DNA of 64,000 nt, taken from Clostridia bacterium. Lineage in GTDB: Bacteria; Bacillota; Clostridia; TANB77; CAG-508. Where the stretch lies: contig JAFTJF010000011.1 in the NCBI GenBank assembly GCA_017456555.1, positions 285,831-349,830 of the forward strand, in the 5' to 3' direction. Shown here piece after piece: positions 1 through 64,000 of this stretch (position 1 is its first letter; each line of letters opens with the position of its first letter). Below the pieces are notes generated by a model that saw only the letters and a program-made list of their open reading frames with translations, was not told where the DNA came from and did no database searches. The position numbers and the translations under genes are program-made.

Positions 1-1
1 C

Positions 2-742
2 CATCAAACAATGCCAACAAAAGCATATATTTATCAAATACCATACAGATACTATACAAGTTATAAAATAAGAAAATATGGATTCCATGGAACAAGTCAT
101 AGATATGTAGCTCAAAGAGTTGCAGAATTAATGGGAGAAAAATCAGAAAACTTAAAAGTAATAAATTGCCATTTAGGACAAGGAGCTTCTATATGTGCAA
201 TTGATGGTGGAAAATCAATAGATACATCAATGGGACTAACACCTTTAGCTGGTATTCCAATGGCTACAAGATGTGGAGATATAGATCCTGCAATAATTCC
301 TTATATTATGAAAAGAGATAATTTAGGTCCTGAAGATATGGAAGAAATTTTAAATAAACAATCAGGAGCATGGGGAGTATCTGGGGTTTCATCAGATTTT
401 AAAGATGTTGAAGATGGTTATAAAATGGGAGATTCTAGATCAATTTTAGCATTAGAAAGTCAAGCATATAGAATTGCTCAATATATTGGTCAATATGCAA
501 TTGCACTTGGTGGAGTTGATGTAATAACATTTGCTGGTGGAGTTGGAGAAAATGGTATTGAAACAAGAGAAAGAGTTTGCAAATATCTAGAACCATTTGG
601 AATTAAATTAGATCCAGCTGCAAATAAAACTAGAGGAAAAGAAAAATGTATTAGTGCTGAAGATTCTAAAGTTAAACTTTATATAATTCCAACAAACGAA
701 GAATTAATGATAGCCAAAGATACTTACGAATTAATAAAATAA
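2..742 (+). CDS. ackA: Acetate kinase, 3' part (5' end outside window)
   Basis: Acetate kinase interconverts acetyl phosphate plus ADP with acetate plus ATP, the final ATP-yielding step of acetate fermentation in the cytoplasm. The frame is open from base 2, so about the last 246 residues are present of the roughly 400 usual for the family. The internal ATG at base 11 is not the start, because the bases before it already encode the family's HQT-MP segment. Visible landmarks are KYGFHGTSHRYV, the phosphate-binding HLGQGAS (HLGNGAS in many homologues, Q here), TSMGLTPLAG, the FAGGVGEN loop and the C-terminal PTNEELMIA. It ends at a strong terminator shared with the convergent rqcH gene. Identity is very secure; the upstream partner (often pta) cannot be seen. 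Confidence 0.97.
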   Translation, partial: HQTMPTKAYIYQIPYRYYTSYKIRKYGFHGTSHRYVAQRVAELMGEKSENLKVINCHLGQGASICAIDGGKSIDTSMGLTPLAGIPMATRCGDIDPAIIPYIMKRDNLGPEDMEEILNKQSGAWGVSGVSSDFKDVEDGYKMGDSRSILALESQAYRIAQYIGQYAIALGGVDVITFAGGVGENGIETRERVCKYLEPFGIKLDPAANKTRGKEKCISAEDSKVKLYIIPTNEELMIAKDTYELIK

Positions 743-772
743 AAAAAAGCTGCTTTAAAGCAGCTTTTTTTA
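743..772. terminator. Bidirectional intrinsic terminator between ackA and rqcH
   Basis: A perfect inverted repeat AGCTGCTTTAAAGCAGCT is flanked by an A-run on the left and a T-run on the right, so it can end transcripts from both convergent genes. The rqcH stop codon lies in the T-run. Confidence 0.92.
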
Positions 773-2488
773 TTTTACTATTATAGTTTTAAAGTTATTA
801 TAAATTACCATACCAGGTTTTGCTCCTGAGGCTTTTTTTACAAATTTAGCTAAGCAATAATCTACAGAAACATTTAAACTGTTTTCTGCTTTACTATTTT
901 CTTTAGCTAAACGAGCGCAGTTAAATAAAACATTTTCAGGTATTTCATCAAGTTCAAGATTTTCTGAATTTCTTAGTAGAACATGACTTCCATGAATTTT
1001 TTGAGCATGGAACCAAACATCATTTGGATTTGCAAATCTTAAACTTAGATAATCATTTTGCATATTATTTTTTCCTATATAAACTGTGTAGCCATCAATA
1101 ACAACAGATTCAAGTTCAATTTTATTTGATTCTTGTTTTTTTACAATATTATTTTTTTCTTTTTTATTAATCGCTTTTTTTGTTACAACATTTTGAGAAA
1201 GCTCTTCATAAACTCCATTAATATCATTTAAATTTCTTGCAGTACTTAAATTAAAAACAATACTTTCAATATAATCTAATTCTTTTACTGTTTCTCTTTT
1301 TTGCTCAGAAACAATAGAAAGAGCGTTTTTTAATTTATTATATTTTTTGAAATATTTTTCAATATTCTTATTTACATTGAGACTATTATCTAAAGGAATT
1401 GTTATTAGATTGTTGTTATCATAATAGTTTTCAACTGTAACTTCAGATAGATTAGGAGAGTTTGTGAATTTATAAAGGTTTGCAGTTAAAAGTTCTCCAT
1501 ATAATCTGTAAGTATCCATTTTTTCACATTCTTTTAATTTTGAGTTTATATTTTCCATTTTTTTATAAACTTTTTTCAAAGATGCTGAAACGATTTTTAA
1601 TAAATTGTTTCTAGAATTTGTGAAAAGAGAGTCTTGTTCTTTATTATAATAAAAATCATCAATAAAATAATTTATATGTGTTAAATCTTCTTCATCTGGT
1701 TCTGTTGATTCGCCAAATACAAGTGTGTAATCTTTTTCAGATATTTTTTTGCAATAAATATTTTGTGTTCCAAAATTATTAATTAAATCTTTTAGATAAT
1801 TATAAAATTTTCTTAAATCGTCTTCACTATATTCTGAATCTGATATAGACAATGATTTTAAATTTTCTTTAACAAAAGGTTTACTAAATCCTATAAAAGT
1901 ATCTATGAAAAATTTTGTTAAAGAAACAATCGAACCTGAAGTGTTCATTATTTCTAAAAATTCTTCAAAAGATTTTATTTCTAAAAAACTAATTTTATTA
2001 ATTGGTGTAAATGTATATTCATGAGCTGGAAGTAAATCTCTAGAATTGTTATCGAAATGTTTTAAAGTATCTATAATAATATTTTTTTCATTTGTTAATA
2101 TAATATTACTTTGTCTACTCATTATTTCTATAAATAATTTTCTAACAACTAAATCATTTAACTCGTTGTAACATTCAAATTGTATTTCAACAGTTCTTTC
2201 TAAATCATAATTTGAAATATTAACAATTTTTCCGCCAACTAAATATTTTCTAAGAAGCATGCAAAAATTTAAGGCATTTTGTGGATTTGGTTTAGAATAA
2301 TTAGTTAAACAAATTCTACAAAACTCTGGATTTGCACATAAATTTAAATTGTAATTTTTTCCGCTATTGTAAAGACTTAGAACAACTTCATTTTTTGTTG
2401 GTTCGTAAACTTTATTAACTTTTGCTCCTATTATTGATTTTTTTAATTCTGATACTACTGACTTTGTAATGAAACCGTCAAATGCCAT
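770..2488 (-). CDS. rqcH: Rqc2 homologue RqcH (NFACT / fibronectin-binding-like protein)
   Basis: RqcH binds stalled 50S subunits carrying nascent chain and tRNA and recruits tRNA-Ala to add C-terminal alanine tails, marking the peptide for degradation. The 572 residues match the usual length of about 570. The N-terminal NFACT domain starts MAFDGFITKSVV and contains the EIMSRQSNIIL segment, equivalent to the conserved EIMGRHSN with G and H changed to S and Q. A long coiled-coil middle (about residues 290-430) follows. The C-terminal NFACT-R domain (about 465-572) carries DVWFHAQKIHGSHV. The start ATG is preceded by AAGGAGAATTTACCAA, a clear ribosome site. It is a single gene convergent with ackA. 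Older annotations call this family fibronectin-binding protein. Confidence 0.93.
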   Translation of the reverse strand: MAFDGFITKSVVSELKKSIIGAKVNKVYEPTKNEVVLSLYNSGKNYNLNLCANPEFCRICLTNYSKPNPQNALNFCMLLRKYLVGGKIVNISNYDLERTVEIQFECYNELNDLVVRKLFIEIMSRQSNIILTNEKNIIIDTLKHFDNNSRDLLPAHEYTFTPINKISFLEIKSFEEFLEIMNTSGSIVSLTKFFIDTFIGFSKPFVKENLKSLSISDSEYSEDDLRKFYNYLKDLINNFGTQNIYCKKISEKDYTLVFGESTEPDEEDLTHINYFIDDFYYNKEQDSLFTNSRNNLLKIVSASLKKVYKKMENINSKLKECEKMDTYRLYGELLTANLYKFTNSPNLSEVTVENYYDNNNLITIPLDNSLNVNKNIEKYFKKYNKLKNALSIVSEQKRETVKELDYIESIVFNLSTARNLNDINGVYEELSQNVVTKKAINKKEKNNIVKKQESNKIELESVVIDGYTVYIGKNNMQNDYLSLRFANPNDVWFHAQKIHGSHVLLRNSENLELDEIPENVLFNCARLAKENSKAENSLNVSVDYCLAKFVKKASGAKPGMVIYNNFKTIIVK

Positions 2489-2581
2489 TTGGTAAATTCT
2501 CCTTATATTTAATCTTCGTACATAATAATATTATTTTTGACGAAAAAGGTCAATAAAAATATGTTTTTTTGAATAAATAAA

Positions 2582-2610
2582 TTGGAAAAAAATAGATTAG
2601 ATAGTATAAT
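2582..2610 (+). promoter_or_regulatory. Promoter for the 2642 gene
   Basis: TTGGAA, 17 bases, TATAAT, about 32 bases before the start codon. This is a housekeeping-type promoter seen by inspection. Confidence 0.6.
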
Positions 2611-2641
2611 ACTTTTAAAGAATAGAATTTAGGAGTTTTAT

Positions 2642-3706
2642 ATGAGAAATATAATGGAATTTTTGGGGAGTCAGTTGTTAATTTTTTTATCAATTGCTTG
2701 TACATGTTTAATAATGATTGGTTTTGTTCTTACAACGTCAAATGGCACAAGCAATCAAAGTATTTTTGCAGAAGAATTACAAATCGAAAATTATCAACTT
2801 ACTATAGATTTTAATACAGGATCAGAAAAAGCTGCTGATGTGCTAAAATTGGGAATAAATAATTTGAATAATAATTTTACATGGAAAACAGAATCTGTAT
2901 ATGAAGTGTCAGCAACCATTGGTGTATTTTCGTTATTAATAATAGATGCTTTTATAATTATATTGACGATTTTAAATTACTTTGTGGCTAAAATAAGAGT
3001 TATTAAAAGTAAAAAAATATTAAAAGAAAAATACGATTTATCAGATGGGAGCTTATATGAACTTCCGAATTATGAAACAATAATAGCAAATGCGATTTAT
3101 AAAAAGAAATATCAATATGAAATGACAGTGGCACGTTTCGAATATTATTATAGAATTAAAGGTGTATTTGATAAATATAGTAAATTAAAAGAAGAAATAG
3201 ATTTTGATATTAATTCTTTAACAGAAATTGAAAAAATGATTATGAAGCAATTTCAAAAAGATTCTGATAAAACAAAAAAATTAAATTCTGAAGAATTGCA
3301 AATTGAGAATCAAAAAAATAAAAAGGAATTTAAAAATAAAATAGATGAATATTTAAAAGAAAAAGGATATTATAAAGAAGATATAGTAAAAATAAAAACA
3401 AAAAAATTCTTTGCTGCAATAGAAAGAGCCAAAGGAGATAAAGAATATTTTCTTAAATCAGAGGAAGTATTTAGAAATTTTTTAATATTTTTAGTTTTTG
3501 GGCTTATAGTTGGAAGTTCAAGAATTGCAATGCTAGCTGCAATAATATTGGGAATTTGGATTTTTATAAAATATTTTGGAATATCACTAACTCCAGAAGG
3601 CGAAATTGAAAGAGCAAAAATTATATTTTTAGTGGATTATTTGAAAAAGAAAAAAACATTGTCAGAAGAAGAAGAGTATTTTTTTATTATGCTTACAAAG
3701 ATATAA
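2642..3706 (+). CDS. Hypothetical multi-pass membrane protein
   Basis: I do not recognise the family. The 354-residue protein has a hydrophobic N-terminal segment (about 10-32), a short extracytoplasmic-looking stretch, a second membrane helix (about 88-113), a long lysine- and glutamate-rich cytoplasmic region (about 115-270), and one or two more helices near 275-315. The heptapeptide EELQIEN occurs twice, in the outer loop (about residue 45) and in the charged region (about residue 217). The C-terminus ends in a short charged helix. RBS TTAGGAG precedes the ATG and a -10/-35 promoter lies just upstream. It is followed by another single-pass protein with its own promoter, so the two are neighbours rather than a tight operon. 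Confidence 0.7.
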   Translation: MRNIMEFLGSQLLIFLSIACTCLIMIGFVLTTSNGTSNQSIFAEELQIENYQLTIDFNTGSEKAADVLKLGINNLNNNFTWKTESVYEVSATIGVFSLLIIDAFIIILTILNYFVAKIRVIKSKKILKEKYDLSDGSLYELPNYETIIANAIYKKKYQYEMTVARFEYYYRIKGVFDKYSKLKEEIDFDINSLTEIEKMIMKQFQKDSDKTKKLNSEELQIENQKNKKEFKNKIDEYLKEKGYYKEDIVKIKTKKFFAAIERAKGDKEYFLKSEEVFRNFLIFLVFGLIVGSSRIAMLAAIILGIWIFIKYFGISLTPEGEIERAKIIFLVDYLKKKKTLSEEEEYFFIMLTKI

Positions 3707-3794
3707 AAATAATATTCTGCTCAAAGTATTGAAAACACTGGAAAAAAGTAGTAAAATATATATGTATGTTTATAAAAAGGATGTGTAAATAATT

Positions 3795-4277
3795 ATGGGG
3801 AATGATACAAAATCTCTTTTAATTAGTGGAGCAGTTTGTGTTGTTGTTTTAATAATATCAATAGGGATGTTTATTTATAACAATGCTGCTTCAAGTACAT
3901 ATGAAGGAATGTCTAAATTTACTGAGCAAGAAGTAAATACATTCAATAGCAAATTTACAATGTATGAAGGTGTTCAAAACGGAACAACTGTAAAAAATTT
4001 AATTGCGATATTAGTATCAAACTCAACAAGTTATGACGATAAAAATTTTATAAGATTACCACAATTATTAGTAAACAATAATGAAGAATTATTTAAGCTT
4101 GGAATTGAAGATGCAACTAGACCAATAGAAGAAAAAGATAGAACAGATTATATTCAAAAATTAACAAAAATAAGAAATTCTTTAAATTCAAGAAAAAAAT
4201 ATCTTATAAAAATGGAATATTCAGAAGTTGGATTTATAGATAAAATAAGCATTTGGGATGCTACCGATTCTATATAA
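3795..4277 (+). CDS. Hypothetical single-pass surface protein
   Basis: The family is unknown. The 160-residue protein has one N-terminal membrane helix (about 8-28) and no lipobox. The rest is a small domain predicted to face outward, containing FNSKFTMYEGVQNGTTVKNL and a lysine-rich segment near residue 130. It has its own promoter (TTGAAA 3729-3734, 17 bases, TAAAAT 3752-3757). The spacing to the ATG is adequate but the Shine-Dalgarno is modest (AAAAGGATG). It sits between an unrelated membrane protein and pgi, which gives no functional hint. Confidence 0.65.
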   Translation: MGNDTKSLLISGAVCVVVLIISIGMFIYNNAASSTYEGMSKFTEQEVNTFNSKFTMYEGVQNGTTVKNLIAILVSNSTSYDDKNFIRLPQLLVNNNEELFKLGIEDATRPIEEKDRTDYIQKLTKIRNSLNSRKKYLIKMEYSEVGFIDKISIWDATDSI

Positions 4278-4367
4278 AAACTTTCACATAAAAAACACAT
4301 ATTTTTTTCGAAGCTTATGATATAATCACTCTGTAAAAATAATAAGTTATATTTTAGGAGGCTTATA

Positions 4368-5663
4368 ATGATTAAATTAAATTTAGAAAATTCAAGTATT
4401 GAAGAAAAAATAATCACTGAATATAGTGAAGAAATTGCTAAAATACATGAAGGACTTCATGCAAAAGCAAATGATGAAAAAGAATTCTTAGGTTGGATGG
4501 AACTTCCAACTAATTATGATAAAGATGAGTTTGCTAGAATTAAAAAAGCTGCTCAAAAAATTCAAAAAGATTCAGATGTTTTAGTAGTTATAGGAATTGG
4601 AGGATCTTATTTAGGAGCAAGAGCTGTAATAGATGCTTTATCACATACATTCCATAGCCAAATGGCAGAAAGAAAAACACCAGTAATTGTATATGCAGGT
4701 CATAATTTAAGTCCAGTATATATGAATGAATTATTAGAATATGTTGCTGATAAAGATATATCAATAAATGTTATTTCAAAATCAGGAACAACAACAGAAC
4801 CAGCTATTGCATTTAGAATTTTTAGAGAAGTTCTAGAAACAAAATATGGAGTTGAAGAAGCTAGAAAAAGAATTTATGTAACAACAGATAAACAAAAAGG
4901 GGCTTTAAAAACTTTAGCTGATAATGAAAAATATGAAAAATTTGTAATACCAGATAATGTTGGGGGAAGATTTTCAGTATTAACTGCTGTAGGATTATTA
5001 CCAATAGCAGCAGCTGGTATAGATATTGATAAATTAATGAAAGGTGCAAAACAAGCACAAGATAAATATGCAGATCCAGATTTAAAATATAATGATTGCT
5101 ACAAATATGCAGTAGTAAGAAACTTATTATATAGATCAGGAAAAACAATAGAAATTTTAGCTAACTATGAACCAAAACTTCACTACATGACAGAATGGTG
5201 GAAACAACTTTATGGAGAAAGTGAAGGAAAAGATTTAAAAGGAATTTTCCCAGCAGGTGTTGATTTAACAACAGACTTACATTCAATGGGACAATATATT
5301 CAAGATGGTAGAAGAGATTTAATGGAAACAGTTCTAAAAATAGGAACAAACTCTTCAGAAATAACAATTCAACCAGATGACCAAAACTTAGATGGATTAA
5401 ACTATTTAGCAGGAAAAACTGTTGGATATGTTAACAGTAAAGCAATGGAAGGAACAGTACTAGCTCATGTTACTGGAAACGTACCAAATATTATGGTTGA
5501 AATGGACAAATTAGATGAAGAAAATTTAGGAGAATTAATCTATTTCTTTGAAAAAGCATGTGCAATTTCAGGAACAATGCTTGGAGTAAATCCATTCAAT
5601 CAACCAGGTGTTGAAGAATATAAGAAGAATATGTTTAGATTATTAGAAAAACCAGGTTATTAA
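4368..5663 (+). CDS. pgi: Glucose-6-phosphate isomerase
   Basis: The enzyme converts glucose 6-phosphate to fructose 6-phosphate in glycolysis and gluconeogenesis. The 431 residues are a little shorter than the roughly 450 of Bacillus Pgi. Conserved segments are [14 protein letters not shown] near residue 75, the sugar-phosphate binding [10 protein letters not shown] near 140, [16 protein letters not shown] near 200, the active-site region [21 protein letters not shown], and a C-terminal [12 protein letters not shown] with the family's active-site lysine region. RBS AGGAGG is 6 bases before the ATG. It is monocistronic, ending at a symmetrical terminator. Confidence 0.97.
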
Positions 5664-5696
5664 TAAAAAATTATTAATAAAAATTACAAAGTTAAT

Positions 5697-5732
5697 GAAA
5701 AGACCGTTACAATTTTTGTAACGGTCTTTTCA
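5697..5732. terminator. Bidirectional terminator after pgi
   Basis: AAAAGACCGTTACA and TGTAACGGTCTTTT form a perfect 14-bp stem with A and T tracts on the two sides. It serves pgi and the convergent gene at 5750-6274. Confidence 0.93.
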
Positions 5733-5749
5733 TTTCAACAATTTATAAT

Positions 5750-6274
5750 TTAATTAATACTACTTATGATTTCTGTTTCTGAGTTTGATGAAATTTCTTC
5801 TGTTTTGTGAGTGGTTTCTTCAGAAATAGAAGAACTTGATTCTTGAGTTTTTTCTAATGTAGATGAATGTTGTTCTTTTTCAAATTCTTTAACAGATTTA
5901 GATTTTGTGTTTTCTGTTTTTTCTTCGTTTGGATTTAAAATATTATTTATTTTTTCTAAATTTTCTAGCTTTTCTAAGTTATCTAATTTTTTTGAAATAA
6001 TAGCTAATTTTTTATAAACAGCAATTTTCCAATAGCTATCTTGAACTTCTTTCCCGGTATTTGCAGTCATTAAATTTGCAATTGCTAAAAATAAAAGTGA
6101 AGAAATTACAACAATTATTGGTGACCAGAATTTTGGAAATAGAAGTACATCAACTACATAAGAACTAATTACTGCTCCAAGTGCTGAACCAATTGCTGTG
6201 AAAAATATTATACAAAATACTCTTTTAAATTTTATCCAAAATATATGGCTTTTCATTGAATTTTCATCGTACAT
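5750..6274 (-). CDS. Hypothetical membrane protein with acidic Ser/Glu-rich tail
   Basis: The family is not recognised. Of 174 residues, an N-terminal cationic stretch is followed by two close membrane helices (about 16-40 and 48-68), the layout of a small anchor. After them comes a leucine-rich coiled-coil-like segment with repeated LEKLENLEK (about 95-112) and a low-complexity tail rich in Ser, Glu and Thr (about 120-174). The start ATG has a GGGGG-type ribosome site on the minus strand. It is convergent with pgi and divergent from the OLE RNA region. Confidence 0.65.
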   Translation of the reverse strand: MYDENSMKSHIFWIKFKRVFCIIFFTAIGSALGAVISSYVVDVLLFPKFWSPIIVVISSLLFLAIANLMTANTGKEVQDSYWKIAVYKKLAIISKKLDNLEKLENLEKINNILNPNEEKTENTKSKSVKEFEKEQHSSTLEKTQESSSSISEETTHKTEEISSNSETEIISSIN

Positions 6275-6501
6275 AGAAAATCCCCCTTAAAATTACTATA
6301 AATAAATTATATCTTTATGAAAATTTATAGTCAATGGAAAAATTATAAATTAAATTATATTTTCGAGAAAGGGGGATTATTTAAAAAACAGAAAAAAACA
6401 TTGTATTTAAAAAAGAGAGATTTTAAGAGATTAAAAAAGATAAAGTGAGATAAAAAGAGAATTGAAGATTGATAATAAATTCAAAATGCTTTTTTAATCT
6501 C

Positions 6502-6535
6502 CCAAAAACTTGCATCGAATTTGCGAGTTTTTTAT
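6502..6535 (+). terminator. Hairpin-plus-T-run overlapping the OLE promoter region
   Basis: AAAACTTGCA and TGCGAGTTTT pair (one G-U) and are followed by a T-run. It lies directly before the promoter of the large RNA and would insulate it from upstream read-through. Confidence 0.55.
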
Positions 6536-6549
6536 AAAACTGCTATAAT
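6521..6549 (+). promoter_or_regulatory. Promoter of the OLE-type RNA
   Basis: TTGCGA, 17 bases, TATAAT. The expected transcription start is near 6556, at the first bases of the structured RNA. Confidence 0.7.
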
Positions 6550-6555
6550 AATCTC

Positions 6556-7185
6556 GTTGGTGCATTATTCTAGTGTATACTCCTGTTATGAGGGTAGGGC
6601 TAAAAATCTACTAGAAAGTATTAGCAGTCGAAGTTTTTTGAGAACCTTGCGCATTACGCCCAGTTTTGCGTGATTCTTGAAAAAAAGATTTTAGGATAAT
6701 TTATAACGGCATATAAGTGATTCCTGATTTCACCTGAGACTTATTCTATATAACCTGAATAAGTAAAATCCATATTGTTATCTTATATGGTAAGTAAATA
6801 CTGTCTTGAGTGATGCTTGGGGATAAATCGATAATTATAATAATTATTTTTGGCCAAATAATTGTTACTAATTGATTTTGAAACATCCATTGCAAAAAAG
6901 ACTAATGATGGGCTAGGATACTCAAAGAAAATTTCTAGAATGTTTGCTTTAAATTAGAGCATGGGAATTTGGGGATTAAGGTACGGACTTAAGTGGTGAT
7001 CTGGCGACAATCTTCTACAAAAGATATGTGGTTTTTCTTAAACGGAAACGGCTTATCAGTAATGATAAGTGAAAAACTGAGAAACTCTGCTAGACCTAAA
7101 CCGTAAAATTTACTCGAATTCCTACCAATAAGAGTTTATATAATAAACTAAGTAAAAAATGGAATGTAGTGTTCCATTCTTTTAT
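6556..7185 (+). ncRNA. ole: Large structured non-coding RNA, probable OLE RNA
   Basis: About 630 bases of intergenic sequence lack a credible protein gene, have markedly less A/T monotony than the surrounding spacer, and are bounded by a promoter and a terminator. The two ends can pair: CTC and TTGG near 6552-6560 are complementary to CCAA and GAG near 7124-7133, closing the molecule as expected for a compact fold. The length fits OLE RNA (about 600 nt). The decisive context is the next gene, an OapA-like small membrane protein. OLE RNA is known to form a membrane-bound ribonucleoprotein with OapA in Clostridia and some Bacilli, with roles in stress and Mg2+ tolerance. Identification rests on length, context and general appearance; I could not run a covariance model. 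Confidence 0.72.
7158..7184 (+). terminator. Terminator at the 3' end of the OLE-type RNA
   Basis: AATGGAA and TTCCATT form a 7-bp stem with a 7-base loop (extendable by a T-G pair) and are followed by CTTTTATT. It separates the RNA from oapA, so oapA may depend on partial read-through or its own promoter. Confidence 0.6.
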
Positions 7186-7267
7186 TATATACAGATATAA
7201 TAAAAGAAAAATTGCATAATAATTAAGATAACAAATTACTATGAGAAAAAAAGGAGAAAATTGAAAA

Positions 7268-7801
7268 TTGAAAGATAGCCAGAAAAAAACAAATAATAAT
7301 AGTTGGGTAATTTTTATTGCTATAACAACTTTTATTTTATCATTGCTTTTTTCATTTATATCAAATACAGTAGTTTCTAATTTAAATATAATATTAGGTA
7401 TTTTAGTTTTAATATTAGTAATTTTAATTGGTGTTGTATTTGACTTAATAGGTGTAGCTGTAACTGTAGGAAATGAAGAAGATTTCCATGCACAAGCTAG
7501 TAAAAAAATAAAAGGTGCAAAAACCTCTATAAAAATGATAAGAAATTCAGCCAAAGTATCAAATGTTTGTGCTGACGTAATAGGAGATATTTGTGGAGTT
7601 TTAAGTGGTGCAATAAGTGCTATGATAGCCTTTAAATTAACTGAAAACTATGGAATGAGTTCATCGCTTCAATTTGTATTTAGTGCAATAGTTTCATCAG
7701 TTACTGTTGGTGGAAAAGCGTTAACAAAAGAAATCGCTAAAAACAACTCTACAAAAATAATTGGATTTATAACAAAATTTATAAATGTTGATGAGAAGTA
7801 G
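7268..7801 (+). CDS. oapA: OLE-associated membrane protein OapA
   Basis: This is a 177-residue membrane protein with helices at about 12-32, 40-65, 108-128 and 135-155. A conserved-looking cytosolic loop joins the second and third, containing VGNEEDFHAQASKKIKGAK and VSNVCADVIGDICG. This layout and loop match my knowledge of OapA, the protein that binds OLE RNA and places it at the membrane. The start is TTG at 7268 because the frame has a TGA stop immediately upstream (7262-7264); a GGAG site sits about 11 bases away. It lies 80 bases after the OLE terminator, and a hairpin overlapping its stop codon ends the unit. The assignment depends on the pair being adjacent as well as on the protein itself. 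Confidence 0.75.
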   Translation: MKDSQKKTNNNSWVIFIAITTFILSLLFSFISNTVVSNLNIILGILVLILVILIGVVFDLIGVAVTVGNEEDFHAQASKKIKGAKTSIKMIRNSAKVSNVCADVIGDICGVLSGAISAMIAFKLTENYGMSSSLQFVFSAIVSSVTVGGKALTKEIAKNNSTKIIGFITKFINVDEK

Positions 7802-7826
7802 TTTGAATTATCAAACTACTTTTCTT
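7796..7826. terminator. Terminator overlapping the oapA stop codon
   Basis: AAGTAGTTTGA and TCAAACTACTT pair perfectly around ATTA and are followed by TTCTTT. The oapA stop codon lies in the 5' arm. Confidence 0.8.
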
Positions 7827-7937
7827 TATATAATTGACAATGGAAAATATAAATTATAAAATGAAAAAGTAAAAAGCAAAGAGATTAAACTTTGTCAAAT
7901 AATTTAGAAATAGATTACAAATAGAAGAGGAAAAAAT

Positions 7938-8954
7938 ATGGATTTAACATATGATGCATTAGATAAAAGTATTAATGCTGAACTTAAACCATTATATTTA
8001 TTATATGGAGAAGAGCAGTACTTAATTGATACTTCTGTAAATAAAATAAAAAAGAAATTTGGAGAAAGAGTTTTAGGAATTAATTATATATTAATTGATG
8101 AAACTAATTTAGATAATTTAATTTCAGACATTGAAATGCCAGCTTTTGGCTATGATAAAAAATTAATTATTGTAAAGAATTCAGGACTTTTCAAAAAAGA
8201 TGGAAGAAAAAAATCAGGTTCTCCAATGCAAGATAAAATTGCAGACTATATAAAAAATAACATGGATGTTATTGAAGAGGCTGTAATCTTGGTTTTTGTA
8301 GAAGGAGAAGCTGATAAAAACGTAGTTTTTGAAGCTGTTTCAAAAAATGGAATTGTATGCAATATTGAAGAACTGAAACCAATTCAATTGGTAAAAAAAT
8401 TAAAACAAATTTGTAATTTATACAAAGTAAATGTAGATGATATAACTTTAAATTATTTGGTTGAAACTTGCGGTACAAATTTACAAAATTTAATTAATGA
8501 AATTAGAAAACTTATTGAATATGCTGGAGAAAATGGAACAATAACTTTAGATGCTGTTAATAAATTATCAATAAAACAAATGGAAAGTGTAATTTTTGAT
8601 CTTACAGATTGTTTAGCAATGAGAAAGATTGATAAGGCATTAGAAATTTTAGATAATTTAATTTATCAAAAAGAACCAGTACAAAAAATATTAATAACTT
8701 TATATGGTCATTTCAAAAAAATATATTTATGCGCTATAGCTGTAAAATTAAATAAAGATGTTGTTAATTCATTAAATTTAAAACCAAATCAAACTTTTTT
8801 AGTAACAAAATATAAAAAACAAGCATCTTACTTTAAATTAGATGAATTAAGAAAAATTTTAGATGAATTAACAGATTTAGATTATAACTATAAAAATGGA
8901 AAAATAGATTTAGATGTAGGACTAAGAAGTATTTTGTGTAGATATTGTAGTTAA
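7938..8954 (+). CDS. holA: DNA polymerase III subunit delta
   Basis: HolA opens the beta clamp as part of the clamp loader. The 338 residues match the family. The N-terminal half has the typical opening PLYLLYGEEQYLID and a segment with KKLIIVKNSGLF. The middle has the collar-linker pattern LNYLVETCGTNLQNLINEIRKL, and the C-terminal part has the family's KEPVQKILITLYGHFKKI and YKLD-type ending. As in other delta subunits, the AAA+ ATP site is degenerate. GAGGAAAAA precedes the ATG. It is a stand-alone gene downstream of oapA; in many clostridia it follows comEC, not seen here. Confidence 0.92.
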   Translation: MDLTYDALDKSINAELKPLYLLYGEEQYLIDTSVNKIKKKFGERVLGINYILIDETNLDNLISDIEMPAFGYDKKLIIVKNSGLFKKDGRKKSGSPMQDKIADYIKNNMDVIEEAVILVFVEGEADKNVVFEAVSKNGIVCNIEELKPIQLVKKLKQICNLYKVNVDDITLNYLVETCGTNLQNLINEIRKLIEYAGENGTITLDAVNKLSIKQMESVIFDLTDCLAMRKIDKALEILDNLIYQKEPVQKILITLYGHFKKIYLCAIAVKLNKDVVNSLNLKPNQTFLVTKYKKQASYFKLDELRKILDELTDLDYNYKNGKIDLDVGLRSILCRYCS

Positions 8955-9049
8955 AAAATAAAATAAGAAATTGATTTTAACTAGATTTAAAGATATAATA
9001 TTAGATATTCATTTTTGAATATAAAAAATAAAAAAATTAGGAGGAAAAA

Positions 9050-10558
9050 ATGGCTGAAATATTAAAAGATGTATCAAGAACATTTAATGAATTTCTACTA
9101 TTGCCAAACTTAACTGATGAAAGATGTATTCCAAGTAATGTATCTTTAAGAACACCACTTGTGAAATACAGAAGAGGAGAAGAACCAAAATATAGTGCAA
9201 ACTTACCAATGGTTTCTGCAATTATGCAATCTGTTTCAGGAGAAAAAATGGCTATTGCTTTAGCAAGAGAAGGTGGTTGCTCATTTATATATGGAGCACA
9301 ATCAATAGAATCTCAAGCTCAAATGGTAAGAAATGTAAAAAAATACAAAGCAGGTTTTATTACTAGTGATTCAAATGTTACTCCAAACGCTACAATTCGT
9401 GAATTATTAGCATTAATAGAAAGAACAGGACATTCTACTGTAATGATTACAGAAGATGGAACTCCAAACGGAAAATTTTTAGGATTAGTAACAGATAAAG
9501 ATTATAGAATATCTAGAGTAAATTTAGATGAACCTGTTTCTAATTATATGATGCCAAAAGATAGATTATATTTTGCAAGAAAAGGAATTTCACTATCAGA
9601 AGCAAATGATTTAATTTGGGAAAATAAAATCAGCTGTCTTCCTATTTTAGATGAAAATGATAATTTAGATACTTTAGTATTTAGAAAAGATTATGAAGCT
9701 GATAAAGAAAATCCAAATTCTTTATTAGATGAAAATAAAAGATTTATTGTTGGTGCAGGTATCAACACAAGAGATTATGCAGAAAGAATTCCTGCTTTAG
9801 TTGAAGCAGGAGTTGATATGGTTTGTATGGACTCTTCAGATGGATATTCTGTATGGCAAAAAAATACAATAGATTGGGTAAGAGAACATTATGGAGATTC
9901 AGTAAAAATTGGAGCTGGTAATGTTGTTGACAAAGAGGGATTTTATTATCTAGCAGATGCTGGTGCTGACTTTATTAAAGTTGGTGTTGGTGGAGGATCA
10001 ATTTGTATAACTCGTGAAACAAAAGGAATTGGTCGTGGTCAAGCAAGTGCTCTACTAGATGTTGTAGAAGCTAGAAATGAATATTTTGAAAGAACTGGTG
10101 TATATATTCCAATTTGTTCAGATGGTGGAATTGTACATGATTATCATATAACTTTAGCTTTAGCTATGGGAGCAGACTTTGTAATGATGGGAAGATATTT
10201 CGCTAGATTTGACGAAAGTCCATCAAGAAAAGTAAAAAGAAATGGAACATTCATGAAAGAATATTGGGGTGAAGGTTCAAATAGAGCTAGAAACTGGCAA
10301 AGATATGATATGGGAGGAGAAGCAAAAAATAAATTAACTTTTGAAGAAGGTGTTGATTCTTACATACCATATGCAGGACCACTAAAAGACAATGTTGAAG
10401 TTACAGTAAGTAAAATAAAATCAACAATGTGCAATTGTGGCTCAATATCACTTCCAGAATTCCATCAAAGAGCTAGATTAACAATGGTTTCAAATGTTAG
10501 TATCAAAGAAGGCGGAGCTCATGATGTTATTTTAAAAGAGTATGAAGCTGGAAATTAG
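9050..10558 (+). CDS. guaB: IMP dehydrogenase, Tritrichomonas-type
   Basis: The enzyme oxidises IMP to XMP with NAD+, committing purine to GMP, and works with guaA 2.2 kb downstream. In the 502 residues, a TIM barrel is interrupted by a CBS-domain insert (about 100-215). The catalytic cysteine is at 319 in [10 protein letters not shown], and the flap contains [16 protein letters not shown] with Arg418 and Tyr419. Those numbers coincide with the published Cys319 and Arg418/Tyr419 of the Tritrichomonas foetus enzyme, which differs from the E. coli-type flap (YRGMGS). This is therefore the bacterial lineage from which the protist enzyme is thought to derive. AGGAGG precedes the ATG. No purine riboswitch was recognised upstream. 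Confidence 0.95.
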
Positions 10559-10571
10559 AAAAAGAAATATG

Positions 10572-10600
10572 TTGACAAATGTCGAAAAAAATAATAAATT
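10572..10600 (+). promoter_or_regulatory. Promoter of the GH13 islet
   Basis: TTGACA, 17 bases, TAAATT, immediately after the IMP dehydrogenase stop codon and about 60 bases before the glycosidase start. Confidence 0.65.
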
Positions 10601-10660
10601 GTCACCAGAGCAATTATGCTTTGTATGATGTGTAAAATCTTAATTAAGGGGGTATGCATT

Positions 10661-12532
10661 ATGATTCGAAGATCATCAGAAATTTTACTTGAATACATCA
10701 CATCGCATCAACTGTTCGAAACGCAAAAGATTAAGTTGAAAATTCCAAAAGGAATGGGTAAAGTTGAAAATGTAAAAGTTTTCTTCAACAAGTACGGACA
10801 ATATCCTGGAGAAGATGGCTGTTATGAAATGCTTTATGATAGCCAAGAATCCAATAAGAAAGAGAACGTATTTGTTGCCCAATTCCAACATCAGACTGCT
10901 GGTTACAGAACTTTTGTAATCGCATTACAATTGAATAACAAAAGAATGTACGTGAAAAGAGATTATTCTACAAGTGTTCCGGTATTAACGGAATTTATTG
11001 AGGATAGTCGATATGCATTTTGGGAAACGATGCCATATTCTTTGAAGTACGATACTCCGGATTGTGGTTTGGAAGGTGGAATTGCGTATCAGATTTATCC
11101 TGATACTTTCTACCGCAAAAACTTACCGGACGAGTTTAAAGATAAAGTCGTGGACTGGAGTGCAGCACCAAAATGGTGGCCAGATGAAGATGGTGAATAC
11201 CGCAATGATCAGTACTACGGAGGAACAATCGAAGGTATGATGGAAAAACTTCCTCATATCAAAAGTTTGGGAGTTACAGCAATATATTGTTGTCCAATAT
11301 TAAAATCTGGTTCTTCTAATCGATATGATACAATCGATTATTTTGCGGTAGATCCAATACTTGGTGATTGGGATAAACTAAAAATGCTTCATGAAGAAGC
11401 AAATAAACTTGGAATGAGTCTAGGTTTAGATGTTGTAATCAATCACTCTAGTATCTTAAATGGTCTTTTAAAAGAAAAACCACATTTGTACAAATGGAAA
11501 AAATGGCTAGAAGAGCCTGAATGTTGGTGGGGATACAAACATTTACCAGAATTTGACCAAACTGAAAAAGAATATTTGGACTATATGGTAGCTATGCTTC
11601 GTAACCTTTCTAATTACTGTGATTTCTTTAGATTTGATGTTGCAGATAATTTGAACAGTAGTACTATAGCATATTTAAAATCACATTTTCCAAATACTAT
11701 CTTTATGGGCGAAGTCTGGAAACATGCAGTAACAGGAGAACACAGGAGTTTCTTTAATGGTGAAGAACTTGACTGTGTTATGAACTATCAGTTCCCATAT
11801 GCGATTTATCGCTATGTAAGATGGAGAAAAGCTGATTACTTCAGAACAACGGTTAATAGTGTTTGTGAATTGTATCCTGAAAAAGCTTTAAAAAGATCAC
11901 CAATTTTCATGTCCTCTCATGATATTCCTAGACCTATGAACATTCTTACGAATGAATATATGAAGGAAGATGAGAGTTTCGAAAACGTATGGGATATGGA
12001 AAAATCTCCTGACTGGTTAAATCCTGATGGAACTTTTAATACCTATCGTTTTAGAAAGTATGAGATGGAAAATATTGAAATCACTGGCGAAAAGCGTATT
12101 CTTGCAGAAAACTTAAGACGAATTGCTATTTTCTTACAGTACACATTACCTGGATTGCCATCAATCTTTGCAGGTGATGAAATGGGTGTAACAGGTCTTA
12201 AAGATCCAACCAACAAGTTGCCACTTCCGTGGGATAATATCGATATAACAAGTTATAATCTTTATAAAAATTTAGGAATTTTTAGAACCGACCATAGAGC
12301 TACTTTTGCTTCTACCGATTTTGAAATTCTTGATGAAAAAAATGGTGTACTTGTATACAGACATGCAGATATGTTGTTTGCTGTTAATATAACAGCTAAA
12401 GATGCAGCATTACCTGAATGTTTGAAAAACAAAGATATTACTTTCTCAATGATGGAAGGCGACAAAAACTGCGATGGAGCAATCCAAAAAGGCCGTTTAC
12501 CTAGATACGGTGTTGTAGCGGTGAAATGCTGA
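10661..12532 (+). CDS. GH13 alpha-glycosidase (cyclomaltodextrinase / neopullulanase-like)
   Basis: This is a cytoplasmic alpha-glucan hydrolase of 623 residues without a signal peptide. A beta-sandwich-like N-terminal domain (about 1-125) precedes the GH13 barrel, which begins near GIAYQIYPDTFYR. Active-site motifs are LGLDVVINHS, the nucleophile Asp in FFRFDVADNL, the acid/base Glu in FMGEVWKH and the third carboxylate in SSHDIPRP, so the triad is complete. Substrate is probably maltodextrin or cyclodextrin; the precise specificity is inferred. I chose ATG 10661 over the upstream in-frame codon at 10616 because GGGGG lies 7 bases before it. Codon use (CGT/CGC arginine, CCG, CTG) and GC are unlike the neighbours. 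The gene stands alone with its own promoter and terminator, suggesting transfer. Confidence 0.9.
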   Translation: MIRRSSEILLEYITSHQLFETQKIKLKIPKGMGKVENVKVFFNKYGQYPGEDGCYEMLYDSQESNKKENVFVAQFQHQTAGYRTFVIALQLNNKRMYVKRDYSTSVPVLTEFIEDSRYAFWETMPYSLKYDTPDCGLEGGIAYQIYPDTFYRKNLPDEFKDKVVDWSAAPKWWPDEDGEYRNDQYYGGTIEGMMEKLPHIKSLGVTAIYCCPILKSGSSNRYDTIDYFAVDPILGDWDKLKMLHEEANKLGMSLGLDVVINHSSILNGLLKEKPHLYKWKKWLEEPECWWGYKHLPEFDQTEKEYLDYMVAMLRNLSNYCDFFRFDVADNLNSSTIAYLKSHFPNTIFMGEVWKHAVTGEHRSFFNGEELDCVMNYQFPYAIYRYVRWRKADYFRTTVNSVCELYPEKALKRSPIFMSSHDIPRPMNILTNEYMKEDESFENVWDMEKSPDWLNPDGTFNTYRFRKYEMENIEITGEKRILAENLRRIAIFLQYTLPGLPSIFAGDEMGVTGLKDPTNKLPLPWDNIDITSYNLYKNLGIFRTDHRATFASTDFEILDEKNGVLVYRHADMLFAVNITAKDAALPECLKNKDITFSMMEGDKNCDGAIQKGRLPRYGVVAVKC

Positions 12533-12555
12533 TAACTATCAAAGAATTACAAAAG

Positions 12556-12593
12556 GCGGAGTTAGAGAAAACTAATTCCGCTAATTGTTTTTT
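12556..12593 (+). terminator. Terminator of the GH13 islet
   Basis: GCGGAGTTAG and CTAATTCCGC form a 10-bp stem with one G-U pair, then a T-run from 12587. Confidence 0.88.
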
Positions 12594-12737
12594 TATAGGA
12601 ACATTTGATAAATAGATTATTTAAATTTGTTTTATTTGTTCTTTAGAGTATTGATTTTTAGGGAAATTCTTGTTATCATATTTAAATAGGGGAACATGAA
12701 GATTTTTGACAATAAAAAAATTGAAAGGAAATAAAAA

Positions 12738-14273
12738 ATGGAAAAAGAATTAATTTTAATTTTAGACTTTCATGGACAATTTAATCAACTAATAGCAAGA
12801 AGAGTAAGAGAATGTAATGTTTACTCTGAAATCGTACCTTTTGATATCTCTGTAGAAAAAATAAAAGAGAAAAATCCAAAAGGTATTATTTTTACAGGAG
12901 GGCCAGATAATGTTTATGCTGAAAATGCCCCAATGTGTGATAAAGAAATATTTAATTTAGGAATACCAGTTCTAGGTATTTGCTATGGAATGCAACTTAT
13001 GACTCACGTTTTAGGAGGAGAAGTTCAAAGAGCAGATAACAGAGAATATGGTGTAACTGAAGTTGAAATAAATAATAATTCAAAAATATTTGAAGGCTTT
13101 GGAAATGTAAATAATTTCTTAATGAGCCATACAGATTTTGTAGCTAAACTTCCAGAAGGTTTTGAAAATATTGGAAAAACAGCTCATTGTCCAAATGCAG
13201 CTATGCAAAATGTAGAGAAAAACTTTTATGGAATCCAATTCCATCCAGAAGTAAATCATTCAGTAAATGGAACAATGGTTATTAGAAACTTTGTTTATAA
13301 TGTTTGTAGATGCACAGGTGATTGGAAAATGGATTCTTTTGCAGAAGCAACAATAAAAGCAATTAGAGAAAAAGTAGGAGATAAAAAAGCTTTATGTGCT
13401 TTATCAGGAGGAGTTGATTCTTCTGTTGCAGCTGCTTTAATGAGCAAAGCTATTGGAAAAAATTTAACATGTATTTTTGTTGACCATGGACTTTTAAGAA
13501 AAAATGAATCTGATGAAGTTGTAAAAGTTTTTGGAAACAGAGATGACGTAAACTTTATAAGAGTTGATGCATCAGAAAGATTTTTAGGAAAACTTGCTGG
13601 TGTTACAGAGCCAGAAAGAAAAAGAAAAATTATTGGTGAAGAATTTATAAGAGTATTTGAAGAAGAAGCTAAAAAAATTGGTGCAGTAGATTATTTAGTT
13701 CAAGGAACAATTTATCCAGACGTTGTTGAGAGTGGAGCTGGAACAAAATCTACAATTAAAAGTCACCACAATGTAGGTGGATTACCTGACTATGTTGATT
13801 TTAAAGAAATTATTGAACCGTTAAGAGATTTATTTAAAGATGAAGTTAGAAAAGTTGGATTAGAACTTGGACTTCCAGAATATTTAGTATATCGTCAACC
13901 ATTCCCAGGACCAGGACTAGCAATAAGAGTAATTGGAGATATAACTAAAGATAAATTAGATATCTTAAGAGATGCTGATTACATATTTAGAGAAGAAATA
14001 GCAAAATGTGGATTAGATAAAGAAATTAATCAATATTTTGCAGTACTTACAAATCTAAAAAGTGTTGGTGTAATGGGAGATGAAAGAACTTATGATTACA
14101 CAGTAGCTTTAAGAGCGGTTACTACTTCAGACTTTATGACTGCAAGTTGGAGTAAAATTCCATTTGAAGTTTTAGAAATAGTTTCAAGTAGAATTGTAAA
14201 TGAAGTAAAACATGTAAATAGAGTTGTTTATGATATTACAGGAAAACCACCAGCAACTATTGAGTGGGAATAG
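12738..14273 (+). CDS. guaA: GMP synthase (glutamine-hydrolysing)
   Basis: It makes GMP from XMP, glutamine and ATP. The 511 residues are full length. The class I glutamine amidotransferase domain (1-190) has the catalytic Cys82 in GICYGMQL and His169/Glu171 in QFHPE. The ATP-pyrophosphatase domain has the P-loop [12 protein letters not shown] near 222. The dimerisation domain ends with the usual [11 protein letters not shown]. Small departures are [10 protein letters not shown] (usually FGGQ or FGSQ) and FTGGPDNVY (usually SGGP-SVY), which change no catalytic residue. RBS GAAAGGAA precedes the ATG. It forms the IMP-to-GMP route with the IMP dehydrogenase, from which the GH13 islet now separates it. 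Confidence 0.97.
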
Positions 14274-14300
14274 AACAAAAGATTTTAGGAGGAAGACAAA

Positions 14301-14981
14301 ATGAAATTACTTATTGATGATGCAAATATCGAGAAAATTAAAAAAATATATGAATATTATGCTATAGATGGAGTAACAACAAATCCATCAATAATCGCAA
14401 AAAATGGAAAAAAACCATATGAAACTTTAAAAGAAATTCGTGAATTTATTGGAAAAGAAGCAGAACTTCATGTACAAGTTGTTTCTTCTACTGCTGAAGA
14501 AATGATTAAAGAAGGAAAGAAAATTGTTGAAGAATTAGGTGAAAATACTTATGTAAAAATACCTACAGTTCCAGAAGGTTTAAAAGCAATGAAACAATTA
14601 TCTAAAGAAGGATACAAAATTACAGCTACTGCAATATACACACCAATTCAAGCATATTTAGCTGCAAAAGCTGGAGCTGATTATGCAGCTCCATATGTAA
14701 ATAGAATTGATAATTTAGGAACAAATGGAATAGAAGTAACTAGAAAAATCCATGATATTTTTGAAAACAATGGTTTAAAAACACAAATTTTAGCCGCAAG
14801 TTTCAAAAATTCTCTTCAAGTATTAGAACTTTGTGAATATGGAGTTGGAGCATCAACAGTGGCGCCAGATATAATTGAAGGTTTTATAAATAATCCTAAT
14901 ATTTCATCTGCAGTAGAAGTATTTACAGAGGATTTCGAAGGTCTTTGTGGAAAAGGAAAGACAATGCTTAATTGTGATTAA
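14301..14981 (+). CDS. fsa: Transaldolase-like fructose-6-phosphate aldolase
   Basis: This is a class I aldolase of the small transaldolase/FSA family, cleaving fructose 6-phosphate or transferring dihydroxyacetone units. Its 226 residues match FSA/TalC rather than long transaldolases. The Schiff-base lysine is in YVKIPTVPEG near residue 90. The barrel start LLIDDANIEKIKKI, the DGVTTNPSIIAK loop and the conserved ITATAIYTPIQA strand are all present. Whether it is an aldolase or a true transaldolase cannot be decided from sequence alone. It lies 27 bases after guaA with AGGAGG, so it could be co-transcribed. A terminator follows. Confidence 0.9.
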   Translation: MKLLIDDANIEKIKKIYEYYAIDGVTTNPSIIAKNGKKPYETLKEIREFIGKEAELHVQVVSSTAEEMIKEGKKIVEELGENTYVKIPTVPEGLKAMKQLSKEGYKITATAIYTPIQAYLAAKAGADYAAPYVNRIDNLGTNGIEVTRKIHDIFENNGLKTQILAASFKNSLQVLELCEYGVGASTVAPDIIEGFINNPNISSAVEVFTEDFEGLCGKGKTMLNCD

Positions 14982-15059
14982 AATGTAATGACGAAAAAAC
15001 AAGCAAAAGAGAGAAAAAAAGAGGTAATAAAAGATAAAAAGAGAATAGTAGATACCGTT

Positions 15060-15103
15060 AAAAGCATATTTTTGACATAATTTGTCAAAGGTATGCTTTT
15101 TTG
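15060..15103 (+). terminator. Terminator after the FSA gene
   Basis: AAAAGCATA plus TTTGACA pair with TGTCAAA plus TATGCTTTT, interrupted by a short internal loop, and are followed by T residues. Confidence 0.85.
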
Positions 15104-15108
15104 AAAGT

Positions 15109-15137
15109 TTGTTAATTTACATAAAATATGATATAAT
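15109..15137 (+). promoter_or_regulatory. Promoter of the 15203 islet
   Basis: TTGTTA, 17 bases, TATAAT. A small TGGGC-AAGT-GCCCA hairpin lies in the leader just upstream of the ribosome site. Confidence 0.65.
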
Positions 15138-15202
15138 AAATAAGACAGCAAGAAACAAACAATTTTGAATGGGCAAGTGCCCAGAAAGTGAGGAAAAGAT
15201 TT

Positions 15203-16975
15203 ATGAGTAAAGGAAACAACATTCTTGCGCGGTTGGTAGCTATCTTTGCCACGATTCTGGTAACAGGATTGATTGGTATGGGAATTAACTATCTGACCCT
15301 TCCGGCGATGACCTTCCATTCCAGTGGTTTCTGGTGGTTCTGGTTGGTTATCGGTATTATCGCAGCAGTCGTTTACTTTGCAGCCAATGGCATTGCAAAC
15401 AATATCACCTGTGAAGAAGGCGGCTATTTGCCTGGTGTTATCATCTTAGGAGCTACAGCTATTTGGCTGGTAGTTTTCATTGTTACAGCTATTGCTGGCG
15501 GTGAAATGGTAAATGCCAAGAAATACAGCAATCTGATCGAGGTCGAAACAGGCAACTTTGCAGAGGATATCGAACAAATCGATACCGATGACCTTGTTGT
15601 TGTTGATGTCAAGACTGCTCAGCAGTTAGGTAACCGTACAATCGCAAACATCGATAACTCGGCTTGGTATGAAGTGGACAGCGAATACAACCTTGTTGTA
15701 ATCGAGGGAAAAGAATATCGTATCAGCCCTGTTAACTACGGTGGATTGTGGAAGTTCCTGAAGGCAGATGAAACTGGTATTCCTGGATATGTCCTTGTGG
15801 ATGCAAAAGATCAGGATGAAGATGCTAGATATGTAGAACTTGAAGAAAATATCAAGTATTCTCCGTCTGCATGCTTTGGCTATGACCTTACTCGTCACCT
15901 GCGTGGACTCTATCCGAGTCACATCTTCGGTAAATCCTTTTTTGAGGTTGATGATACTGGATGTCCTTTCTGGATTACTAGTGTTAAAACTCCTCAGATT
16001 GGTATGAGAGGCGGACTGGTAACAACTTCCGTTCTGGTAACCAATGCAGTAACTGGTGATACCGAAGAATACGAACTCGATGCGCTGCCTAGCTGGGTTG
16101 ATCATGTTGATTCCGTTAATCAGCTTATGACTCTGTTGGACTGGCACTATAGTTATTGGGATGGTTGGTGGAATTCTGTTACTTCCAAGACCAAAGTCTA
16201 CAAGACTTCCTATTTCTATAAGGACCAGGAACAGAGTGATAGCCAGGAAGAAGGCAAGGTTGACCTTGAAGCCAACAAACACACTCCTTTCGAAGGTTAC
16301 AATAGCATTGTGACTGAAGATGGAAAAGTCATGATTTATACTGGTTTGACTCCTGCTAATAATGCAGAGAGTAACATTGGCTTCCTGTTGATTGATCCTC
16401 GTACTCAGAAGTTTACGTACTACGAAGCTACTGGTGCTGAGGAAGCTTCTGCTCAGAAAGCGGCAGAAGGACTGGTATCTGATCTTAGATATTCTGCTTC
16501 TTTCCCGACCGTTGTGAATGTAGATGGAGTTGAAACATACTTCATGGTACTTAAAGACGGCGCTGGTTTGATTCAGAGATATGCCTTTGCCAATGTTGAA
16601 AACTACGCTAAGTGCGTACAGGCTGAAACAATCGAAAAAGCTCTTAGCTTGTATAAGGTTGAAATTGGTCTGACGAGCTCTGATGAAGTAGTTGATACTG
16701 GCAAAGAAGATGATGACCAGGAACCTTTGCCTGAAGTCAGAGAGTTCTACTATGGAGTGATTTCCGCAGTAGAGGAGGCTCAAATTGATGGCTACACATA
16801 TTATTACTTCACTTTCGAAAGTAGAGAAACTGAAATCTTTATTTCTTCGATTGAGAATAGTAATAAGCAGCCGATGAGACTTAAAGTTGGTACTGCAGTG
16901 AATGTTGAATACTATGAATCCAATACGGAAGAAGGTATCAATATCGTTGTTAATATCAGCTTTACTGAACACTAA
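15203..16975 (+). CDS. Membrane-anchored protein of unknown function, foreign composition
   Basis: About 590 residues. Three hydrophobic segments lie at the N-terminus (about 5-30, 40-62 and 75-98), followed by a large globular region of nearly 500 residues rich in beta-type sequence, probably extracytoplasmic. Notable elements are a Trp-rich segment FHSSGFWWFWL in the membrane part, HYSYWDGWWNS near residue 325, and an acidic linker at about 500-515. I do not recognise a named family. ATG 15203 has GAGGAAAAG at suitable spacing, so I prefer it to the GTG at 15188. Codons such as CTG, CGT, ACC and GCC and the much higher GC contrast sharply with both flanking genes. The gene has its own promoter and a GC-rich terminator, arguing for recent acquisition. 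Confidence 0.75.
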   Translation: MSKGNNILARLVAIFATILVTGLIGMGINYLTLPAMTFHSSGFWWFWLVIGIIAAVVYFAANGIANNITCEEGGYLPGVIILGATAIWLVVFIVTAIAGGEMVNAKKYSNLIEVETGNFAEDIEQIDTDDLVVVDVKTAQQLGNRTIANIDNSAWYEVDSEYNLVVIEGKEYRISPVNYGGLWKFLKADETGIPGYVLVDAKDQDEDARYVELEENIKYSPSACFGYDLTRHLRGLYPSHIFGKSFFEVDDTGCPFWITSVKTPQIGMRGGLVTTSVLVTNAVTGDTEEYELDALPSWVDHVDSVNQLMTLLDWHYSYWDGWWNSVTSKTKVYKTSYFYKDQEQSDSQEEGKVDLEANKHTPFEGYNSIVTEDGKVMIYTGLTPANNAESNIGFLLIDPRTQKFTYYEATGAEEASAQKAAEGLVSDLRYSASFPTVVNVDGVETYFMVLKDGAGLIQRYAFANVENYAKCVQAETIEKALSLYKVEIGLTSSDEVVDTGKEDDDQEPLPEVREFYYGVISAVEEAQIDGYTYYYFTFESRETEIFISSIENSNKQPMRLKVGTAVNVEYYESNTEEGINIVVNISFTEH

Positions 16976-16984
16976 CTCATAAAG

Positions 16985-17020
16985 AGAGGTGCCGGACAAT
17001 GTCCGGCACTTCTTCATTTT
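16985..17020 (+). terminator. GC-rich terminator of the 15203 islet
   Basis: GTGCCGGAC-AAT-GTCCGGCAC is a perfect 9-bp stem, extended by GAG/TTC, followed by a weak T-rich tail. Confidence 0.8.
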
Positions 17021-17089
17021 AACTTGATAAAATATAGGTATTGTGATAAAATAATAAATGATGAAAATAGATTAAGGAGATAAATTTTA

Positions 17090-17860
17090 ATGAAAATTTT
17101 AGCGGTAGGAGATATTGTTGGAAAAACAGGTCTTCAAAAATTAAAAGAAGTATTGCCAAAAGTAATTAAAGAAAATGAAATAGATTTTGTTATAGTAAAT
17201 GGTGAAAATGCAGCTGATGGTATGGGGATAACAGAAAAAATGTATAGAGAAATATTAGCATTAAATGTTAATGTTGTAACAATGGGAAATCATACTTGGG
17301 GTAAAAAAGAAATATTTAACTTTATAGATGATAAACAAATAATTAGACCAGCAAACTATTCAAAAAATAATCCAGGCCGTGGATATGATATATATGAATG
17401 TAAAGGTAAAAAAATTGCTGTAATAAATTTGATAGGAAGAACAACAATGTCAGTTCTTTCAGAAAATCCATTTACAGTAGCTAAAGAGATTGTTAGTGAA
17501 GTAAAAAATAAAGTAGATATGATAATTATTGATTTTCATGCTGAAGCAACAGCTGAAAAAATTGCTTTAAGCTATTATTTAGATGGAGAAATAACAATTT
17601 TATTTGGAACACATACTCATGTTCAAACGGCTGATGAAACAATTTTAGAAAAAGGAACAGCTTATATAACAGATATTGGAATGACAGGACCTGCAAAATC
17701 AGTTATAGGAATGGATGTAGGAGCATCTATAAAAAGATTTGAAACTTCACTTCCAGAAAAATATAAAATTGCTGAAGGAAAAGGAAAATTCAATAGTTGT
17801 TTATTTGAAGTTGATGACAAAACAAATAAAGTTACAAAAATAACTAGAATTAATAAATAA
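17090..17860 (+). CDS. ymdB: YmdB-family metallophosphoesterase
   Basis: This is a TIGR00282/YmdB-type calcineurin-like phosphoesterase, in Bacillus active on 2',3'-cyclic nucleotides and needed for biofilm/sporulation signalling. Its 256 residues are the expected length. Metal-binding motifs are GDIVGKTG at the N-terminus, NGENAADGMG, GNHTWGKKE, DFHAEATAEK and GTHTHVQTADE, which together supply the Asp/Glu/Asn/His ligands. RBS AAGGAG. A promoter (TTGATA, 17 bases, TAAAAT-like) lies between the islet terminator and the start. Its usual neighbour rny is not here. Confidence 0.94.
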   Translation: MKILAVGDIVGKTGLQKLKEVLPKVIKENEIDFVIVNGENAADGMGITEKMYREILALNVNVVTMGNHTWGKKEIFNFIDDKQIIRPANYSKNNPGRGYDIYECKGKKIAVINLIGRTTMSVLSENPFTVAKEIVSEVKNKVDMIIIDFHAEATAEKIALSYYLDGEITILFGTHTHVQTADETILEKGTAYITDIGMTGPAKSVIGMDVGASIKRFETSLPEKYKIAEGKGKFNSCLFEVDDKTNKVTKITRINK

Positions 17861-17917
17861 TCAAGATAAATAAGTTTAGTTGATGAGCTTAATAAAAAAT
17901 GTATTGAAATTAAAAGT

Positions 17918-17957
17918 AAAAAACGAGATAAGAATTAGCATTCTTGTCTCGTTTTTT
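17918..17957. terminator. Bidirectional terminator between ymdB and the 18321 islet
   Basis: AAAAAACGAGA-AAGAAT and ATTCTT-TCTCGTTTTTT pair around TAGC with A and T tracts on either side, ending both convergent genes. Confidence 0.92.
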
Positions 17958-17964
17958 CTTGTGG

Positions 17965-18321
17965 TTACCTCGTGCTGAATCCGCTTACAGATTCCATTAC
18001 AATCCAACCGGTTTCACCGTCAACCTCAACTTCAACCCAAAAAGGATATACGTCATCAAGGAAATACTCCATGTAGTTACCAGTAAAGGTAACAGAGCTG
18101 CCTTGGTAAAGTACATCAACAATTTTAGAGCCGGTGCTAGGTTTGCTGCGCATGTTAACGTATTCATAGCGAATTGTGCCTACGGAATTATCCATATGCT
18201 CTGCGGCTTGCACCTCAGGAGTTGCAAGACTAATAAAAATGAATGCGAATGCTACGACAGCGATGCTGGTAAGAATGCTGGAAAAACTGATGCGATTGCG
18301 ACGATAATTTCTTCTTTTCAT
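17965..18321 (-). CDS. Small secreted SH3-like (SH3b) protein
   Basis: The 118-residue protein has a very basic N-terminus (MKRRNYRRNR), a hydrophobic signal segment and a likely cleavage after VQAA (about residue 40). The mature part has one bacterial SH3-like domain: YVNMRSKPSTGSKIVDVL, the WVEVEV strand and GETGWIV. Such domains bind cell-wall peptides. No catalytic domain accompanies it. GC and arginine codons (CGT, CGC) differ from the neighbours, and the gene stands alone. The clear GGAG site lies about 40 bases before the ATG with a small inverted repeat (GGTAAA/TTTACC) in between; no better ribosome site is adjacent to the start. Confidence 0.78.
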   Translation of the reverse strand: MKRRNYRRNRISFSSILTSIAVVAFAFIFISLATPEVQAAEHMDNSVGTIRYEYVNMRSKPSTGSKIVDVLYQGSSVTFTGNYMEYFLDDVYPFWVEVEVDGETGWIVMESVSGFSTR

Positions 18322-18716
18322 TGTTCATTTTTCGGTAAATTACTGGACGTTTACCTACTTCTCCTTTTCATATTATGAATATATTATAACATTAAATTTT
18401 AAATTAAAAATATTAAAATGATTACATTACTATTACAATTAGTATAAATTTTTTCTTTTTAAAGACGTATTTCAAAAAGTAAATTTATTTATTTTAATAA
18501 TAAAGATATCTATAATTGTCGACCTTATAACATAAAATTCGACCGAGGATTAATTTTTTCTTCAAAATATTACTGAATTTTTACAATAAAATGTCAAATA
18601 AACTAGAAAATGATAGAACTTTGAGGATGAGATTTGCTAGACTAGACAAGCGTTTGAGGTGTAAAATCTATTTATCGAAACACAAGATAAAAATTAAAAT
18701 AATAGGAGGAAGAAAA
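18322..18716. other. Intergenic region with divergent control signals
   Basis: This holds the leader of the minus-strand SH3 gene, with a minus-strand TATAAT at about 18393-18398. It then runs through AT-rich spacer into the leader of spoVS. The last 110 bases (about 18608-18700) are less AT-rich and can pair AGATTT with AAATCT and TTTATC with GATAAA, so a folded leader is possible. No protein gene is supported here; the ORF reading into spoVS from 18591 has no ribosome site. Confidence 0.45.
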
Positions 18717-18980
18717 ATGGAAGTTTTAAAAATTTCATCAAAATCAAACCCAAATTCAGTTGCAGGAGCAATAGCAGGGTTGGTTAAAGAATCTACAAGA
18801 GCAGAGATGCAAGCAATCGGTGCAGGAGCTTTAAATCAAGCAATAAAAGCAGTGGCAATAGCAAGAGGTTTTGTGGCTCCAGCAGGAGTAGATTTAGTTT
18901 GTATACCAGCATTTGCGGAAGTTCAAGTAGAAGGAGAAGATAGAACAGGTATAAAATTAATTATTGAATCAAGAAAATAA
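18717..18980 (+). CDS. spoVS: Stage V sporulation protein S
   Basis: This is a small Alba-fold-like protein that affects progression of sporulation. Its 87 residues fit the family exactly, with MEVLKISSKSNPNSVAGAIA at the start, AIGAGALNQAIKAVAIARG in the centre and CIPAFAEVQVEGEDRTGIKL near the end. The ATG at 18717 follows AGGAGG and matches the family's start, so an upstream in-frame extension to 18591 is rejected. It is monocistronic with a terminator. It is one of the two best signs that the organism sporulates. Confidence 0.96.
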   Translation: MEVLKISSKSNPNSVAGAIAGLVKESTRAEMQAIGAGALNQAIKAVAIARGFVAPAGVDLVCIPAFAEVQVEGEDRTGIKLIIESRK

Positions 18981-19006
18981 TTGAAAATAAAATAGATTTA
19001 GTATGG

Positions 19007-19050
19007 CTAATTTTTATAACTTTATTTAAGTTGTAAAAATTAGTTTTTTT
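19007..19050 (+). terminator. Terminator of spoVS
   Basis: CTAATTTTTA and TAAAAATTAG with an inner AACTT/AAGTT stem, then a run of seven T. Confidence 0.88.
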
Positions 19051-19107
19051 ATATTGAAAATATGGAAAAAATAATATATTATTGTGAAAGTAGAAAGGTA
19101 ATAATTT

Positions 19108-20697
19108 ATGAGTAATAATAATTTTTTTAAGTATATATTTGCTGTTGTTGTTATATTTCTAGTATGCTATACAGTATATATAATTTTTCAAAATAAAGAT
19201 GATTCAACAGAATATAATTTAGATCAAACATCAACTCTAAGTAATATTCAAACAGAGTTAAGATTTGCTATCTCTGGAATGGATACATTTAATCCATTAA
19301 AAACTAATAATAGAAATGTAATGGAATTAACTAAATTAATTTATGATCCTTTAGTTACTTTAGATGGGAATTATAAATTAAAATATTGTTTAGCAGAAGA
19401 AATTGCCAAAACAGATGAAGTTACATATGTAATAAAACTAAGAAAAGGCGTTTTATGGGAAGATAAATCTAATTTTACAGCTGATGATGTAGAATATACC
19501 ATGAACTTAATAAGACATGGTGGATTTAGTCCAATATATTATGAAAATTTAAAACATGTTGCTGGAACAGAAGTTATAGATAGTAATACAATAAAAATTG
19601 TTTTAGACCAATCTGTACCATTTTTTGAATATAATTTAACATTCCCAATAATGTGTAAAAATTATTATGGAGAAGATGACTTTTCATCAAGTGAAAAAAC
19701 ACCAATTGGAACTGGAATGTTTAGAATTTCAGAATTTAGTTCAAATGTAATAAACTTAGTTCCAAATGAATTATATTGGGATGTTTCAAGAAAACCAATG
19801 GCAACTAAAATAAATATTAACTTATATTCAACAACTGGTGAAGCTTATGCAGCATTTAAAAATGGAGAAATAGATCTTTTAACAGTAAAAATAACAGATA
19901 TAGAAAACTATATTGGAACTTTAGGTTACAATAAAATAGAATACAAAACAAGAAATTATGATTTCATTGCTTTTAATACTGCAAATGAATTATTATCAGA
20001 ACCTGCAGTAAGAAAAGCACTAAGCCTTGCAATAGATAAAAATAATATTATTGCAACATGTTTAGGGGCAGGATATGTTCCATCTAATTTTAATTTGGAT
20101 ATGGGATCATGGCTTTATACAAGAGATTTGAATACAGAAATAGACACAGAACAAGCAGCTCAAATTCTATATAATAATGGTTGGGAAAGAACTAGTACTA
20201 ACTGGGTAAAAAGAACAGAAAATGGAACTAAAAAAATAGAGTTTTCATTAACAATAAATGCAAACAATGAGCAAAGAGTTGCAGTTGCTGAAAATCTTAA
20301 AGCTCAATTTGCAAGTTTTGGAGTTCCAGTTACAATAAATTATTTATCAGCAGATAACTATGCTAAAGCTATAAACAATAGAAGTTATGATGCAATAATA
20401 ACAGGAATTCAAAATTCATTTTCACCAAGTGTTAATACATTTTTTGGCGATGGCAATATAGCAAATTATTATAATGGTGAAGTTGCTGAAATAATGAATG
20501 TAATTTCTAATACTACTGATGAACATATATTACATGAAAATTATAATAGATTATTTGAAATATACTTAGAAGAAGCACCTTATATTGGATTATATAGAGA
20601 AACTGATGTTATAGTTACAAATCAAGGTTTGGTTGGAAATATAACAGCAAATGCATTCAATATTTATCATAATATTGAAAAATGGTATAGACAATAA
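19108..20697 (+). CDS. ABC transporter substrate-binding protein, family 5 (peptide/nickel type)
   Basis: The 529 residues match the SBP_bac_5 family that delivers oligopeptides or similar ligands to an ABC importer. Features are an N-terminal membrane helix (about 7-27) without a lipobox, MELTKLIYDPLVTLDGNYKL near 70, KLRKGVLWEDKSNFTADDV near 110, and VRKALSLAIDKNNII near 295, all typical. No permease or ATPase gene is nearby, so this is an orphan binding protein anchored by an uncleaved helix. The ligand is unknown. RBS AGAAAGG is somewhat distant from the ATG. It has normal low-GC codon use. Confidence 0.88.
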   Translation: MSNNNFFKYIFAVVVIFLVCYTVYIIFQNKDDSTEYNLDQTSTLSNIQTELRFAISGMDTFNPLKTNNRNVMELTKLIYDPLVTLDGNYKLKYCLAEEIAKTDEVTYVIKLRKGVLWEDKSNFTADDVEYTMNLIRHGGFSPIYYENLKHVAGTEVIDSNTIKIVLDQSVPFFEYNLTFPIMCKNYYGEDDFSSSEKTPIGTGMFRISEFSSNVINLVPNELYWDVSRKPMATKININLYSTTGEAYAAFKNGEIDLLTVKITDIENYIGTLGYNKIEYKTRNYDFIAFNTANELLSEPAVRKALSLAIDKNNIIATCLGAGYVPSNFNLDMGSWLYTRDLNTEIDTEQAAQILYNNGWERTSTNWVKRTENGTKKIEFSLTINANNEQRVAVAENLKAQFASFGVPVTINYLSADNYAKAINNRSYDAIITGIQNSFSPSVNTFFGDGNIANYYNGEVAEIMNVISNTTDEHILHENYNRLFEIYLEEAPYIGLYRETDVIVTNQGLVGNITANAFNIYHNIEKWYRQ

Positions 20698-20782
20698 AAT
20701 AGCGAAAAAACGTTTGCTCTTAGAGCGAGAATTGCTTTATAAAAAGCGAAAAATAAAGTTTTAAAAATTTTCAAAAAAAGTA

Positions 20783-20824
20783 TTGACAAAAGAAAATTTA
20801 AAGATATAATAAGAACATAAGTTT
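20783..20824 (+). promoter_or_regulatory. recA promoter with candidate LexA operator
   Basis: TTGACA (20783-20788), 16 bases, TATAAT (20805-20810). GAAC-ATAA-GTTT at 20813-20824 overlaps the transcription start and differs by one base from the Gram-positive SOS box GAAC-N4-GTTC. A second weaker palindrome, AAC-ATTT-GTT, lies at 20833-20842. The position fits SOS repression of recA. Confidence 0.65.
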
Positions 20825-20856
20825 TACAAACAAACATTTGTTAGGAGGAAAAATAA

Positions 20857-21927
20857 ATGGGAAACAATTCAGAAAAAAGAAAAGCATTAGATGCTGCAAT
20901 GAGTCAAATAGAGAAACAATTTGGTAAAGGTTCTGTAATGAAATTAGGAGATTTCAAAGCAACTAGTGTTGATGCAATTTCAACAGGAGCTTTAAATTTA
21001 GATATAGCTTTAGGAATAGGTGGTATTCCAAGAGGAAGAATAATAGAAATATATGGACCAGAATCATCTGGTAAAACAACACTTGCTTTACATGCTGTTG
21101 CAGAAGCTCAAAAAACTTGAGGAGAAGCAGCTTTTATAGATGCAGAACATGCTTTAGATCCTGCTTATGCTAAAAAAATTGGTGTTGATATAGATAATTT
21201 AATAGTATCTCAACCAGATACAGGAGAACAAGCATTAGAAATCGCAGAAGCTTTAATTAGAAGTGGTGCAATAGATATAGTTGTAGTAGACTCTGTTGCT
21301 GCTTTAGTTCCGAAAGCTGAAATCGATGGAGATATGGGAGATGCCCATGTTGGTTTACAAGCAAGATTAATGTCACAAGCTTTAAGAAAATTAGCTGGAA
21401 CAATTAATAAAACAAATGCAACAATAATCTTCATTAACCAATTAAGAGAAAAAGTTGGTATAATGTTTGGAAATCCAGAAACAACAGCTGGTGGTAGAGC
21501 ATTAAAATATTATGCTTCAGTAAGAATGGATATAAGAAGAGTTGAAGCAATAAAACAAGACGGAGAAGTTGTTGGAAATAGAACAAGAGTTAAAGTTGTA
21601 AAAAACAAAGTTGCTCCACCATTTAGAGAGGCTGAATTTGATATAGTATATGGAAAAGGGATTTCTAAAGAAGGAAGTGTACTTGATTTAGCTGTTACTT
21701 TAGATATAATTGAAAAAGCAGGTTCTTGGTTCAGTTATAATGGAGAAAAAATTGGACAAGGACGTGAAAATATTAAAAAATTATTAGCAGATGATCCTAA
21801 ATTCATGGCTGAAGTAGAGAAAAAAGTAAGAGATAACTTTAACAAAGCATTTGAAAATGCTTTAACAGATGAAGGAGAAGTTGACGAAGAACAAGATATC
21901 GAACCAGATGAGGAAACTGAAGAATAA
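20857..21927 (+). pseudogene. recA: Recombinase RecA, interrupted by in-frame TGA at codon 88
   Basis: RecA forms filaments on single-stranded DNA for homologous recombination and SOS induction. The whole 356-codon frame is RecA: Walker [10 protein letters not shown] near residue 67, [10 protein letters not shown], Walker [13 protein letters not shown], the [15 protein letters not shown] loop 1 region, [10 protein letters not shown], loop 2 [13 protein letters not shown] and an acidic tail. Codon 88 (21118-21120) is TGA where homologues have Gly (…QQQGGQAAF in Bacillus), a single G-to-T difference from GGA. As written, the product stops after 87 residues, just past Walker A. No frameshift is present, and the downstream frame remains perfectly conserved, so the lesion is very recent, a sequencing error, or read through. 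AGGAGG precedes the ATG. Confidence 0.93.
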
Positions 21928-21939
21928 AAACATATAAAA

Positions 21940-22090
21940 TATTGATAAAAAATATAAATCTTCAATATTAAAAATATATTTAATCTATATAGTAAAACTA
22001 TTAAGATTTCCTAATATATAAAATTTATAGCTTAATTTAACTTATTAGGTGGCATTATATGTCACCTAATATTCTTATATAAGTAATATA
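21940..22090. repeat. Two inverted repeats between recA and recX
   Basis: AATATTGA and TCAATATT flank about 16 bases just after recA, a possible weak terminator. A second hairpin at about 22044-22071 pairs TTAGGTGGCA with TGTCACCTAA. Neither is followed by a clean T-run. Confidence 0.4.
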
Positions 22091-22152
22091 AATAATAGTT
22101 TTAAATATGGATTATATAATTATCAAAATTTTGCAAAGTGAGGAATTGTTAA

Positions 22153-22623
22153 ATGGAATACATGAGTAAAGAAAAATTCGAAGAAGCTGAAATAATAGAA
22201 AAATTAAGAAACAAAATGTTAAAATATATAGTATACAAAAAAAGAAGTGAAGCTGAAATAAGACAAAAATTTGCAGAAGAAGATGAAAATATGGTTGAAG
22301 ATGCTATAGAATATTTTAAAGAATTAAACTATATTAATGATAGTGTATATATAGAAAGAGCTGTGAAAGAATATATGGCATTAAAAAATATGTCAATAAA
22401 AGAACTTTCTTATAAAATTTGTCAAAAAGGAATAAGCAAAAGTTTAGTAGATGATTACATTTGCCAAAATAAAGAAAGTATGTTAGAATATGAAATATCT
22501 TCAGCTAAGGCTATTATATTAAAGAAACAAAATAGCTCTGAGGAGCAAGAAATAAGAGATTTTCTATTCAAAAAAGGCTATATGAGTGAATCAGTAAGTA
22601 TAGCATTTGATGAAGTAAAATAA
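22153..22623 (+). CDS. recX: Regulatory protein RecX
   Basis: RecX binds RecA filaments and limits their activity. The 156-residue protein has the three-helix repeat organisation. The first repeat contains MLKYIVYKKRSEAEIRQKF, then ELNYINDSVYIERAVKEY, MSIKELSYKICQKGISKSLV and a C-terminal repeat with EIRDFLFKKGYMSE. GTGAGG lies just before the ATG. It follows recA by 225 bases, as in many Bacillota, and is followed 18 bases later by scpA. It is intact although the recA frame carries a stop. Confidence 0.88.
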   Translation: MEYMSKEKFEEAEIIEKLRNKMLKYIVYKKRSEAEIRQKFAEEDENMVEDAIEYFKELNYINDSVYIERAVKEYMALKNMSIKELSYKICQKGISKSLVDDYICQNKESMLEYEISSAKAIILKKQNSSEEQEIRDFLFKKGYMSESVSIAFDEVK

Positions 22624-22641
22624 TAAAGAAGTAGGGAAAAA

Positions 22642-23406
22642 ATGAATAACAAAATAATTTCACTAGAATCAAAAAAATATGAATTAAGATTAGATAATTT
22701 TGAAGGTCCATTAGATTTATTATGCTATTTAATAGATAAAAATAAAATGGATATTTATAAAGTTAGCATATCAGATATAACAGACCAATATATACATTAT
22801 CTAAAAAAACAAGAAGAACTAAATCTAGAAATAGCTAGTGAATTTTTAGTTATGGCATCTACTTTATTATTAATAAAATCAAAAGGGTTACTTCCAAAAG
22901 AAGTTGAAGATGAAGAAGAATTAACTGAGGAAGAATTATTAAGAAGAATTATAGAATATAAAAAATATAAAGAAATAACAAAAACTTTTAGAGAAAGAAT
23001 TCAAGTCTTTTCAAAAAGGCTTTATAAAATGCCAGATAAAGTAGAACTTCCAAAACAAGAATTAGAAAAAGAATTTACAATGAATGATATTGTAGAAAGA
23101 TATAAACAATTAATTGAAAGAAATGAAAATAAGAAAAATGAGAACAAAGAAAATATACAAAAAATAGCTGTATATGATACTTTCTCTGTTGCAGATAAAG
23201 TAAAAGATATCTTCAGAGAATTGGTTAGAAAACCTAGATTTGTATTTAACAAATTATTTTCTTTGAATGAAAAACCAAAAGCTGAAGTTGTAACTGCATT
23301 TTCAAGTGTATTAGAATTAAGTAGAAGAAATAAAATAAATGCAGAACAAGAAGAAATTTTTGGAGACATAATAATATCAAAAAGAAAAAGAGATAGTATA
23401 GAATAA
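22642..23406 (+). CDS. scpA: Segregation and condensation protein A
   Basis: ScpA is the kleisin subunit of the SMC-ScpAB condensin that organises the chromosome. The 254 residues include the hallmark N-terminal ELRLDNFEGPLDLLCYLI, IYKVSISDITDQYIHYL, EFLVMASTLLLIKSKGLLP, and a C-terminal winged-helix-like domain with FSSVLELSRRNKI. The RBS is weak (GTAGGG). scpB, normally next, is absent and a terminator follows, so scpB must be elsewhere. Confidence 0.94.
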   Translation: MNNKIISLESKKYELRLDNFEGPLDLLCYLIDKNKMDIYKVSISDITDQYIHYLKKQEELNLEIASEFLVMASTLLLIKSKGLLPKEVEDEEELTEEELLRRIIEYKKYKEITKTFRERIQVFSKRLYKMPDKVELPKQELEKEFTMNDIVERYKQLIERNENKKNENKENIQKIAVYDTFSVADKVKDIFRELVRKPRFVFNKLFSLNEKPKAEVVTAFSSVLELSRRNKINAEQEEIFGDIIISKRKRDSIE

Positions 23407-23420
23407 AAATAATAATAATA

Positions 23421-23452
23421 AAAATAGTTACTTTATAAAGTAACTATTTTTT
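23421..23452 (+). terminator. Terminator after scpA
   Basis: AAAATAGTTACTTT and AAAGTAACTATTTT form a near-perfect stem with a minimal loop and a T-run. Confidence 0.88.
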
Positions 23453-23535
23453 GTTTTATGAAAAAATTATAAATTAGTTTATTGGTTAAATTTAATATAT
23501 ATTAAATAAAACTTAACGAGGGAGTTTTGGTTAAC

Positions 23536-23564
23536 TTGAAAATATTATGTAAATATGATAAAAT
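23536..23564 (+). promoter_or_regulatory. Promoter of the 23609 islet
   Basis: TTGAAA, 17 bases, TAAAAT. Confidence 0.55.
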
Positions 23565-23608
23565 AAAACAGATGTAACTGTTGATGAGCATGAAACGAGG
23601 AGAAGAAT

Positions 23609-23944
23609 ATGAAGTTATCAGAGATGAAGTATGACAACAGAAATGAACAGTATCGAATGATTTTAGAGCATGAACGGCTCAAACTGATTGATGCAATCAA
23701 TGATCCTACAAAAGTCAGAGGAAAGGTATTGTGCTTTATTGGCAATTATGCCGGTTTCGCAACTCAAGGGTTGGTTGTTAGAAAATTTATTTATAACTTT
23801 GCAGAAAAGAAATGGATTATCAGCGATAAAGATATGTCTGATGATTTTGAAGAATTCTACAACAAACATTTTGAAAACTACGAGATGAGTAGCGAATTCG
23901 AAGAAATGTTCGAGCAGGAAGGATATTTATTAAATCTCGATTAA
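23609..23944 (+). CDS. Small hypothetical protein (islet)
   Basis: The 111-residue soluble protein has no family I can name. It has a charged N-terminal helix (MKYDNRNEQYRMILEHERL), a central beta-like stretch containing KVLCFIGNYAGFATQGLVVRK, and an acidic C-terminal third rich in Glu, Phe and Asn. Arginine codons CGA/CGG and higher GC separate it from the flanking scpA and ABC genes. GAGGAG precedes the ATG. It stands alone with its own promoter and terminator, like the other islets. Confidence 0.7.
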   Translation: MKLSEMKYDNRNEQYRMILEHERLKLIDAINDPTKVRGKVLCFIGNYAGFATQGLVVRKFIYNFAEKKWIISDKDMSDDFEEFYNKHFENYEMSSEFEEMFEQEGYLLNLD

Positions 23945-23974
23945 GTTTCTTGCGCAATTACAATTTAATATTGA

Positions 23975-24011
23975 AAAGGGCTTCTGGTGTACCAGGAGCT
24001 CTTTAAATTTT
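23975..24011 (+). terminator. Terminator of the 23609 islet
   Basis: AGGGCTTCTGG and CCAGGAGCTCT pair with two wobble pairs around TGTA, followed by TTAAATTTTT. Confidence 0.8.
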
Positions 24012-24061
24012 TATATAGATATAATAGAAAAGAAAAAAATGGAAAAGATAAAATAAAAGAG

Positions 24062-24661
24062 GTGACCTTTATAGAAACTATTTTAATAATATTATCTATT
24101 GTAATAATTATCCAAATTATTGTTATAATTTTATTTTTTTCTGAAATTGTTTTTAGAATTGAAAAATGCGAAATTATATATAATGAAAAACAAAAAAACA
24201 AATTGCTTGTTAATGATTTTAAAATGAATATAGAACTAATACTTTTAAAAAAATTAAAAATATTAGAAATAAAAATGAATAAAGAATATTGTGAAATACT
24301 AAATTTAAAATTTAAAATGAATGCAATAAAAAAATTAAAAGACAAAAAAGATACTTCTTTAGGATTTATACTGAAAAATATTGATAAAATAAAACCTAAT
24401 ATAAAAAAATTTGATTTAAATTTATCTGTTGGAACTCAAGATATGATAATAACAATTTTTTTAATACCAACTTTATCAGCAACTATATCGATTTTAGTTT
24501 TAAAATATTTTTCTGAAAATAAAATTAGTAATTTTTATATGAAAATTAATCCTAACTTTTTAAATATAAATAATTTTTCACTTAAACTTGTAACAACTAT
24601 AAAAGCAAATACTTTAAGAACATTATTTTTTATTAGAAAACATCAAAAAATAAAACATTGA
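24062..24661 (+). CDS. DUF2953-like membrane protein
   Basis: About 199 residues. An N-terminal membrane helix (about 5-28) leads to a charged region, then a second hydrophobic stretch (SVGTQDMIITIFLIPTLSAT) and a C-terminal beta-like end containing IKANTLRTLFFI. This pattern resembles DUF2953 (Bacillus YtfI), which often neighbours ytfJ/gerW; a gerW gene is indeed 2.6 kb downstream. The similarity is judged by eye. The start is uncertain: GTG 24062 has a purine-rich AAAAGAGG almost touching it, and an earlier in-frame codon at 23987 lies inside the previous terminator and is rejected. A TATAAT near 24018 could serve as its -10. Confidence 0.55.
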   Translation: MTFIETILIILSIVIIIQIIVIILFFSEIVFRIEKCEIIYNEKQKNKLLVNDFKMNIELILLKKLKILEIKMNKEYCEILNLKFKMNAIKKLKDKKDTSLGFILKNIDKIKPNIKKFDLNLSVGTQDMIITIFLIPTLSATISILVLKYFSENKISNFYMKINPNFLNINNFSLKLVTTIKANTLRTLFFIRKHQKIKH

Positions 24662-24712
24662 AAAAAATATGCATTATATATATAATTCAAATATCAGATA
24701 AGAAAGGAGAGT

Positions 24713-24736
24713 ATGATTTTTCATACAAACAATTAG
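24713..24736 (+). CDS. Seven-codon leader ORF before the ABC ATPase
   Basis: ATG ATT TTT CAT ACA AAC AAT TAG (MIFHTNN) has the strong AAAGGAG site that the ABC gene itself lacks. Its stop codon directly abuts the ATG of the ABC ATPase. The arrangement suggests translational coupling; expression is not shown. Confidence 0.4.
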   Translation: MIFHTNN

Positions 24737-25459
24737 ATGATAGAAATAAATGATGTTAGTTTATCATATGTGAAAGATGTAAAAGTAATTGATAATATTA
24801 ATTTTAAAGTTGAAGATGGAACTGTGTTTGGATTTATTGGACCCAATGGTGCAGGAAAAACAACAACTATTGAAATGATAACAGGTGTGTTAAATATGGA
24901 TGAGGGTGATATTTTAATAGATGGAAAAAGTATTACTAAAAATCCATTAGAAGCAAAAAAACAATTTGGTTTTGTTCCAGATTCACCTGATGTGTTTGAA
25001 AAATTAACTGGATTAGAATATTTGAATTTTATTGGCGATATATATGAAGTGCCTGAAAAAGTAAGACTTGAAAAAGTAAAAAAACTTTCTGAAGAATTCG
25101 GAATCTCAAAATTTTTAAAAGACAGAATCCAAAGTTATTCTCATGGAATGAGACAAAAACTTTTAATAATAAGCGTTTTGTTACATAATCCTAAAAATTG
25201 GATTCTTGATGAACCAATGACAGGGTTAGATCCAAAAGCTTCATACACATTGAAAAAATTGATGAAAGAACATGCAGCACAAGGTAATACAGTATTTTTC
25301 TCAACACACGTTTTAGAAGTTGCTGAAAAATTATGCGATAAAATAGCAGTTATAGATAAAGGAAAAATTATTTTTGTTGGAACTTGTGATGAAATAAAAG
25401 AAAAATCAAAATCAAACTCATCACTAGAAGAATCATTTTTAAAAATAATTGAAGGATAG
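24737..25459 (+). CDS. ABC transporter ATP-binding protein
   Basis: This is the nucleotide-binding subunit of a two-gene ABC system, 240 residues. Walker A GPNGAGKTTT near 37, the Q-loop FGFVPDSPDVFE, signature YSHGMRQKLL, Walker B WILDEPMTGLD and the H-loop STHVLEVAEKL are all intact. The CcmA/DrrA-like layout indicates an exporter. The permease starts 9 bases after its stop. Its own ATG has no adjacent Shine-Dalgarno; ribosomes probably reach it by coupling with the seven-codon leader ORF. The substrate is unknown. Confidence 0.93.
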   Translation: MIEINDVSLSYVKDVKVIDNINFKVEDGTVFGFIGPNGAGKTTTIEMITGVLNMDEGDILIDGKSITKNPLEAKKQFGFVPDSPDVFEKLTGLEYLNFIGDIYEVPEKVRLEKVKKLSEEFGISKFLKDRIQSYSHGMRQKLLIISVLLHNPKNWILDEPMTGLDPKASYTLKKLMKEHAAQGNTVFFSTHVLEVAEKLCDKIAVIDKGKIIFVGTCDEIKEKSKSNSSLEESFLKIIEG

Positions 25460-25467
25460 GTTTTTTT

Positions 25468-27105
25468 ATGAAAAGTTTAACAAGTGTAATTTTCAAGAAT
25501 TCTCGAAGGAGAATTGTAGTTGCAAATAAAAAAGAAAATGTTTTAGGAGTGCTTGCTTTTTTGATTGTATTTGGCGCAATAGGAACAGCAATGGCAATGT
25601 TTAGCTATTCAATTACAACTCAACTGCAAGAAATAAATCAAGCATATACTTTTACAAATATATTATTATTAATGAACTTTTTTATACTATTTGCTAAAAG
25701 TGTTTTTGAGAGTTTGAATGTATTATATTTTTCTAAAGATTTAAAAGTATTGTTAAGAATGCCGATAAAACCAAAAGATATTTTACATTCCAAAATGCTA
25801 AATATGATAGTATCTGAATATGAAATGGAAATAATAATGCTTGCAATTCCAATGATAGTTTATGGAATTTTGACAAAAGCTAGTATGTTATTCTATGTTT
25901 ATATGGTAGCAATATTATTAATTTTGCCAATAATACCAATACTTTTAACTTCATTAGTAATAGCTATAATAATGAGATTTACAAACAAAATAAAAAACAA
26001 AAGTAAAGTTATTTATATAACATTAATATTAACAACATTAATTGTTAGCATGATTACATCAAGTTTTAATTCACAACAAAATTTTTCAGTATCAGCTATA
26101 AAAAATGTTATTTTAAAAGCAAATGGAGTTGCTGAAACAATTGCAGATTATTTTATTTTAATAAAGCCAATTATGAATACTTTATTAAATTATGATAATA
26201 TAAGCGGTTTACAAAATTTAATAATCTACATAATAGAAAATATAATTTGCTATTTTGTTATTATTTGGTTTATGTCTAAAATATATTTAAAAGGTGCAAT
26301 TGGTGCAACAATAAATAGTAAGAAAAATACTAAAAAAGAAGATAGTGAATTAACTTTAAAAGATTTTAAAAAGAAAAATAAATATAGAACTTATATTTTA
26401 AAAGAATTTAAAACAATATTAAGAACACCAATATTTTTCATCGAATGCATTATAGTTCCTACATTATATCCGTTTTTTATATTTTTTACGATTATTGCAA
26501 TGACTGAGTTTGCAAGTTTTGTGGGATTGGACTTATGGGAGAAGATTAGAAATATTGCAGTAGAACCTTTAGGACTAGCAATAACTTTAGGAGTTGGACA
26601 AATATTTTATATGATGAATTTTACTTCAATTATTTCAATTTCTAGAGAAAGCAAAAATGCAATGATAACAAAATATATTCCAATTGATTTGAAAAAACAA
26701 TTCAATTTAAAAATATATCTTGGAACATTATTTAATATGGTAGCTGCAGTTCTTGTTACAGTATTTTATTATATGTGTACAAAGAACTTAGCTGTTTCAA
26801 TAGTAATTTTTATAATGCTATATTTAATTAATAGAATGGGTGAAAAATTAAAAATTTTAATTGATTTAAATAAACCTCAACTTGTATGGGATACAGAATA
26901 TACAATGATGAAACAAAATACAAATGTGATGTATGAGTTATTTTATTCATTGATTGTTGCTGGAATATTCTATTTGATAAGTTTGGTTTTCGCAGATTCA
27001 AATATGTTCTTATTTGCATTATTTATTGTATTAGCAATAATAAATATTGGATACAATATTTATATTAAGAAAAATATTACTAAACTATTTAAAAAAGTAT
27101 ACTAA
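25468..27105 (+). CDS. ABC exporter permease, large ABC-2-type membrane protein
   Basis: The 545-residue membrane protein has roughly twelve hydrophobic segments in two halves, separated by a charged loop containing SKKNTKKEDSELTLKDFKKK (about 280-310). Residues around FKTILRTPIFFIE begin the second half, a duplication typical of putative ABC exporters paired with a CcmA-like ATPase. It follows the ATPase gene closely, so the two form one transporter. No substrate clue is visible. A strong terminator follows. Confidence 0.82.
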   Translation: MKSLTSVIFKNSRRRIVVANKKENVLGVLAFLIVFGAIGTAMAMFSYSITTQLQEINQAYTFTNILLLMNFFILFAKSVFESLNVLYFSKDLKVLLRMPIKPKDILHSKMLNMIVSEYEMEIIMLAIPMIVYGILTKASMLFYVYMVAILLILPIIPILLTSLVIAIIMRFTNKIKNKSKVIYITLILTTLIVSMITSSFNSQQNFSVSAIKNVILKANGVAETIADYFILIKPIMNTLLNYDNISGLQNLIIYIIENIICYFVIIWFMSKIYLKGAIGATINSKKNTKKEDSELTLKDFKKKNKYRTYILKEFKTILRTPIFFIECIIVPTLYPFFIFFTIIAMTEFASFVGLDLWEKIRNIAVEPLGLAITLGVGQIFYMMNFTSIISISRESKNAMITKYIPIDLKKQFNLKIYLGTLFNMVAAVLVTVFYYMCTKNLAVSIVIFIMLYLINRMGEKLKILIDLNKPQLVWDTEYTMMKQNTNVMYELFYSLIVAGIFYLISLVFADSNMFLFALFIVLAIINIGYNIYIKKNITKLFKKVY

Positions 27106-27116
27106 AATTAAAAAAA

Positions 27117-27149
27117 TAATTAGCAGTTTAAATTGCTAATTATTTTTTT
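27117..27149 (+). terminator. Terminator of the ABC operon
   Basis: AATAATTAGCA and TGCTAATTATT pair, then a run of seven T. Confidence 0.88.
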
Positions 27150-27218
27150 CTTTTGAATAATTTTTGAAAATTAGAGAATACTAAATAAAAATTATTAAAA
27201 AAGAAAAGAGGATTTTTT

Positions 27219-27770
27219 ATGAACGAACATCCAATAGAAGCTTTGATGGAAACTGCTATGAATAGTATTAAAGAAATGGTTGATGTAAATACTATAATTG
27301 GTGAACCTATAGAAGCCGCAAATGGAATGGTTATAATTCCAATATCTAAAGTTTGTTTCGGATTTGCTGCTGGTGGGAGCGAATTTAAAGGTGAAACAAT
27401 AGATGAATATAAAAGAAAGGATAAAGAGGAAGAAGTACAATATAGATTACCTTTTGGTGGTGGTAGTGGAGCTGGGATTTCAATAAATCCAGTAGCGTTT
27501 GTTGTAGTACTAAAGGATACTATAAAAGTTCTTCCAATCGAACATGCTTCAGCAATAGATAAATTAATGGATTATGTTCCAGACTTGATGGAAAAAGCTA
27601 ATATGATTGTTGATAAAACTATTGAAAGAAGTGAAAAGAAATCAAAAATGAAAATTCCACCTAAAATTAAAGCTAAAAAAATAAAAAATGTACCAACAAC
27701 TCCTATACCAGAAGATGAATTTGATGAAAAAATAGATGAAAATGATGAGTATTTTGGTGAAGAAGAATAA
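27219..27770 (+). CDS. gerW: GerW-family (YtfJ) sporulation protein
   Basis: This is a spore protein of the YtfJ/GerW family, linked in Bacillus to germination. The first 110 residues match closely: IEALMETAMNSIKEMVDVNT, IGEPIEAANGMVIIPISKV, CFGFAAGGSEF, a glycine-rich LPFGGGSGAGISINPVAFVV and VLPIEHASAIDKLMDYVP. The remaining 70 residues form a charged tail, lysine-rich then acidic, longer than usual. AAAGAGGA precedes the ATG. It is a single gene. With spoVS it supports a spore-forming host. Confidence 0.93.
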   Translation: MNEHPIEALMETAMNSIKEMVDVNTIIGEPIEAANGMVIIPISKVCFGFAAGGSEFKGETIDEYKRKDKEEEVQYRLPFGGGSGAGISINPVAFVVVLKDTIKVLPIEHASAIDKLMDYVPDLMEKANMIVDKTIERSEKKSKMKIPPKIKAKKIKNVPTTPIPEDEFDEKIDENDEYFGEEE

Positions 27771-27772
27771 AA

Positions 27773-27836
27773 AATAAAATCTAATTTTTTTGAAGAAAAT
27801 GAATCTAGAATTTTTCAAAAGAATTAGATTTTTTAT
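27773..27836 (+). terminator. Long hairpin terminator after gerW
   Basis: AAATCTAATT pairs with AATTAGATTT across an inner TTTTGAA/TTTCAAAA stem, followed by T residues. Confidence 0.72.
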
Positions 27837-28056
27837 ATTCTAGCAATTTGCATTGCGTAGAAATTCTTTAATCAGCTTTTTTATATTTATACAGATGTAA
27901 TTATTGATACAAAAATAAAAATTTGATAATGATTAGTATGTAATATTACATATTAAAAAAATGAAGTAATTATATTGAAAAAAAATATCATAAATGATAA
28001 AATTTGCTTGAGAAAATTTTTTAGAAAGGTATGCATGAAAAGTGCAGAGTAGTAGT

Positions 28057-28890
28057 ATGGAAAATTTTGACATGGAAGCTTTGAAAGAGCCAGCTTCTAG
28101 ATATACATTAACCACTAATTCATTAAATGACTTTCTGGATAAACTAAAAGAACTTTTTGTTGAAAACAGTAATTTAATAATGGATGCCAATAAAACAGAT
28201 ATAAAACACAATAAAAAACAAATTAAAGTTAAAGAATTTATTGAAATTATAGAAAAATACAGAAAAAAAGATTGTGTTTTAAAAGATGACGAAAGAAAAA
28301 TCGTTATTTATAGAGGTGACCCATATCTAACTTTACATATTTGCTTACAAGCAGTAACGCAAAGAACTAAAGTTTTATTGTTTCAACAAAATTTTATGTT
28401 AGGTGTTAATGAAATTTTATTAAAAATATTTAATGAAGTCCTAGAAGAGTTTAAAATATCTAATTTAATAAATAGAGTAGAAAATTTTTCTGTACAAAGT
28501 TTTGAGAAAGTAAAAAATTTCTATGATGAAGTGATAATAATAGGAGATACAACAACATATCAAATGTTAAATGATGATAATGATGTTAAGTTTTATCCTT
28601 ATAATAATATTGCGTTATATTGCAATTCAGATGAACTTGAAAAATTGCAAGAAGCTATTTATATTTATGCAAACGAAAATGAGTATGAAATAGAAATAAT
28701 TTATGCTGATGATTTAAATGAAGCAATAGAATTAATAAATGGTGATGAACAAAAATCTATTGCAGTATTATTAACAAAAACAGATGATGATAAAGAAAAA
28801 TTCTTTTATGAAATAAAAAACAAAGAAATTTTTGTAAACGAAAACCCATTTAAAAAGGAAGTCGGAAAAATATATAATTATTTGAAATAA
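28057..28890 (+). CDS. Degenerate aldehyde-dehydrogenase/ProA-fold-like protein
   Basis: About 277 residues. The N-terminal part resembles the start of gamma-glutamyl phosphate reductase and other ALDH-superfamily proteins: a long helix with LFVENSNLIMDANKTDI, then YRGDPYLTLHICLQAVTQRT in the place of the nucleotide-binding stretch, and later NIALYCNSDELEKLQEAIYI. The catalytic cysteine region is missing and the protein is about two-thirds of a normal enzyme, so it is probably not an active dehydrogenase. This family call is an inference by eye. The start is uncertain: the best Shine-Dalgarno (AGAAAGG) serves ATG 28035, which stops after five codons in another frame. GTG 28042 and ATG 28057 are the in-frame choices. 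It lies 12 bases before the 28903 gene. Confidence 0.5.
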   Translation: MENFDMEALKEPASRYTLTTNSLNDFLDKLKELFVENSNLIMDANKTDIKHNKKQIKVKEFIEIIEKYRKKDCVLKDDERKIVIYRGDPYLTLHICLQAVTQRTKVLLFQQNFMLGVNEILLKIFNEVLEEFKISNLINRVENFSVQSFEKVKNFYDEVIIIGDTTTYQMLNDDNDVKFYPYNNIALYCNSDELEKLQEAIYIYANENEYEIEIIYADDLNEAIELINGDEQKSIAVLLTKTDDDKEKFFYEIKNKEIFVNENPFKKEVGKIYNYLK

Positions 28891-28902
28891 AGGAAATAAA
28901 AG

Positions 28903-31320
28903 ATGGTATCAAAAATAGATAAATTGAGTATGGAAAGAATTATGTTACAAGTCGGTTTTCCATACAATATAAAGGAATTAAGAAGTGCATATAAATATAA
29001 TGTTAATGTTGATCTTGCAATGGAATTTGAAAAAAAGATAATGCAAACAAAAAACTTTAAAGAGATTCAACAATTAGTTGTTCAATATGAAGAAATTTTT
29101 GACAAAAGTCTTTATGTATTGCATTTAGGTAGATTACTGGAAAAAGATTTAGATTCACAAAAAAGACAAGAAATTCTTACTGAAGGAAATAATGGGATAA
29201 TAAAAAGACAAGTTATTCTTACTGATCCAAAAAGTACAGTAAGAAGAGGTATTGTAAATGCTAAAGATTTGTTAAAAGATACAAAAGTTGCTGATATTGG
29301 AGTAAATTCAGAAACTGGAGAAATTATAGTATATACATCAAAAGAATTTGTTGATCAAACATTTTCAATGAAAAAGAAAGCTGAAAGAACTGAAAAAAGA
29401 TTAGCACAAATAGATGAAAAAATTGGTTTAGATGAAGTTTTAAAATATCTTTCACCAAGTGATTTGATAGATATTTGTGAGTATCCAAATTTAGGAAATG
29501 TATTAGCTATAAGTTTATATAAAAACAAAAAGTCTGTAAAAGGAAAAAAAGTTAAAGGTAAAAATAATAGTAAAAGACAAGAAGGCGAAGTTCTTGATGA
29601 TGAAATACTAAAAAAAGGTAATGTTTTTGATTGGAATGAATTTGAAGATACTATCAGAAAATACAGTGCTTATATAGATTTGGATAAAATGTTATTACTT
29701 GCAAATTCTGTTTTTTATAATAAACATGGAAATGAATTCCATAATTTTTCTTCAGAAGAAGCTGGAGAGTTACAAGATTTTACAGAGAAAATTGGTGAAT
29801 TAATAGAACACAAAAAAGTAGTTGTATCTTCACCAAGATTTAATACAGATGTAACATATAAAGTAATTTTTGAATCAGTAGAATCATTAAATAAACATTT
29901 TATAAACGGAAGATATTATGAATATGAAGAATTAGCACAATTGTTAGAAGATATAACAAATGGTGTTGTTCCTATTTCAAATATATCAAAAAGAGAATAT
30001 CAAAATACATTAAAATTGAATGTTGAAGAACTTTTAATTTTAGATAGAAATAATCCAGATGCTATTCAATATTTAATTGATAATGATATGCTGGAAAAAT
30101 CTGAAATAGAAGAATTTTTGAAATTAAAACCTAAATACACAGATGAACAAGCTTCATATTTTATAAAACTAGATTTTATACCAGAAAACTCAATTTTAGA
30201 TTTATATAATTCTGGAAAATTAACTTTAGAAAATTTAAGACATGTAAAATTAAATTTAGAAGATAGAAATCTAAATGAAATAGTTTCAGTAGATAGATTA
30301 GTAGAATTATATTTAGATTCAGAGAAAAAAGAAGAATTTGAAAAATACAGAAAGCTTTATAAATTATTAATTATAGATGAATCAAGAGCAGAAGTGCTTG
30401 AAAGAGAAGAGAAAAAAGACGATAAACAAGCAATCAAAGAATTAGACAGAAGAATTTTAAATAGAAGAAAAGCTATTGGAATAAGTATTCTTGATAAATC
30501 AATGGATTTACTTAATGATGACTATATGTACGATTTATATCACAAAGGAATATTGCAAATCGATACAGTTATAGATTATGTTGGTTTTGATGCAGTAAAT
30601 AAATTGTTCTCTTCTGGAGAATTAAAACCAATTGATGTTAAAAGACTTTTTAATGACAAGATTTTAACAGAAGCAATGTTAGAAGATGTATTTAAAAAAG
30701 ATGATTTAACAGAAACAGAAAAATTAATTTTAATATATAGTACATTTTCTTCAGATGAAGCAAAAGATGAAGAAATGAGAAAAAAACTTATTAGCTATAT
30801 GTCTGGAAGAACAACTCCTACAGCTGAACCAACTGGAGAAACTAGAGAAAAAAGAGGAGAATCACAAGAACCACAAAATAAAAATATAACTGATCCATGG
30901 ACAAGATGGAATTTAATTTCAAGTTTAGATAAAGATTATAGTCAAGACTATTTAAAAGATGGACATATAATTTTCTATTTACCAAATATGAGTAAATATG
31001 TAATAGAAAAATTATATGACAAAAAGAATGAACCTGCATATGGAGCTGCAACATATATATTAGATGAAAGTGTATTTAAAGCAAATGAACAAGATATCTT
31101 GAAAGATGGTGGAATAAATAAAAGTCATTTAGTTGCTTTAAATAAAGGCAAAGCTCAAGGTGTAAAAAAATTAGTTCATACTGGCTGGGGAAATGCAATT
31201 GTAAAATATTTTGAAGTAGAAGAATCTTCTAGATACACAGAAGAGGAAAAAATTGAAATAAAAGCTAATGCAGAAAAAGTAGAAAAATCAAAAAAGCCAA
31301 TGACTAGAGATGATGACTAA
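28903..31320 (+). CDS. Large helical protein of unknown function
   Basis: The 805 residues are predicted almost wholly alpha-helical. An N-terminal 150 residues with MLQVGFPYNIKELRSAYKY and LYVLHLGRLLEKD is followed by a basic linker (about 205-225). A long middle is built of repeated helical hairpins with a recurring LY-x-x-G-x-L pattern (LDLYNSGKLTLENL, DLYHKGILQIDTVI, KLFSSGELKPIDVK). A C-terminal domain has DGHIIFYLPNMSKYV and LVHTGWGNAIVKYF, and a charged tail follows. This looks like an alpha-solenoid scaffold. I cannot name a family. It lies between the degenerate ALDH-like gene (12 bases) and recG (23 bases), so it is very likely co-transcribed with them. Confidence 0.6.
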   Translation: MVSKIDKLSMERIMLQVGFPYNIKELRSAYKYNVNVDLAMEFEKKIMQTKNFKEIQQLVVQYEEIFDKSLYVLHLGRLLEKDLDSQKRQEILTEGNNGIIKRQVILTDPKSTVRRGIVNAKDLLKDTKVADIGVNSETGEIIVYTSKEFVDQTFSMKKKAERTEKRLAQIDEKIGLDEVLKYLSPSDLIDICEYPNLGNVLAISLYKNKKSVKGKKVKGKNNSKRQEGEVLDDEILKKGNVFDWNEFEDTIRKYSAYIDLDKMLLLANSVFYNKHGNEFHNFSSEEAGELQDFTEKIGELIEHKKVVVSSPRFNTDVTYKVIFESVESLNKHFINGRYYEYEELAQLLEDITNGVVPISNISKREYQNTLKLNVEELLILDRNNPDAIQYLIDNDMLEKSEIEEFLKLKPKYTDEQASYFIKLDFIPENSILDLYNSGKLTLENLRHVKLNLEDRNLNEIVSVDRLVELYLDSEKKEEFEKYRKLYKLLIIDESRAEVLEREEKKDDKQAIKELDRRILNRRKAIGISILDKSMDLLNDDYMYDLYHKGILQIDTVIDYVGFDAVNKLFSSGELKPIDVKRLFNDKILTEAMLEDVFKKDDLTETEKLILIYSTFSSDEAKDEEMRKKLISYMSGRTTPTAEPTGETREKRGESQEPQNKNITDPWTRWNLISSLDKDYSQDYLKDGHIIFYLPNMSKYVIEKLYDKKNEPAYGAATYILDESVFKANEQDILKDGGINKSHLVALNKGKAQGVKKLVHTGWGNAIVKYFEVEESSRYTEEEKIEIKANAEKVEKSKKPMTRDDD

Positions 31321-31343
31321 TTTTTAATATAAAGAGGAAGTAT

Positions 31344-33392
31344 ATGATAGATTTAAACAAAGATATCAAATATATTAAAGGAGTAGGACCTAATCGTGCT
31401 ACTCTTTTAAACAAATTAGGGATATATAATTTAAAAGATCTTATAACTTATTTTCCACGAGAACATGAAGATAGAGGAAAAGCAAAAGGAATAGCAGAAC
31501 TTGAAGATGGCGAAGAAGCTCTTATTTGTGCTTATCCTGTTGCAAGAATGAATGAAATAAGAATAAGAGGAAATTTAACTTTATGCAAATTAATAGTTAG
31601 AGATGAAACAGGAACTATGCAAATAACCTGGTATAATCAATCATATTTAAAAAATACTTTTAAGCCAAATGAAAGATATAAGTTTTTTGGAAAAGTATCT
31701 AAAAAATATGGAAAAGTTGAAATGCAATCACCTGTTTATGAAACAGAAAATTCAAATAGAAATACAGGAAAGATAATTCCAATATATCCACTTACATATA
31801 GTCTAACTCAAAATACAATTAGAAAAATTATTGAAAGTGGATTAAATGAAATTGATGGTAAATTAGAAGAAACCTTACCAAAATACATATTAGATAAATA
31901 CAATTTATATGATTATAATACTGCAATAAGACAAATACACTTTCCAGATAATTTTGCAAATTTTAATTTGGCAAAAAAAAGATTAGTTTTTGAAGAATTG
32001 TTTTCAATGCAACTTGCTCTTTTAAGTTTAAAAAATAAATATGAAATCAAAAAGCCAGGTATTGAATTTTCAAAAGATGCAAAAATGTCAGATGTAATAG
32101 ATATTCTTCCTTTTAAGCCTACTGGTGCACAACGTAGAGTATTGGAAGAAATAGATAGGGATATGGAATCAAATAAACCTATGAATAGATTACTTCAAGG
32201 AGATGTTGGTTCTGGAAAAACTGTTGTTGCATTAATTGCTGCATATAAAGCTGTAAAATCAGGATATCAAGCCGTAATTATGGCTCCTACAGCAATACTT
32301 GCAACTCAACACTTAGAAACTTTTAATGATATTTTAAAAGATTCAGGAATTAAATGTGAGCTTTTAATTAGTGGAATTAGTAAAAAGAAAAAAACTGAGA
32401 TGCTTGAAAGATTAGAAAAAGGTGAAATAGATATTCTAATTGGAACACATGCTGTTTTAGAAGATAATGTAAAATTTAATAAATTAGGTTTAGTTGTAAC
32501 TGATGAGCAACATAGATTTGGTGTAAGACAAAGAAGTATAATTGTAGAAAAAGGAAATAATCCTGATGTTCTTGTTATGACTGCAACACCAATTCCTAGA
32601 ACTTTAGCATTAATTTTGTATGGTGATTTGGATATTTCAATAATTGACGAACTTCCTCCAAACAGAAAGAAAATAGAAACTTATGCTGTTACTAAAGGAA
32701 TGGAACAAAGGGTTAATAACTTTATTGTAAAAAATGTTCAGGAAGGAAGACAATGTTATGTTGTTTGTCCGCTGGTCGAAGAAAATGAAGAAATTGATGC
32801 AAAATCAGTAATGGAAATTTATGAAACCTATAAAAAACAAATTTTTCCAGATTTAAGAGTTGAATATTTACATGGTAAAATGAAACAAAAAGAGAAAGAT
32901 GCTATAATGGAAGAATTCAAAAATGGAAATATAGATATTTTAATTTCTACTACTGTTATTGAAGTTGGTGTGAATGTTCCAAATAGTAATATTATGATAA
33001 TTGAAAATGCAGAAAGATTTGGACTAGCTCAACTTCACCAATTAAGAGGAAGAGTTGGAAGAGGAGAACATCAATCATATTGTATTTTAAAATATCAAGG
33101 TAATTCACAAATAATAAGAGAAAGAATGAAAGTAATTTCTAGTACAAATGATGGATTTGTTATTTCTGAAAAAGATTTAGAACTAAGAGGTTCGGGAGAA
33201 TTTTTTGGAACAAAACAACATGGTATACCAGAATTTAAAATTGCAAATCTTTTTGAAGATATAGGAATTTTAAAACAAGTTCAAGGAATTGCAATGGAAA
33301 TTATAGACCATGATCCATTACTTGAAAAAGAAGAAAATCAACCTTTAAGAAAGTTAGTTGATGAAAAATTTAAAGATAGAATTGAAATTTAA
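31344..33392 (+). CDS. recG: ATP-dependent DNA helicase RecG
   Basis: RecG remodels stalled replication forks and Holliday junctions. The 682 residues match the family. The N-terminal wedge/OB domain has IKYIKGVGPNRATLLNKLGI and VRDETGTMQITWYNQ. The helicase has motif I GDVGSGKTVVA, motif Ia APTAILA, motif II DEQHRFGV, motif III TATPIPRTLAL, motif IV LHGKMKQKEK, motif V TTVIEVGVNVPN and motif VI QLRGRVGRGEHQSYC. The RBS is AGAGGAAG. It is the last gene of a three-gene operon with two uncharacterised proteins and is followed by a terminator. Confidence 0.96.
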   Translation: MIDLNKDIKYIKGVGPNRATLLNKLGIYNLKDLITYFPREHEDRGKAKGIAELEDGEEALICAYPVARMNEIRIRGNLTLCKLIVRDETGTMQITWYNQSYLKNTFKPNERYKFFGKVSKKYGKVEMQSPVYETENSNRNTGKIIPIYPLTYSLTQNTIRKIIESGLNEIDGKLEETLPKYILDKYNLYDYNTAIRQIHFPDNFANFNLAKKRLVFEELFSMQLALLSLKNKYEIKKPGIEFSKDAKMSDVIDILPFKPTGAQRRVLEEIDRDMESNKPMNRLLQGDVGSGKTVVALIAAYKAVKSGYQAVIMAPTAILATQHLETFNDILKDSGIKCELLISGISKKKKTEMLERLEKGEIDILIGTHAVLEDNVKFNKLGLVVTDEQHRFGVRQRSIIVEKGNNPDVLVMTATPIPRTLALILYGDLDISIIDELPPNRKKIETYAVTKGMEQRVNNFIVKNVQEGRQCYVVCPLVEENEEIDAKSVMEIYETYKKQIFPDLRVEYLHGKMKQKEKDAIMEEFKNGNIDILISTTVIEVGVNVPNSNIMIIENAERFGLAQLHQLRGRVGRGEHQSYCILKYQGNSQIIRERMKVISSTNDGFVISEKDLELRGSGEFFGTKQHGIPEFKIANLFEDIGILKQVQGIAMEIIDHDPLLEKEENQPLRKLVDEKFKDRIEI

Positions 33393-33414
33393 AATTATAA
33401 ATATTGTATATGTA

Positions 33415-33454
33415 AAAAATGCATTTGAGTTTTATAACTTAAATGCATTTTTTA
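33415..33454 (+). terminator. Terminator of recG
   Basis: AAATGCATTTGAGTT and AACTTAAATGCATTT form a long stem with TTAT loop and a T-run. Confidence 0.9.
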
Positions 33455-33491
33455 ATAAAGTTGATAATAGAGTGGTAACATAATGCCAACA

Positions 33492-33520
33492 TTGTAAAAA
33501 TATGTAAAGTGTGATATAAT
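33492..33520 (+). promoter_or_regulatory. Promoter of the 33626 islet
   Basis: TTGTAA, 17 bases, TATAAT, placing the transcription start near 33527. Confidence 0.65.
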
Positions 33521-33525
33521 ATATG

Positions 33526-33592
33526 TGTAAGCACTTTGAAAATTCAATCTTTTTTCTCCTATCATAGGACAATTGTCTTGATAAGGCTTACA
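33526..33592 (+). promoter_or_regulatory. Structured 5' leader of the 33626 islet
   Basis: TGTAAGC (33526-33532) can pair with GCTTACA (33586-33592) and enclose two further hairpins: TTGAA/TTCAA (about 33536-33547), and an arm in which TATCA pairs with TGATA around the palindrome GACAATTGTC (33568-33577). This makes a compact three-way-junction-like leader ending about 18 bases before the Shine-Dalgarno. No known riboswitch class was recognised. Confidence 0.45.
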
Positions 33593-33625
33593 AAAAAATT
33601 TTTCAACATCCAGGAGGAAAGAACT

Positions 33626-34066
33626 ATGGCAAAGTATGAACATGAAGGATATTGTCCCTGCAACAGCGTTTCCAATGCACTCTGCGAGGAAAAGGCTGAC
33701 AAGCGGCTCATCGGTTTCTGGAGCATGATCGGCCCCAGCGTCGTTTACACGACTGATACTGAAGGCTGCGACCCGAACACCACTATGGTGGATAAGATTT
33801 TCTGTGAGGATAACATCGCGCATCGCCTGCTGACCACCATCATCAAGACCAACCCGAACGTGGAAAAGGTGCTGGTGCACCAGATCTTCAAGGGTGCCTG
33901 CAATACTCAGCGCTATGCTGATATCCAGGAATGTCTGATGGACGAGAAGCATAAGGGCGCGAAGCTGATCATCGAGTACGGCAGCAATTTCGCTGTTGTT
34001 CTCTGGGAATCCAGCGCAACGCAGATCGATCTGTTCGTTTGGGATCTCACGTCCTGCGTCTACTAA
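33626..34066 (+). CDS. Hypothetical 146-residue protein, strongly foreign composition
   Basis: I do not recognise the family. The protein is soluble and cysteine-containing (CPCNS near the start, CNTQ and ECLMD later), with HEGYCPCNSVSNALCEEKAD, RLIGFWSMIGPSVVYTTD, a central LVHQIFKGACNTQRYADIQ and a C-terminal beta-like region with NFAVVLWESSATQIDLFVWD. GC is by far the highest of any gene here (codons CTG, GGC, AAC, ATC, CGC), opposite to recG and the following genes, so lateral transfer is very likely. I chose ATG 33626, preceded by CAGGAGGAAAG; the in-frame codon at 33536 lies within the folded leader. It stands alone with promoter, structured leader and double-stem terminator. Confidence 0.75.
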   Translation: MAKYEHEGYCPCNSVSNALCEEKADKRLIGFWSMIGPSVVYTTDTEGCDPNTTMVDKIFCEDNIAHRLLTTIIKTNPNVEKVLVHQIFKGACNTQRYADIQECLMDEKHKGAKLIIEYGSNFAVVLWESSATQIDLFVWDLTSCVY

Positions 34067-34113
34067 GCCCTGAGGCAGCTCGAGGAAACTACTTCCTCGA
34101 GCTTTGGCTTTTT
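34065..34113 (+). terminator. Terminator of the 33626 islet
   Basis: AGCTCGAGGAA and TTCCTCGAGCT form a perfect 11-bp stem, with an outer AAGCC/GGCTT stem and a T-run. Confidence 0.92.
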
Positions 34114-34156
34114 ATAGAAACCATCTAATATTATTTTGTGAAAAGTATATGAAATT

Positions 34157-34207
34157 GCCTATAAGTAGGCTTTTTTTATTGACAAAATGATATAAAAATA
34201 ATAAAAT
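34157..34207 (+). promoter_or_regulatory. Short terminator followed by promoter for the 34246 gene
   Basis: GCCTA-TAAG-TAGGC followed by seven T, then TTGACA (34179-34184), 17 bases, TAAAAT (34202-34207). Confidence 0.65.
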
Positions 34208-34245
34208 ATTAGTGCTAATTTTAAGAAAAAAGAGGATGTTTAATT

Positions 34246-34434
34246 TTGAAAATATTATTGCTAATTATTGCCACATTATCTTTGGTATGTGGAGTTAAGT
34301 TTATATATGATGCGAGACCAATAGTAAAAAAATACTTTAGTTTTGGTGATAAAAATGAAGCAACACTTGGATTAAAGATATTTGGTTTTTCATTAATAGT
34401 AATTGGATCGCTAATAATGTATTTTATTTACTAA
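34246..34434 (+). CDS. Small two-helix membrane protein
   Basis: The 62 residues carry an N-terminal membrane helix (about 2-18) with KFIYDARPIVKKYF after it, and a second helix (about 44-61). This resembles small clostridial membrane proteins of unknown function placed before metabolic genes. The start is TTG at 34246, with AAGAGGATG about 9 bases upstream; the nearby ATG at 34236 is in another frame. It lies 36 bases before the nucleoside kinase gene, so the two may share a message. Confidence 0.65.
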   Translation: MKILLLIIATLSLVCGVKFIYDARPIVKKYFSFGDKNEATLGLKIFGFSLIVIGSLIMYFIY

Positions 34435-34470
34435 TTAAGAATGACTATATTACAGAAAGGATGAATAAAT

Positions 34471-36117
34471 ATGAAAATAACTTATGAAGGTAAAGAATAT
34501 GAAGTTGAAAAAGGAACTACAGTTGGAGATGCATTTAAATCTCAAATTGAAAACCATAAATTAAAAGAAATAATTGCAGCAAGACTAAACAACACAATAG
34601 TTTCTTTAAAAACACCAATAACTGAAGATGGAGAAATAGAATTTTTTAATAGACAAGATAAAGATGGAAGAATAATTTATATAAGAGGATTATTATTCTT
34701 AATGAGCAAGGCATTTTCAGAGGTATATCCAGAAGCACTTTTAACTGTTAACTATCAATTATCAAATGCAATGTTTGGGGAAATTGATAATATGGAAGTT
34801 ACTGATGAAGTAATAGAAAAAGTAAAAGCCAAAATGCAAGAAATAATAGATAAAGATTTACCAATAACAAAAGTTATGATGACTCAAGAAGAGGCAGAAG
34901 AATTCTATAAAAAAGAAGCAACAATAAAAGGAAGACTTCAAACAAATATAGATAAAGAATGGGTTTCATTGTATTATTGTGAAGATTACTATAATTATTT
35001 TTTCGGTACAATGCCAGTTTCTACAGGATTTGCTAAAATATATGATTTAGTAAAATATAGAGATGGATTTTTAGTAAAATATCCAAGTTTAGCAGAACCA
35101 GATATATTACAACCAAATGCTGATACAAGTTTAAAATTAGTATCTGCAATGGATGAATATGATGAAATAAATAAATTAATGAGAATTAATACTGTTTATA
35201 GATTAAACAAAAAAATAAAAGAACCAAATGGTGAAAAAGAATTAATTCTTTTCTCAGAAGCTTTACACGAAAAGAAAATTGCAGAGATAGCTCAAAAAAT
35301 TAAAGATCATGGAAATGTAAAAATGGTTCTTATAGCTGGACCATCATCTTCTGGAAAAACAACATTTGCAGGAAAACTTGGAATGAGTTTAAGAGTAAAT
35401 GGAATAAAACCAGTTACACTTTCAGTTGATAACTATTTTGTTGAAAGAAAAGATAATCCAAAAGATGAACATGGAAATTATGACTTTGAATGTATTGAAG
35501 CATTAGACTTAGATTTGTTTAATAGTCAATTAGTAGATTTATTAAATGGAAAAGAAGTAAAACTTCCAACATTTAACTTTACTACTGGAGAAAAAGAATA
35601 CAGAGGAAATACATTAAAATTAAAAGAAGATGAAATTTTAATTGTTGAAGGTATTCACTGTATGAATGATAGATTAACAAGTCAAATACCAAGAGAAAAT
35701 AAATTTAAAGTGTATATAAGTGATTTAACAGTATTAAACGTAGATTACTATAATAGAATTTCTACTACAGATACAAGATTAATAAGAAGAATTGTTAGAG
35801 ATTATAATTTCAGAAATTATACAGCAGAACATACTTTAAAAACATGGTATTCTGTAAATAGAGGAGAACAAAAAAATATCTTCCCTTATCAAGAAGAAGC
35901 AGATGTAATGTTTAACTCTTCAATAGTATATGAGCTTGCAGTATTGAAAAAATATGCAATGCCATTATTAGAAGAAATACCACAAACATCTAGAGAGTAT
36001 AGTGAAGCTAGAAGATTAATAGCTTTATTAAAATATTTTGAAACAATGAATTCAGATTTAATTCCAAATAATTCTTTATTAAGAGAATTTATAGGTGGAA
36101 GCATTTTTGAACATTAA
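34471..36117 (+). CDS. Nucleoside kinase with TGS and uridine-kinase domains
   Basis: 548 residues. An N-terminal TGS-like domain (MKITYEGKEYEVEKGTT) is followed by a region like the second additional domain of threonyl-tRNA synthetase (about 70-250), and a C-terminal P-loop uridine-kinase/phosphoribulokinase-type domain with AGPSSSGKTTFAGKL near 290, LSVDNYFVER, LIVEGIHCMND and RRIVRDYNFR. The architecture matches a family annotated as nucleoside kinase in Clostridia and Thermotogae that phosphorylates nucleosides such as uridine or cytidine. The exact substrate is inferred. GAAAGGATG precedes the ATG. The RNHCP gene starts 9 bases later. Confidence 0.87.
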   Translation: MKITYEGKEYEVEKGTTVGDAFKSQIENHKLKEIIAARLNNTIVSLKTPITEDGEIEFFNRQDKDGRIIYIRGLLFLMSKAFSEVYPEALLTVNYQLSNAMFGEIDNMEVTDEVIEKVKAKMQEIIDKDLPITKVMMTQEEAEEFYKKEATIKGRLQTNIDKEWVSLYYCEDYYNYFFGTMPVSTGFAKIYDLVKYRDGFLVKYPSLAEPDILQPNADTSLKLVSAMDEYDEINKLMRINTVYRLNKKIKEPNGEKELILFSEALHEKKIAEIAQKIKDHGNVKMVLIAGPSSSGKTTFAGKLGMSLRVNGIKPVTLSVDNYFVERKDNPKDEHGNYDFECIEALDLDLFNSQLVDLLNGKEVKLPTFNFTTGEKEYRGNTLKLKEDEILIVEGIHCMNDRLTSQIPRENKFKVYISDLTVLNVDYYNRISTTDTRLIRRIVRDYNFRNYTAEHTLKTWYSVNRGEQKNIFPYQEEADVMFNSSIVYELAVLKKYAMPLLEEIPQTSREYSEARRLIALLKYFETMNSDLIPNNSLLREFIGGSIFEH

Positions 36118-36126
36118 GGAGAAAAA

Positions 36127-36432
36127 ATGGGTAACTTTACAGTTATAGATGAAGAATTTGTTTGTGAAAATTGCGGGGCAAAGGTAAAAAAATTAGGATA
36201 TTCTTGTAGAAACCATTGCCCTGAATGTTTGCATTCAAAACATGTTGATATAAATCCAGGTGACAGAGCTGAAACATGTCATGGAATGTTAGAACCAATT
36301 GGTCTAGAAACAAATAGTAAAAAAGGTTATGTTATAGTTTTTAGATGCAAAAAATGTGGTTCAATAAGAAGAAATAAAGTGGCAGATGATGACAATATGG
36401 ATTTAGTAATAAATTTGAGTGTTGCAAAATAA
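36127..36432 (+). CDS. RNHCP-domain zinc-binding protein
   Basis: The 101-residue protein is named for its motif CRNHCPECL (residues about 27-35). Two cysteine pairs, CENC near 13 and CKKC near 78, and further Cys/His residues predict zinc binding. HVDINPGDRAETCHGMLEPI is the conserved centre of the family. The biochemical role is unknown; the small zinc-ribbon look suggests nucleic acid binding. It is tightly spaced between the nucleoside kinase and VanZ genes, indicating one operon. Confidence 0.88.
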   Translation: MGNFTVIDEEFVCENCGAKVKKLGYSCRNHCPECLHSKHVDINPGDRAETCHGMLEPIGLETNSKKGYVIVFRCKKCGSIRRNKVADDDNMDLVINLSVAK

Positions 36433-36450
36433 GAGAGGTTTATTTTTGAA

Positions 36451-36915
36451 ATGAAAAAAGTGAAAATATTAAGAGCTGTTTTAATAATACTTATAGTTCT
36501 TTGGACATGTTTAATATTTCTATTTTCTAGTCAAGATGGTGGAGAATCTTCTGGTTTTAGTAGAATGGTTGTAGAGTTCTTTGTAAAAGATCCAGAAATG
36601 GTAGATTTTCTAGAACCATATGCTAGAAAAATAGCACATTTTTCAGAATATGGACTTGGAGGAGTATTATTCGTATCTTTGTTTTCAACATATAATTGGT
36701 CAGACAAAAGAAAAATGTTAACATCAATCCTATTAGGAGTATGGTATGCAATTATGGATGAAATACATCAATTAATGGTTCCAGGAAGAAATGGAGCTTT
36801 TAAAGATGTTTATATAGATTCTTTAGGAATAGCAACTGGAGTTGTAGGAATGATGATAATATTAAAAATATTTGAAATGAGAAAAAACAAAAAACAGTAT
36901 TTATGGAAGGAATGA
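36451..36915 (+). CDS. VanZ-family membrane protein
   Basis: The 154 residues carry about four membrane helices (about 9-27, 62-80, 88-106 and 124-145). The family landmarks are the FSSQDGGESSG segment after helix 1, KIAHFSEYGLGGVLF, and a WYAIMDEIHQLMVPGRNGAFKDV region whose Asp-Glu-His-Gln motif is typical of VanZ-like proteins. The role is undefined in most species (teicoplanin resistance in the founding member). It ends in TGA five bases before argS. Confidence 0.85.
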   Translation: MKKVKILRAVLIILIVLWTCLIFLFSSQDGGESSGFSRMVVEFFVKDPEMVDFLEPYARKIAHFSEYGLGGVLFVSLFSTYNWSDKRKMLTSILLGVWYAIMDEIHQLMVPGRNGAFKDVYIDSLGIATGVVGMMIILKIFEMRKNKKQYLWKE

Positions 36916-36920
36916 TTTGA

Positions 36921-38627
36921 ATGATAGATTTTAAGAAAATCATAGGAGAAAAAATTGCAAAAGCAGCAGAGATAGATGCAAATGAAGTAACTTCATATAT
37001 AGAAATCCCACCTAATACAGATTTAGGTGATTATGCTTTTCCTTGCTTTAAATTAGCAAAAGTTTTAAGAAAAGCACCACCAGCAATTGCAGCTGAATTA
37101 AAAGAAAAGATTGAAACAGATGAATATATTTCAAGAGTTGAAATAGTGGGTGGATATTTAAATTTCTATATAAATAGAATGGCAATAACTGCTAGTGTTT
37201 TAAAAGAAATTGAAGATGCTGGAGATAAACTTGGAGCAAATAATAGTGGAGAAGGAAAAAATGTTGTAATAGATTTCTCTTCACCAAATATTGCTAAACC
37301 ATTCCATATTGGTCATTTAAGAAATACTGTTATTGGATCTGCTTTATATAAAATTTATAAATATTTAGGATATAACACAACAGGTGTTAACCATTTAGGT
37401 GACTATGGAACACAATTTGGAAAAATGATTGAAGGATATACAAGATGGGGAAATGAATATAACCTAGAAGAAAATCCAATAGATCAATGTATGGATATTT
37501 ATGTAAGAATAAATAATCTTTGCAAAGAAGATGAAGAAGTTCTTGAAAAATGTAGAGAAAACTTCAAAAAAATTGAAGAAGGTGATCCATATTGTGTAAA
37601 AATATGGAATATGTTTAAAGATTTAAGTTTAAAAGAATTCCAAAAAATTTATGGAATGCTTGGAGTAACATTTGATTCATATAATGGAGAAGCATTCTAT
37701 TCTGACAAGATGGATGAAGTTGTAGATAAACTTGAAGCAGCAGGAGTTTTAACAGATTCAGAAGGTGCTAAAATTGTTGATTTAGAAGACAAAGGGTTAG
37801 GAGTTTGCATGATAAAAAAATCTAATGATTCTACAACTTATGCAACAAGAGATTTAGCAGCTGTTTTATATAGAGCAAGAAATTACGATTTTGATAAATG
37901 CTTATATGTTGTTGCTTATGAACAAAATCTTCATTTTAAACAAATTTTTGAAGTAGCAAAAAATTTAGGAATTGCAGAAAAAAGTTTAAATGGATTAGAA
38001 CATGTTGCTTATGGAATGGTAAGATTAACAACAGGAAAAATGTCTACACGTGAAGGAACTGTAGTTAAAGTTGATGAATTATTACAAGAAGCTATAGACA
38101 GAGTTGAAAAGGTTATTGAAGAAAAAAATCCAGATATGGAAAATAAACATGAAGAGGCTACAAAAATTGGTCTTGGTGCAGTGATTTTCAATAATTTATC
38201 AACATCAATTATTAAAGATTTAGTATTTGATTGGGATATTGCTTTAAACTTTAATGGAGAAACAGGACCATATATCCAATATGTATATGTAAGGACAAAA
38301 AGCGTTTTAGAAAAAGCAGGTTATGTTCCAAAATTTGAGGAAATAAATTTAGAATTACTTCAAGACAAATCTTCTCAAAATGTAATAACAACATTATATA
38401 ATTTTGAAAATGTATTAATGAATGTTGCAAGTAAAAACGACCCATCACTTTTAGCTAGATACTTAATTGAATTAAGTCAAAATTATAGTAATTTTTATAA
38501 TGATAATAAAATTATTGATGATGACAAAGACATTCAAAACGCAAGAGTATATTTAACAAAATGTGTTGGACAAGTTTTAAAAACAGGAGCAAGTCTTTTA
38601 GGAATTCAAATGCCAAACAAAATGTAA
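36921..38627 (+). CDS. argS: Arginyl-tRNA synthetase
   Basis: It charges tRNA-Arg. The 568 residues are full length. The N-terminal tRNA D-loop binding domain (about 1-110) precedes the class I core, with SSPNIAKPFHIGHLRNTVIG (HIGH signature) near 118 and KMSTREG, the KMSKS equivalent. The DALR anticodon domain covers about 450-568. GGAAGGAATG precedes the ATG. It is the distal gene of the nucleoside kinase-RNHCP-VanZ-argS run and ends at a terminator. Confidence 0.97.
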   Translation: MIDFKKIIGEKIAKAAEIDANEVTSYIEIPPNTDLGDYAFPCFKLAKVLRKAPPAIAAELKEKIETDEYISRVEIVGGYLNFYINRMAITASVLKEIEDAGDKLGANNSGEGKNVVIDFSSPNIAKPFHIGHLRNTVIGSALYKIYKYLGYNTTGVNHLGDYGTQFGKMIEGYTRWGNEYNLEENPIDQCMDIYVRINNLCKEDEEVLEKCRENFKKIEEGDPYCVKIWNMFKDLSLKEFQKIYGMLGVTFDSYNGEAFYSDKMDEVVDKLEAAGVLTDSEGAKIVDLEDKGLGVCMIKKSNDSTTYATRDLAAVLYRARNYDFDKCLYVVAYEQNLHFKQIFEVAKNLGIAEKSLNGLEHVAYGMVRLTTGKMSTREGTVVKVDELLQEAIDRVEKVIEEKNPDMENKHEEATKIGLGAVIFNNLSTSIIKDLVFDWDIALNFNGETGPYIQYVYVRTKSVLEKAGYVPKFEEINLELLQDKSSQNVITTLYNFENVLMNVASKNDPSLLARYLIELSQNYSNFYNDNKIIDDDKDIQNARVYLTKCVGQVLKTGASLLGIQMPNKM

Positions 38628-38658
38628 AAATAAAACTATAAAAAAGATATAAAATAAA

Positions 38659-38693
38659 AGGAGATTGCAATGAAAATAGCAGTCTCTTTTTTA
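38659..38693 (+). terminator. Terminator of argS
   Basis: GGAGATTGC and GCAGTCTC pair with a wobble, followed by six T. Confidence 0.82.
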
Positions 38694-38783
38694 TGTTTTA
38701 AATTACAAATTAATTACATTTTACTTTAAATAATTAATTATTGTTATAATATAATTAATAAATGAAATTTTGGGGTGAAACAA

Positions 38784-41204
38784 ATGAAAAGATTGTTGAA
38801 ATTTTTATTAGTAATAGTATTTGATGTGTTTTTAGTAACAATAGTTATTTTTTCGATAGGAAAATTAAAACAAGAAAATGAAGAGGATCTTGTTACAGAA
38901 TTAACTAGTGTAGATACTTCTTATATGTATGATAATATAGAATATTATGAGGATTACGAAGGGAACTTGTACAATGAAAGAATTGATTTGACAACAGTTT
39001 TTAATGAAGGCTATGCTCCAGTTTCTAGAGATTATAAGTGGGGATTTATTGACAAGAATGGAAAAATGATAACCGATTATAAATATACAGAAGCGCTATA
39101 TTTTATAGAAGGTTTAGCTCCAGTAAGAAGTGATGATAAATGGGGGTACATAAATACAAAAGGAGAAGTTGTTGTTGATTTTATATATGAATTTGCATCA
39201 ACATTTGAACCAGAGTCAAAACTTGCATGTGTAAAAAAAGGTGAATATTATGGAATGATAAATACACAAGGAAAAGTAGTTATTCCTATAAAATATAAAG
39301 AGATAAATATGTTTTATGAAGGATTAGCTCAAGCTGCAATTGACGATAAATATGGATTCATAGACGCAAATGGGAATACAGTAATTGATTTTAAATACGA
39401 TTATATAGGCAAATTTAAAAATGGACTAGCTTATGTTATGCTTGATGGAAAATATGGATTTGTGGATAGAGAAGGAAACGAAGTTATACCATTAGTATAT
39501 GATGAAGTAAAATCTTTTGAAGATGATTATACTGTTGTAAGAAAAAATAAAACCGAAAATGAATTTTATATTATAAATAAGAATAATGAAATAATTTCAA
39601 CAGTATATTGTGACAGCATTGGAACTGTAAAAGAGAGTGTTGTTGCAATAGAAAATGATGGAGAATATGTTTTTATAAATATATATGGTGAACCGATTAC
39701 TGATTTTAAATATGAAGAATATCAAGATTTTTCAGAGGGATTAGCTGCAATAAAAGTTAATGAAAAATGGGGATTTATAAATACGGATGGAGAAGTTGTA
39801 ATAAAATGTATTTATAATGAAGTTGGTGATTTTTCAGAAGGAATCGTTAACGCATTGTTTGATGATAGATGGGGATTTATAGATACAAAAGGAAATATAG
39901 TAATTGATTTTAAGTTTGCAGTAGATACTGTTACTAATTTTTGTGAAGGTATGGCAACAGTACTGCATGGAGCATATCAAAGTGGATTTATAAACAAAGA
40001 TGGAGAATTTGTTATTGGAAATTTAACTGAGCGAATTATTGATTATGATGATGTTATGCTTACTGATGGAAATTATGTATCAATAAGTAAAAATGGAAAA
40101 TGGGGATTATATGATTTAGAAGGAAATCTTGTTATTGACCACAAATATGCCGATGACTTATATGTAACAGAAGATAGAATTGTAGTTGAAGATATAGAAA
40201 ATGGTAAATATGGAGTTATAGATTTAAAAGGTAATACTATTTTAGATTATAAGTATGATTACATTTCTTCATATTATGACGGAATGGCAAAAGTAAAAAT
40301 TCAAATAAAAGAATTAGAAGACTATTATAAATATGTAGATTTAGTAACAGGATATTCTGAAGAAATAACTGATGAGTTAGACGATTGGAAGGATTTAGAG
40401 TTATATGGGTATATTGATTTAGAAGGTAATGAAATTATAACCCCCCAATATGAGTATGCATCAGATTTTTCAGAAGGTTTGGCTGCGGTTAAAAAAGATG
40501 GAAAATGGGGATACATAGACAAAAATGGAAATTTAATAATTGATTTTATTTTTTATTCAGCTGATTCATTTTCAAACGGGTTAGCTTGTGTAAAAAATGA
40601 AAATGGATTAAAAGGATATATAGATAAAAATGGAAATACAGTAATTGATTTTAAATATGACTACGCTAAAGAATTTAATAAAAATGGCTTAGCTGTTGTT
40701 GGAATTGGAGAGTATGTTGGCTGTATAAATACCAAAGATGAAACAATTATTGAATTTAAATATGATGATATTAATCGTGAATTCTCAGAAGATATTGTAA
40801 TAATTGAGAAAGATAGATTAAAAGGCTATGCAAATAAAAATGGTGAAATTATTGCCGAACCACAATATATTTTTGCTGAACCATTTCATGAAGGACTTGC
40901 GTTAGTAATGAACAGAGAAGGAAAGTATGGTTATATAGATACTCAAGGAAATGTTGTAATTGATTTTAAATATAAAAGCGCAGGTAATTTTTTAAATGGA
41001 TTAGCTCATGTTGTTGAAGAATATGAATTAATGACAAGGAAATCATATTTTATAAATAAAAAAGGAGAAAAATTATTTGATACAACAGATTATTTATTAG
41101 TATATGGATTTTATAATGATTTATGTGCTGTGGAAACTATATATGGAGATTGCGGATGGATAGATAAGCAAGGAAATGTTGTAATAGGAAATTTTGAAAA
41201 TTAA
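38784..41204 (+). CDS. Membrane-anchored WG-repeat protein
   Basis: About 806 residues. An N-terminal membrane helix (about 4-24) has no lipobox, then an extracytoplasmic domain made almost entirely of tandem WG repeats. Each repeat of 35-45 residues reads like KWGFIDKNGKMITDYKY followed by a F-x-E/N-GLA segment. I count roughly eighteen, some degenerate (for example YGMINTQG, KGYANKNG). WG repeats form beta-structured solenoids, but the ligand is unknown. The start is ATG 38784 because GGGGTG lies 7 bases before it; the GTG at 38775 overlaps that site. It is a single gene with a promoter in the preceding AT-rich spacer. Confidence 0.88.
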   Translation: MKRLLKFLLVIVFDVFLVTIVIFSIGKLKQENEEDLVTELTSVDTSYMYDNIEYYEDYEGNLYNERIDLTTVFNEGYAPVSRDYKWGFIDKNGKMITDYKYTEALYFIEGLAPVRSDDKWGYINTKGEVVVDFIYEFASTFEPESKLACVKKGEYYGMINTQGKVVIPIKYKEINMFYEGLAQAAIDDKYGFIDANGNTVIDFKYDYIGKFKNGLAYVMLDGKYGFVDREGNEVIPLVYDEVKSFEDDYTVVRKNKTENEFYIINKNNEIISTVYCDSIGTVKESVVAIENDGEYVFINIYGEPITDFKYEEYQDFSEGLAAIKVNEKWGFINTDGEVVIKCIYNEVGDFSEGIVNALFDDRWGFIDTKGNIVIDFKFAVDTVTNFCEGMATVLHGAYQSGFINKDGEFVIGNLTERIIDYDDVMLTDGNYVSISKNGKWGLYDLEGNLVIDHKYADDLYVTEDRIVVEDIENGKYGVIDLKGNTILDYKYDYISSYYDGMAKVKIQIKELEDYYKYVDLVTGYSEEITDELDDWKDLELYGYIDLEGNEIITPQYEYASDFSEGLAAVKKDGKWGYIDKNGNLIIDFIFYSADSFSNGLACVKNENGLKGYIDKNGNTVIDFKYDYAKEFNKNGLAVVGIGEYVGCINTKDETIIEFKYDDINREFSEDIVIIEKDRLKGYANKNGEIIAEPQYIFAEPFHEGLALVMNREGKYGYIDTQGNVVIDFKYKSAGNFLNGLAHVVEEYELMTRKSYFINKKGEKLFDTTDYLLVYGFYNDLCAVETIYGDCGWIDKQGNVVIGNFEN

Positions 41205-41299
41205 TTTTCAGAAGAAGAGTAAAATTTAAATCATAATTATTTACAATTATTATAAAATAAAATATAATGATTACAGTTTAAAATTAGGAGGTAAAAAAT

Positions 41300-41437
41300 A
41301 TGAAATATAAATGTACAATTTGTGGTTATATTTATGATGAAGAAGTAGAAGGGAAAAAATTTGAAGAATTACCAGATAACTGGGTTTGTCCATTATGTGG
41401 AGTTGGAAAAGAAATGTTTGAGAAAGTAGAAGAATAA
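41300..41437 (+). CDS. Rubredoxin, short form
   Basis: Rubredoxin carries single electrons through an Fe(Cys)4 site. The 45-residue protein has both cysteine pairs, CTICG (Cys5, Cys8) and CPLCG (Cys30, Cys33), the aromatic YIYDE and the conserved LPDNWVCP. It is about 7-9 residues shorter than common rubredoxins (52-54) because the loop after YDEEVEG is cut down, removing the usual PGT segment. AGGAGG precedes the ATG. The next gene, a membrane protein, starts 28 bases later. It could serve peroxide or oxygen reduction. Confidence 0.93.
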
Positions 41438-41465
41438 GAAAGGTAACCAAAAGGGTAATTAAATT

Positions 41466-42065
41466 ATGGAGAATATAATAAATAAAAGAGCAAAAGATTT
41501 TTCAAAAGCTACAGATGTAGCACAAACAATTTTAATTTATTTAGTGGCATTATTAACACCACTATTTTTAGCACAAATAATTAAATCAGTATTTGGAGCA
41601 GGAAGTGTTGTTACTCAAAACTCACAATTAATAGTTGGATCCGTTGTAAACACAGCTTTAATAATGGCTGCTGTTAACTTAAAAGGATGGAAAAATATTT
41701 TAGGTGTTGTTACAATGCCAAGTATTGCAACAATATTAGGTGGATATGTATTTAAAAGTGCATCAGTATTTATGGTATATATGATTCCAGCAATTTGGAT
41801 TGGAAACTTTGTTTTAGTATATGCTTATAAATGGTTAATGCTTTCAAAAGAAAAAAATTACTTCTTAGCAGGAATTGCAGGAGTTGTAACAAAAGTTGCA
41901 GTAATTGCAGCAGGATTCTTCATTTTAAAAGCATTTGGAATATTCCCAGATAAAATGGTTGCAACATTACAAGCAGCTATGACAACAACACAATTAATAA
42001 CAGCTTCAATTGGAACAGTAGTTGCATTCGGAATTTATAAATTAGAAACCAAAAAAGCAAAATAA
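41466..42065 (+). CDS. Predicted integral membrane protein next to rubredoxin
   Basis: The 199 residues have about six hydrophobic helices (20-42, 55-72, 78-96, 100-122, 135-155 and 170-190) and a basic end. The N-terminus NKRAKDFSKATDVAQT and the segment YMIPAIWIGNFVLVYAYKW look conserved. I recall similar proteins in clostridial genomes carrying the vague label iron hydrogenase, but no hydrogenase cysteine motif exists here. The general form resembles small S-component-like transporters. It is probably co-transcribed with the rubredoxin gene, so a redox or metal role is possible but unproven. Confidence 0.65.
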   Translation: MENIINKRAKDFSKATDVAQTILIYLVALLTPLFLAQIIKSVFGAGSVVTQNSQLIVGSVVNTALIMAAVNLKGWKNILGVVTMPSIATILGGYVFKSASVFMVYMIPAIWIGNFVLVYAYKWLMLSKEKNYFLAGIAGVVTKVAVIAAGFFILKAFGIFPDKMVATLQAAMTTTQLITASIGTVVAFGIYKLETKKAK

Positions 42066-42078
42066 ATATTTGTATATA

Positions 42079-42110
42079 ACGCCTGAGCAAGTCGCTTGGG
42101 CGTTTTTTAT
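42079..42110 (+). terminator. Terminator after the rubredoxin operon
   Basis: AACGCC-TG-AGC pairs with GCT-TG-GGCGTT, followed by T residues. Confidence 0.85.
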
Positions 42111-42291
42111 GTCTATACATATATAATCGTTGACACTAAATAGAAGATTCAGACGACGATTTAATTTCTAAAAAGATAACACATTGTAAAAAAATAGTAT
42201 ATATGATATAAATAAGATGAAAAAAATAAATTAATAACCGAGTTGATATTTGTATAATTGATTTAAACTTGTTTTATAGGAGGAAAATGTG

Positions 42292-42723
42292 ATGAATGAT
42301 TTTGACTTTAATTTTAAATTGGTTATAGTTAATAACTTGATGTATAACTCTAAAAATGCTAAGCCAACATTTGAAAAGGAATACAATGAAATAATGGCTT
42401 CAGAACAATATAAAAATGAAAATAATAAAATCTTTAAAGAAATATTACATGACGAAATGTGTATGAGTTTATACAATTATTTAAAAAATTTGGTGATTTC
42501 AGATGAAGATTTAGCAAAAATAGAAAAAATGTATTTTGATGGTGGTTCTCAGATATACCAAGATCTTGCACCAAGTTGGGATGGAGAAAGTAAGATCTTT
42601 GATGTTACATCTATTGAAGGAATAGAAAGATTAGTAAATTTGAAAAAAATTGATATATATTCATTGACGACTAGAGAAGTAGAAGAAAAATTAAAAACAT
42701 TGAGCTATGAAGTTAGTTTTTAG
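42292..42723 (+). CDS. DUF6892-like protein
   Basis: 143 residues. The opening DFDFNFKLVIVNNLMYNSKN, the central KIEKMYFDGGSQIYQDL and FDVTSIEGIERLVNLKKIDI match my memory of DUF6892, a domain found in immunity-type and polymorphic-toxin contexts. It is soluble with no signal. ATG 42292 is 8 bases after AGGAGG; an overlapping ATG at 42287 hits an immediate TGA. No toxin gene is adjacent; the next two genes encode small membrane proteins spaced 16-18 bases apart, so the three form an operon. Confidence 0.65.
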   Translation: MNDFDFNFKLVIVNNLMYNSKNAKPTFEKEYNEIMASEQYKNENNKIFKEILHDEMCMSLYNYLKNLVISDEDLAKIEKMYFDGGSQIYQDLAPSWDGESKIFDVTSIEGIERLVNLKKIDIYSLTTREVEEKLKTLSYEVSF

Positions 42724-42739
42724 AATGGAATATTAAGAT

Positions 42740-43186
42740 ATGAAAGAAATATTAAAATGTATAGGAATTGGAATTATTATAATATTGCCATTTGTTCTTA
42801 TTTTTGTAACTATTCTTGTTGGAAATAACTATAGACATGCAGTACCAGTAAATGATGAGAACAGAGAAGAAATACAAGCTCTTGCAGATAGTATTAATTT
42901 GGGTGTTACACTAGATGAAAATGTGAAAGAAATAGCAACAGTATCAGCATCTGGTGATTCAATTGCATATAATAGATATGAAGTTGTGTATCAAAATAAT
43001 GAAGTAAAAGAATATGAAACAGAAGTATTGGCAGATAAAGGGGCTTTGAGTAGTTACATATATGAAAATTCAAATGACAAAATTTATTATAATATATCGA
43101 ATATATTACTTATATCAATTCCGATTTCAATAATTGCTAGTATTTATGCAATTAAAAATGTAGGTAAGTCTGAGAAAATATATTAA
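42740..43186 (+). CDS. Hypothetical membrane protein with two terminal helices
   Basis: The 148 residues have one helix at the N-terminus (about 7-28) and one near the C-terminus (about 118-138), with an outward-facing domain of about 85 residues between them. That domain is acidic and beta-rich (YNRYEVVYQNNEVKEYETEV). The family is unknown. It is the middle gene of a three-gene run with the DUF6892-like and 43205 genes. Confidence 0.6.
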   Translation: MKEILKCIGIGIIIILPFVLIFVTILVGNNYRHAVPVNDENREEIQALADSINLGVTLDENVKEIATVSASGDSIAYNRYEVVYQNNEVKEYETEVLADKGALSSYIYENSNDKIYYNISNILLISIPISIIASIYAIKNVGKSEKIY

Positions 43187-43204
43187 TTTCAAAAGGAGAA
43201 ATAT

Positions 43205-43516
43205 ATGAAAAATAAGAAAATAATGATTTTTGCAATAGTTGTAATCTTATTGATTGTAGTGTTATGGCTTGGTGGAATTATTCCAAAACAAATAGCAAAA
43301 ATTTATGGGGCTCAATATATGAATAAGCATTTCCCAAAAATGCAATTAGAATATGATAATATAGAATGGAATGAATATTTTGGAGATTATATAATAACTT
43401 TTAAAGATAAAGAAAATAAGACGCATGGTTGCGTTATAGGTCCTAAATATTTCCCTATTAATATGGGACAAGGAATGGTTGAAATAAGGGAAACTTATAT
43501 GGAAAACTATAAATAA
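43205..43516 (+). CDS. Hypothetical single-pass protein
   Basis: The 103 residues have one membrane helix (about 6-26) and a small outward domain with YDNIEWNEYFGDYIITFKDK and a C-terminal VIGPKYFPINMGQG. It is similar in form to the YfjS/DUF-type secreted domains of Bacillota but not assigned. AAAGGAG precedes the ATG. It is the last gene of the small operon. Confidence 0.6.
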   Translation: MKNKKIMIFAIVVILLIVVLWLGGIIPKQIAKIYGAQYMNKHFPKMQLEYDNIEWNEYFGDYIITFKDKENKTHGCVIGPKYFPINMGQGMVEIRETYMENYK

Positions 43517-43553
43517 ATTACAATTTTGTTGAAATATAAAAGGAGAAAATAAA

Positions 43554-44090
43554 ATGAGTAAAAAAGTAGTAATTATATCATCAACACCTAGAAAAAATGG
43601 AAATTCACAAATACTATGTGAAGCTTTTGAAAAAGGGGCAAAAGAAGCTGGAAATGAAGTTGAATTAATTAGTTTAAGAGAAAACAAAATAAATTATTGT
43701 GTGGCTTGTTATGGTTGTAGCAAAACCGGAAGATGTGTTCAAAATGATAGAATGAATGAGATACTAGATAAAATGCTAGAAGCTGATGTTTTAGTTTTGG
43801 CTTCACCAATATATATGTATGATGTTTGCGGACAATTAAAAACTTTTATCGATAGAAACTTACCAAAATATGAAGAAATGAAAAATAAAGATATGTATTA
43901 CATTGCAACTTGTGCTGAAAATGACAAGAATGCAATAGAAAGTTCTATTATGACTATAAATGGATTACTTGAATGCTTTGAAGATGTAAGGCTAAAAGAT
44001 GTTGTATATGGAATAGGCTTACATGGAATTGGAGAAGCAACAAATTCAAAATCATACGCAGAGGCTTATGAATTAGGAAAGAATGTATAA
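43554..44090 (+). CDS. Flavodoxin-like NAD(P)H-dependent oxidoreductase
   Basis: The 178-residue enzyme belongs to the NADPH-dependent FMN reductase family. SSTPRKNGNSQILCEAF binds the FMN phosphate, and ASPIYMYDVCGQLKTFIDR forms the isoalloxazine-side loop. CVACYGCSKTGRC is the cysteine-rich motif of the iron-sulfur flavoprotein-like subgroup, whose spacing could hold a cluster or disulfide. AAAGGAG precedes the ATG. The electron acceptor is unknown. Confidence 0.9.
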   Translation: MSKKVVIISSTPRKNGNSQILCEAFEKGAKEAGNEVELISLRENKINYCVACYGCSKTGRCVQNDRMNEILDKMLEADVLVLASPIYMYDVCGQLKTFIDRNLPKYEEMKNKDMYYIATCAENDKNAIESSIMTINGLLECFEDVRLKDVVYGIGLHGIGEATNSKSYAEAYELGKNV

Positions 44091-44120
44091 CCCACTTATA
44101 TAAATAAAGGACAATAGATA

Positions 44121-44897
44121 ATGAAAATGATTGAGGATTCTAAATTAAAACAAGAATTGAATAAATTAGAACGAAGAGAAAAGTACTTCTTAAATAAAAA
44201 TGTTGTTGAAGGAAATTTAAAAGCTAAAATACATGAAAAAATTCCAGAAAATTTAGAAGAAACTTTAAATAGTGCTTTTATTAAAGCCTTTGAAATAATA
44301 TTTAATAAAGGTACTACAATTATTGAAAAAAGTTTTGATAAAGAAAAAATAAATTTGGAATATGAAGTGAATAAATTTATGTTAGATTATAAAGAAGATA
44401 AAACTAATATAAAAAAATTAGACAAATATTCTAAAAAGACTAATTTGGTGAATAATTTAATCACAACATCTGTGGGAACTGGAATGGGAATACTAGGGTT
44501 TGGAATTCCAGATATACCATTATTTGTAGCAACTATTTTACGAGGAATATATCAAATTTCATTAAGCTATGGATTTGATTATAAAAATGAAAAAGAAAGA
44601 ATATATATATTAAGATTAATTCGAATAGCTTTATCCAAAACAGTTGATGAAAAGAAACAATATAATGAAGAACTAAAAGATGAGAAAAGTTATAATGCGA
44701 AATTAGGTGATGAAATAAAAACTACAGCAAAAATTATGGCAAATGCACTTCTTATAGAAAAATTCATACAAGGAATACCAGTTGTTGGAGCAGTGGGTGG
44801 AATTGTAAACAATTCTATTTATAGAAAAATATCTAATTTTTGTATGATTAAATATAAGAAAAGATATTTAATTAATAAATTAAATAATAAGATATAG
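44121..44897 (+). CDS. EcsC-family protein
   Basis: The 258 residues match EcsC-like proteins. An N-terminal charged helix ending with KIPENLEETLNSAFIKAF leads to the hallmark glycine-rich hydrophobic segment TSVGTGMGILGFGIPDIPLF, then ILRGIYQISLSYGFDYKNEKER and a second amphipathic region near IPVVGAVGGIVNNSIYRKIS. EcsC in Bacillus accompanies the EcsAB transporter, but its biochemical role is not known. No ecsAB genes are adjacent. A bidirectional terminator follows. Confidence 0.88.
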   Translation: MKMIEDSKLKQELNKLERREKYFLNKNVVEGNLKAKIHEKIPENLEETLNSAFIKAFEIIFNKGTTIIEKSFDKEKINLEYEVNKFMLDYKEDKTNIKKLDKYSKKTNLVNNLITTSVGTGMGILGFGIPDIPLFVATILRGIYQISLSYGFDYKNEKERIYILRLIRIALSKTVDEKKQYNEELKDEKSYNAKLGDEIKTTAKIMANALLIEKFIQGIPVVGAVGGIVNNSIYRKISNFCMIKYKKRYLINKLNNKI

Positions 44898-44901
44898 AGT
44901 A

Positions 44902-44939
44902 CAAAAAAAGATTAGTTTGAAATATAACTAATCTTTTTT
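44902..44939. terminator. Bidirectional terminator between EcsC and C39-like genes
   Basis: AAAAAAAGATTAGTT and AACTAATCTTTTTT (as read through the loop TGAAATAT) form a long stem with A and T tracts. Confidence 0.88.
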
Positions 44940-45681
44940 AATTGTAACTTTCAACATATAATGCTTTAGCAAGGTATGGCTCTATTTCTTTTATATTATA
45001 CCAACCTGAACTTTTACTATCATTTTTTCCACCATTTGGATTTGAAACATAAACAAAATCTTTGCCGTCTGTTGCGAGTAATGCCATATAATGTGATTTT
45101 TCAGTCCAACGATTTTTATTAGGTTTATTCCAGACACAAATAATAATTGGTCTGTTAGTTTGTAAATGTTCAATAATTTTTTCTTTTGATAAATGAACAC
45201 TATCATAATAAAAATCTGTATTTTCAATTCCAAATTCTAAAGAAAGTTCTTTAGACATATTTTCATAATTTAATACAGGATAATATTTTTTTCTTAAATC
45301 TTCAGGTGTATAATTTTTATTATATCCACTTAAAATAGTTGCCATAATAGTAATACCGCAACCGTTATTTGCCATAGTACCACCCCAGTATTTTTTATTA
45401 CTCCAAGAAGAATCTCCATTTTGTTTATATTCTATATATGTTTTCTTATATTCTTCTCCTGTGGTAAATGTAGAAAAATATCCATCTTTATTCTTTGTTT
45501 TTTCTTGTCCTATTCCAGAATAGCTTTCTATATAATCTAATTTTATTGTTTTGAAATTGTCATTAGTAGAAATAAAACCAGTAATATAATTATAAAAATT
45601 TATTATTAACAAAATAATGATTAATAATTTTATTATGTTTTTTATTTTCAATTTTTTTCTTCTCAATTTTTTTCTTCTCAT
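44938..45681 (-). CDS. Secreted C39-like cysteine peptidase family protein
   Basis: The 247 residues start with a highly basic tract (MRRKKLRRKKLKIK) and a membrane helix (about 16-36), so the enzyme is anchored outside the cell. The peptidase C39-like domain has the catalytic Cys in NNGCGITIMATIL, the His in SHYMALLATDGKD, and the Asn/Asp in YVSNPNGG. The intervening LQTNRPIIICVWN is also typical. No ABC transporter domain is attached, so it is not a bacteriocin-processing exporter. The target is unknown. It is a single gene on the minus strand. Confidence 0.85.
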   Translation of the reverse strand: MRRKKLRRKKLKIKNIIKLLIIILLIINFYNYITGFISTNDNFKTIKLDYIESYSGIGQEKTKNKDGYFSTFTTGEEYKKTYIEYKQNGDSSWSNKKYWGGTMANNGCGITIMATILSGYNKNYTPEDLRKKYYPVLNYENMSKELSLEFGIENTDFYYDSVHLSKEKIIEHLQTNRPIIICVWNKPNKNRWTEKSHYMALLATDGKDFVYVSNPNGGKNDSKSSGWYNIKEIEPYLAKALYVESYN

Positions 45682-45927
45682 TTGTAGATATCTCCTTATT
45701 ATTTGGCTATATTCTACAACAAAAATAAAAAAAGTGTTTTAAGAAATGTTTAAAATTTTCTTAAAATTTTCTTATGATTTTTATACTTAAATAAATATAT
45801 TTTTTTATGATATTATGATAAAATTAGACCGTTAGAAAAATAATATTTTTTATGATATAATCCAAATGATAAATAATAGCTTATAGAATATAATAAATAT
45901 TAAAAGAATATGAGGAAAGGTAAATAT

Positions 45928-47622
45928 ATGAAAAAAGAGATTTTAGAAATAACAGATTTAAAAGATATGTTAAATAAAACAAGAGAAATGTATAGCACAA
46001 GAATAGCTTATAAAATAAAAACAGGAGAAAAAGAATATAGAACAATAACACATCAAGAAATAAGAGAAATGATTGACGCGTTAGGTACGGCTTTAATTGA
46101 TTTGGGGTTAAAAGGAAAAAGAGTTGCTGTAATAGGAGAAAATAGATATGAATGGGGATTATCATATTTAGCAGTAGCTTGCGGAACTGGAATTATAGTT
46201 CCTTTAGATAAAGCATTACCGGAAAATGAACTTGAAGAATTAATAGAAAGATCTGAAGTAGAAGCAATATTTTATTCTCAAAAATATGAAGAAAGTATTG
46301 AGAGAATTAAAATTAGCGAAAAGAATAAATTAAAACATTTAATATCTATGGATGCTAAAACAAATAGAGAAGGTATTTATTCACAAGAAGAATTAATTCA
46401 AAAAGGAAAGAAACTTATAGAAGATGGAAACAGAGAATTTTTAGATGCAAAAATAGATCCAAATGCAATGAATATTATGCTATTTACTTCAGGAACAACT
46501 TCAAAATCTAAAGTAGTTGCTCTTTCTCATAAAAATATTTGTTCAAATTTAATGGATATTGCTACAGTATTAGATGTAGATAAAGATGATAGAGTTTTAT
46601 CATTCTTACCAATGCACCATGTATTTGAATGTACAACTGGATTTTTATATTCATTATATCTAGGAAATCAAATGTCTTTCTGTGATGGAATAAGACACAT
46701 ATTAGAAAATTTAAATGAATATAAAATAACATTTGCATGCTTTGTTCCTGCTATATATGAAAATATGTATAAAAATATTACAAAGAAATTAGAAAAAGAA
46801 GGAAAGCTTGGAATAATTAAACAATTAGAAGAAAAATACAAAGATGCTAGCATGGAAGAAAAGAAAGTAGTTTTCAAAGATCTTCACAATATTTTTGGAG
46901 GAGAAATTAAACTATTTGTAAGTGGAGCTGCAGCTTTAGATAAAGATGTAGAACAAGGTTTCAGAAATTGGGGAATTAATTTATGCCAAGGATATGGATT
47001 AACAGAAACATCTCCAGTTATTGGTGTTGAAACTAATACTGAATTTAGAGTTGGTTCAATTGGAAAAGCTCTTCCTAGTGTTCAAGTAAAGTTAGAAGAT
47101 GTAAACGAAGATGGAATTGGAGAGCTTGTTGCTAAAGGTCCAAATGTAATGCTTGAGTATTATGGAAATGAAGAAGCTACAAAAGAAGCGCTAATAGATG
47201 GATGGTTTTATACAGGAGATTTAGCTAAAATAGATGAAGATGGATATATATACATTTGTGGAAGAAAGAAAAGTGTAATAGTTTTAAAAAATGGTAAAAA
47301 TATATTCCCAGAGGAAATGGAAACATTAGTAAATAAAATTGAAGGAGTAAAAGAATCTTTTATTTTTGGAAAACAACAATCAGATGATAAAGAAGATATA
47401 AAAATTCATGTAAAAATAGTATATGACAGAGAAATTGTTAAAGAAGCATACAAAGCCGAAAGCGACGAAGAAATATATGCAGTGCTATCAAACAAAGTTA
47501 AAGAAATAAATAAGAAAATGCCATTATACAAAGGAATTAAAGGAACTATTTTAACTGAAGAACCACTTATAAAAACAACTACAAATAAAATAAAAAGACA
47601 AGAGAATTTAAAGAATATTTAG
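45928..47622 (+). CDS. Long-chain acyl-CoA synthetase (AMP-forming)
   Basis: It activates a carboxylic acid, probably a fatty acid, to acyl-AMP and then acyl-CoA. The 564 residues have the ANL-superfamily motifs: P-loop-like LFTSGTTSKSKVV near 185, LPMHHVFECT, GYGLTETSPVIG, YTGDLAKIDEDGYIYICGR with the hinge Asp, and the C-terminal catalytic Lys in TTTNKIKRQE. ATG 45928 has AGGAAAGG at good spacing; the in-frame ATG at 45910 overlaps that site. It is monocistronic. FadD/Faa-type long-chain specificity is inferred from overall form. Confidence 0.9.
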   Translation: MKKEILEITDLKDMLNKTREMYSTRIAYKIKTGEKEYRTITHQEIREMIDALGTALIDLGLKGKRVAVIGENRYEWGLSYLAVACGTGIIVPLDKALPENELEELIERSEVEAIFYSQKYEESIERIKISEKNKLKHLISMDAKTNREGIYSQEELIQKGKKLIEDGNREFLDAKIDPNAMNIMLFTSGTTSKSKVVALSHKNICSNLMDIATVLDVDKDDRVLSFLPMHHVFECTTGFLYSLYLGNQMSFCDGIRHILENLNEYKITFACFVPAIYENMYKNITKKLEKEGKLGIIKQLEEKYKDASMEEKKVVFKDLHNIFGGEIKLFVSGAAALDKDVEQGFRNWGINLCQGYGLTETSPVIGVETNTEFRVGSIGKALPSVQVKLEDVNEDGIGELVAKGPNVMLEYYGNEEATKEALIDGWFYTGDLAKIDEDGYIYICGRKKSVIVLKNGKNIFPEEMETLVNKIEGVKESFIFGKQQSDDKEDIKIHVKIVYDREIVKEAYKAESDEEIYAVLSNKVKEINKKMPLYKGIKGTILTEEPLIKTTTNKIKRQENLKNI

Positions 47623-47681
47623 CCAGATAGAATACAAATATTTAAATTAATAAAAAATATTGATGCATAGCTGAAATGTGT

Positions 47682-47787
47682 TTGACATATACTATTAAAC
47701 GTAGCATAATAATATTACAAATTAGGTGTCGGCTGAGGTCATAAAGGACACCAGAACTAAACGCTGCAGCGTTTAGTTCTTTTTTTA
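47682..47787 (+). ncRNA. Candidate small RNA unit, plus strand
   Basis: A strong promoter (TTGACA 47682-47687, 17 bases, CATAAT 47705-47710) is followed by about 70 transcribed bases. These contain a hairpin closed by GGTGTC/GACACC (47725-47752) and a perfect 14-bp terminator stem (47753-47780, AGAACTAAACGCTG and its complement), then seven T. No ORF with a ribosome site is present. The loop GGCTGAGGTCATAAAG did not match a riboswitch I know. Confidence 0.6.
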
Positions 47788-47788
47788 T

Positions 47789-47875
47789 GCCAAAAAAGAA
47801 CTACTACTGGCAGAGTAGTAGTTCTAGGTGAAGATTGGATGGAACAATTATAGACTAAAGTATGTAAGATTACAA
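47789..47875 (-). ncRNA. Candidate small RNA unit, minus strand, convergent
   Basis: On the minus strand TTGTAA (47875-47870), 17 bases, TATAAT (47852-47847) make a consensus promoter. The predicted transcript of about 50 bases has a C/T-rich unpaired 5' part (CCATCCAATCTTCACCT) and ends in a perfect 12-bp hairpin (47797-47825, loop of 5) followed by a T-run. The unpaired part could contact a Shine-Dalgarno sequence. The T-run abuts that of the plus-strand unit. Confidence 0.5.
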
Positions 47876-47899
47876 TACCAAAAATAATTTTATTGTATT

Positions 47900-47978
47900 T
47901 TTGAAAAAACTTGTAACCTTTTTTCATTTTTAATGAACTTAATAATGAAGATATCTTAAAAGAATAAAGGAGAAAAAA
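47900..47978 (+). promoter_or_regulatory. Candidate ECF-type promoter of the first sigma gene
   Basis: TGTAAC followed by a T-rich run, in a GAAAAAACT context, resembles the -35 of self-regulated ECF sigma factors (TGAAAC). A comparable TGAGAC plus T-run lies upstream of the second sigma gene at about 49974-49985. The -10 elements are not clear. Confidence 0.35.
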
Positions 47979-48530
47979 TTGAAAAACGAAAACGTGATAT
48001 ACATGTATATAAAAGGAGATGTGCTTGATATAGATAAAATAATCGATGATTTTTCAGGTTATCTTTATACTATTATTCAAAATGCTGGAAGCTTTGCAAA
48101 AGAAGATATAGAAGAAATAATATCAGATACATATCTTATTTTATGGAATAACCAATACAAATTAGATTTAGATAAAAAATTATCTTCATATTTAGTAGGT
48201 ATTGTAAAAAATTTAATAAAGCAAAAATACAAGGTTTTTAATAATAACTATGAGAATATAGAAAGTTATGAAGATATTCTAGTTACTAATGAAGGACTAG
48301 ATGTAGTAATTGAGAATAATGAAGTAAATCGAAAAATAATCGAATTATTAAACAAAATAAAACAAGATGATAAAGAAATATTTTATGAATATTATTTTTA
48401 TTCAAGAAAGATAAAAGAAATTGCCATAGAAAATAATATTTCTGAATCTAAAGTAAAAATAATATTACACCGTACAAGAAAGAAATTAAGAAAGGAATTA
48501 TTGAAAGGAGGGTATAGTTTAAATGGATAG
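47979..48530 (+). CDS. ECF-type RNA polymerase sigma factor
   Basis: The 183-residue sigma factor has region 2 at about 22-95 (with KEDIEEIISDTYLILWNNQY and KLSSYLVGIVKNLIKQKYK) and region 4 at about 115-180, ending with helix-turn-helix-like KEIAIENNISESKVKIILHRTRKKLRKEL. No region 1 or 3 is present. The start is TTG 47979, six bases after AAAGGAG. It overlaps the downstream anti-sigma-like gene by 8 bases, as expected for a co-translated regulator pair. Confidence 0.88.
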   Translation: MKNENVIYMYIKGDVLDIDKIIDDFSGYLYTIIQNAGSFAKEDIEEIISDTYLILWNNQYKLDLDKKLSSYLVGIVKNLIKQKYKVFNNNYENIESYEDILVTNEGLDVVIENNEVNRKIIELLNKIKQDDKEIFYEYYFYSRKIKEIAIENNISESKVKIILHRTRKKLRKELLKGGYSLNG

Positions 48531-49896
48531 AGATAGTATAGAAAGAATTAGACAAATGACAAAAGATAAGATAACTGTATCTAACTTTCAAAAGGATCAA
48601 AATATGAGTAATAAAAACAGAAGATTAAGCATAAGAAAAATAGCATCTGTTGCGTGTATATGTTTAGTATTAACAAGTGGAATTGTTTTTGCAAAAGATA
48701 TAGAAGAATTTATAAGAGAAAAATTTCATTTAGGTAATGGTGTTCAAACTGCTATTAATAATGGATATATAGAAGAAGTAAAAAGCGACTATAATATGTC
48801 GGAATGTAAAATTATTGATAGTAACGGAAATCACTTAAATAATTCAGATATCGGTATAAAAGTAGATAATTTTTTTATAGATAATTACAATTTTAGTATA
48901 GATTATAATGTTAAATTAGATACTAGTTTTGTTAATGTTGATAAAATTAATAACTTAAGGTTAGGAGATATTATAATTACAGATAATGAAAATAGAATTA
49001 TTTATACAGAAACAAACAAAGAAAATTTTGAAAAATTTTGTGATAATAAAAAATTAAAATATAAATATTTAGAATTCAATGAAGCTTATTTAAATACGGG
49101 ATTAAATAATTTTATTCAAGATTTTAATGATTCAGAAAATATAATAAATTTAATTTATAACATATATCTTGAAAATGAAGAATTTCCAAAATCAGAAAAA
49201 ATAAATATTTGTTTTGAAAAAATTGAATTTGAAATTAAAGATACAAATGGTGATTTGAATAAATTTATAGCATTAGGAAACTGGAATATAAATTTAGAAG
49301 TTCCACAGAAAATGATAAACAGAGAAGAACAAGAATATGAGGTGGTAAGTTGTGAAAATGAAAACTTTGAGGTATATGCAACTAAAGCTACAGACACTGG
49401 ATTTGAATTGGGAATTATGATATCTAATATCGAAAAGCCAACATATCCAAAAGAATTAGATGAACAGAAAAAAGAAATTTATAAAAATTATAGTAAAGTA
49501 CATAAATCAAACACAATTAACAATAATTCTAATGCAAAGTCTTTGGCTGTGGCTACAGTATCATCTAAAGATATTACGCAATATTATGAAAATAGTCCTT
49601 TTAAATCTATGTATGAGGATTATTATACCAAACAATACCCAATAGGAAATGTAAGAGAGAATTTTATTTATTGGTTTCCAAAAACAGATGGAAACTATAT
49701 TATAAATTCTAACGGAGATAAATTCTTCGTTACAAGTTACGTTGGTACAAAAGCTAAATATAGTTTTATTGATGAAAATAAATTTGATTATTATACCACA
49801 TTTGACATGACTAAATATGATTTAACAGAAAATGTTACTGCCGTAATTGAGCTGTATGGTGAGCCAGTAAAAATAGAATTAGAAAAAATTAAATAA
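48523..49896 (+). CDS. DUF4179-type putative anti-sigma factor
   Basis: The 457-residue bitopic membrane protein has a short cytoplasmic part (1-35, able to hold the sigma factor), one membrane helix (about 37-57, RKIASVACICLVLTSGIVFA) and a large outer domain. The segment FHLGNGVQTAINNGYIEEV right after the membrane, and VDNFFIDNYNFSIDYNVKL, are typical of DUF4179. Its gene start overlaps the sigma stop by 8 bases, strongly suggesting a partner relation. The signal sensed is unknown. Confidence 0.82.
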   Translation: MDRDSIERIRQMTKDKITVSNFQKDQNMSNKNRRLSIRKIASVACICLVLTSGIVFAKDIEEFIREKFHLGNGVQTAINNGYIEEVKSDYNMSECKIIDSNGNHLNNSDIGIKVDNFFIDNYNFSIDYNVKLDTSFVNVDKINNLRLGDIIITDNENRIIYTETNKENFEKFCDNKKLKYKYLEFNEAYLNTGLNNFIQDFNDSENIINLIYNIYLENEEFPKSEKINICFEKIEFEIKDTNGDLNKFIALGNWNINLEVPQKMINREEQEYEVVSCENENFEVYATKATDTGFELGIMISNIEKPTYPKELDEQKKEIYKNYSKVHKSNTINNNSNAKSLAVATVSSKDITQYYENSPFKSMYEDYYTKQYPIGNVRENFIYWFPKTDGNYIINSNGDKFFVTSYVGTKAKYSFIDENKFDYYTTFDMTKYDLTENVTAVIELYGEPVKIELEKIK

Positions 49897-49907
49897 TATA
49901 GAATACT

Positions 49908-49943
49908 AAATACTTACTTAATTTTATTAGGTAAGTATTTTTT
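49908..49943 (+). terminator. Terminator of the first sigma pair (repeated element copy 1)
   Basis: ATACTTACTTAAT and ATTAGGTAAGTAT form the stem, followed by seven T. An almost identical copy lies at 53872-53911. Confidence 0.88.
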
Positions 49944-50045
49944 TGCTTTTTTATGATAAAATTTGAAAAAAGTGAGACATTTTTTGTGTTATTGAACTCT
50001 AATATATGAAACGAATATATATGCATATGTAAATGGAGGAATTTA

Positions 50046-50574
50046 ATGGAGAAACTTATAAAGAAAGCTGTAAAGCGGAGATAGTCTAGCGTTTTCTCAA
50101 GCAATTCAACTGATTCAAAAAGATTTATATAGAATTGCAAAAATGCGATTATTTTCCGAAGATGATGTAAATGAAGCTGTACAAAATACAATTGTTAATA
50201 GTTTTATTTCAATTAAAAGTTTGAAAAATGAAAAATATTTTAAGACATGGATTATTAAAATTTTAATAAATGAATGCAATCATATTTATAAATCTAAAAA
50301 AGAAATTATTTTTGAAGAATATAATGAAGATTCTATAAAAGAAATAAGCAGAGATTATATTAGTGATAGTATTCATAATATTGATTTTTTTGAATTAGTG
50401 AAGAATTTAAACTATGAAGAAAAAATGTTAATAACACTATTTTATTCGGAAGATTTATCAATTAAAGAAATTAGTAACATTATGGATATTCCACAAAGTA
50501 CAGTTACAACAAAACTCTCAAGAGCTAGAAATAAACTAAAGAAAATTTTGGAAGGAGGGGAGTTATATGAATAA
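50046..50574 (+). pseudogene. Second ECF-type sigma factor, frameshifted near codon 10
   Basis: ATG 50046 has a good site (GGAGGAATTTA) and reads MEKLIKKAVK, the usual opening of this family, then hits TAG after two more codons. If base 50076 (C) is treated as an insertion, the frame continues GDSLAFSQAIQLIQKDLYRI and joins the long open frame with EDDVNEAVQNTIVNSF, KYFKTWIIKILINECNHIY and region 4 (LSIKEISNIMDIPQSTVTTKLSRARNKLKK). The ATG at 50143 has no ribosome site and would lose part of region 2. So one extra base disables, or is an error in, an otherwise perfect 175-residue sigma factor. The stop overlaps the next gene by 8 bases. Confidence 0.8.
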
Positions 50575-52363
50575 TTTTGAAGAAAAACTGAAATACATAT
50601 CTAAAAACAATTTTGAAGTTCCTGAAAGTTATGAAGATTCAGTTAATGATGCATTAAAATATATTTCAAATATGCAATCACCGTCAAGAAAAATTAACAA
50701 GAAAAAAACAAAAAGTAAGTTTGTTGGTCTTTTACAAAAAGTTGCAGTAATGATTTTAGTTGGAGCGTTGAGTGCAACTGTTTATGCAGGAATAGCAGGA
50801 AATTTAAGCTTCGAAAAGATGGGGCTTAATAAATTGAGTCAAAATTATGAAGATAATAAAGTGGCTATAAATGAAAAGATTGATAATGAATATTTTACTT
50901 TAAGTTTAGAAAATATTGCTAGAGATAGTGCTTATATAATATTAGAATATAAAATAAATTTAAAAGAAAAAGCTTTAAATGAATTTGAAGAAATTACATA
51001 TACAGATGCTTGGGGTTATACAATTGGAATTGCAAATACAATTAAGTTAAATGGAGATAAAAATCCTTTTTGTATAAGTCATACAGAAAAAGAATCTGAT
51101 TCAGAATATTCTTATTATCAAATTATTTATACAATGGCAAATGATGAAAATATGATGGATTTAGAGATTTGGTTTGATTACCTTTGGACTGAGAATTATT
51201 TAAATGAATCTGTGCAAATAGATGAAATTTTCAAAATCAATTCACAGATTGATAATTTTGAAGAGCAAGATATAAATACACAAAAACAAGAACTAGATGA
51301 TGGTTCAACAATAATTTTAGATAAAGTTTTGAATACAAATTTTCAAACTTTTGTAAGAGTAAAAAGAACTATTAATAATATATCATACGGAGAATATGGT
51401 GACAGTAATTTCCTACAATGGAAATCATTTTTGATTACTGATGAAAATGATAACCTTATTCCTTATAGAACTTATAGTAGTGACCTTATAGGAAGAAAGT
51501 ATTATTTGGCAAGTAGTGGTAAAGAAATAGAAAGAGATAAAATTTATAAATTAAAAGAAAACGAGATAATCAATGTAGAAGAAAATTATGTAATTTTATT
51601 AGATGATGTTCAAGATTTAAACAAATTTAAAGTAATTCCAATAAAATCAAGAGCATATGATGATCGAAAAACTAATGAAGAAGCAGAAATGTATAAGAAA
51701 GCAACTTGGTATCCTGTAGTTGAAGGAGATAAGGTTTATACTAAACAAGCTGATTTGGGCGGAACTTTGGAAATAACTAATATAAAAATAGATGATGAAA
51801 ATATAACATTTAATTATAATAAAAAAGGTATTGTTGAAAACGGAACAGGTTATGTAATTATTAGAAATAATAAAATGGGAATGAATTATATACATTCGAA
51901 AAAACAAGATGAAACAAATAGTGGAGAAATTGTTTTTGGCAGGGATTTGGCAGGAGCAGGAGGTCTTGGAATCCGTCAAGGAATGCTTGATAATATTGAA
52001 GATTTAGAGTTTACTATTTTATTTGGAAAAGTAACAGAATATGATGGAGTGCCATTTGAAACAAGAATGCCAGCACTTTCTAATCAAGAATTAAAAATAG
52101 ATAGTATAAATAGAGTAAAAACAAATACCAAAATTATAAAATATATTTTAAATGAACAAGAAATAACTTGTACTATAGACTATGATAATAATGATAATTT
52201 ATTAAAAGTTAGAGGATACACTAATGAATTATATTACAAGGAAGGAGATATTTATAGAACAATTAATATAATGGATTACGATAAAGCTAGCGATTTAATA
52301 GATATATTAGAAAAGAGTATGAATGATAGAAATATTAAATATATAATTGAAGAAAAAGATTAG
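50567..52363 (+). CDS. DUF4179-type putative anti-sigma factor, second copy
   Basis: 598 residues with the same plan as the 48523 protein: a longer cytoplasmic region (1-55, basic near KKKTKSKFVG), one membrane helix (about 57-77) and a large outer portion. A domain after the membrane reads NLSFEKMGLNKLSQNYED, and a distal domain has DKVYTKQADLGGTLEITNIK. AGGAGGGG precedes the ATG, and the gene overlaps the sigma frame by 8 bases. It is intact although the sigma gene carries a frameshift. Confidence 0.8.
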   Translation: MNNFEEKLKYISKNNFEVPESYEDSVNDALKYISNMQSPSRKINKKKTKSKFVGLLQKVAVMILVGALSATVYAGIAGNLSFEKMGLNKLSQNYEDNKVAINEKIDNEYFTLSLENIARDSAYIILEYKINLKEKALNEFEEITYTDAWGYTIGIANTIKLNGDKNPFCISHTEKESDSEYSYYQIIYTMANDENMMDLEIWFDYLWTENYLNESVQIDEIFKINSQIDNFEEQDINTQKQELDDGSTIILDKVLNTNFQTFVRVKRTINNISYGEYGDSNFLQWKSFLITDENDNLIPYRTYSSDLIGRKYYLASSGKEIERDKIYKLKENEIINVEENYVILLDDVQDLNKFKVIPIKSRAYDDRKTNEEAEMYKKATWYPVVEGDKVYTKQADLGGTLEITNIKIDDENITFNYNKKGIVENGTGYVIIRNNKMGMNYIHSKKQDETNSGEIVFGRDLAGAGGLGIRQGMLDNIEDLEFTILFGKVTEYDGVPFETRMPALSNQELKIDSINRVKTNTKIIKYILNEQEITCTIDYDNNDNLLKVRGYTNELYYKEGDIYRTINIMDYDKASDLIDILEKSMNDRNIKYIIEEKD

Positions 52364-52396
52364 TAGATACATTATCAATCTGCAATAGATTTTATA

Positions 52397-52516
52397 ATGA
52401 CAATAAAATATACAAGCAAACCTCTTAAAGATTTTATTTATGAAAGTAATAATGGAAAAGATATATTTTTTGTAAAAGATGAAAATGAAGCAATAAATAA
52501 ATTAGAAAATTTATAA
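52397..52516 (+). CDS. Possible 39-codon ORF or gene remnant
   Basis: ATG to TAA encodes MTIKYTSKPLKDFIYES and ends NEAINKLENL. No ribosome site is visible. It may be a fragment of a decayed gene. The rest of the spacer to 52627 holds a TATAAT promoter (near 52580) for the next gene. Confidence 0.22.
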   Translation: MTIKYTSKPLKDFIYESNNGKDIFFVKDENEAINKLENL

Positions 52517-52626
52517 ACAACAGAAATAAAATATTTTTTCGATTGAATAATTGATTTATTGTAAAAAAATCCAAAATTCGATATAATACATATTGAATTA
52601 ATATAATAAGTTAAGGAGGAGTTTTT

Positions 52627-53856
52627 ATGAAAAGTGAATCAGGAAAAATAGGAATAATTATTGGTGTTATTGTTTTAATTTTATTATTAGCAGTAGCAAG
52701 TTTTATCATATTTAAAGATTCGTTTATAAATGGACCAACTGTTGTAAATGAAGATAAAGGAGCAGAACAATTAGTTGATGAAAATACTTTAGGAGAAGGA
52801 GTAAATAAACTAGATAATGGAGTTTATTTCAAAAACTTTACAGCAGCTGATGTTGAAGGAGTAGTGAAAGATAGTAAAAAAGGAAAAAGATATTATGCTG
52901 AATATATAGATACAGGAAAAGGTAGTGGATATTACTACAAATTAATAAATACATATCAAGAATATTTGGATTTTAAAGCAAAACAACCAGACATTATAGA
53001 AATGAGTGAAGAATATTTTAATGAATATTTTATGATAGTTACAGCGCCATATAGTACAAGTTATATAGGAACAGGATTAGATAGAATTGATGCTTTTGAA
53101 AACACTTTGTATATTTCTTTTAAATACACAGGAGATAGTGAAGATAAAGAATTTATAGAAAATAGTACAAAGTATAAAGAAGAAGTTAAACAATTAGTAG
53201 CAAAATATGAAGAAAATGAATGTGTTTCATTTATGATACCTAATACAATGAAAAAAGAAGAAATACAAATATTTACTAATTTAATCAATGAAGAAAAAGA
53301 TTTTAGTAGTGAAGTAAAAATTGCATACAAAGATGATTATGAAGGATATTCAAAAGAAAAGAAAGATCGTAGTGAAGTTGGGTTTAAATATTTTGATGAA
53401 ACTTCAAGACAACTATTGATTGAAAATATGCAAGGAAATAATGCTATAACACAACAAAATTATAATTACAAAAATTCAATAGCTGAAAATATAACAATTA
53501 CAAAAGATATGCCAGAAATTGATTTTTCAACTTGGGAAAACTTAGGAAACGACTATTATGCTTTAAGATTAACAGATTATAGTGAATACAAAAAATTAAT
53601 AGACTATTATGGAGTAAGAAAATTAACAAATTCAGATTTTGAATGTATATTTGCAACAATTATTGTAAGAGCAAATACTGAAAATAGCTTTAGTGCTGAT
53701 GAGGTAACAGTAGATGAAAATGGAATAAACTTAAAAATTACTACAGATGGAGCTTTAGAGGCAGATGAAAACTTAAAATATCCAGCAATGCTTGTATATA
53801 CACCAAATTATATGAATTTAACAGATTCAAACCTTAAAATTTCTGAAGATAAATAA
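52627..53856 (+). CDS. Membrane-anchored hypothetical protein
   Basis: 409 residues. One N-terminal membrane helix (about 8-28) is followed by an outer region. No lipobox or family motif was recognised. Features are GKGSGYYYKLINTYQEYLDF near 100, an acidic middle, and a C-terminal LKYPAMLVYTPNYMNLTDSN. AGGAGG precedes the ATG. It sits between the sigma pairs and a Nudix gene and shares its terminator sequence with the first sigma pair, which may mean a common origin or control. Confidence 0.62.
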   Translation: MKSESGKIGIIIGVIVLILLLAVASFIIFKDSFINGPTVVNEDKGAEQLVDENTLGEGVNKLDNGVYFKNFTAADVEGVVKDSKKGKRYYAEYIDTGKGSGYYYKLINTYQEYLDFKAKQPDIIEMSEEYFNEYFMIVTAPYSTSYIGTGLDRIDAFENTLYISFKYTGDSEDKEFIENSTKYKEEVKQLVAKYEENECVSFMIPNTMKKEEIQIFTNLINEEKDFSSEVKIAYKDDYEGYSKEKKDRSEVGFKYFDETSRQLLIENMQGNNAITQQNYNYKNSIAENITITKDMPEIDFSTWENLGNDYYALRLTDYSEYKKLIDYYGVRKLTNSDFECIFATIIVRANTENSFSADEVTVDENGINLKITTDGALEADENLKYPAMLVYTPNYMNLTDSNLKISEDK

Positions 53857-53871
53857 AATTGATAATAGAAA

Positions 53872-53911
53872 AAAATACTTACTTAATTTTTATTAGGTAA
53901 GTATTTTTTAT
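53872..53911 (+). terminator. Terminator (repeated element copy 2)
   Basis: Same stem as at 49908 (ATACTTACTTAAT / ATTAGGTAAGTAT) with one extra T in the loop. Confidence 0.88.
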
Positions 53912-54024
53912 GTTAATAAAGCAATGAACAATAAATATTAAATAAAGGAGTAAGTGATTGCTTATCTTAATCTTTTATAATATAATCGAATAGAAAAATA
54001 GCGATTTTTAGAGAGGACTTAGAA

Positions 54025-54060
54025 ATGGAATATAGAATTAGATATATTAAAAATTTGTAA
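54025..54060 (+). CDS. Eleven-residue upstream ORF
   Basis: MEYRIRYIKNL, preceded by GAGAGG and ending 14 bases before the Nudix gene start, within whose ribosome-site region it terminates. It could be a leader peptide or chance. Confidence 0.25.
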   Translation: MEYRIRYIKNL

Positions 54061-54074
54061 AGGAGAATACAAAA

Positions 54075-54497
54075 ATGAATAAATTTAAAGAAATCAGACC
54101 TGTTGTATTAGGAATCGCAAAGAAAAATAATAAAATTTTAGTGAGTGAAGGATATGATAAAATAAAAAATCAAACATTTTATAGATGTTTGGGCGGTGGA
54201 ATAGAATTTTTAGAAACAAGTCAAAAAGCTTTAAAAAGAGAATTCAAAGAAGAATTAGGTATAGACATTGAAGTTGGAGAGTACTGCGGTATAGCTGAAA
54301 ATATATTTACATTTCAAGGAAAAGACGGTCATGAGATTATTTTCTTTTATAATATAAAAATAAGAGAAGAGGATTATAAAGAAAAATTTCCAATGATAGA
54401 TGATGATGGTGAAGGAGAAGCTATTTGGGTTGATATTGATGAATTTAAAAATAATAAAAAGATTTTATATCCTAAAGAAATTTTTAAATATTTGTAA
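54075..54497 (+). CDS. Nudix hydrolase
   Basis: The 140-residue enzyme cleaves nucleoside-diphosphate-linked compounds. The Nudix box is complete: GGIEFLE, seven residues, REFKEELGI, with the catalytic REFxEE glutamates. AAAGGAG precedes the ATG. The substrate is not predictable. It is followed by a membrane protein after 50 bases. Confidence 0.92.
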   Translation: MNKFKEIRPVVLGIAKKNNKILVSEGYDKIKNQTFYRCLGGGIEFLETSQKALKREFKEELGIDIEVGEYCGIAENIFTFQGKDGHEIIFFYNIKIREEDYKEKFPMIDDDGEGEAIWVDIDEFKNNKKILYPKEIFKYL

Positions 54498-54547
54498 TTT
54501 GAAAGTGAAAAGAAGATATAAAAGAATTTATATGCTGGAGGTAAAAA

Positions 54548-55264
54548 GTGTCTGCAACAAGAAAAAGATATTTTATTCGTTTAATTGCGCGTATTGCAAT
54601 TTTTATTGCATGTTTGATTATGTGTTTTGATTTACAAAACTTTGAAATTTTGAATGGTAATAATTTCTTTAAAAAATTTTATATATTACATCTTTTATGG
54701 TTAGTTTGGGTATGCGATATGGTTTTACAAATTATACCAATAAAAAATAAAGTAGCATTAGGTTCACAAAAATTATTTGCAAATCGTTTTCAACCAATTC
54801 GTGAAAAAATTAATTATGAAGCTCTTAAAAATTACGTAGTGACTACTACTAAGGCAGCTTATAAAGTATTTATTATTTGGGGCTTGCTAATTATAGGCAT
54901 TGGTGCACTGTATTACAACGCTATCATAGATAAAATTTGGCTATTTATGATTTCAGTTTTCTTTTATGTTTGTGATTTGATTTGTGTTTTAATTTGGTGT
55001 CCTTTTCGCTTACTTATGAAAAATAAATGCTGTACTACTTGTAGAATTTTTAATTGGGATCATCTTATGATGTTTTCACCACTTATTTTTGTTGGTGGCT
55101 TTTTCTCAGTTTCACTTGTAGTAATGGCATTGCTTGCATGGCTTGTTTGGGAAGTGTGTGTGATGATTTATCCAGAACGTTTTTCAGAAATGACTAATGC
55201 AGCACTTAAATGCTCTGAATGTACAGACAAGCTTTGTACACAATACTGTCAAAAGTGTAGATAA
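54548..55264 (+). CDS. Hypothetical membrane protein with C-terminal cysteine cluster
   Basis: 238 residues. There are about five hydrophobic segments (12-30, 42-60, 105-125, 130-150 and 170-195) and two cysteine-rich sites: KCCTTCRIFNWDH (about 158-170) in a loop, and a C-terminal CSECTDKLCTQYCQKCR with five Cys in 16 residues. The latter could bind metal. I recognise the general type in gut Bacillota but no function. The start is GTG 54548, with TGGAGG 7 bases upstream. CGT arginine codons are more frequent than in neighbours, a possible sign of transfer. Confidence 0.72.
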   Translation: MSATRKRYFIRLIARIAIFIACLIMCFDLQNFEILNGNNFFKKFYILHLLWLVWVCDMVLQIIPIKNKVALGSQKLFANRFQPIREKINYEALKNYVVTTTKAAYKVFIIWGLLIIGIGALYYNAIIDKIWLFMISVFFYVCDLICVLIWCPFRLLMKNKCCTTCRIFNWDHLMMFSPLIFVGGFFSVSLVVMALLAWLVWEVCVMIYPERFSEMTNAALKCSECTDKLCTQYCQKCR

Positions 55265-55289
55265 ATTTAGAAATAGAGGTGGATGATAT

Positions 55290-55859
55290 ATGGAAATTTT
55301 CATAACAAGACATGGACAAACTGACTGGAATGTCCTTGGAAAACTTCAAGGACAAACAGATATAGAATTAAATGATACTGGAAGGCAACAAGCAAAAGAA
55401 ACTGGAGAGTTAATTAAAAACGAAAATATAGATTTAATAATTTCATCTCCGCTAAAACGAGCAAAGGAAACAGCGGAAATTATTAATAGAAATTTTAATG
55501 TTTCTATTATTGAAGATAAGAGATTAATGGAAAGAAGATTTGGTAAATTCGAAGGATTGGACAAAAAAGATAGAGAAAAATTAAAAGAGATTAATCCAGA
55601 AATTAATGATGTTTGGGATTACAATAGAAATATAGATTTTTATAATATGGAAACGATGAAAGAATTTTGTAGTAGAATATATGAATTTCTTGATGATATG
55701 ATTAAAAACTACAAAGATAAAAATATACTTATAGTTACACATGGTGGGGCATCTGTACCTATTAAATGTTATTTTATGAAATATCCTTTAGAAAAACTTG
55801 TTGATAGAGATGCTATAAAAGGTTTAAAAAACTGTGAAATTGCAAAATTTGAGATTTAA
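55290..55859 (+). CDS. Histidine phosphatase family protein
   Basis: The 189-residue phosphatase is phosphoglycerate-mutase-like. The catalytic motif is TRHGQTDWN near residue 6, with partner SSPLKRAKETAEII, the acid/base in LMERRFGKFEG, and THGGASVPIK near 152 supplying the second His. Substrates vary widely in this family (sugar phosphates, alpha-ribazole-P). GAGGTGGATGATAT precedes the ATG. It ends before a terminator-promoter junction. Confidence 0.9.
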   Translation: MEIFITRHGQTDWNVLGKLQGQTDIELNDTGRQQAKETGELIKNENIDLIISSPLKRAKETAEIINRNFNVSIIEDKRLMERRFGKFEGLDKKDREKLKEINPEINDVWDYNRNIDFYNMETMKEFCSRIYEFLDDMIKNYKDKNILIVTHGGASVPIKCYFMKYPLEKLVDRDAIKGLKNCEIAKFEI

Positions 55860-55904
55860 TTTTAAGTATAATTTACAATAAAAAATGATAAACAATAATT
55901 AAAC

Positions 55905-55938
55905 AGAGGAGCAAATAATTGCTTCTCTTTATTTTTTA
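55905..55938 (+). terminator. Terminator fused to downstream promoter
   Basis: AGAGGAGCAA and TTGCTTCTCT pair around ATAA, followed by TTTATTTTTTATAATATAATC, which also provides a -10. A weaker relative of the whole arrangement is at about 53944-53990. Confidence 0.75.
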
Positions 55939-55985
55939 TAATATAATCTAATAGAAAATAGTAATTTGAAAGAGAGTTGATTTTA

Positions 55986-56468
55986 ATGTTAATTATAATG
56001 GAAGGCATTGTATTATGTTTTATACTTTTAATATATTGTGTTATTGGTATAGCAAATGGGCCAGAAAAATTTACTGTATTTTATGAAAAAGATGTTCAAG
56101 ATAAAGCAATTAAATTAGGATATACTTCAAAAGAAAAAATAAGAAAACAAACAATAATTTCAATTATAGTTTTGTATTTACCTTGCTTCATCCTAGTTCC
56201 ATTTATGGTTTGTTATATAAACGGAGCAAAAGAATTTAATCAAATATTTATTCAAAGTTTATTAATTATGTACATTATGGGATTATTTGATAGATTTTTT
56301 GTTGATTGGTACTGGGTAGAACATACAAAAGCATGGGATATACCTAATACAGAGGAATTAAAACCATATATTCCTAAAAAAATGAAAGTTGTAAAATGGA
56401 TAGGAACTATTGTTGGTTTTGCTATTATTGCATTAATTATTGCTTTTGTAATGAGTAATATTGTTTAA
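55986..56468 (+). CDS. Hypothetical membrane protein
   Basis: About 160 residues with four membrane helices (about 4-22, 57-78, 88-108 and 135-157). The conserved-looking loop FDRFFVDWYWVEHTKAWDIP after helix 3 has Asp, Trp and His residues that might form a site. The family is not named. I prefer ATG 55986 (GAGAG about 10 bases upstream) over the TTG at 55977. The CPBP protease gene begins 33 bases after it. Confidence 0.68.
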   Translation: MLIIMEGIVLCFILLIYCVIGIANGPEKFTVFYEKDVQDKAIKLGYTSKEKIRKQTIISIIVLYLPCFILVPFMVCYINGAKEFNQIFIQSLLIMYIMGLFDRFFVDWYWVEHTKAWDIPNTEELKPYIPKKMKVVKWIGTIVGFAIIALIIAFVMSNIV

Positions 56469-56501
56469 CAAATTAGAAGTTGTAAGGGAAAATAATAGGT
56501 T

Positions 56502-57197
56502 ATGAAAAAAATATTTGAAAAACATGAAACTTTACTTTGTATGTTATTAATAATTTTATATATAGTAATAAATTCATATTGCATACAAAATTTTGGAGTG
56601 GAAGATTATAGAAGTACAATTATAAATACAATATTTTCTGCTTTCTTAATTATTTTAATAATTAAACTTGATAGAGTAAAGTATTATGGCTTAACAAAAG
56701 TAACTAACCCCGAAAAATATTTGTATTTTATACCATTAGTGTTGATTGCGTCAGTTAATTTATGGACTGGCATTAACATCGCTAATACATCAACTGAAAT
56801 AATATTTCACATTTTAACAATGATTAATGTTGGTTTTATAGAAGAAATTATTTTTAGAGGTTTTCTATTTAAAATGATGGAAAAGGACAATGTTAAAACA
56901 GCAATAATTGTAAGTGCTATTACTTTTGGAATAGGCCATATTGTTAATTTACTAAATGGTGCTGATTTAGTTCCGACTCTAATACAAATTTGTTATGCAA
57001 TTTCAATAGGCTATTTATTTGTTATTATATTTTACAAAAGTAAATCACTTATTCCTTGTATAATAACTCATGTTTTAGTAAATTCGCTTTCTATATTTAA
57101 TATTGATAATGTAGTATCATTATATATAGTGCCTATATTTTTAATAATTGTACCGATTTGTTATGCTGCATACATAAATAAAGCAGTGAGAGAATGA
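56502..57197 (+). CDS. CPBP-family intramembrane metalloprotease
   Basis: The 231-residue integral membrane protein has about seven helices and the CAAX/CPBP motifs: EEIIFRGFLF (glutamates and Arg) near 118, FGIGHIVNLLNG (metal His) near 146, and HVLVNSLSIFN near 188. The family includes prenyl-protein processing enzymes and bacteriocin-immunity proteins. Its substrate here is unknown. It ends in TGA just upstream of the rrf2 promoter. Confidence 0.88.
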   Translation: MKKIFEKHETLLCMLLIILYIVINSYCIQNFGVEDYRSTIINTIFSAFLIILIIKLDRVKYYGLTKVTNPEKYLYFIPLVLIASVNLWTGINIANTSTEIIFHILTMINVGFIEEIIFRGFLFKMMEKDNVKTAIIVSAITFGIGHIVNLLNGADLVPTLIQICYAISIGYLFVIIFYKSKSLIPCIITHVLVNSLSIFNIDNVVSLYIVPIFLIIVPICYAAYINKAVRE

Positions 57198-57225
57198 CGA
57201 TATAAACTACAATTTTTATAAATAC

Positions 57226-57255
57226 TTGCAATTCCTATTAATTTAGTAGTATAAT
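57226..57255 (+). promoter_or_regulatory. rrf2 promoter with Rrf2/IscR-type operator
   Basis: TTGCAA (57226-57231), 18 bases, TATAAT (57250-57255). Between them, AATTCCTATTAATTTAGTAG is an imperfect palindrome of the clostridial IscR-like type, positioned to let the repressor block its own gene. Confidence 0.6.
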
Positions 57256-57278
57256 ATTATTGTTGGAGGAATGAGAGT

Positions 57279-57677
57279 ATGAAAATATCTACAAAAGGAA
57301 GATATGCCTTAAGAGTAATGATTGATTTAGCATTAAACAGTAATGGGAATTATATATCACTAAAAGATATTGCTGAAAGACAAGAAATATCAAATAAATA
57401 TTTAGAACAAATTATATCTTTATTGAATAAAGCTAGTTTTTTAGAAACAGCAAGAGGAAATACTGGTGGATATAAATTAGCAAGATTACCAAAAGAATAT
57501 AAGGTTGGAGATATATTAAGAGCAACAGAAGGAGATATGGCTCCAATAAATTGTTTAACAGAAAACGGAGAATGTGCAAGACAAGATAAATGTAAAACAT
57601 ATTCTTTTTGGAAAGGTTTAGATGATGTAATGACTGAATACATTGACAGTAAAACATTAGAAGATTTAATTAAATAA
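57279..57677 (+). CDS. iscR: Rrf2-family transcriptional regulator (IscR-like)
   Basis: The 132-residue winged-helix repressor is MKISTKGRYALRVMIDLAL at the start, with recognition region LEQIISLLNKASFLETARG. The C-terminal part has three cysteines (INCLTENGECARQDKCK) that can bind a 2Fe-2S cluster, as in IscR. It is followed by nifS, nifU and mnmA. Operator-like palindromes precede both its own gene and nifS, so it probably adjusts cluster synthesis to need. GGAGG precedes the ATG. Confidence 0.9.
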   Translation: MKISTKGRYALRVMIDLALNSNGNYISLKDIAERQEISNKYLEQIISLLNKASFLETARGNTGGYKLARLPKEYKVGDILRATEGDMAPINCLTENGECARQDKCKTYSFWKGLDDVMTEYIDSKTLEDLIK

Positions 57678-57683
57678 ATATAT

Positions 57684-57718
57684 AGAAGAGGGCTCAAAAT
57701 AATGAGTCTTCTTTTTTT
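57684..57718 (+). terminator. Terminator between rrf2 and nifS
   Basis: AGAAGA and CTCA pair with TGAG and TCTTCT, then T residues. nifS therefore relies on its own promoter. Confidence 0.65.
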
Positions 57719-57723
57719 ATTAC

Positions 57724-57778
57724 AATTCCTATTGACAAGGTAGGAATTAAGTTGTATAATTCCTATTGAAATAGTATG
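57724..57778 (+). promoter_or_regulatory. nifS promoter with two Rrf2 operator-like sites
   Basis: TTGACA (57732-57737), 17 bases, TATAAT (57755-57760). The -35 lies inside a perfect 8-bp inverted repeat, AATTCCTA-N9-TAGGAATT (57724-57748). A second similar site, AATTCCTATTGAAATAGTAT, covers 57758-57777 right at the start point. Confidence 0.72.
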
Positions 57779-57819
57779 AAAAGAGAATTTTTGTAAATAA
57801 TATAAAAAAGGAGGAATGT

Positions 57820-59031
57820 ATGACTGCAAAATTAGTCATGCAAAACAATATGAAAAATATATATTTTGATAATGCAGCAACAACAAAATTAGATGATGAA
57901 GTATTACAAGAAATGATTCCATATTTAAAAGAAAACTATGGAAATGCTTCTTCAATATATAAACTTGGTAGAGAATCGAGAAAAGCTGTTGAAGATTCAA
58001 GAGAAAAAATTGCCAAAGTTTTAAATTGCAAACCAAATGAAATTTATTTTACAGCTGGTGGAAGTGAAAGTGATAACACAGCAATAAAAGGAATTGCAAG
58101 AGCAAACAAAGCAAAAGGAAATCACATTATAACTTCAAAAATAGAACATCCAGCAGTTTTAGAAACTTGCAAAGAGCTTGAAAAAGAAGGGTTTGAAGTA
58201 AGTTATATATCAGTAGATGAAAATGGTATATTAAACTTAGAAGAATTAAAACAAGCTATAAAACCAGAAACTGTTTTAATTACAATAATGTTTGCAAATA
58301 ATGAAATCGGAACAATTCAGCCAATAGAAGAAATTGGAAAAATTGCAAAAGAAAATAAAATTTATTTCCATACAGATGCTGTACAAGCTATTGGAAATGT
58401 AAAAATAGATGTTCAAGAATTAAATATAGATAGTTTATCATTATCTGGTCATAAATTTTATGGACCAAAAGGAATTGGAGCTTTATATGTAAAAAATGGA
58501 GTGAAATTTGATAAATATATTTCTGGAGGACATCAAGAAAGAAATAAAAGAGCAGGAACAGAAAATGTTGCTGGAATTGTTGGTATGGGAAAAGCAATTG
58601 AACTTGCTTATAGAGATATAGATGAACATAACAAGAAAATAAAGGAACTAAGAGACTACTATGTAGAACAAGTAAAAGAAAAAATTCCTTATATAAAAAT
58701 AAATGGAGATATGGAAAAAAGACTTCCAGGAAATAGTAACATCTCTTTCAGATTTATTGAAGGTGAAGGATTATTATTAAATTTGGATTTAAAAGCAATT
58801 TGTGCATCAAGTGGTAGTGCTTGTACATCTGGTTCACTTGATCCATCACATGTTTTACTTGCAATCGGTTTGCCACACGAAATTGCACATGGTTCTTTAA
58901 GAATAGCAATAGGAAAATATAATACTAAAGAAGATGTTGATTATCTAGTAGAAAATTTAGTAGAGATAGTAAATAGATTAAGAGAGATGTCTCCATTATG
59001 GGAGAGTTTTATAGAGGGGGAAAATAATTAA
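57820..59031 (+). CDS. nifS: Cysteine desulfurase NifS/IscS
   Basis: This PLP enzyme takes sulfur from cysteine for cluster assembly and tRNA thiolation. 403 residues. The PLP lysine is in SLSGHKFYGPKG near 214. The persulfide loop has the active Cys in SSGSACTSGSLDPSH near 335. The N-terminal NIYFDNAATTKLDDEV is typical. ATG 57820 follows AAGGAGG. The last base of its stop overlaps the nifU start, giving coupled translation. Confidence 0.96.
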   Translation: MTAKLVMQNNMKNIYFDNAATTKLDDEVLQEMIPYLKENYGNASSIYKLGRESRKAVEDSREKIAKVLNCKPNEIYFTAGGSESDNTAIKGIARANKAKGNHIITSKIEHPAVLETCKELEKEGFEVSYISVDENGILNLEELKQAIKPETVLITIMFANNEIGTIQPIEEIGKIAKENKIYFHTDAVQAIGNVKIDVQELNIDSLSLSGHKFYGPKGIGALYVKNGVKFDKYISGGHQERNKRAGTENVAGIVGMGKAIELAYRDIDEHNKKIKELRDYYVEQVKEKIPYIKINGDMEKRLPGNSNISFRFIEGEGLLLNLDLKAICASSGSACTSGSLDPSHVLLAIGLPHEIAHGSLRIAIGKYNTKEDVDYLVENLVEIVNRLREMSPLWESFIEGENN

Positions 59032-59471
59032 TGGAATATTCAGATAAAGTAGTAGAACACTATACGAATCCAAGAAATGTTGGAAAAATAGAAGATGCTT
59101 CAGGAGTTGGAGAAGTTGGAAATCCAGTTTGTGGAGATATTATGAAAATGTTCATAAAAGTTGAAAATAATGTTATTGTTGATGTTAAATTTAAAACTTT
59201 CGGATGCGGAGCAGCTATTGCAACAAGTAGTATTTCAACAGAAATGATAAAAGGAAAAACACTTGAAGAAGCATTAGCTTTAAAAAATAATGATGTTGTA
59301 AATGCATTAGACGGATTACCACCTGTAAAAATCCATTGCTCAGTTTTAGCAGAAGAAGCTATACATGAGGCAATTGCAGATTACTATAGAAAAGAAGGAA
59401 AATTAACAGAAGAAGAGATTAAAGAAAAATGCAATTTAAAAGAACATTATTGTGAGCATTGTTCTTTATAA
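59031..59471 (+). CDS. nifU: Iron-sulfur cluster scaffold NifU/IscU
   Basis: 146 residues. The scaffold has its three cluster ligands in NPVCGD, FGCGAAIATSS and IHCSVLAEEA. The HYTNPRNVGKIEDASG opening is typical. The C-terminal tail has two extra cysteines (HYCEHCSL). It assembles clusters from sulfur donated by NifS. It overlaps nifS by one base and precedes mnmA by about 55 bases. Confidence 0.95.
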   Translation: MEYSDKVVEHYTNPRNVGKIEDASGVGEVGNPVCGDIMKMFIKVENNVIVDVKFKTFGCGAAIATSSISTEMIKGKTLEEALALKNNDVVNALDGLPPVKIHCSVLAEEAIHEAIADYYRKEGKLTEEEIKEKCNLKEHYCEHCSL

Positions 59472-59525
59472 TATATGAAAATTATAATATAGTTTTATAA
59501 ATAAAAAGTAAAAGGAATAAATAAA

Positions 59526-60584
59526 GTGAATAAAAAAGTTTTACTAGGGATGAGTGGAGGCGTTGATAGTAGCGTCTCTGCTATTCTTTTAAAAGAACAA
59601 GGATATGATGTAATTGGAATAACAATGAAACTTTTTGAAGGAGAAGTTGAAGGAAGTTGTTGTAATATTTCTTCTACAATGGATGCCAAAAGAGTTTGCG
59701 ATTATTTAGGAATTCCTCATTACACTTTGAATTTTAAAGAAGAATTTCAAAAATATGTAATTGATGATTTTATAAAATGTTATGCAAATTGTAAAACACC
59801 AAATCCTTGTATTGAATGTAATAAATATTTGAAATTTGGTGCAATGTATGAAATGGCTAAAAAACTAGAATGTGATTACATAGCAACAGGCCATTATGCA
59901 AAAATAGAATATTCTGAAAAATACAATCAAAATGTATTAAAAAAAGCAAATGCCGTAGCAAAAGACCAAAGCTATGTTTTATATAATTTACCAAGAGAAT
60001 TGTTAGATAAATTAAAATTACCTTTAGGAAATTTTACAAGCAAATCTGAAATTAGAGAAATTGCTAGAAATCATAATTTGCCAGTTGCAAGCAAACCAGA
60101 TAGTGAAGATATTTGTTTTATACCAGATGGAAATTATAAAAAATTTTTAGAAAATAATTCGGATATAAAAAGTGTAGAAGGAAATATTGTAAATAAAGAA
60201 GGAAAGATATTAGGCACTCACACAGGATTATACAAATATACAATAGGTCAACGAAAGGGATTGGGAATATCAAATAAAACGTCATTATATGTTATAGGAT
60301 TTAACAAAGAAAAAAACGAAGTAATTGTTGGAGAAGAAAAAGAACTATACAAAAAAGAATTTATTGTAGAAGATTTAAATTGGCTTCTATTTGATAAACT
60401 AGAAAAAGAGTTAGATGTTAATGTGAAAACAAGATATTCTTCAAAAGAGTATAGAGCGAAAATAATTCCAAATGGTAATAATGTAAATGTGATTTATGAA
60501 GAACCTCAAAAATCAATAACGTCAGGACAATCAGCGGTGTTTTATATTGATGATATTGTAATTGGTGGTGGAAAAATAAAATAG
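59526..60584 (+). CDS. mnmA: tRNA-specific 2-thiouridylase MnmA
   Basis: It thiolates U34 of Lys, Glu and Gln tRNAs using sulfur relayed from the desulfurase. 352 residues. The PP-loop [14 protein letters not shown] is at the start. Catalytic cysteines are in NPCIECNKYLKFG (about residue 98) and EDICFIPDGNY (about 195). AKDQSYVLYNL and IGQRKGLGIS are conserved. The start is GTG 59526, with AAAGGAA about 9 bases upstream. Its position after nifS-nifU is common in Clostridia. Confidence 0.95.
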   Translation: MNKKVLLGMSGGVDSSVSAILLKEQGYDVIGITMKLFEGEVEGSCCNISSTMDAKRVCDYLGIPHYTLNFKEEFQKYVIDDFIKCYANCKTPNPCIECNKYLKFGAMYEMAKKLECDYIATGHYAKIEYSEKYNQNVLKKANAVAKDQSYVLYNLPRELLDKLKLPLGNFTSKSEIREIARNHNLPVASKPDSEDICFIPDGNYKKFLENNSDIKSVEGNIVNKEGKILGTHTGLYKYTIGQRKGLGISNKTSLYVIGFNKEKNEVIVGEEKELYKKEFIVEDLNWLLFDKLEKELDVNVKTRYSSKEYRAKIIPNGNNVNVIYEEPQKSITSGQSAVFYIDDIVIGGGKIK

Positions 60585-60604
60585 TAAAAAATTAAAAAAA
60601 GTAC

Positions 60605-60700
60605 TTACACAAAAATAAAATTTATGTTATATTAAGTAAAGCAATGCGTAGCAGAAATGTGTAAATCCAATTGAATTTGGAGTTACACATTATTTTTTTG
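60605..60700 (+). promoter_or_regulatory. Promoter plus attenuator-like terminator before the MATE gene
   Basis: TTACAC (60605-60610), 17 bases, TATATT (60628-60633). About 60 bases later comes an intrinsic terminator: AATGTGTAA and TCCAA pair with TTTGGA and TTACACATT (60656-60691), followed by seven T. It lies between this promoter and the MATE ribosome site, so MATE expression should need read-through. Confidence 0.55.
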
Positions 60701-60726
60701 CTCAAAAATAGGAGGGAAATTTAGTT

Positions 60727-62691
60727 ATGGAACAAACTAAAAATAACAAGATGGCAGATACGCCAATGAAAAAATTATTCTGGAAAATGGGATTACCAAT
60801 GATTATATCAATGGTATTGCAAGCTTTATATAATGTTGTTGACAGCATATTTGTTACAAATATGGGCGAATCAGGAGCTCTTGCAAATCAAGCATTGACA
60901 ATTGCATTTCCAATACAAATTTTAATAATAGCAGTAGGTGTTGGAACTGGAGTTGGATTAAATGCACTTCTTTCAAAAAGTTTAGGAGAAAAAAATACAG
61001 AAAAAGTAAATAAAGTTGCTGGAAATGGTATATTTTTAAGTATAATCATATTTATAGTGTTTTTATTATTTGGAGCCTTTGGTTCAAAATGGTTTATAAG
61101 CCTTTTTGCTGGTGAAAATGAAGAAGTAATATCTATGGGAACAATTTATTTACAAATTTGTTGTTGTTTTTCTTTGGGTTCTATTGGTTATACTGTTTAT
61201 GAAAGATTTTTACAATCCACAGGAAAGACAATGCTTTCAACAATTGCACAAATTGCTGGTGCAGTTACTAATATTATTTTAGACTACATATTTATTTATC
61301 CTTGCAAAATGGGTGTAGCAGGAGCTGCTTGGGCTACTGTTATAGGACAATTTGTATCTTTAGGTTTGGCTATGATATTCCATTATACATTAAATAAAGA
61401 GATAAATGGAAATCCTAAATATATTAAACCTGACTTTAGTTTAATTAAAGGAATTTACAATATAGGTATTTCAGCTGCAATTATGCAAGCTTTATTATCA
61501 GTTATGATGGCTGGAATGAATGCTATACTTGGTACATCAGAAGCTGATCCAACAATATTAGTAGGTTCTTATGGAATATATTATAAAATCCAACAAATAG
61601 CTTTATTTTCAGCATTTGGACTATCTAATACTGTAATTTCAATTTTGTCATTTAATTATGGTATGAAAGACAAAGAAAGAATTAAAGATTGTATTAAATA
61701 TGGAGTAATTGATACTTTTATAGTTACATTAATCTTAACTGCAGTATTTGAAATTTTCGCAAGACCACTTGCTAATTTATTTGGACTAGCTGGTGGAACA
61801 ACAACTGAAATAATAGAAATATGTACAATCGCATTAAGAATTGCAAGTATTGGTTATGTATTTATGGGATTTTCTGTTGCAGTTCAAGGTGTACTTCAAG
61901 CTTTGGGATATGCTTTAAGACCACTAATTATATCTTTATTAAGATTAGTAATATTTGTATTTCCAGTAGCATATTTATTTACATTATCTGATAATGTAAC
62001 AAATATTGTTTGGTGGACTTTTCCGATAGCAGAAGTACTTACAGCAATAATTTCTATTTTTATTTTGAAAAAATCATATAAAGAAAAAGTTGAAATATTA
62101 AATGAAGTTAATTCAGCTAAAGTAGAAGAAACTGATAAAAAATTAATTATATCAATAGCTCGTGAACATGGTACAGGTGGAAAAGAAATAGCAAGAAAAG
62201 TTGCTGAAAAGTTAAATATAAAATTCTATGATAAAGAAGAAATTAAAAAATTTGCTTTAAATAATTCTATGATAGAAGATAGTTTAACAGATGATGAATT
62301 ATATAAATTTTATTTATCATTAGACGCAGAAAAAGATTCAATTATTAAACAAGCTGAAACTATTAAGAAAATTGCTGCTCAAGATAATTGTATAATTGTA
62401 GGAAGAGGAGCAGATTACATATTAAAAGATAATCCAAATTTGATAAAAATATTCTTGTATGCACCGATAGAATATAGAATTGATAAAATCAAAGAAATGT
62501 ACAATGATACATATAAAGAAGCCAAAAAACATGTGTTAGATTCTGATAAATCAAGATCTGCTTACTATGAAGTAATCACAAATCAAACTTGGGGTAAAAA
62601 AGAAAATTATGATTTATGTATTAATTGCGAAATTGGTAGCGAAAAAGTAATAGATATTATATGTGAATATATAAAAATAGAAAAAGAATAG
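60727..62691 (+). CDS. MATE efflux transporter fused to a cytidylate-kinase-like domain
   Basis: 654 residues. Residues 1-455 are a complete MATE transporter with about twelve helices (MKKLFWKMGLPMIISMVLQA at the start, AGAVTNIILDYIFIYPCKMG in the middle), exporting cationic compounds in exchange for Na+ or H+. A short charged linker (about 455-475) leads to a cytosolic nucleotide-kinase-like domain (about 476-654). That domain has the P-loop-like ISIAREHGTGGKEIARKVAE, IKFYDKEEI, CIIVGRGADYIL and a C-terminal DLCINCEIGSEKVI, as in cytidylate-kinase-like proteins of Clostridia. There is no stop or frameshift between them. AGGAGG precedes the ATG. The purpose of the fusion is unknown. Confidence 0.9.
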   Translation: MEQTKNNKMADTPMKKLFWKMGLPMIISMVLQALYNVVDSIFVTNMGESGALANQALTIAFPIQILIIAVGVGTGVGLNALLSKSLGEKNTEKVNKVAGNGIFLSIIIFIVFLLFGAFGSKWFISLFAGENEEVISMGTIYLQICCCFSLGSIGYTVYERFLQSTGKTMLSTIAQIAGAVTNIILDYIFIYPCKMGVAGAAWATVIGQFVSLGLAMIFHYTLNKEINGNPKYIKPDFSLIKGIYNIGISAAIMQALLSVMMAGMNAILGTSEADPTILVGSYGIYYKIQQIALFSAFGLSNTVISILSFNYGMKDKERIKDCIKYGVIDTFIVTLILTAVFEIFARPLANLFGLAGGTTTEIIEICTIALRIASIGYVFMGFSVAVQGVLQALGYALRPLIISLLRLVIFVFPVAYLFTLSDNVTNIVWWTFPIAEVLTAIISIFILKKSYKEKVEILNEVNSAKVEETDKKLIISIAREHGTGGKEIARKVAEKLNIKFYDKEEIKKFALNNSMIEDSLTDDELYKFYLSLDAEKDSIIKQAETIKKIAAQDNCIIVGRGADYILKDNPNLIKIFLYAPIEYRIDKIKEMYNDTYKEAKKHVLDSDKSRSAYYEVITNQTWGKKENYDLCINCEIGSEKVIDIICEYIKIEKE

Positions 62692-62701
62692 CCAAAAATA
62701 T

Positions 62702-62761
62702 TCTCTTGAATATTATATAGAAGACATAAAATGTCAATATAATATTCGAGAGGATTTTTTT
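62702..62761 (+). terminator. Long hairpin ending in a T-run that reaches the ZIP start codon
   Basis: CTCTTGAATATTATAT pairs with ATATAATATTCGAGAG (16 bp, one G-U) around an inner GACAT/ATGTC stem, then seven T and directly ATG. The ribosome site GAGAGGA of the ZIP gene is in the 3' arm, so the same structure would stop MATE transcripts and hide the ZIP start. Confidence 0.72.
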
Positions 62762-63532
62762 ATGGAAATTATATTAGGAGTTTTCATTCCTTTTTGGGGA
62801 ACAATTTTAGGCTCTTCTATGGTATTTCTTATGAAAAATACTTTAAATAAAGGAGTTGAAAAATTATTGTTGGGATTGGCTTCTGGAGTGATGATTGCTG
62901 CTTCAATTTGGTCTTTATTAATTCCTTCTTTTGAAATGGCAAATAATCAAGGAATTTTAGAATGGTTTCCTGCTGTAATTGGTTTTATATTAGGAATTAT
63001 TTTTTTAATAATAATTGATTTTATAATTTCAAAGCTAGAAAAAACATTAGATTTGAATAATAATGAATCAGATTTTAAAAATAATATAATGCTTTTTATA
63101 GCAGTAACATTGCATAATATTCCAGAAGGAATGGCAGTTGGTGTGGCGTTTGCAAGTGTTATAGCTGGAAATGCTGGAATGACAATTGCAGCAGCAATTT
63201 CACTGGCTATAGGAATTGCAATTCAGAATTTTCCTGAAGGAGCAATTGTTTCAATGCCATTAAAATCTAGTGGAATATCAAAAGGAAAATCTTTTTTATA
63301 TGGATTTTTTTCTGGAATAGTAGAGCCGATTGCGGCTTTTATTACAATTTTACTTACTTCAAAAATAAGTTTAATTCTACCTTATTTATTAGCTTTTGCA
63401 GCAGGTAGTATGATTTATGTTGTAGCAGATGAATTAATACCAAAATCTCAGAGTGGAGAATTTACAAAATTAGGAATTATTGGTTTAACAATAGGCTTTT
63501 TAATAATGATGGTTTTAGATATAACATTATGA
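62762..63532 (+). CDS. ZIP-family metal transporter
   Basis: The 256-residue transporter of zinc or related divalent metals has eight helices. TM4 and TM5 motifs are HNIPEGMAVGVAF near 119 and IAIQNFPEGA near 157, holding the metal-binding His, Asn and Glu residues. A short acidic loop replaces the usual His-rich loop between TM3 and TM4. It ends in TGA. Its ribosome site is buried in the hairpin described at 62702-62761, and a related 28-base motif precedes the next gene. Confidence 0.92.
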   Translation: MEIILGVFIPFWGTILGSSMVFLMKNTLNKGVEKLLLGLASGVMIAASIWSLLIPSFEMANNQGILEWFPAVIGFILGIIFLIIIDFIISKLEKTLDLNNNESDFKNNIMLFIAVTLHNIPEGMAVGVAFASVIAGNAGMTIAAAISLAIGIAIQNFPEGAIVSMPLKSSGISKGKSFLYGFFSGIVEPIAAFITILLTSKISLILPYLLAFAAGSMIYVVADELIPKSQSGEFTKLGIIGLTIGFLIMMVLDITL

Positions 63533-63603
63533 TAAAATCACTTCTTAAAATAATACGCATATTATATGTTAGGACATAAAGTCCAATAAAGGAGGCTATT
63601 GTT

Positions 63604-64000
63604 ATGGGATGTTATAAAAAGACTGGATTGAATATTATTTCTATTATAATAAGTATTGTGTTTGCTTTTATAGTTTTTTCTATTTTTAGCACAGAAATAT
63701 TTACTGCAATACCAACTTTACTTTTTACTGCAATAGGAGTAACAGGATTTTTCTTGATAGTATTATTAGGAACAATTTTATTTTCTAGAAGAAAAGAAGA
63801 ATATTGCTTATGTGAATTTGGTCCATTATTATTAATTGGAATTTTGGGAACAATAGTAATTGCAAGTTTACTTCTTGCAATTACAGTAGGAGCTACAGCA
63901 TTAGCAGTTTTAATAGCCATATTTACTTTTTTCTTTGTTCTTGCAATTATTCAATTTTTCTTATTAGTACTTTGTTTAATAAAAATAGAATGTATCTGTA
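63604..64000 (+). CDS. Hypothetical membrane protein, 3' end outside window
   Basis: At least 132 residues. Four hydrophobic helices (about 8-28, 32-55, 74-95 and 100-125) are joined by short loops, with Cys residues at GCYKKTG, EYCLCEFG and IECIC. The family is unknown. AAGGAGG precedes the ATG. A minus-strand frame in the same stretch is only a shadow of this gene. Confidence 0.6.
   Translation, partial: MGCYKKTGLNIISIIISIVFAFIVFSIFSTEIFTAIPTLLFTAIGVTGFFLIVLLGTILFSRRKEEYCLCEFGPLLLIGILGTIVIASLLLAITVGATALAVLIAIFTFFFVLAIIQFFLLVLCLIKIECIC

Follow-up and report, generated by a model that had tools for sequence, protein, structure and literature searches.

The window, a stretch of 64,000 nucleotides, carries recA as one forward-strand frame at 20857-21927, and this frame contains a single internal stop, the TGA at 21118-21120. 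The source genome, G000, comprises 1,670,427 bases in 13 contigs and is 88.5% complete; recA lies in the interior of a 427-kb contig, preceded by the TIGR00282 phosphoesterase gene, spoVS and a peptide-binding-protein gene and followed by a recX-like gene and scpA. The features on which the analysis rests are these:

17090..17860, + strand: TIGR00282 metallophosphoesterase gene, uninterrupted, which by name we take to be ymdB; neighbour used to find relatives
20783..20841, + strand: upstream region of recA; similar sequence stands 5' of recA in relatives
20857..21927, + strand: recA, one frame with one stop; TIGR02012 is matched by its two pieces in order, within a single frame
21118..21120, + strand: the internal TGA; of 120 aligned loci, 114 have Gly here, 5 Asn and 1 Lys
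22153..22623, + strand: recX-like gene, uninterrupted, 156 aa; NF010733, 58.6 bits
22642..23406, + strand: scpA, uninterrupted; served as the adjoining gene by which recA was sought in relatives

We find that the 87-aa piece 5' of the stop, in which Walker A is present, matches positions 1-81 of TIGR02012 (E = 2.9e-39), that the 268-aa piece 3' of it matches positions 84-321 (E = 1.2e-127), and that PF00154 is matched over positions 1-262 across recA, in order and in one frame, with one TGA inside. The locus resembles that of a RecA recombinase (TIGR02012/PF00154) in the order and common frame of its two pieces and in the recX-like gene and scpA that follow; it differs in the in-frame stop, which occupies the Gly position of the list above, and in that each piece alone is incomplete. 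The 120 aligned loci include some genomes twice, and distinct recA loci number 114 of 123. Judged on 56 relatives, 198 columns of the protein are nearly invariant, and the G000 sequence departs from none of them, which means that recA worked until very recently, or still does. A first-pass annotation of this DNA had described a single TGA where Gly is expected, in a frame intact on both sides, and had called for a comparison with recA of near relatives; the alignment, the ordered TIGR02012 pieces and the unchanged columns bear this description out.

Two further claims of that annotation, an intact recX and an SOS-like promoter, hold in part. The gene 3' of recA is uninterrupted, but its 58.6 bits fall under the NCBIfam curated cut-off of 240 for NF010733. 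Upstream of recA lie TTGACA (20783-20788), TATAAT (20805-20810), GAACATAAGTTTT (20813-20825) and ACAAACATTTGT (20830-20841); a looser GAAC-type region 5' of recA is common to the relatives, but the strict box GAAC-N4-GTTC, found 5' of recA in 23 of 116 loci, is absent from the whole window.

Elsewhere in the window we note a full-length OLE RNA (RF01071; 6541-7144, + strand; 255 bits, E = 5.3e-71; gut-type clostridial group), whose flanking ORFs at 5753-6274 (− strand) and 7268-7798 (+ strand) have no Pfam match. Long ORFs also overlap on both strands, at 15188-16972 (+ strand, 595 aa) and 15626-17017 (− strand, 463 aa); the former starts with hydrophobic segments and likewise lacks a Pfam match.

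One stop in an otherwise conserved frame has the look of a fresh null, and a genuine, very recent recA-null mutation, whether of the strain or of the commonest variant in the sampled population, is the main rival to the reading that we favour below; we regard it as possible, on balance doubtful. Such a mutation would leave an 87-aa fragment that has Walker A but lacks the remainder of the core; neither homologous recombination nor SOS induction would work, and the remaining gene and its neighbours would be too young for decay. recA is non-essential in model bacteria, and the search for a second recA proposed in the first-pass annotation finds none in G000 (PF00154 match at E 0.001; 1.67-Mb draft, 88.5% complete). 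The null also draws support from the position of the in-frame ATGs between the stop and 21500 (21334, 21370 and 21463), all of which lie beyond Walker A; a restart of translation 3' of the stop would therefore give no working core, and we reject it as a rescue.

Divergence within the gene bears on the same question. For G000 against ten relatives, dN 3' of the stop is 0.024-0.048 and dS is 0.46-0.98, with dN close to that of relative-versus-relative pairs (0.009-0.039). In the 87 residues of the 5' part, dN against relatives is 0.050-0.060 and exceeds the 0.007-0.033 of pairs among five relatives, a difference that favours a null and leans against a fully undisturbed gene. The absence of change at any nearly invariant residue argues against a null. 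A decaying pseudogene is unsupported, given those unchanged columns and the low dN relative to dS 3' of the stop; the rest of recA is not in decay, with dN before the stop somewhat above that of relative pairs.

Lesions in sister genomes supply the control to which we give most weight. The genus sample comprises 53 genomes including G000 and the order sample 209, and presence was counted as a match over cut-off. Within the genus, 44 of 53 genomes have a full-length recA with no interruption, the gene is truncated or split in two in G018 and G050, and five genomes (G002, G021, G024, G041 and G049) lack a match over cut-off; the lesions proper are the stop in G000 and a frame break in G043, or 2 of the 48 genomes with a match over cut-off. 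The G043 lesion is an independent frame break near residue 30, at another site, and we thus reject it as an instance of the same TGA. By comparison, 43 genus genomes have a match to rpoB, and in at least 6 of them the gene is broken, by a stop in G032 and by frame breaks in G044, G011, G003, G007 and G019; for ruvB the tally is at least 5 genomes out of 50, with a TGA in G039 and broken frames in G027, G036, G037 and G044. These counts come from re-alignment of six rpoB suspects, all broken, with G034 intact as a check, so that six is a lower bound, and of five ruvB suspects, all broken, with G012 intact as a check. rpoB is an essential gene, and its lesions must therefore largely be draft-genome errors or misjoins; it follows that lesions in such assemblies are no evidence of nulls, which counts directly against a null in recA.

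These comparisons make it probable, in our view, that the TGA at 21118-21120 is a base error: one base of the draft consensus would be wrong at this codon, and the organism's own recA would probably be intact. We infer that the recA TGA arose by the same error process as the rpoB and ruvB lesions, and G000 is presumably a metagenome assembly, as its nearest named relatives are. The lesions in essential rpoB and in ruvB and the unchanged nearly invariant columns all speak for a base error. The likeness to draft and metagenome-assembly errors lies in the stops and frame breaks of rpoB and ruvB in the genus; the difference is that most of those lesions, including five of the six in rpoB, are frame breaks, whereas recA of G000 has a stop, and the rpoB stop rate rests on one case. 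Nor is G000 obviously a poor assembly: across 164 kb compared (63 orthologues common to G029 and 12 common to G020), recA is the sole orthologue with an internal stop, and just one other orthologue has a lesion, an ambiguous frame break relative to G029. The first-pass annotation had called a fresh recA null striking; in a genus whose drafts also break essential rpoB, and ruvB, the case is far less so. Its three options, an error, a fresh null or readthrough, are partly supported, in that its dismissal of recoding holds (see below), but it missed the genus-wide background of lesions against which they have to be weighed.

Other recA lesions among the relatives can be cited for a null: L095 also has one in-frame stop, a TGA at 3334-3336 at another conserved Gly, and L056, like G043, has a frame break (~2909-2911). 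Loss of recA as a trait of the group is rejected, since over-cut-off matches are also missing in the genus for ruvB (3 of 53) and rpoB (10 of 53), and in the order sample, which was scored for presence, recA is present in 202 of 209 genomes and ruvB in 198 of 209; that recA is absent no more often than ruvB also tells against a null.

Individual genomes yield further observations. In the sister species G041, whose TIGR00282 protein is 92% identical, the contig ends shortly after spoVS, and the species is of no help here. G024 (contig C3, L173) and G021 (contig C8, L174), which are 92% and 96% complete, have an scpA neighbourhood with other genes in place of recA and recX, and no RecA was found in either genome; recA may truly have been lost in them, or may have moved and be unassembled. 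In ruvB, the frame is broken at the same place, after query residue 151, in two species, G037 (L204) and G044 (L205), and this common break may represent an error-prone site, a common real lesion or a programmed frameshift.

Stop rates were estimated from 142 sequences, with only those codons counted that were seen from at least two other genomes. On this basis recA has two stops (G000 and L095) in 38,873 codons, the other conserved genes have none in 69,196, and rpoB and ruvB together have two in ~62,448, the last figure being derived from rounded genome counts. The binomial probability of the recA excess is ~0.13 when the other genes serve as reference and ~0.23 when all controls do, so that on these sequences recA stops are not clearly above background; the rate per codon is nonetheless higher in recA than in any control, which, without reaching significance, weighs against a base error. 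At the pooled rate of four stops in ~170,500 codons, ~0.8% of such genomes would carry a stop in any one gene of 356 codons. The listing of stop sites behind these rates has nine entries, seven of which were set aside as lying 5' of a start codon; the final count required at least two genomes on both sides. All stop sites together number 201, the majority of which precede a start or lie beyond an end, and among them are sites from one genome, L084 470 for example, and the out-of-frame gene tail L032 2009-2039.

Three of the four stops occupy Gly positions, in recA of G000, in recA of L095 and in ruvB of G039, and the fourth a Glu position, in rpoB of G032; provided that all were single-step changes, every one is of the G-to-T class that the first-pass annotation had named. 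In the recA of one relative, 52 of the 178 ways to reach a stop in one step are of this class, and in the window's genes its share is 22%; four out of four would fall in it by chance with a probability of ~0.2-0.7% (n = 4, post hoc). Such a narrow spectrum fits one artefact process, and so a base error, but a real mutation could have the same bias.

Because three of the four stops in conserved genes (recA of G000 and L095, ruvB of G039) are TGA at Gly, we also consider that UGA might be decoded as Gly in the lineage of G000, an explanation to which we give almost no credence. PMC8629427 lists UGA as Gly in bacteria for Gracilibacteria and Absconditabacteria alone. G000 is like those lineages, as they are described there, in the TGA at a Gly position of its recA, and unlike them in having no UCA anticodon that we could find, in having RF-1-domain factors and in using TGA as a stop. 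More specifically, the tRNA matches in G000 number 30, an incomplete set with no tRNA-Ala and no tRNA-Ile; among them tRNA-Gly reads UCC or GCC, tRNA-Trp reads CCA, and none has the UCA anticodon, so that the first-pass proposal to look for TGA-decoding tRNAs comes back empty for this set. The tRNA-Gly species found in G039, G043, G029 and the genome of L095 likewise read UCC or GCC and never UCA. G000 encodes two RF-1-domain proteins as release factors, and TGA terminates 4 of the 44 window ORFs of at least 150 aa, in each case with another in-frame stop no more than eight codons further 3'. Recoded UGA is thus unsupported, in agreement with the first-pass view that TGA is a normal stop elsewhere in the window and a reassigned code unlikely.

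A real TGA could also be leaky. The sole tRNA-Trp found in G000 has the anticodon CCA, a 4-bp anticodon stem (U27/C43 unpaired) and A24, and the tRNA-Trp of G029 and of G034 has the same form. In PMC13092985, an overexpressed 4-bp-stem tRNA-Trp raises UGA readthrough ~2.5-fold in E. coli, and the form is the only tRNA-Trp in ~6.5% of standard-code genomes. If tRNA-Trp misread UGA at 21118-21120, a share of the RecA would be made at full length, with Trp in this place, and the protein would be reduced rather than lost. The unpaired top pair and A24 in the three genomes are what likens this case to the readthrough described there; it is unlike it in that the tRNA form is known here from sequence and that recA of G029 and G034, with the same tRNA-Trp, is uninterrupted, and the spread of the form among standard-code genomes indicates that alone it does not make UGA sense. 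The rarity of TGA as a terminator (6 of 120 ORFs in 164 kb) is in keeping with a leaky stop, but low TGA use also fits an AT-rich genome. Trp occurs at the stop position in none of the 120 loci, where only Gly, Asn and Lys are seen, and the scan for tRNA-Trp covered stretches of six genomes, three of which gave one, with none in the stretches from G020, G046 and G030. On this evidence we consider a leaky stop improbable. It is equally hard to credit, at a similarly low estimate, that recA here is naturally limited by readthrough, with the ruvB TGA in G039 as a second case of the same tolerance.

Taken as a whole, the evidence points to a sequence error or a commonplace mutation of recent date as the most likely source of the recA TGA, and not to new biology; a base error in the draft remains the reading that we prefer. 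Were the stop real, G000 would be a gut bacterium without homologous recombination, or one in which RecA is limited by stop-codon readthrough. More likely the locus serves as a caution: at least 6 of 43 drafts of the genus carry even the essential rpoB in broken form, and a single interrupted gene in a draft genome therefore needs an essential-gene control before it is made the basis of a biological account.
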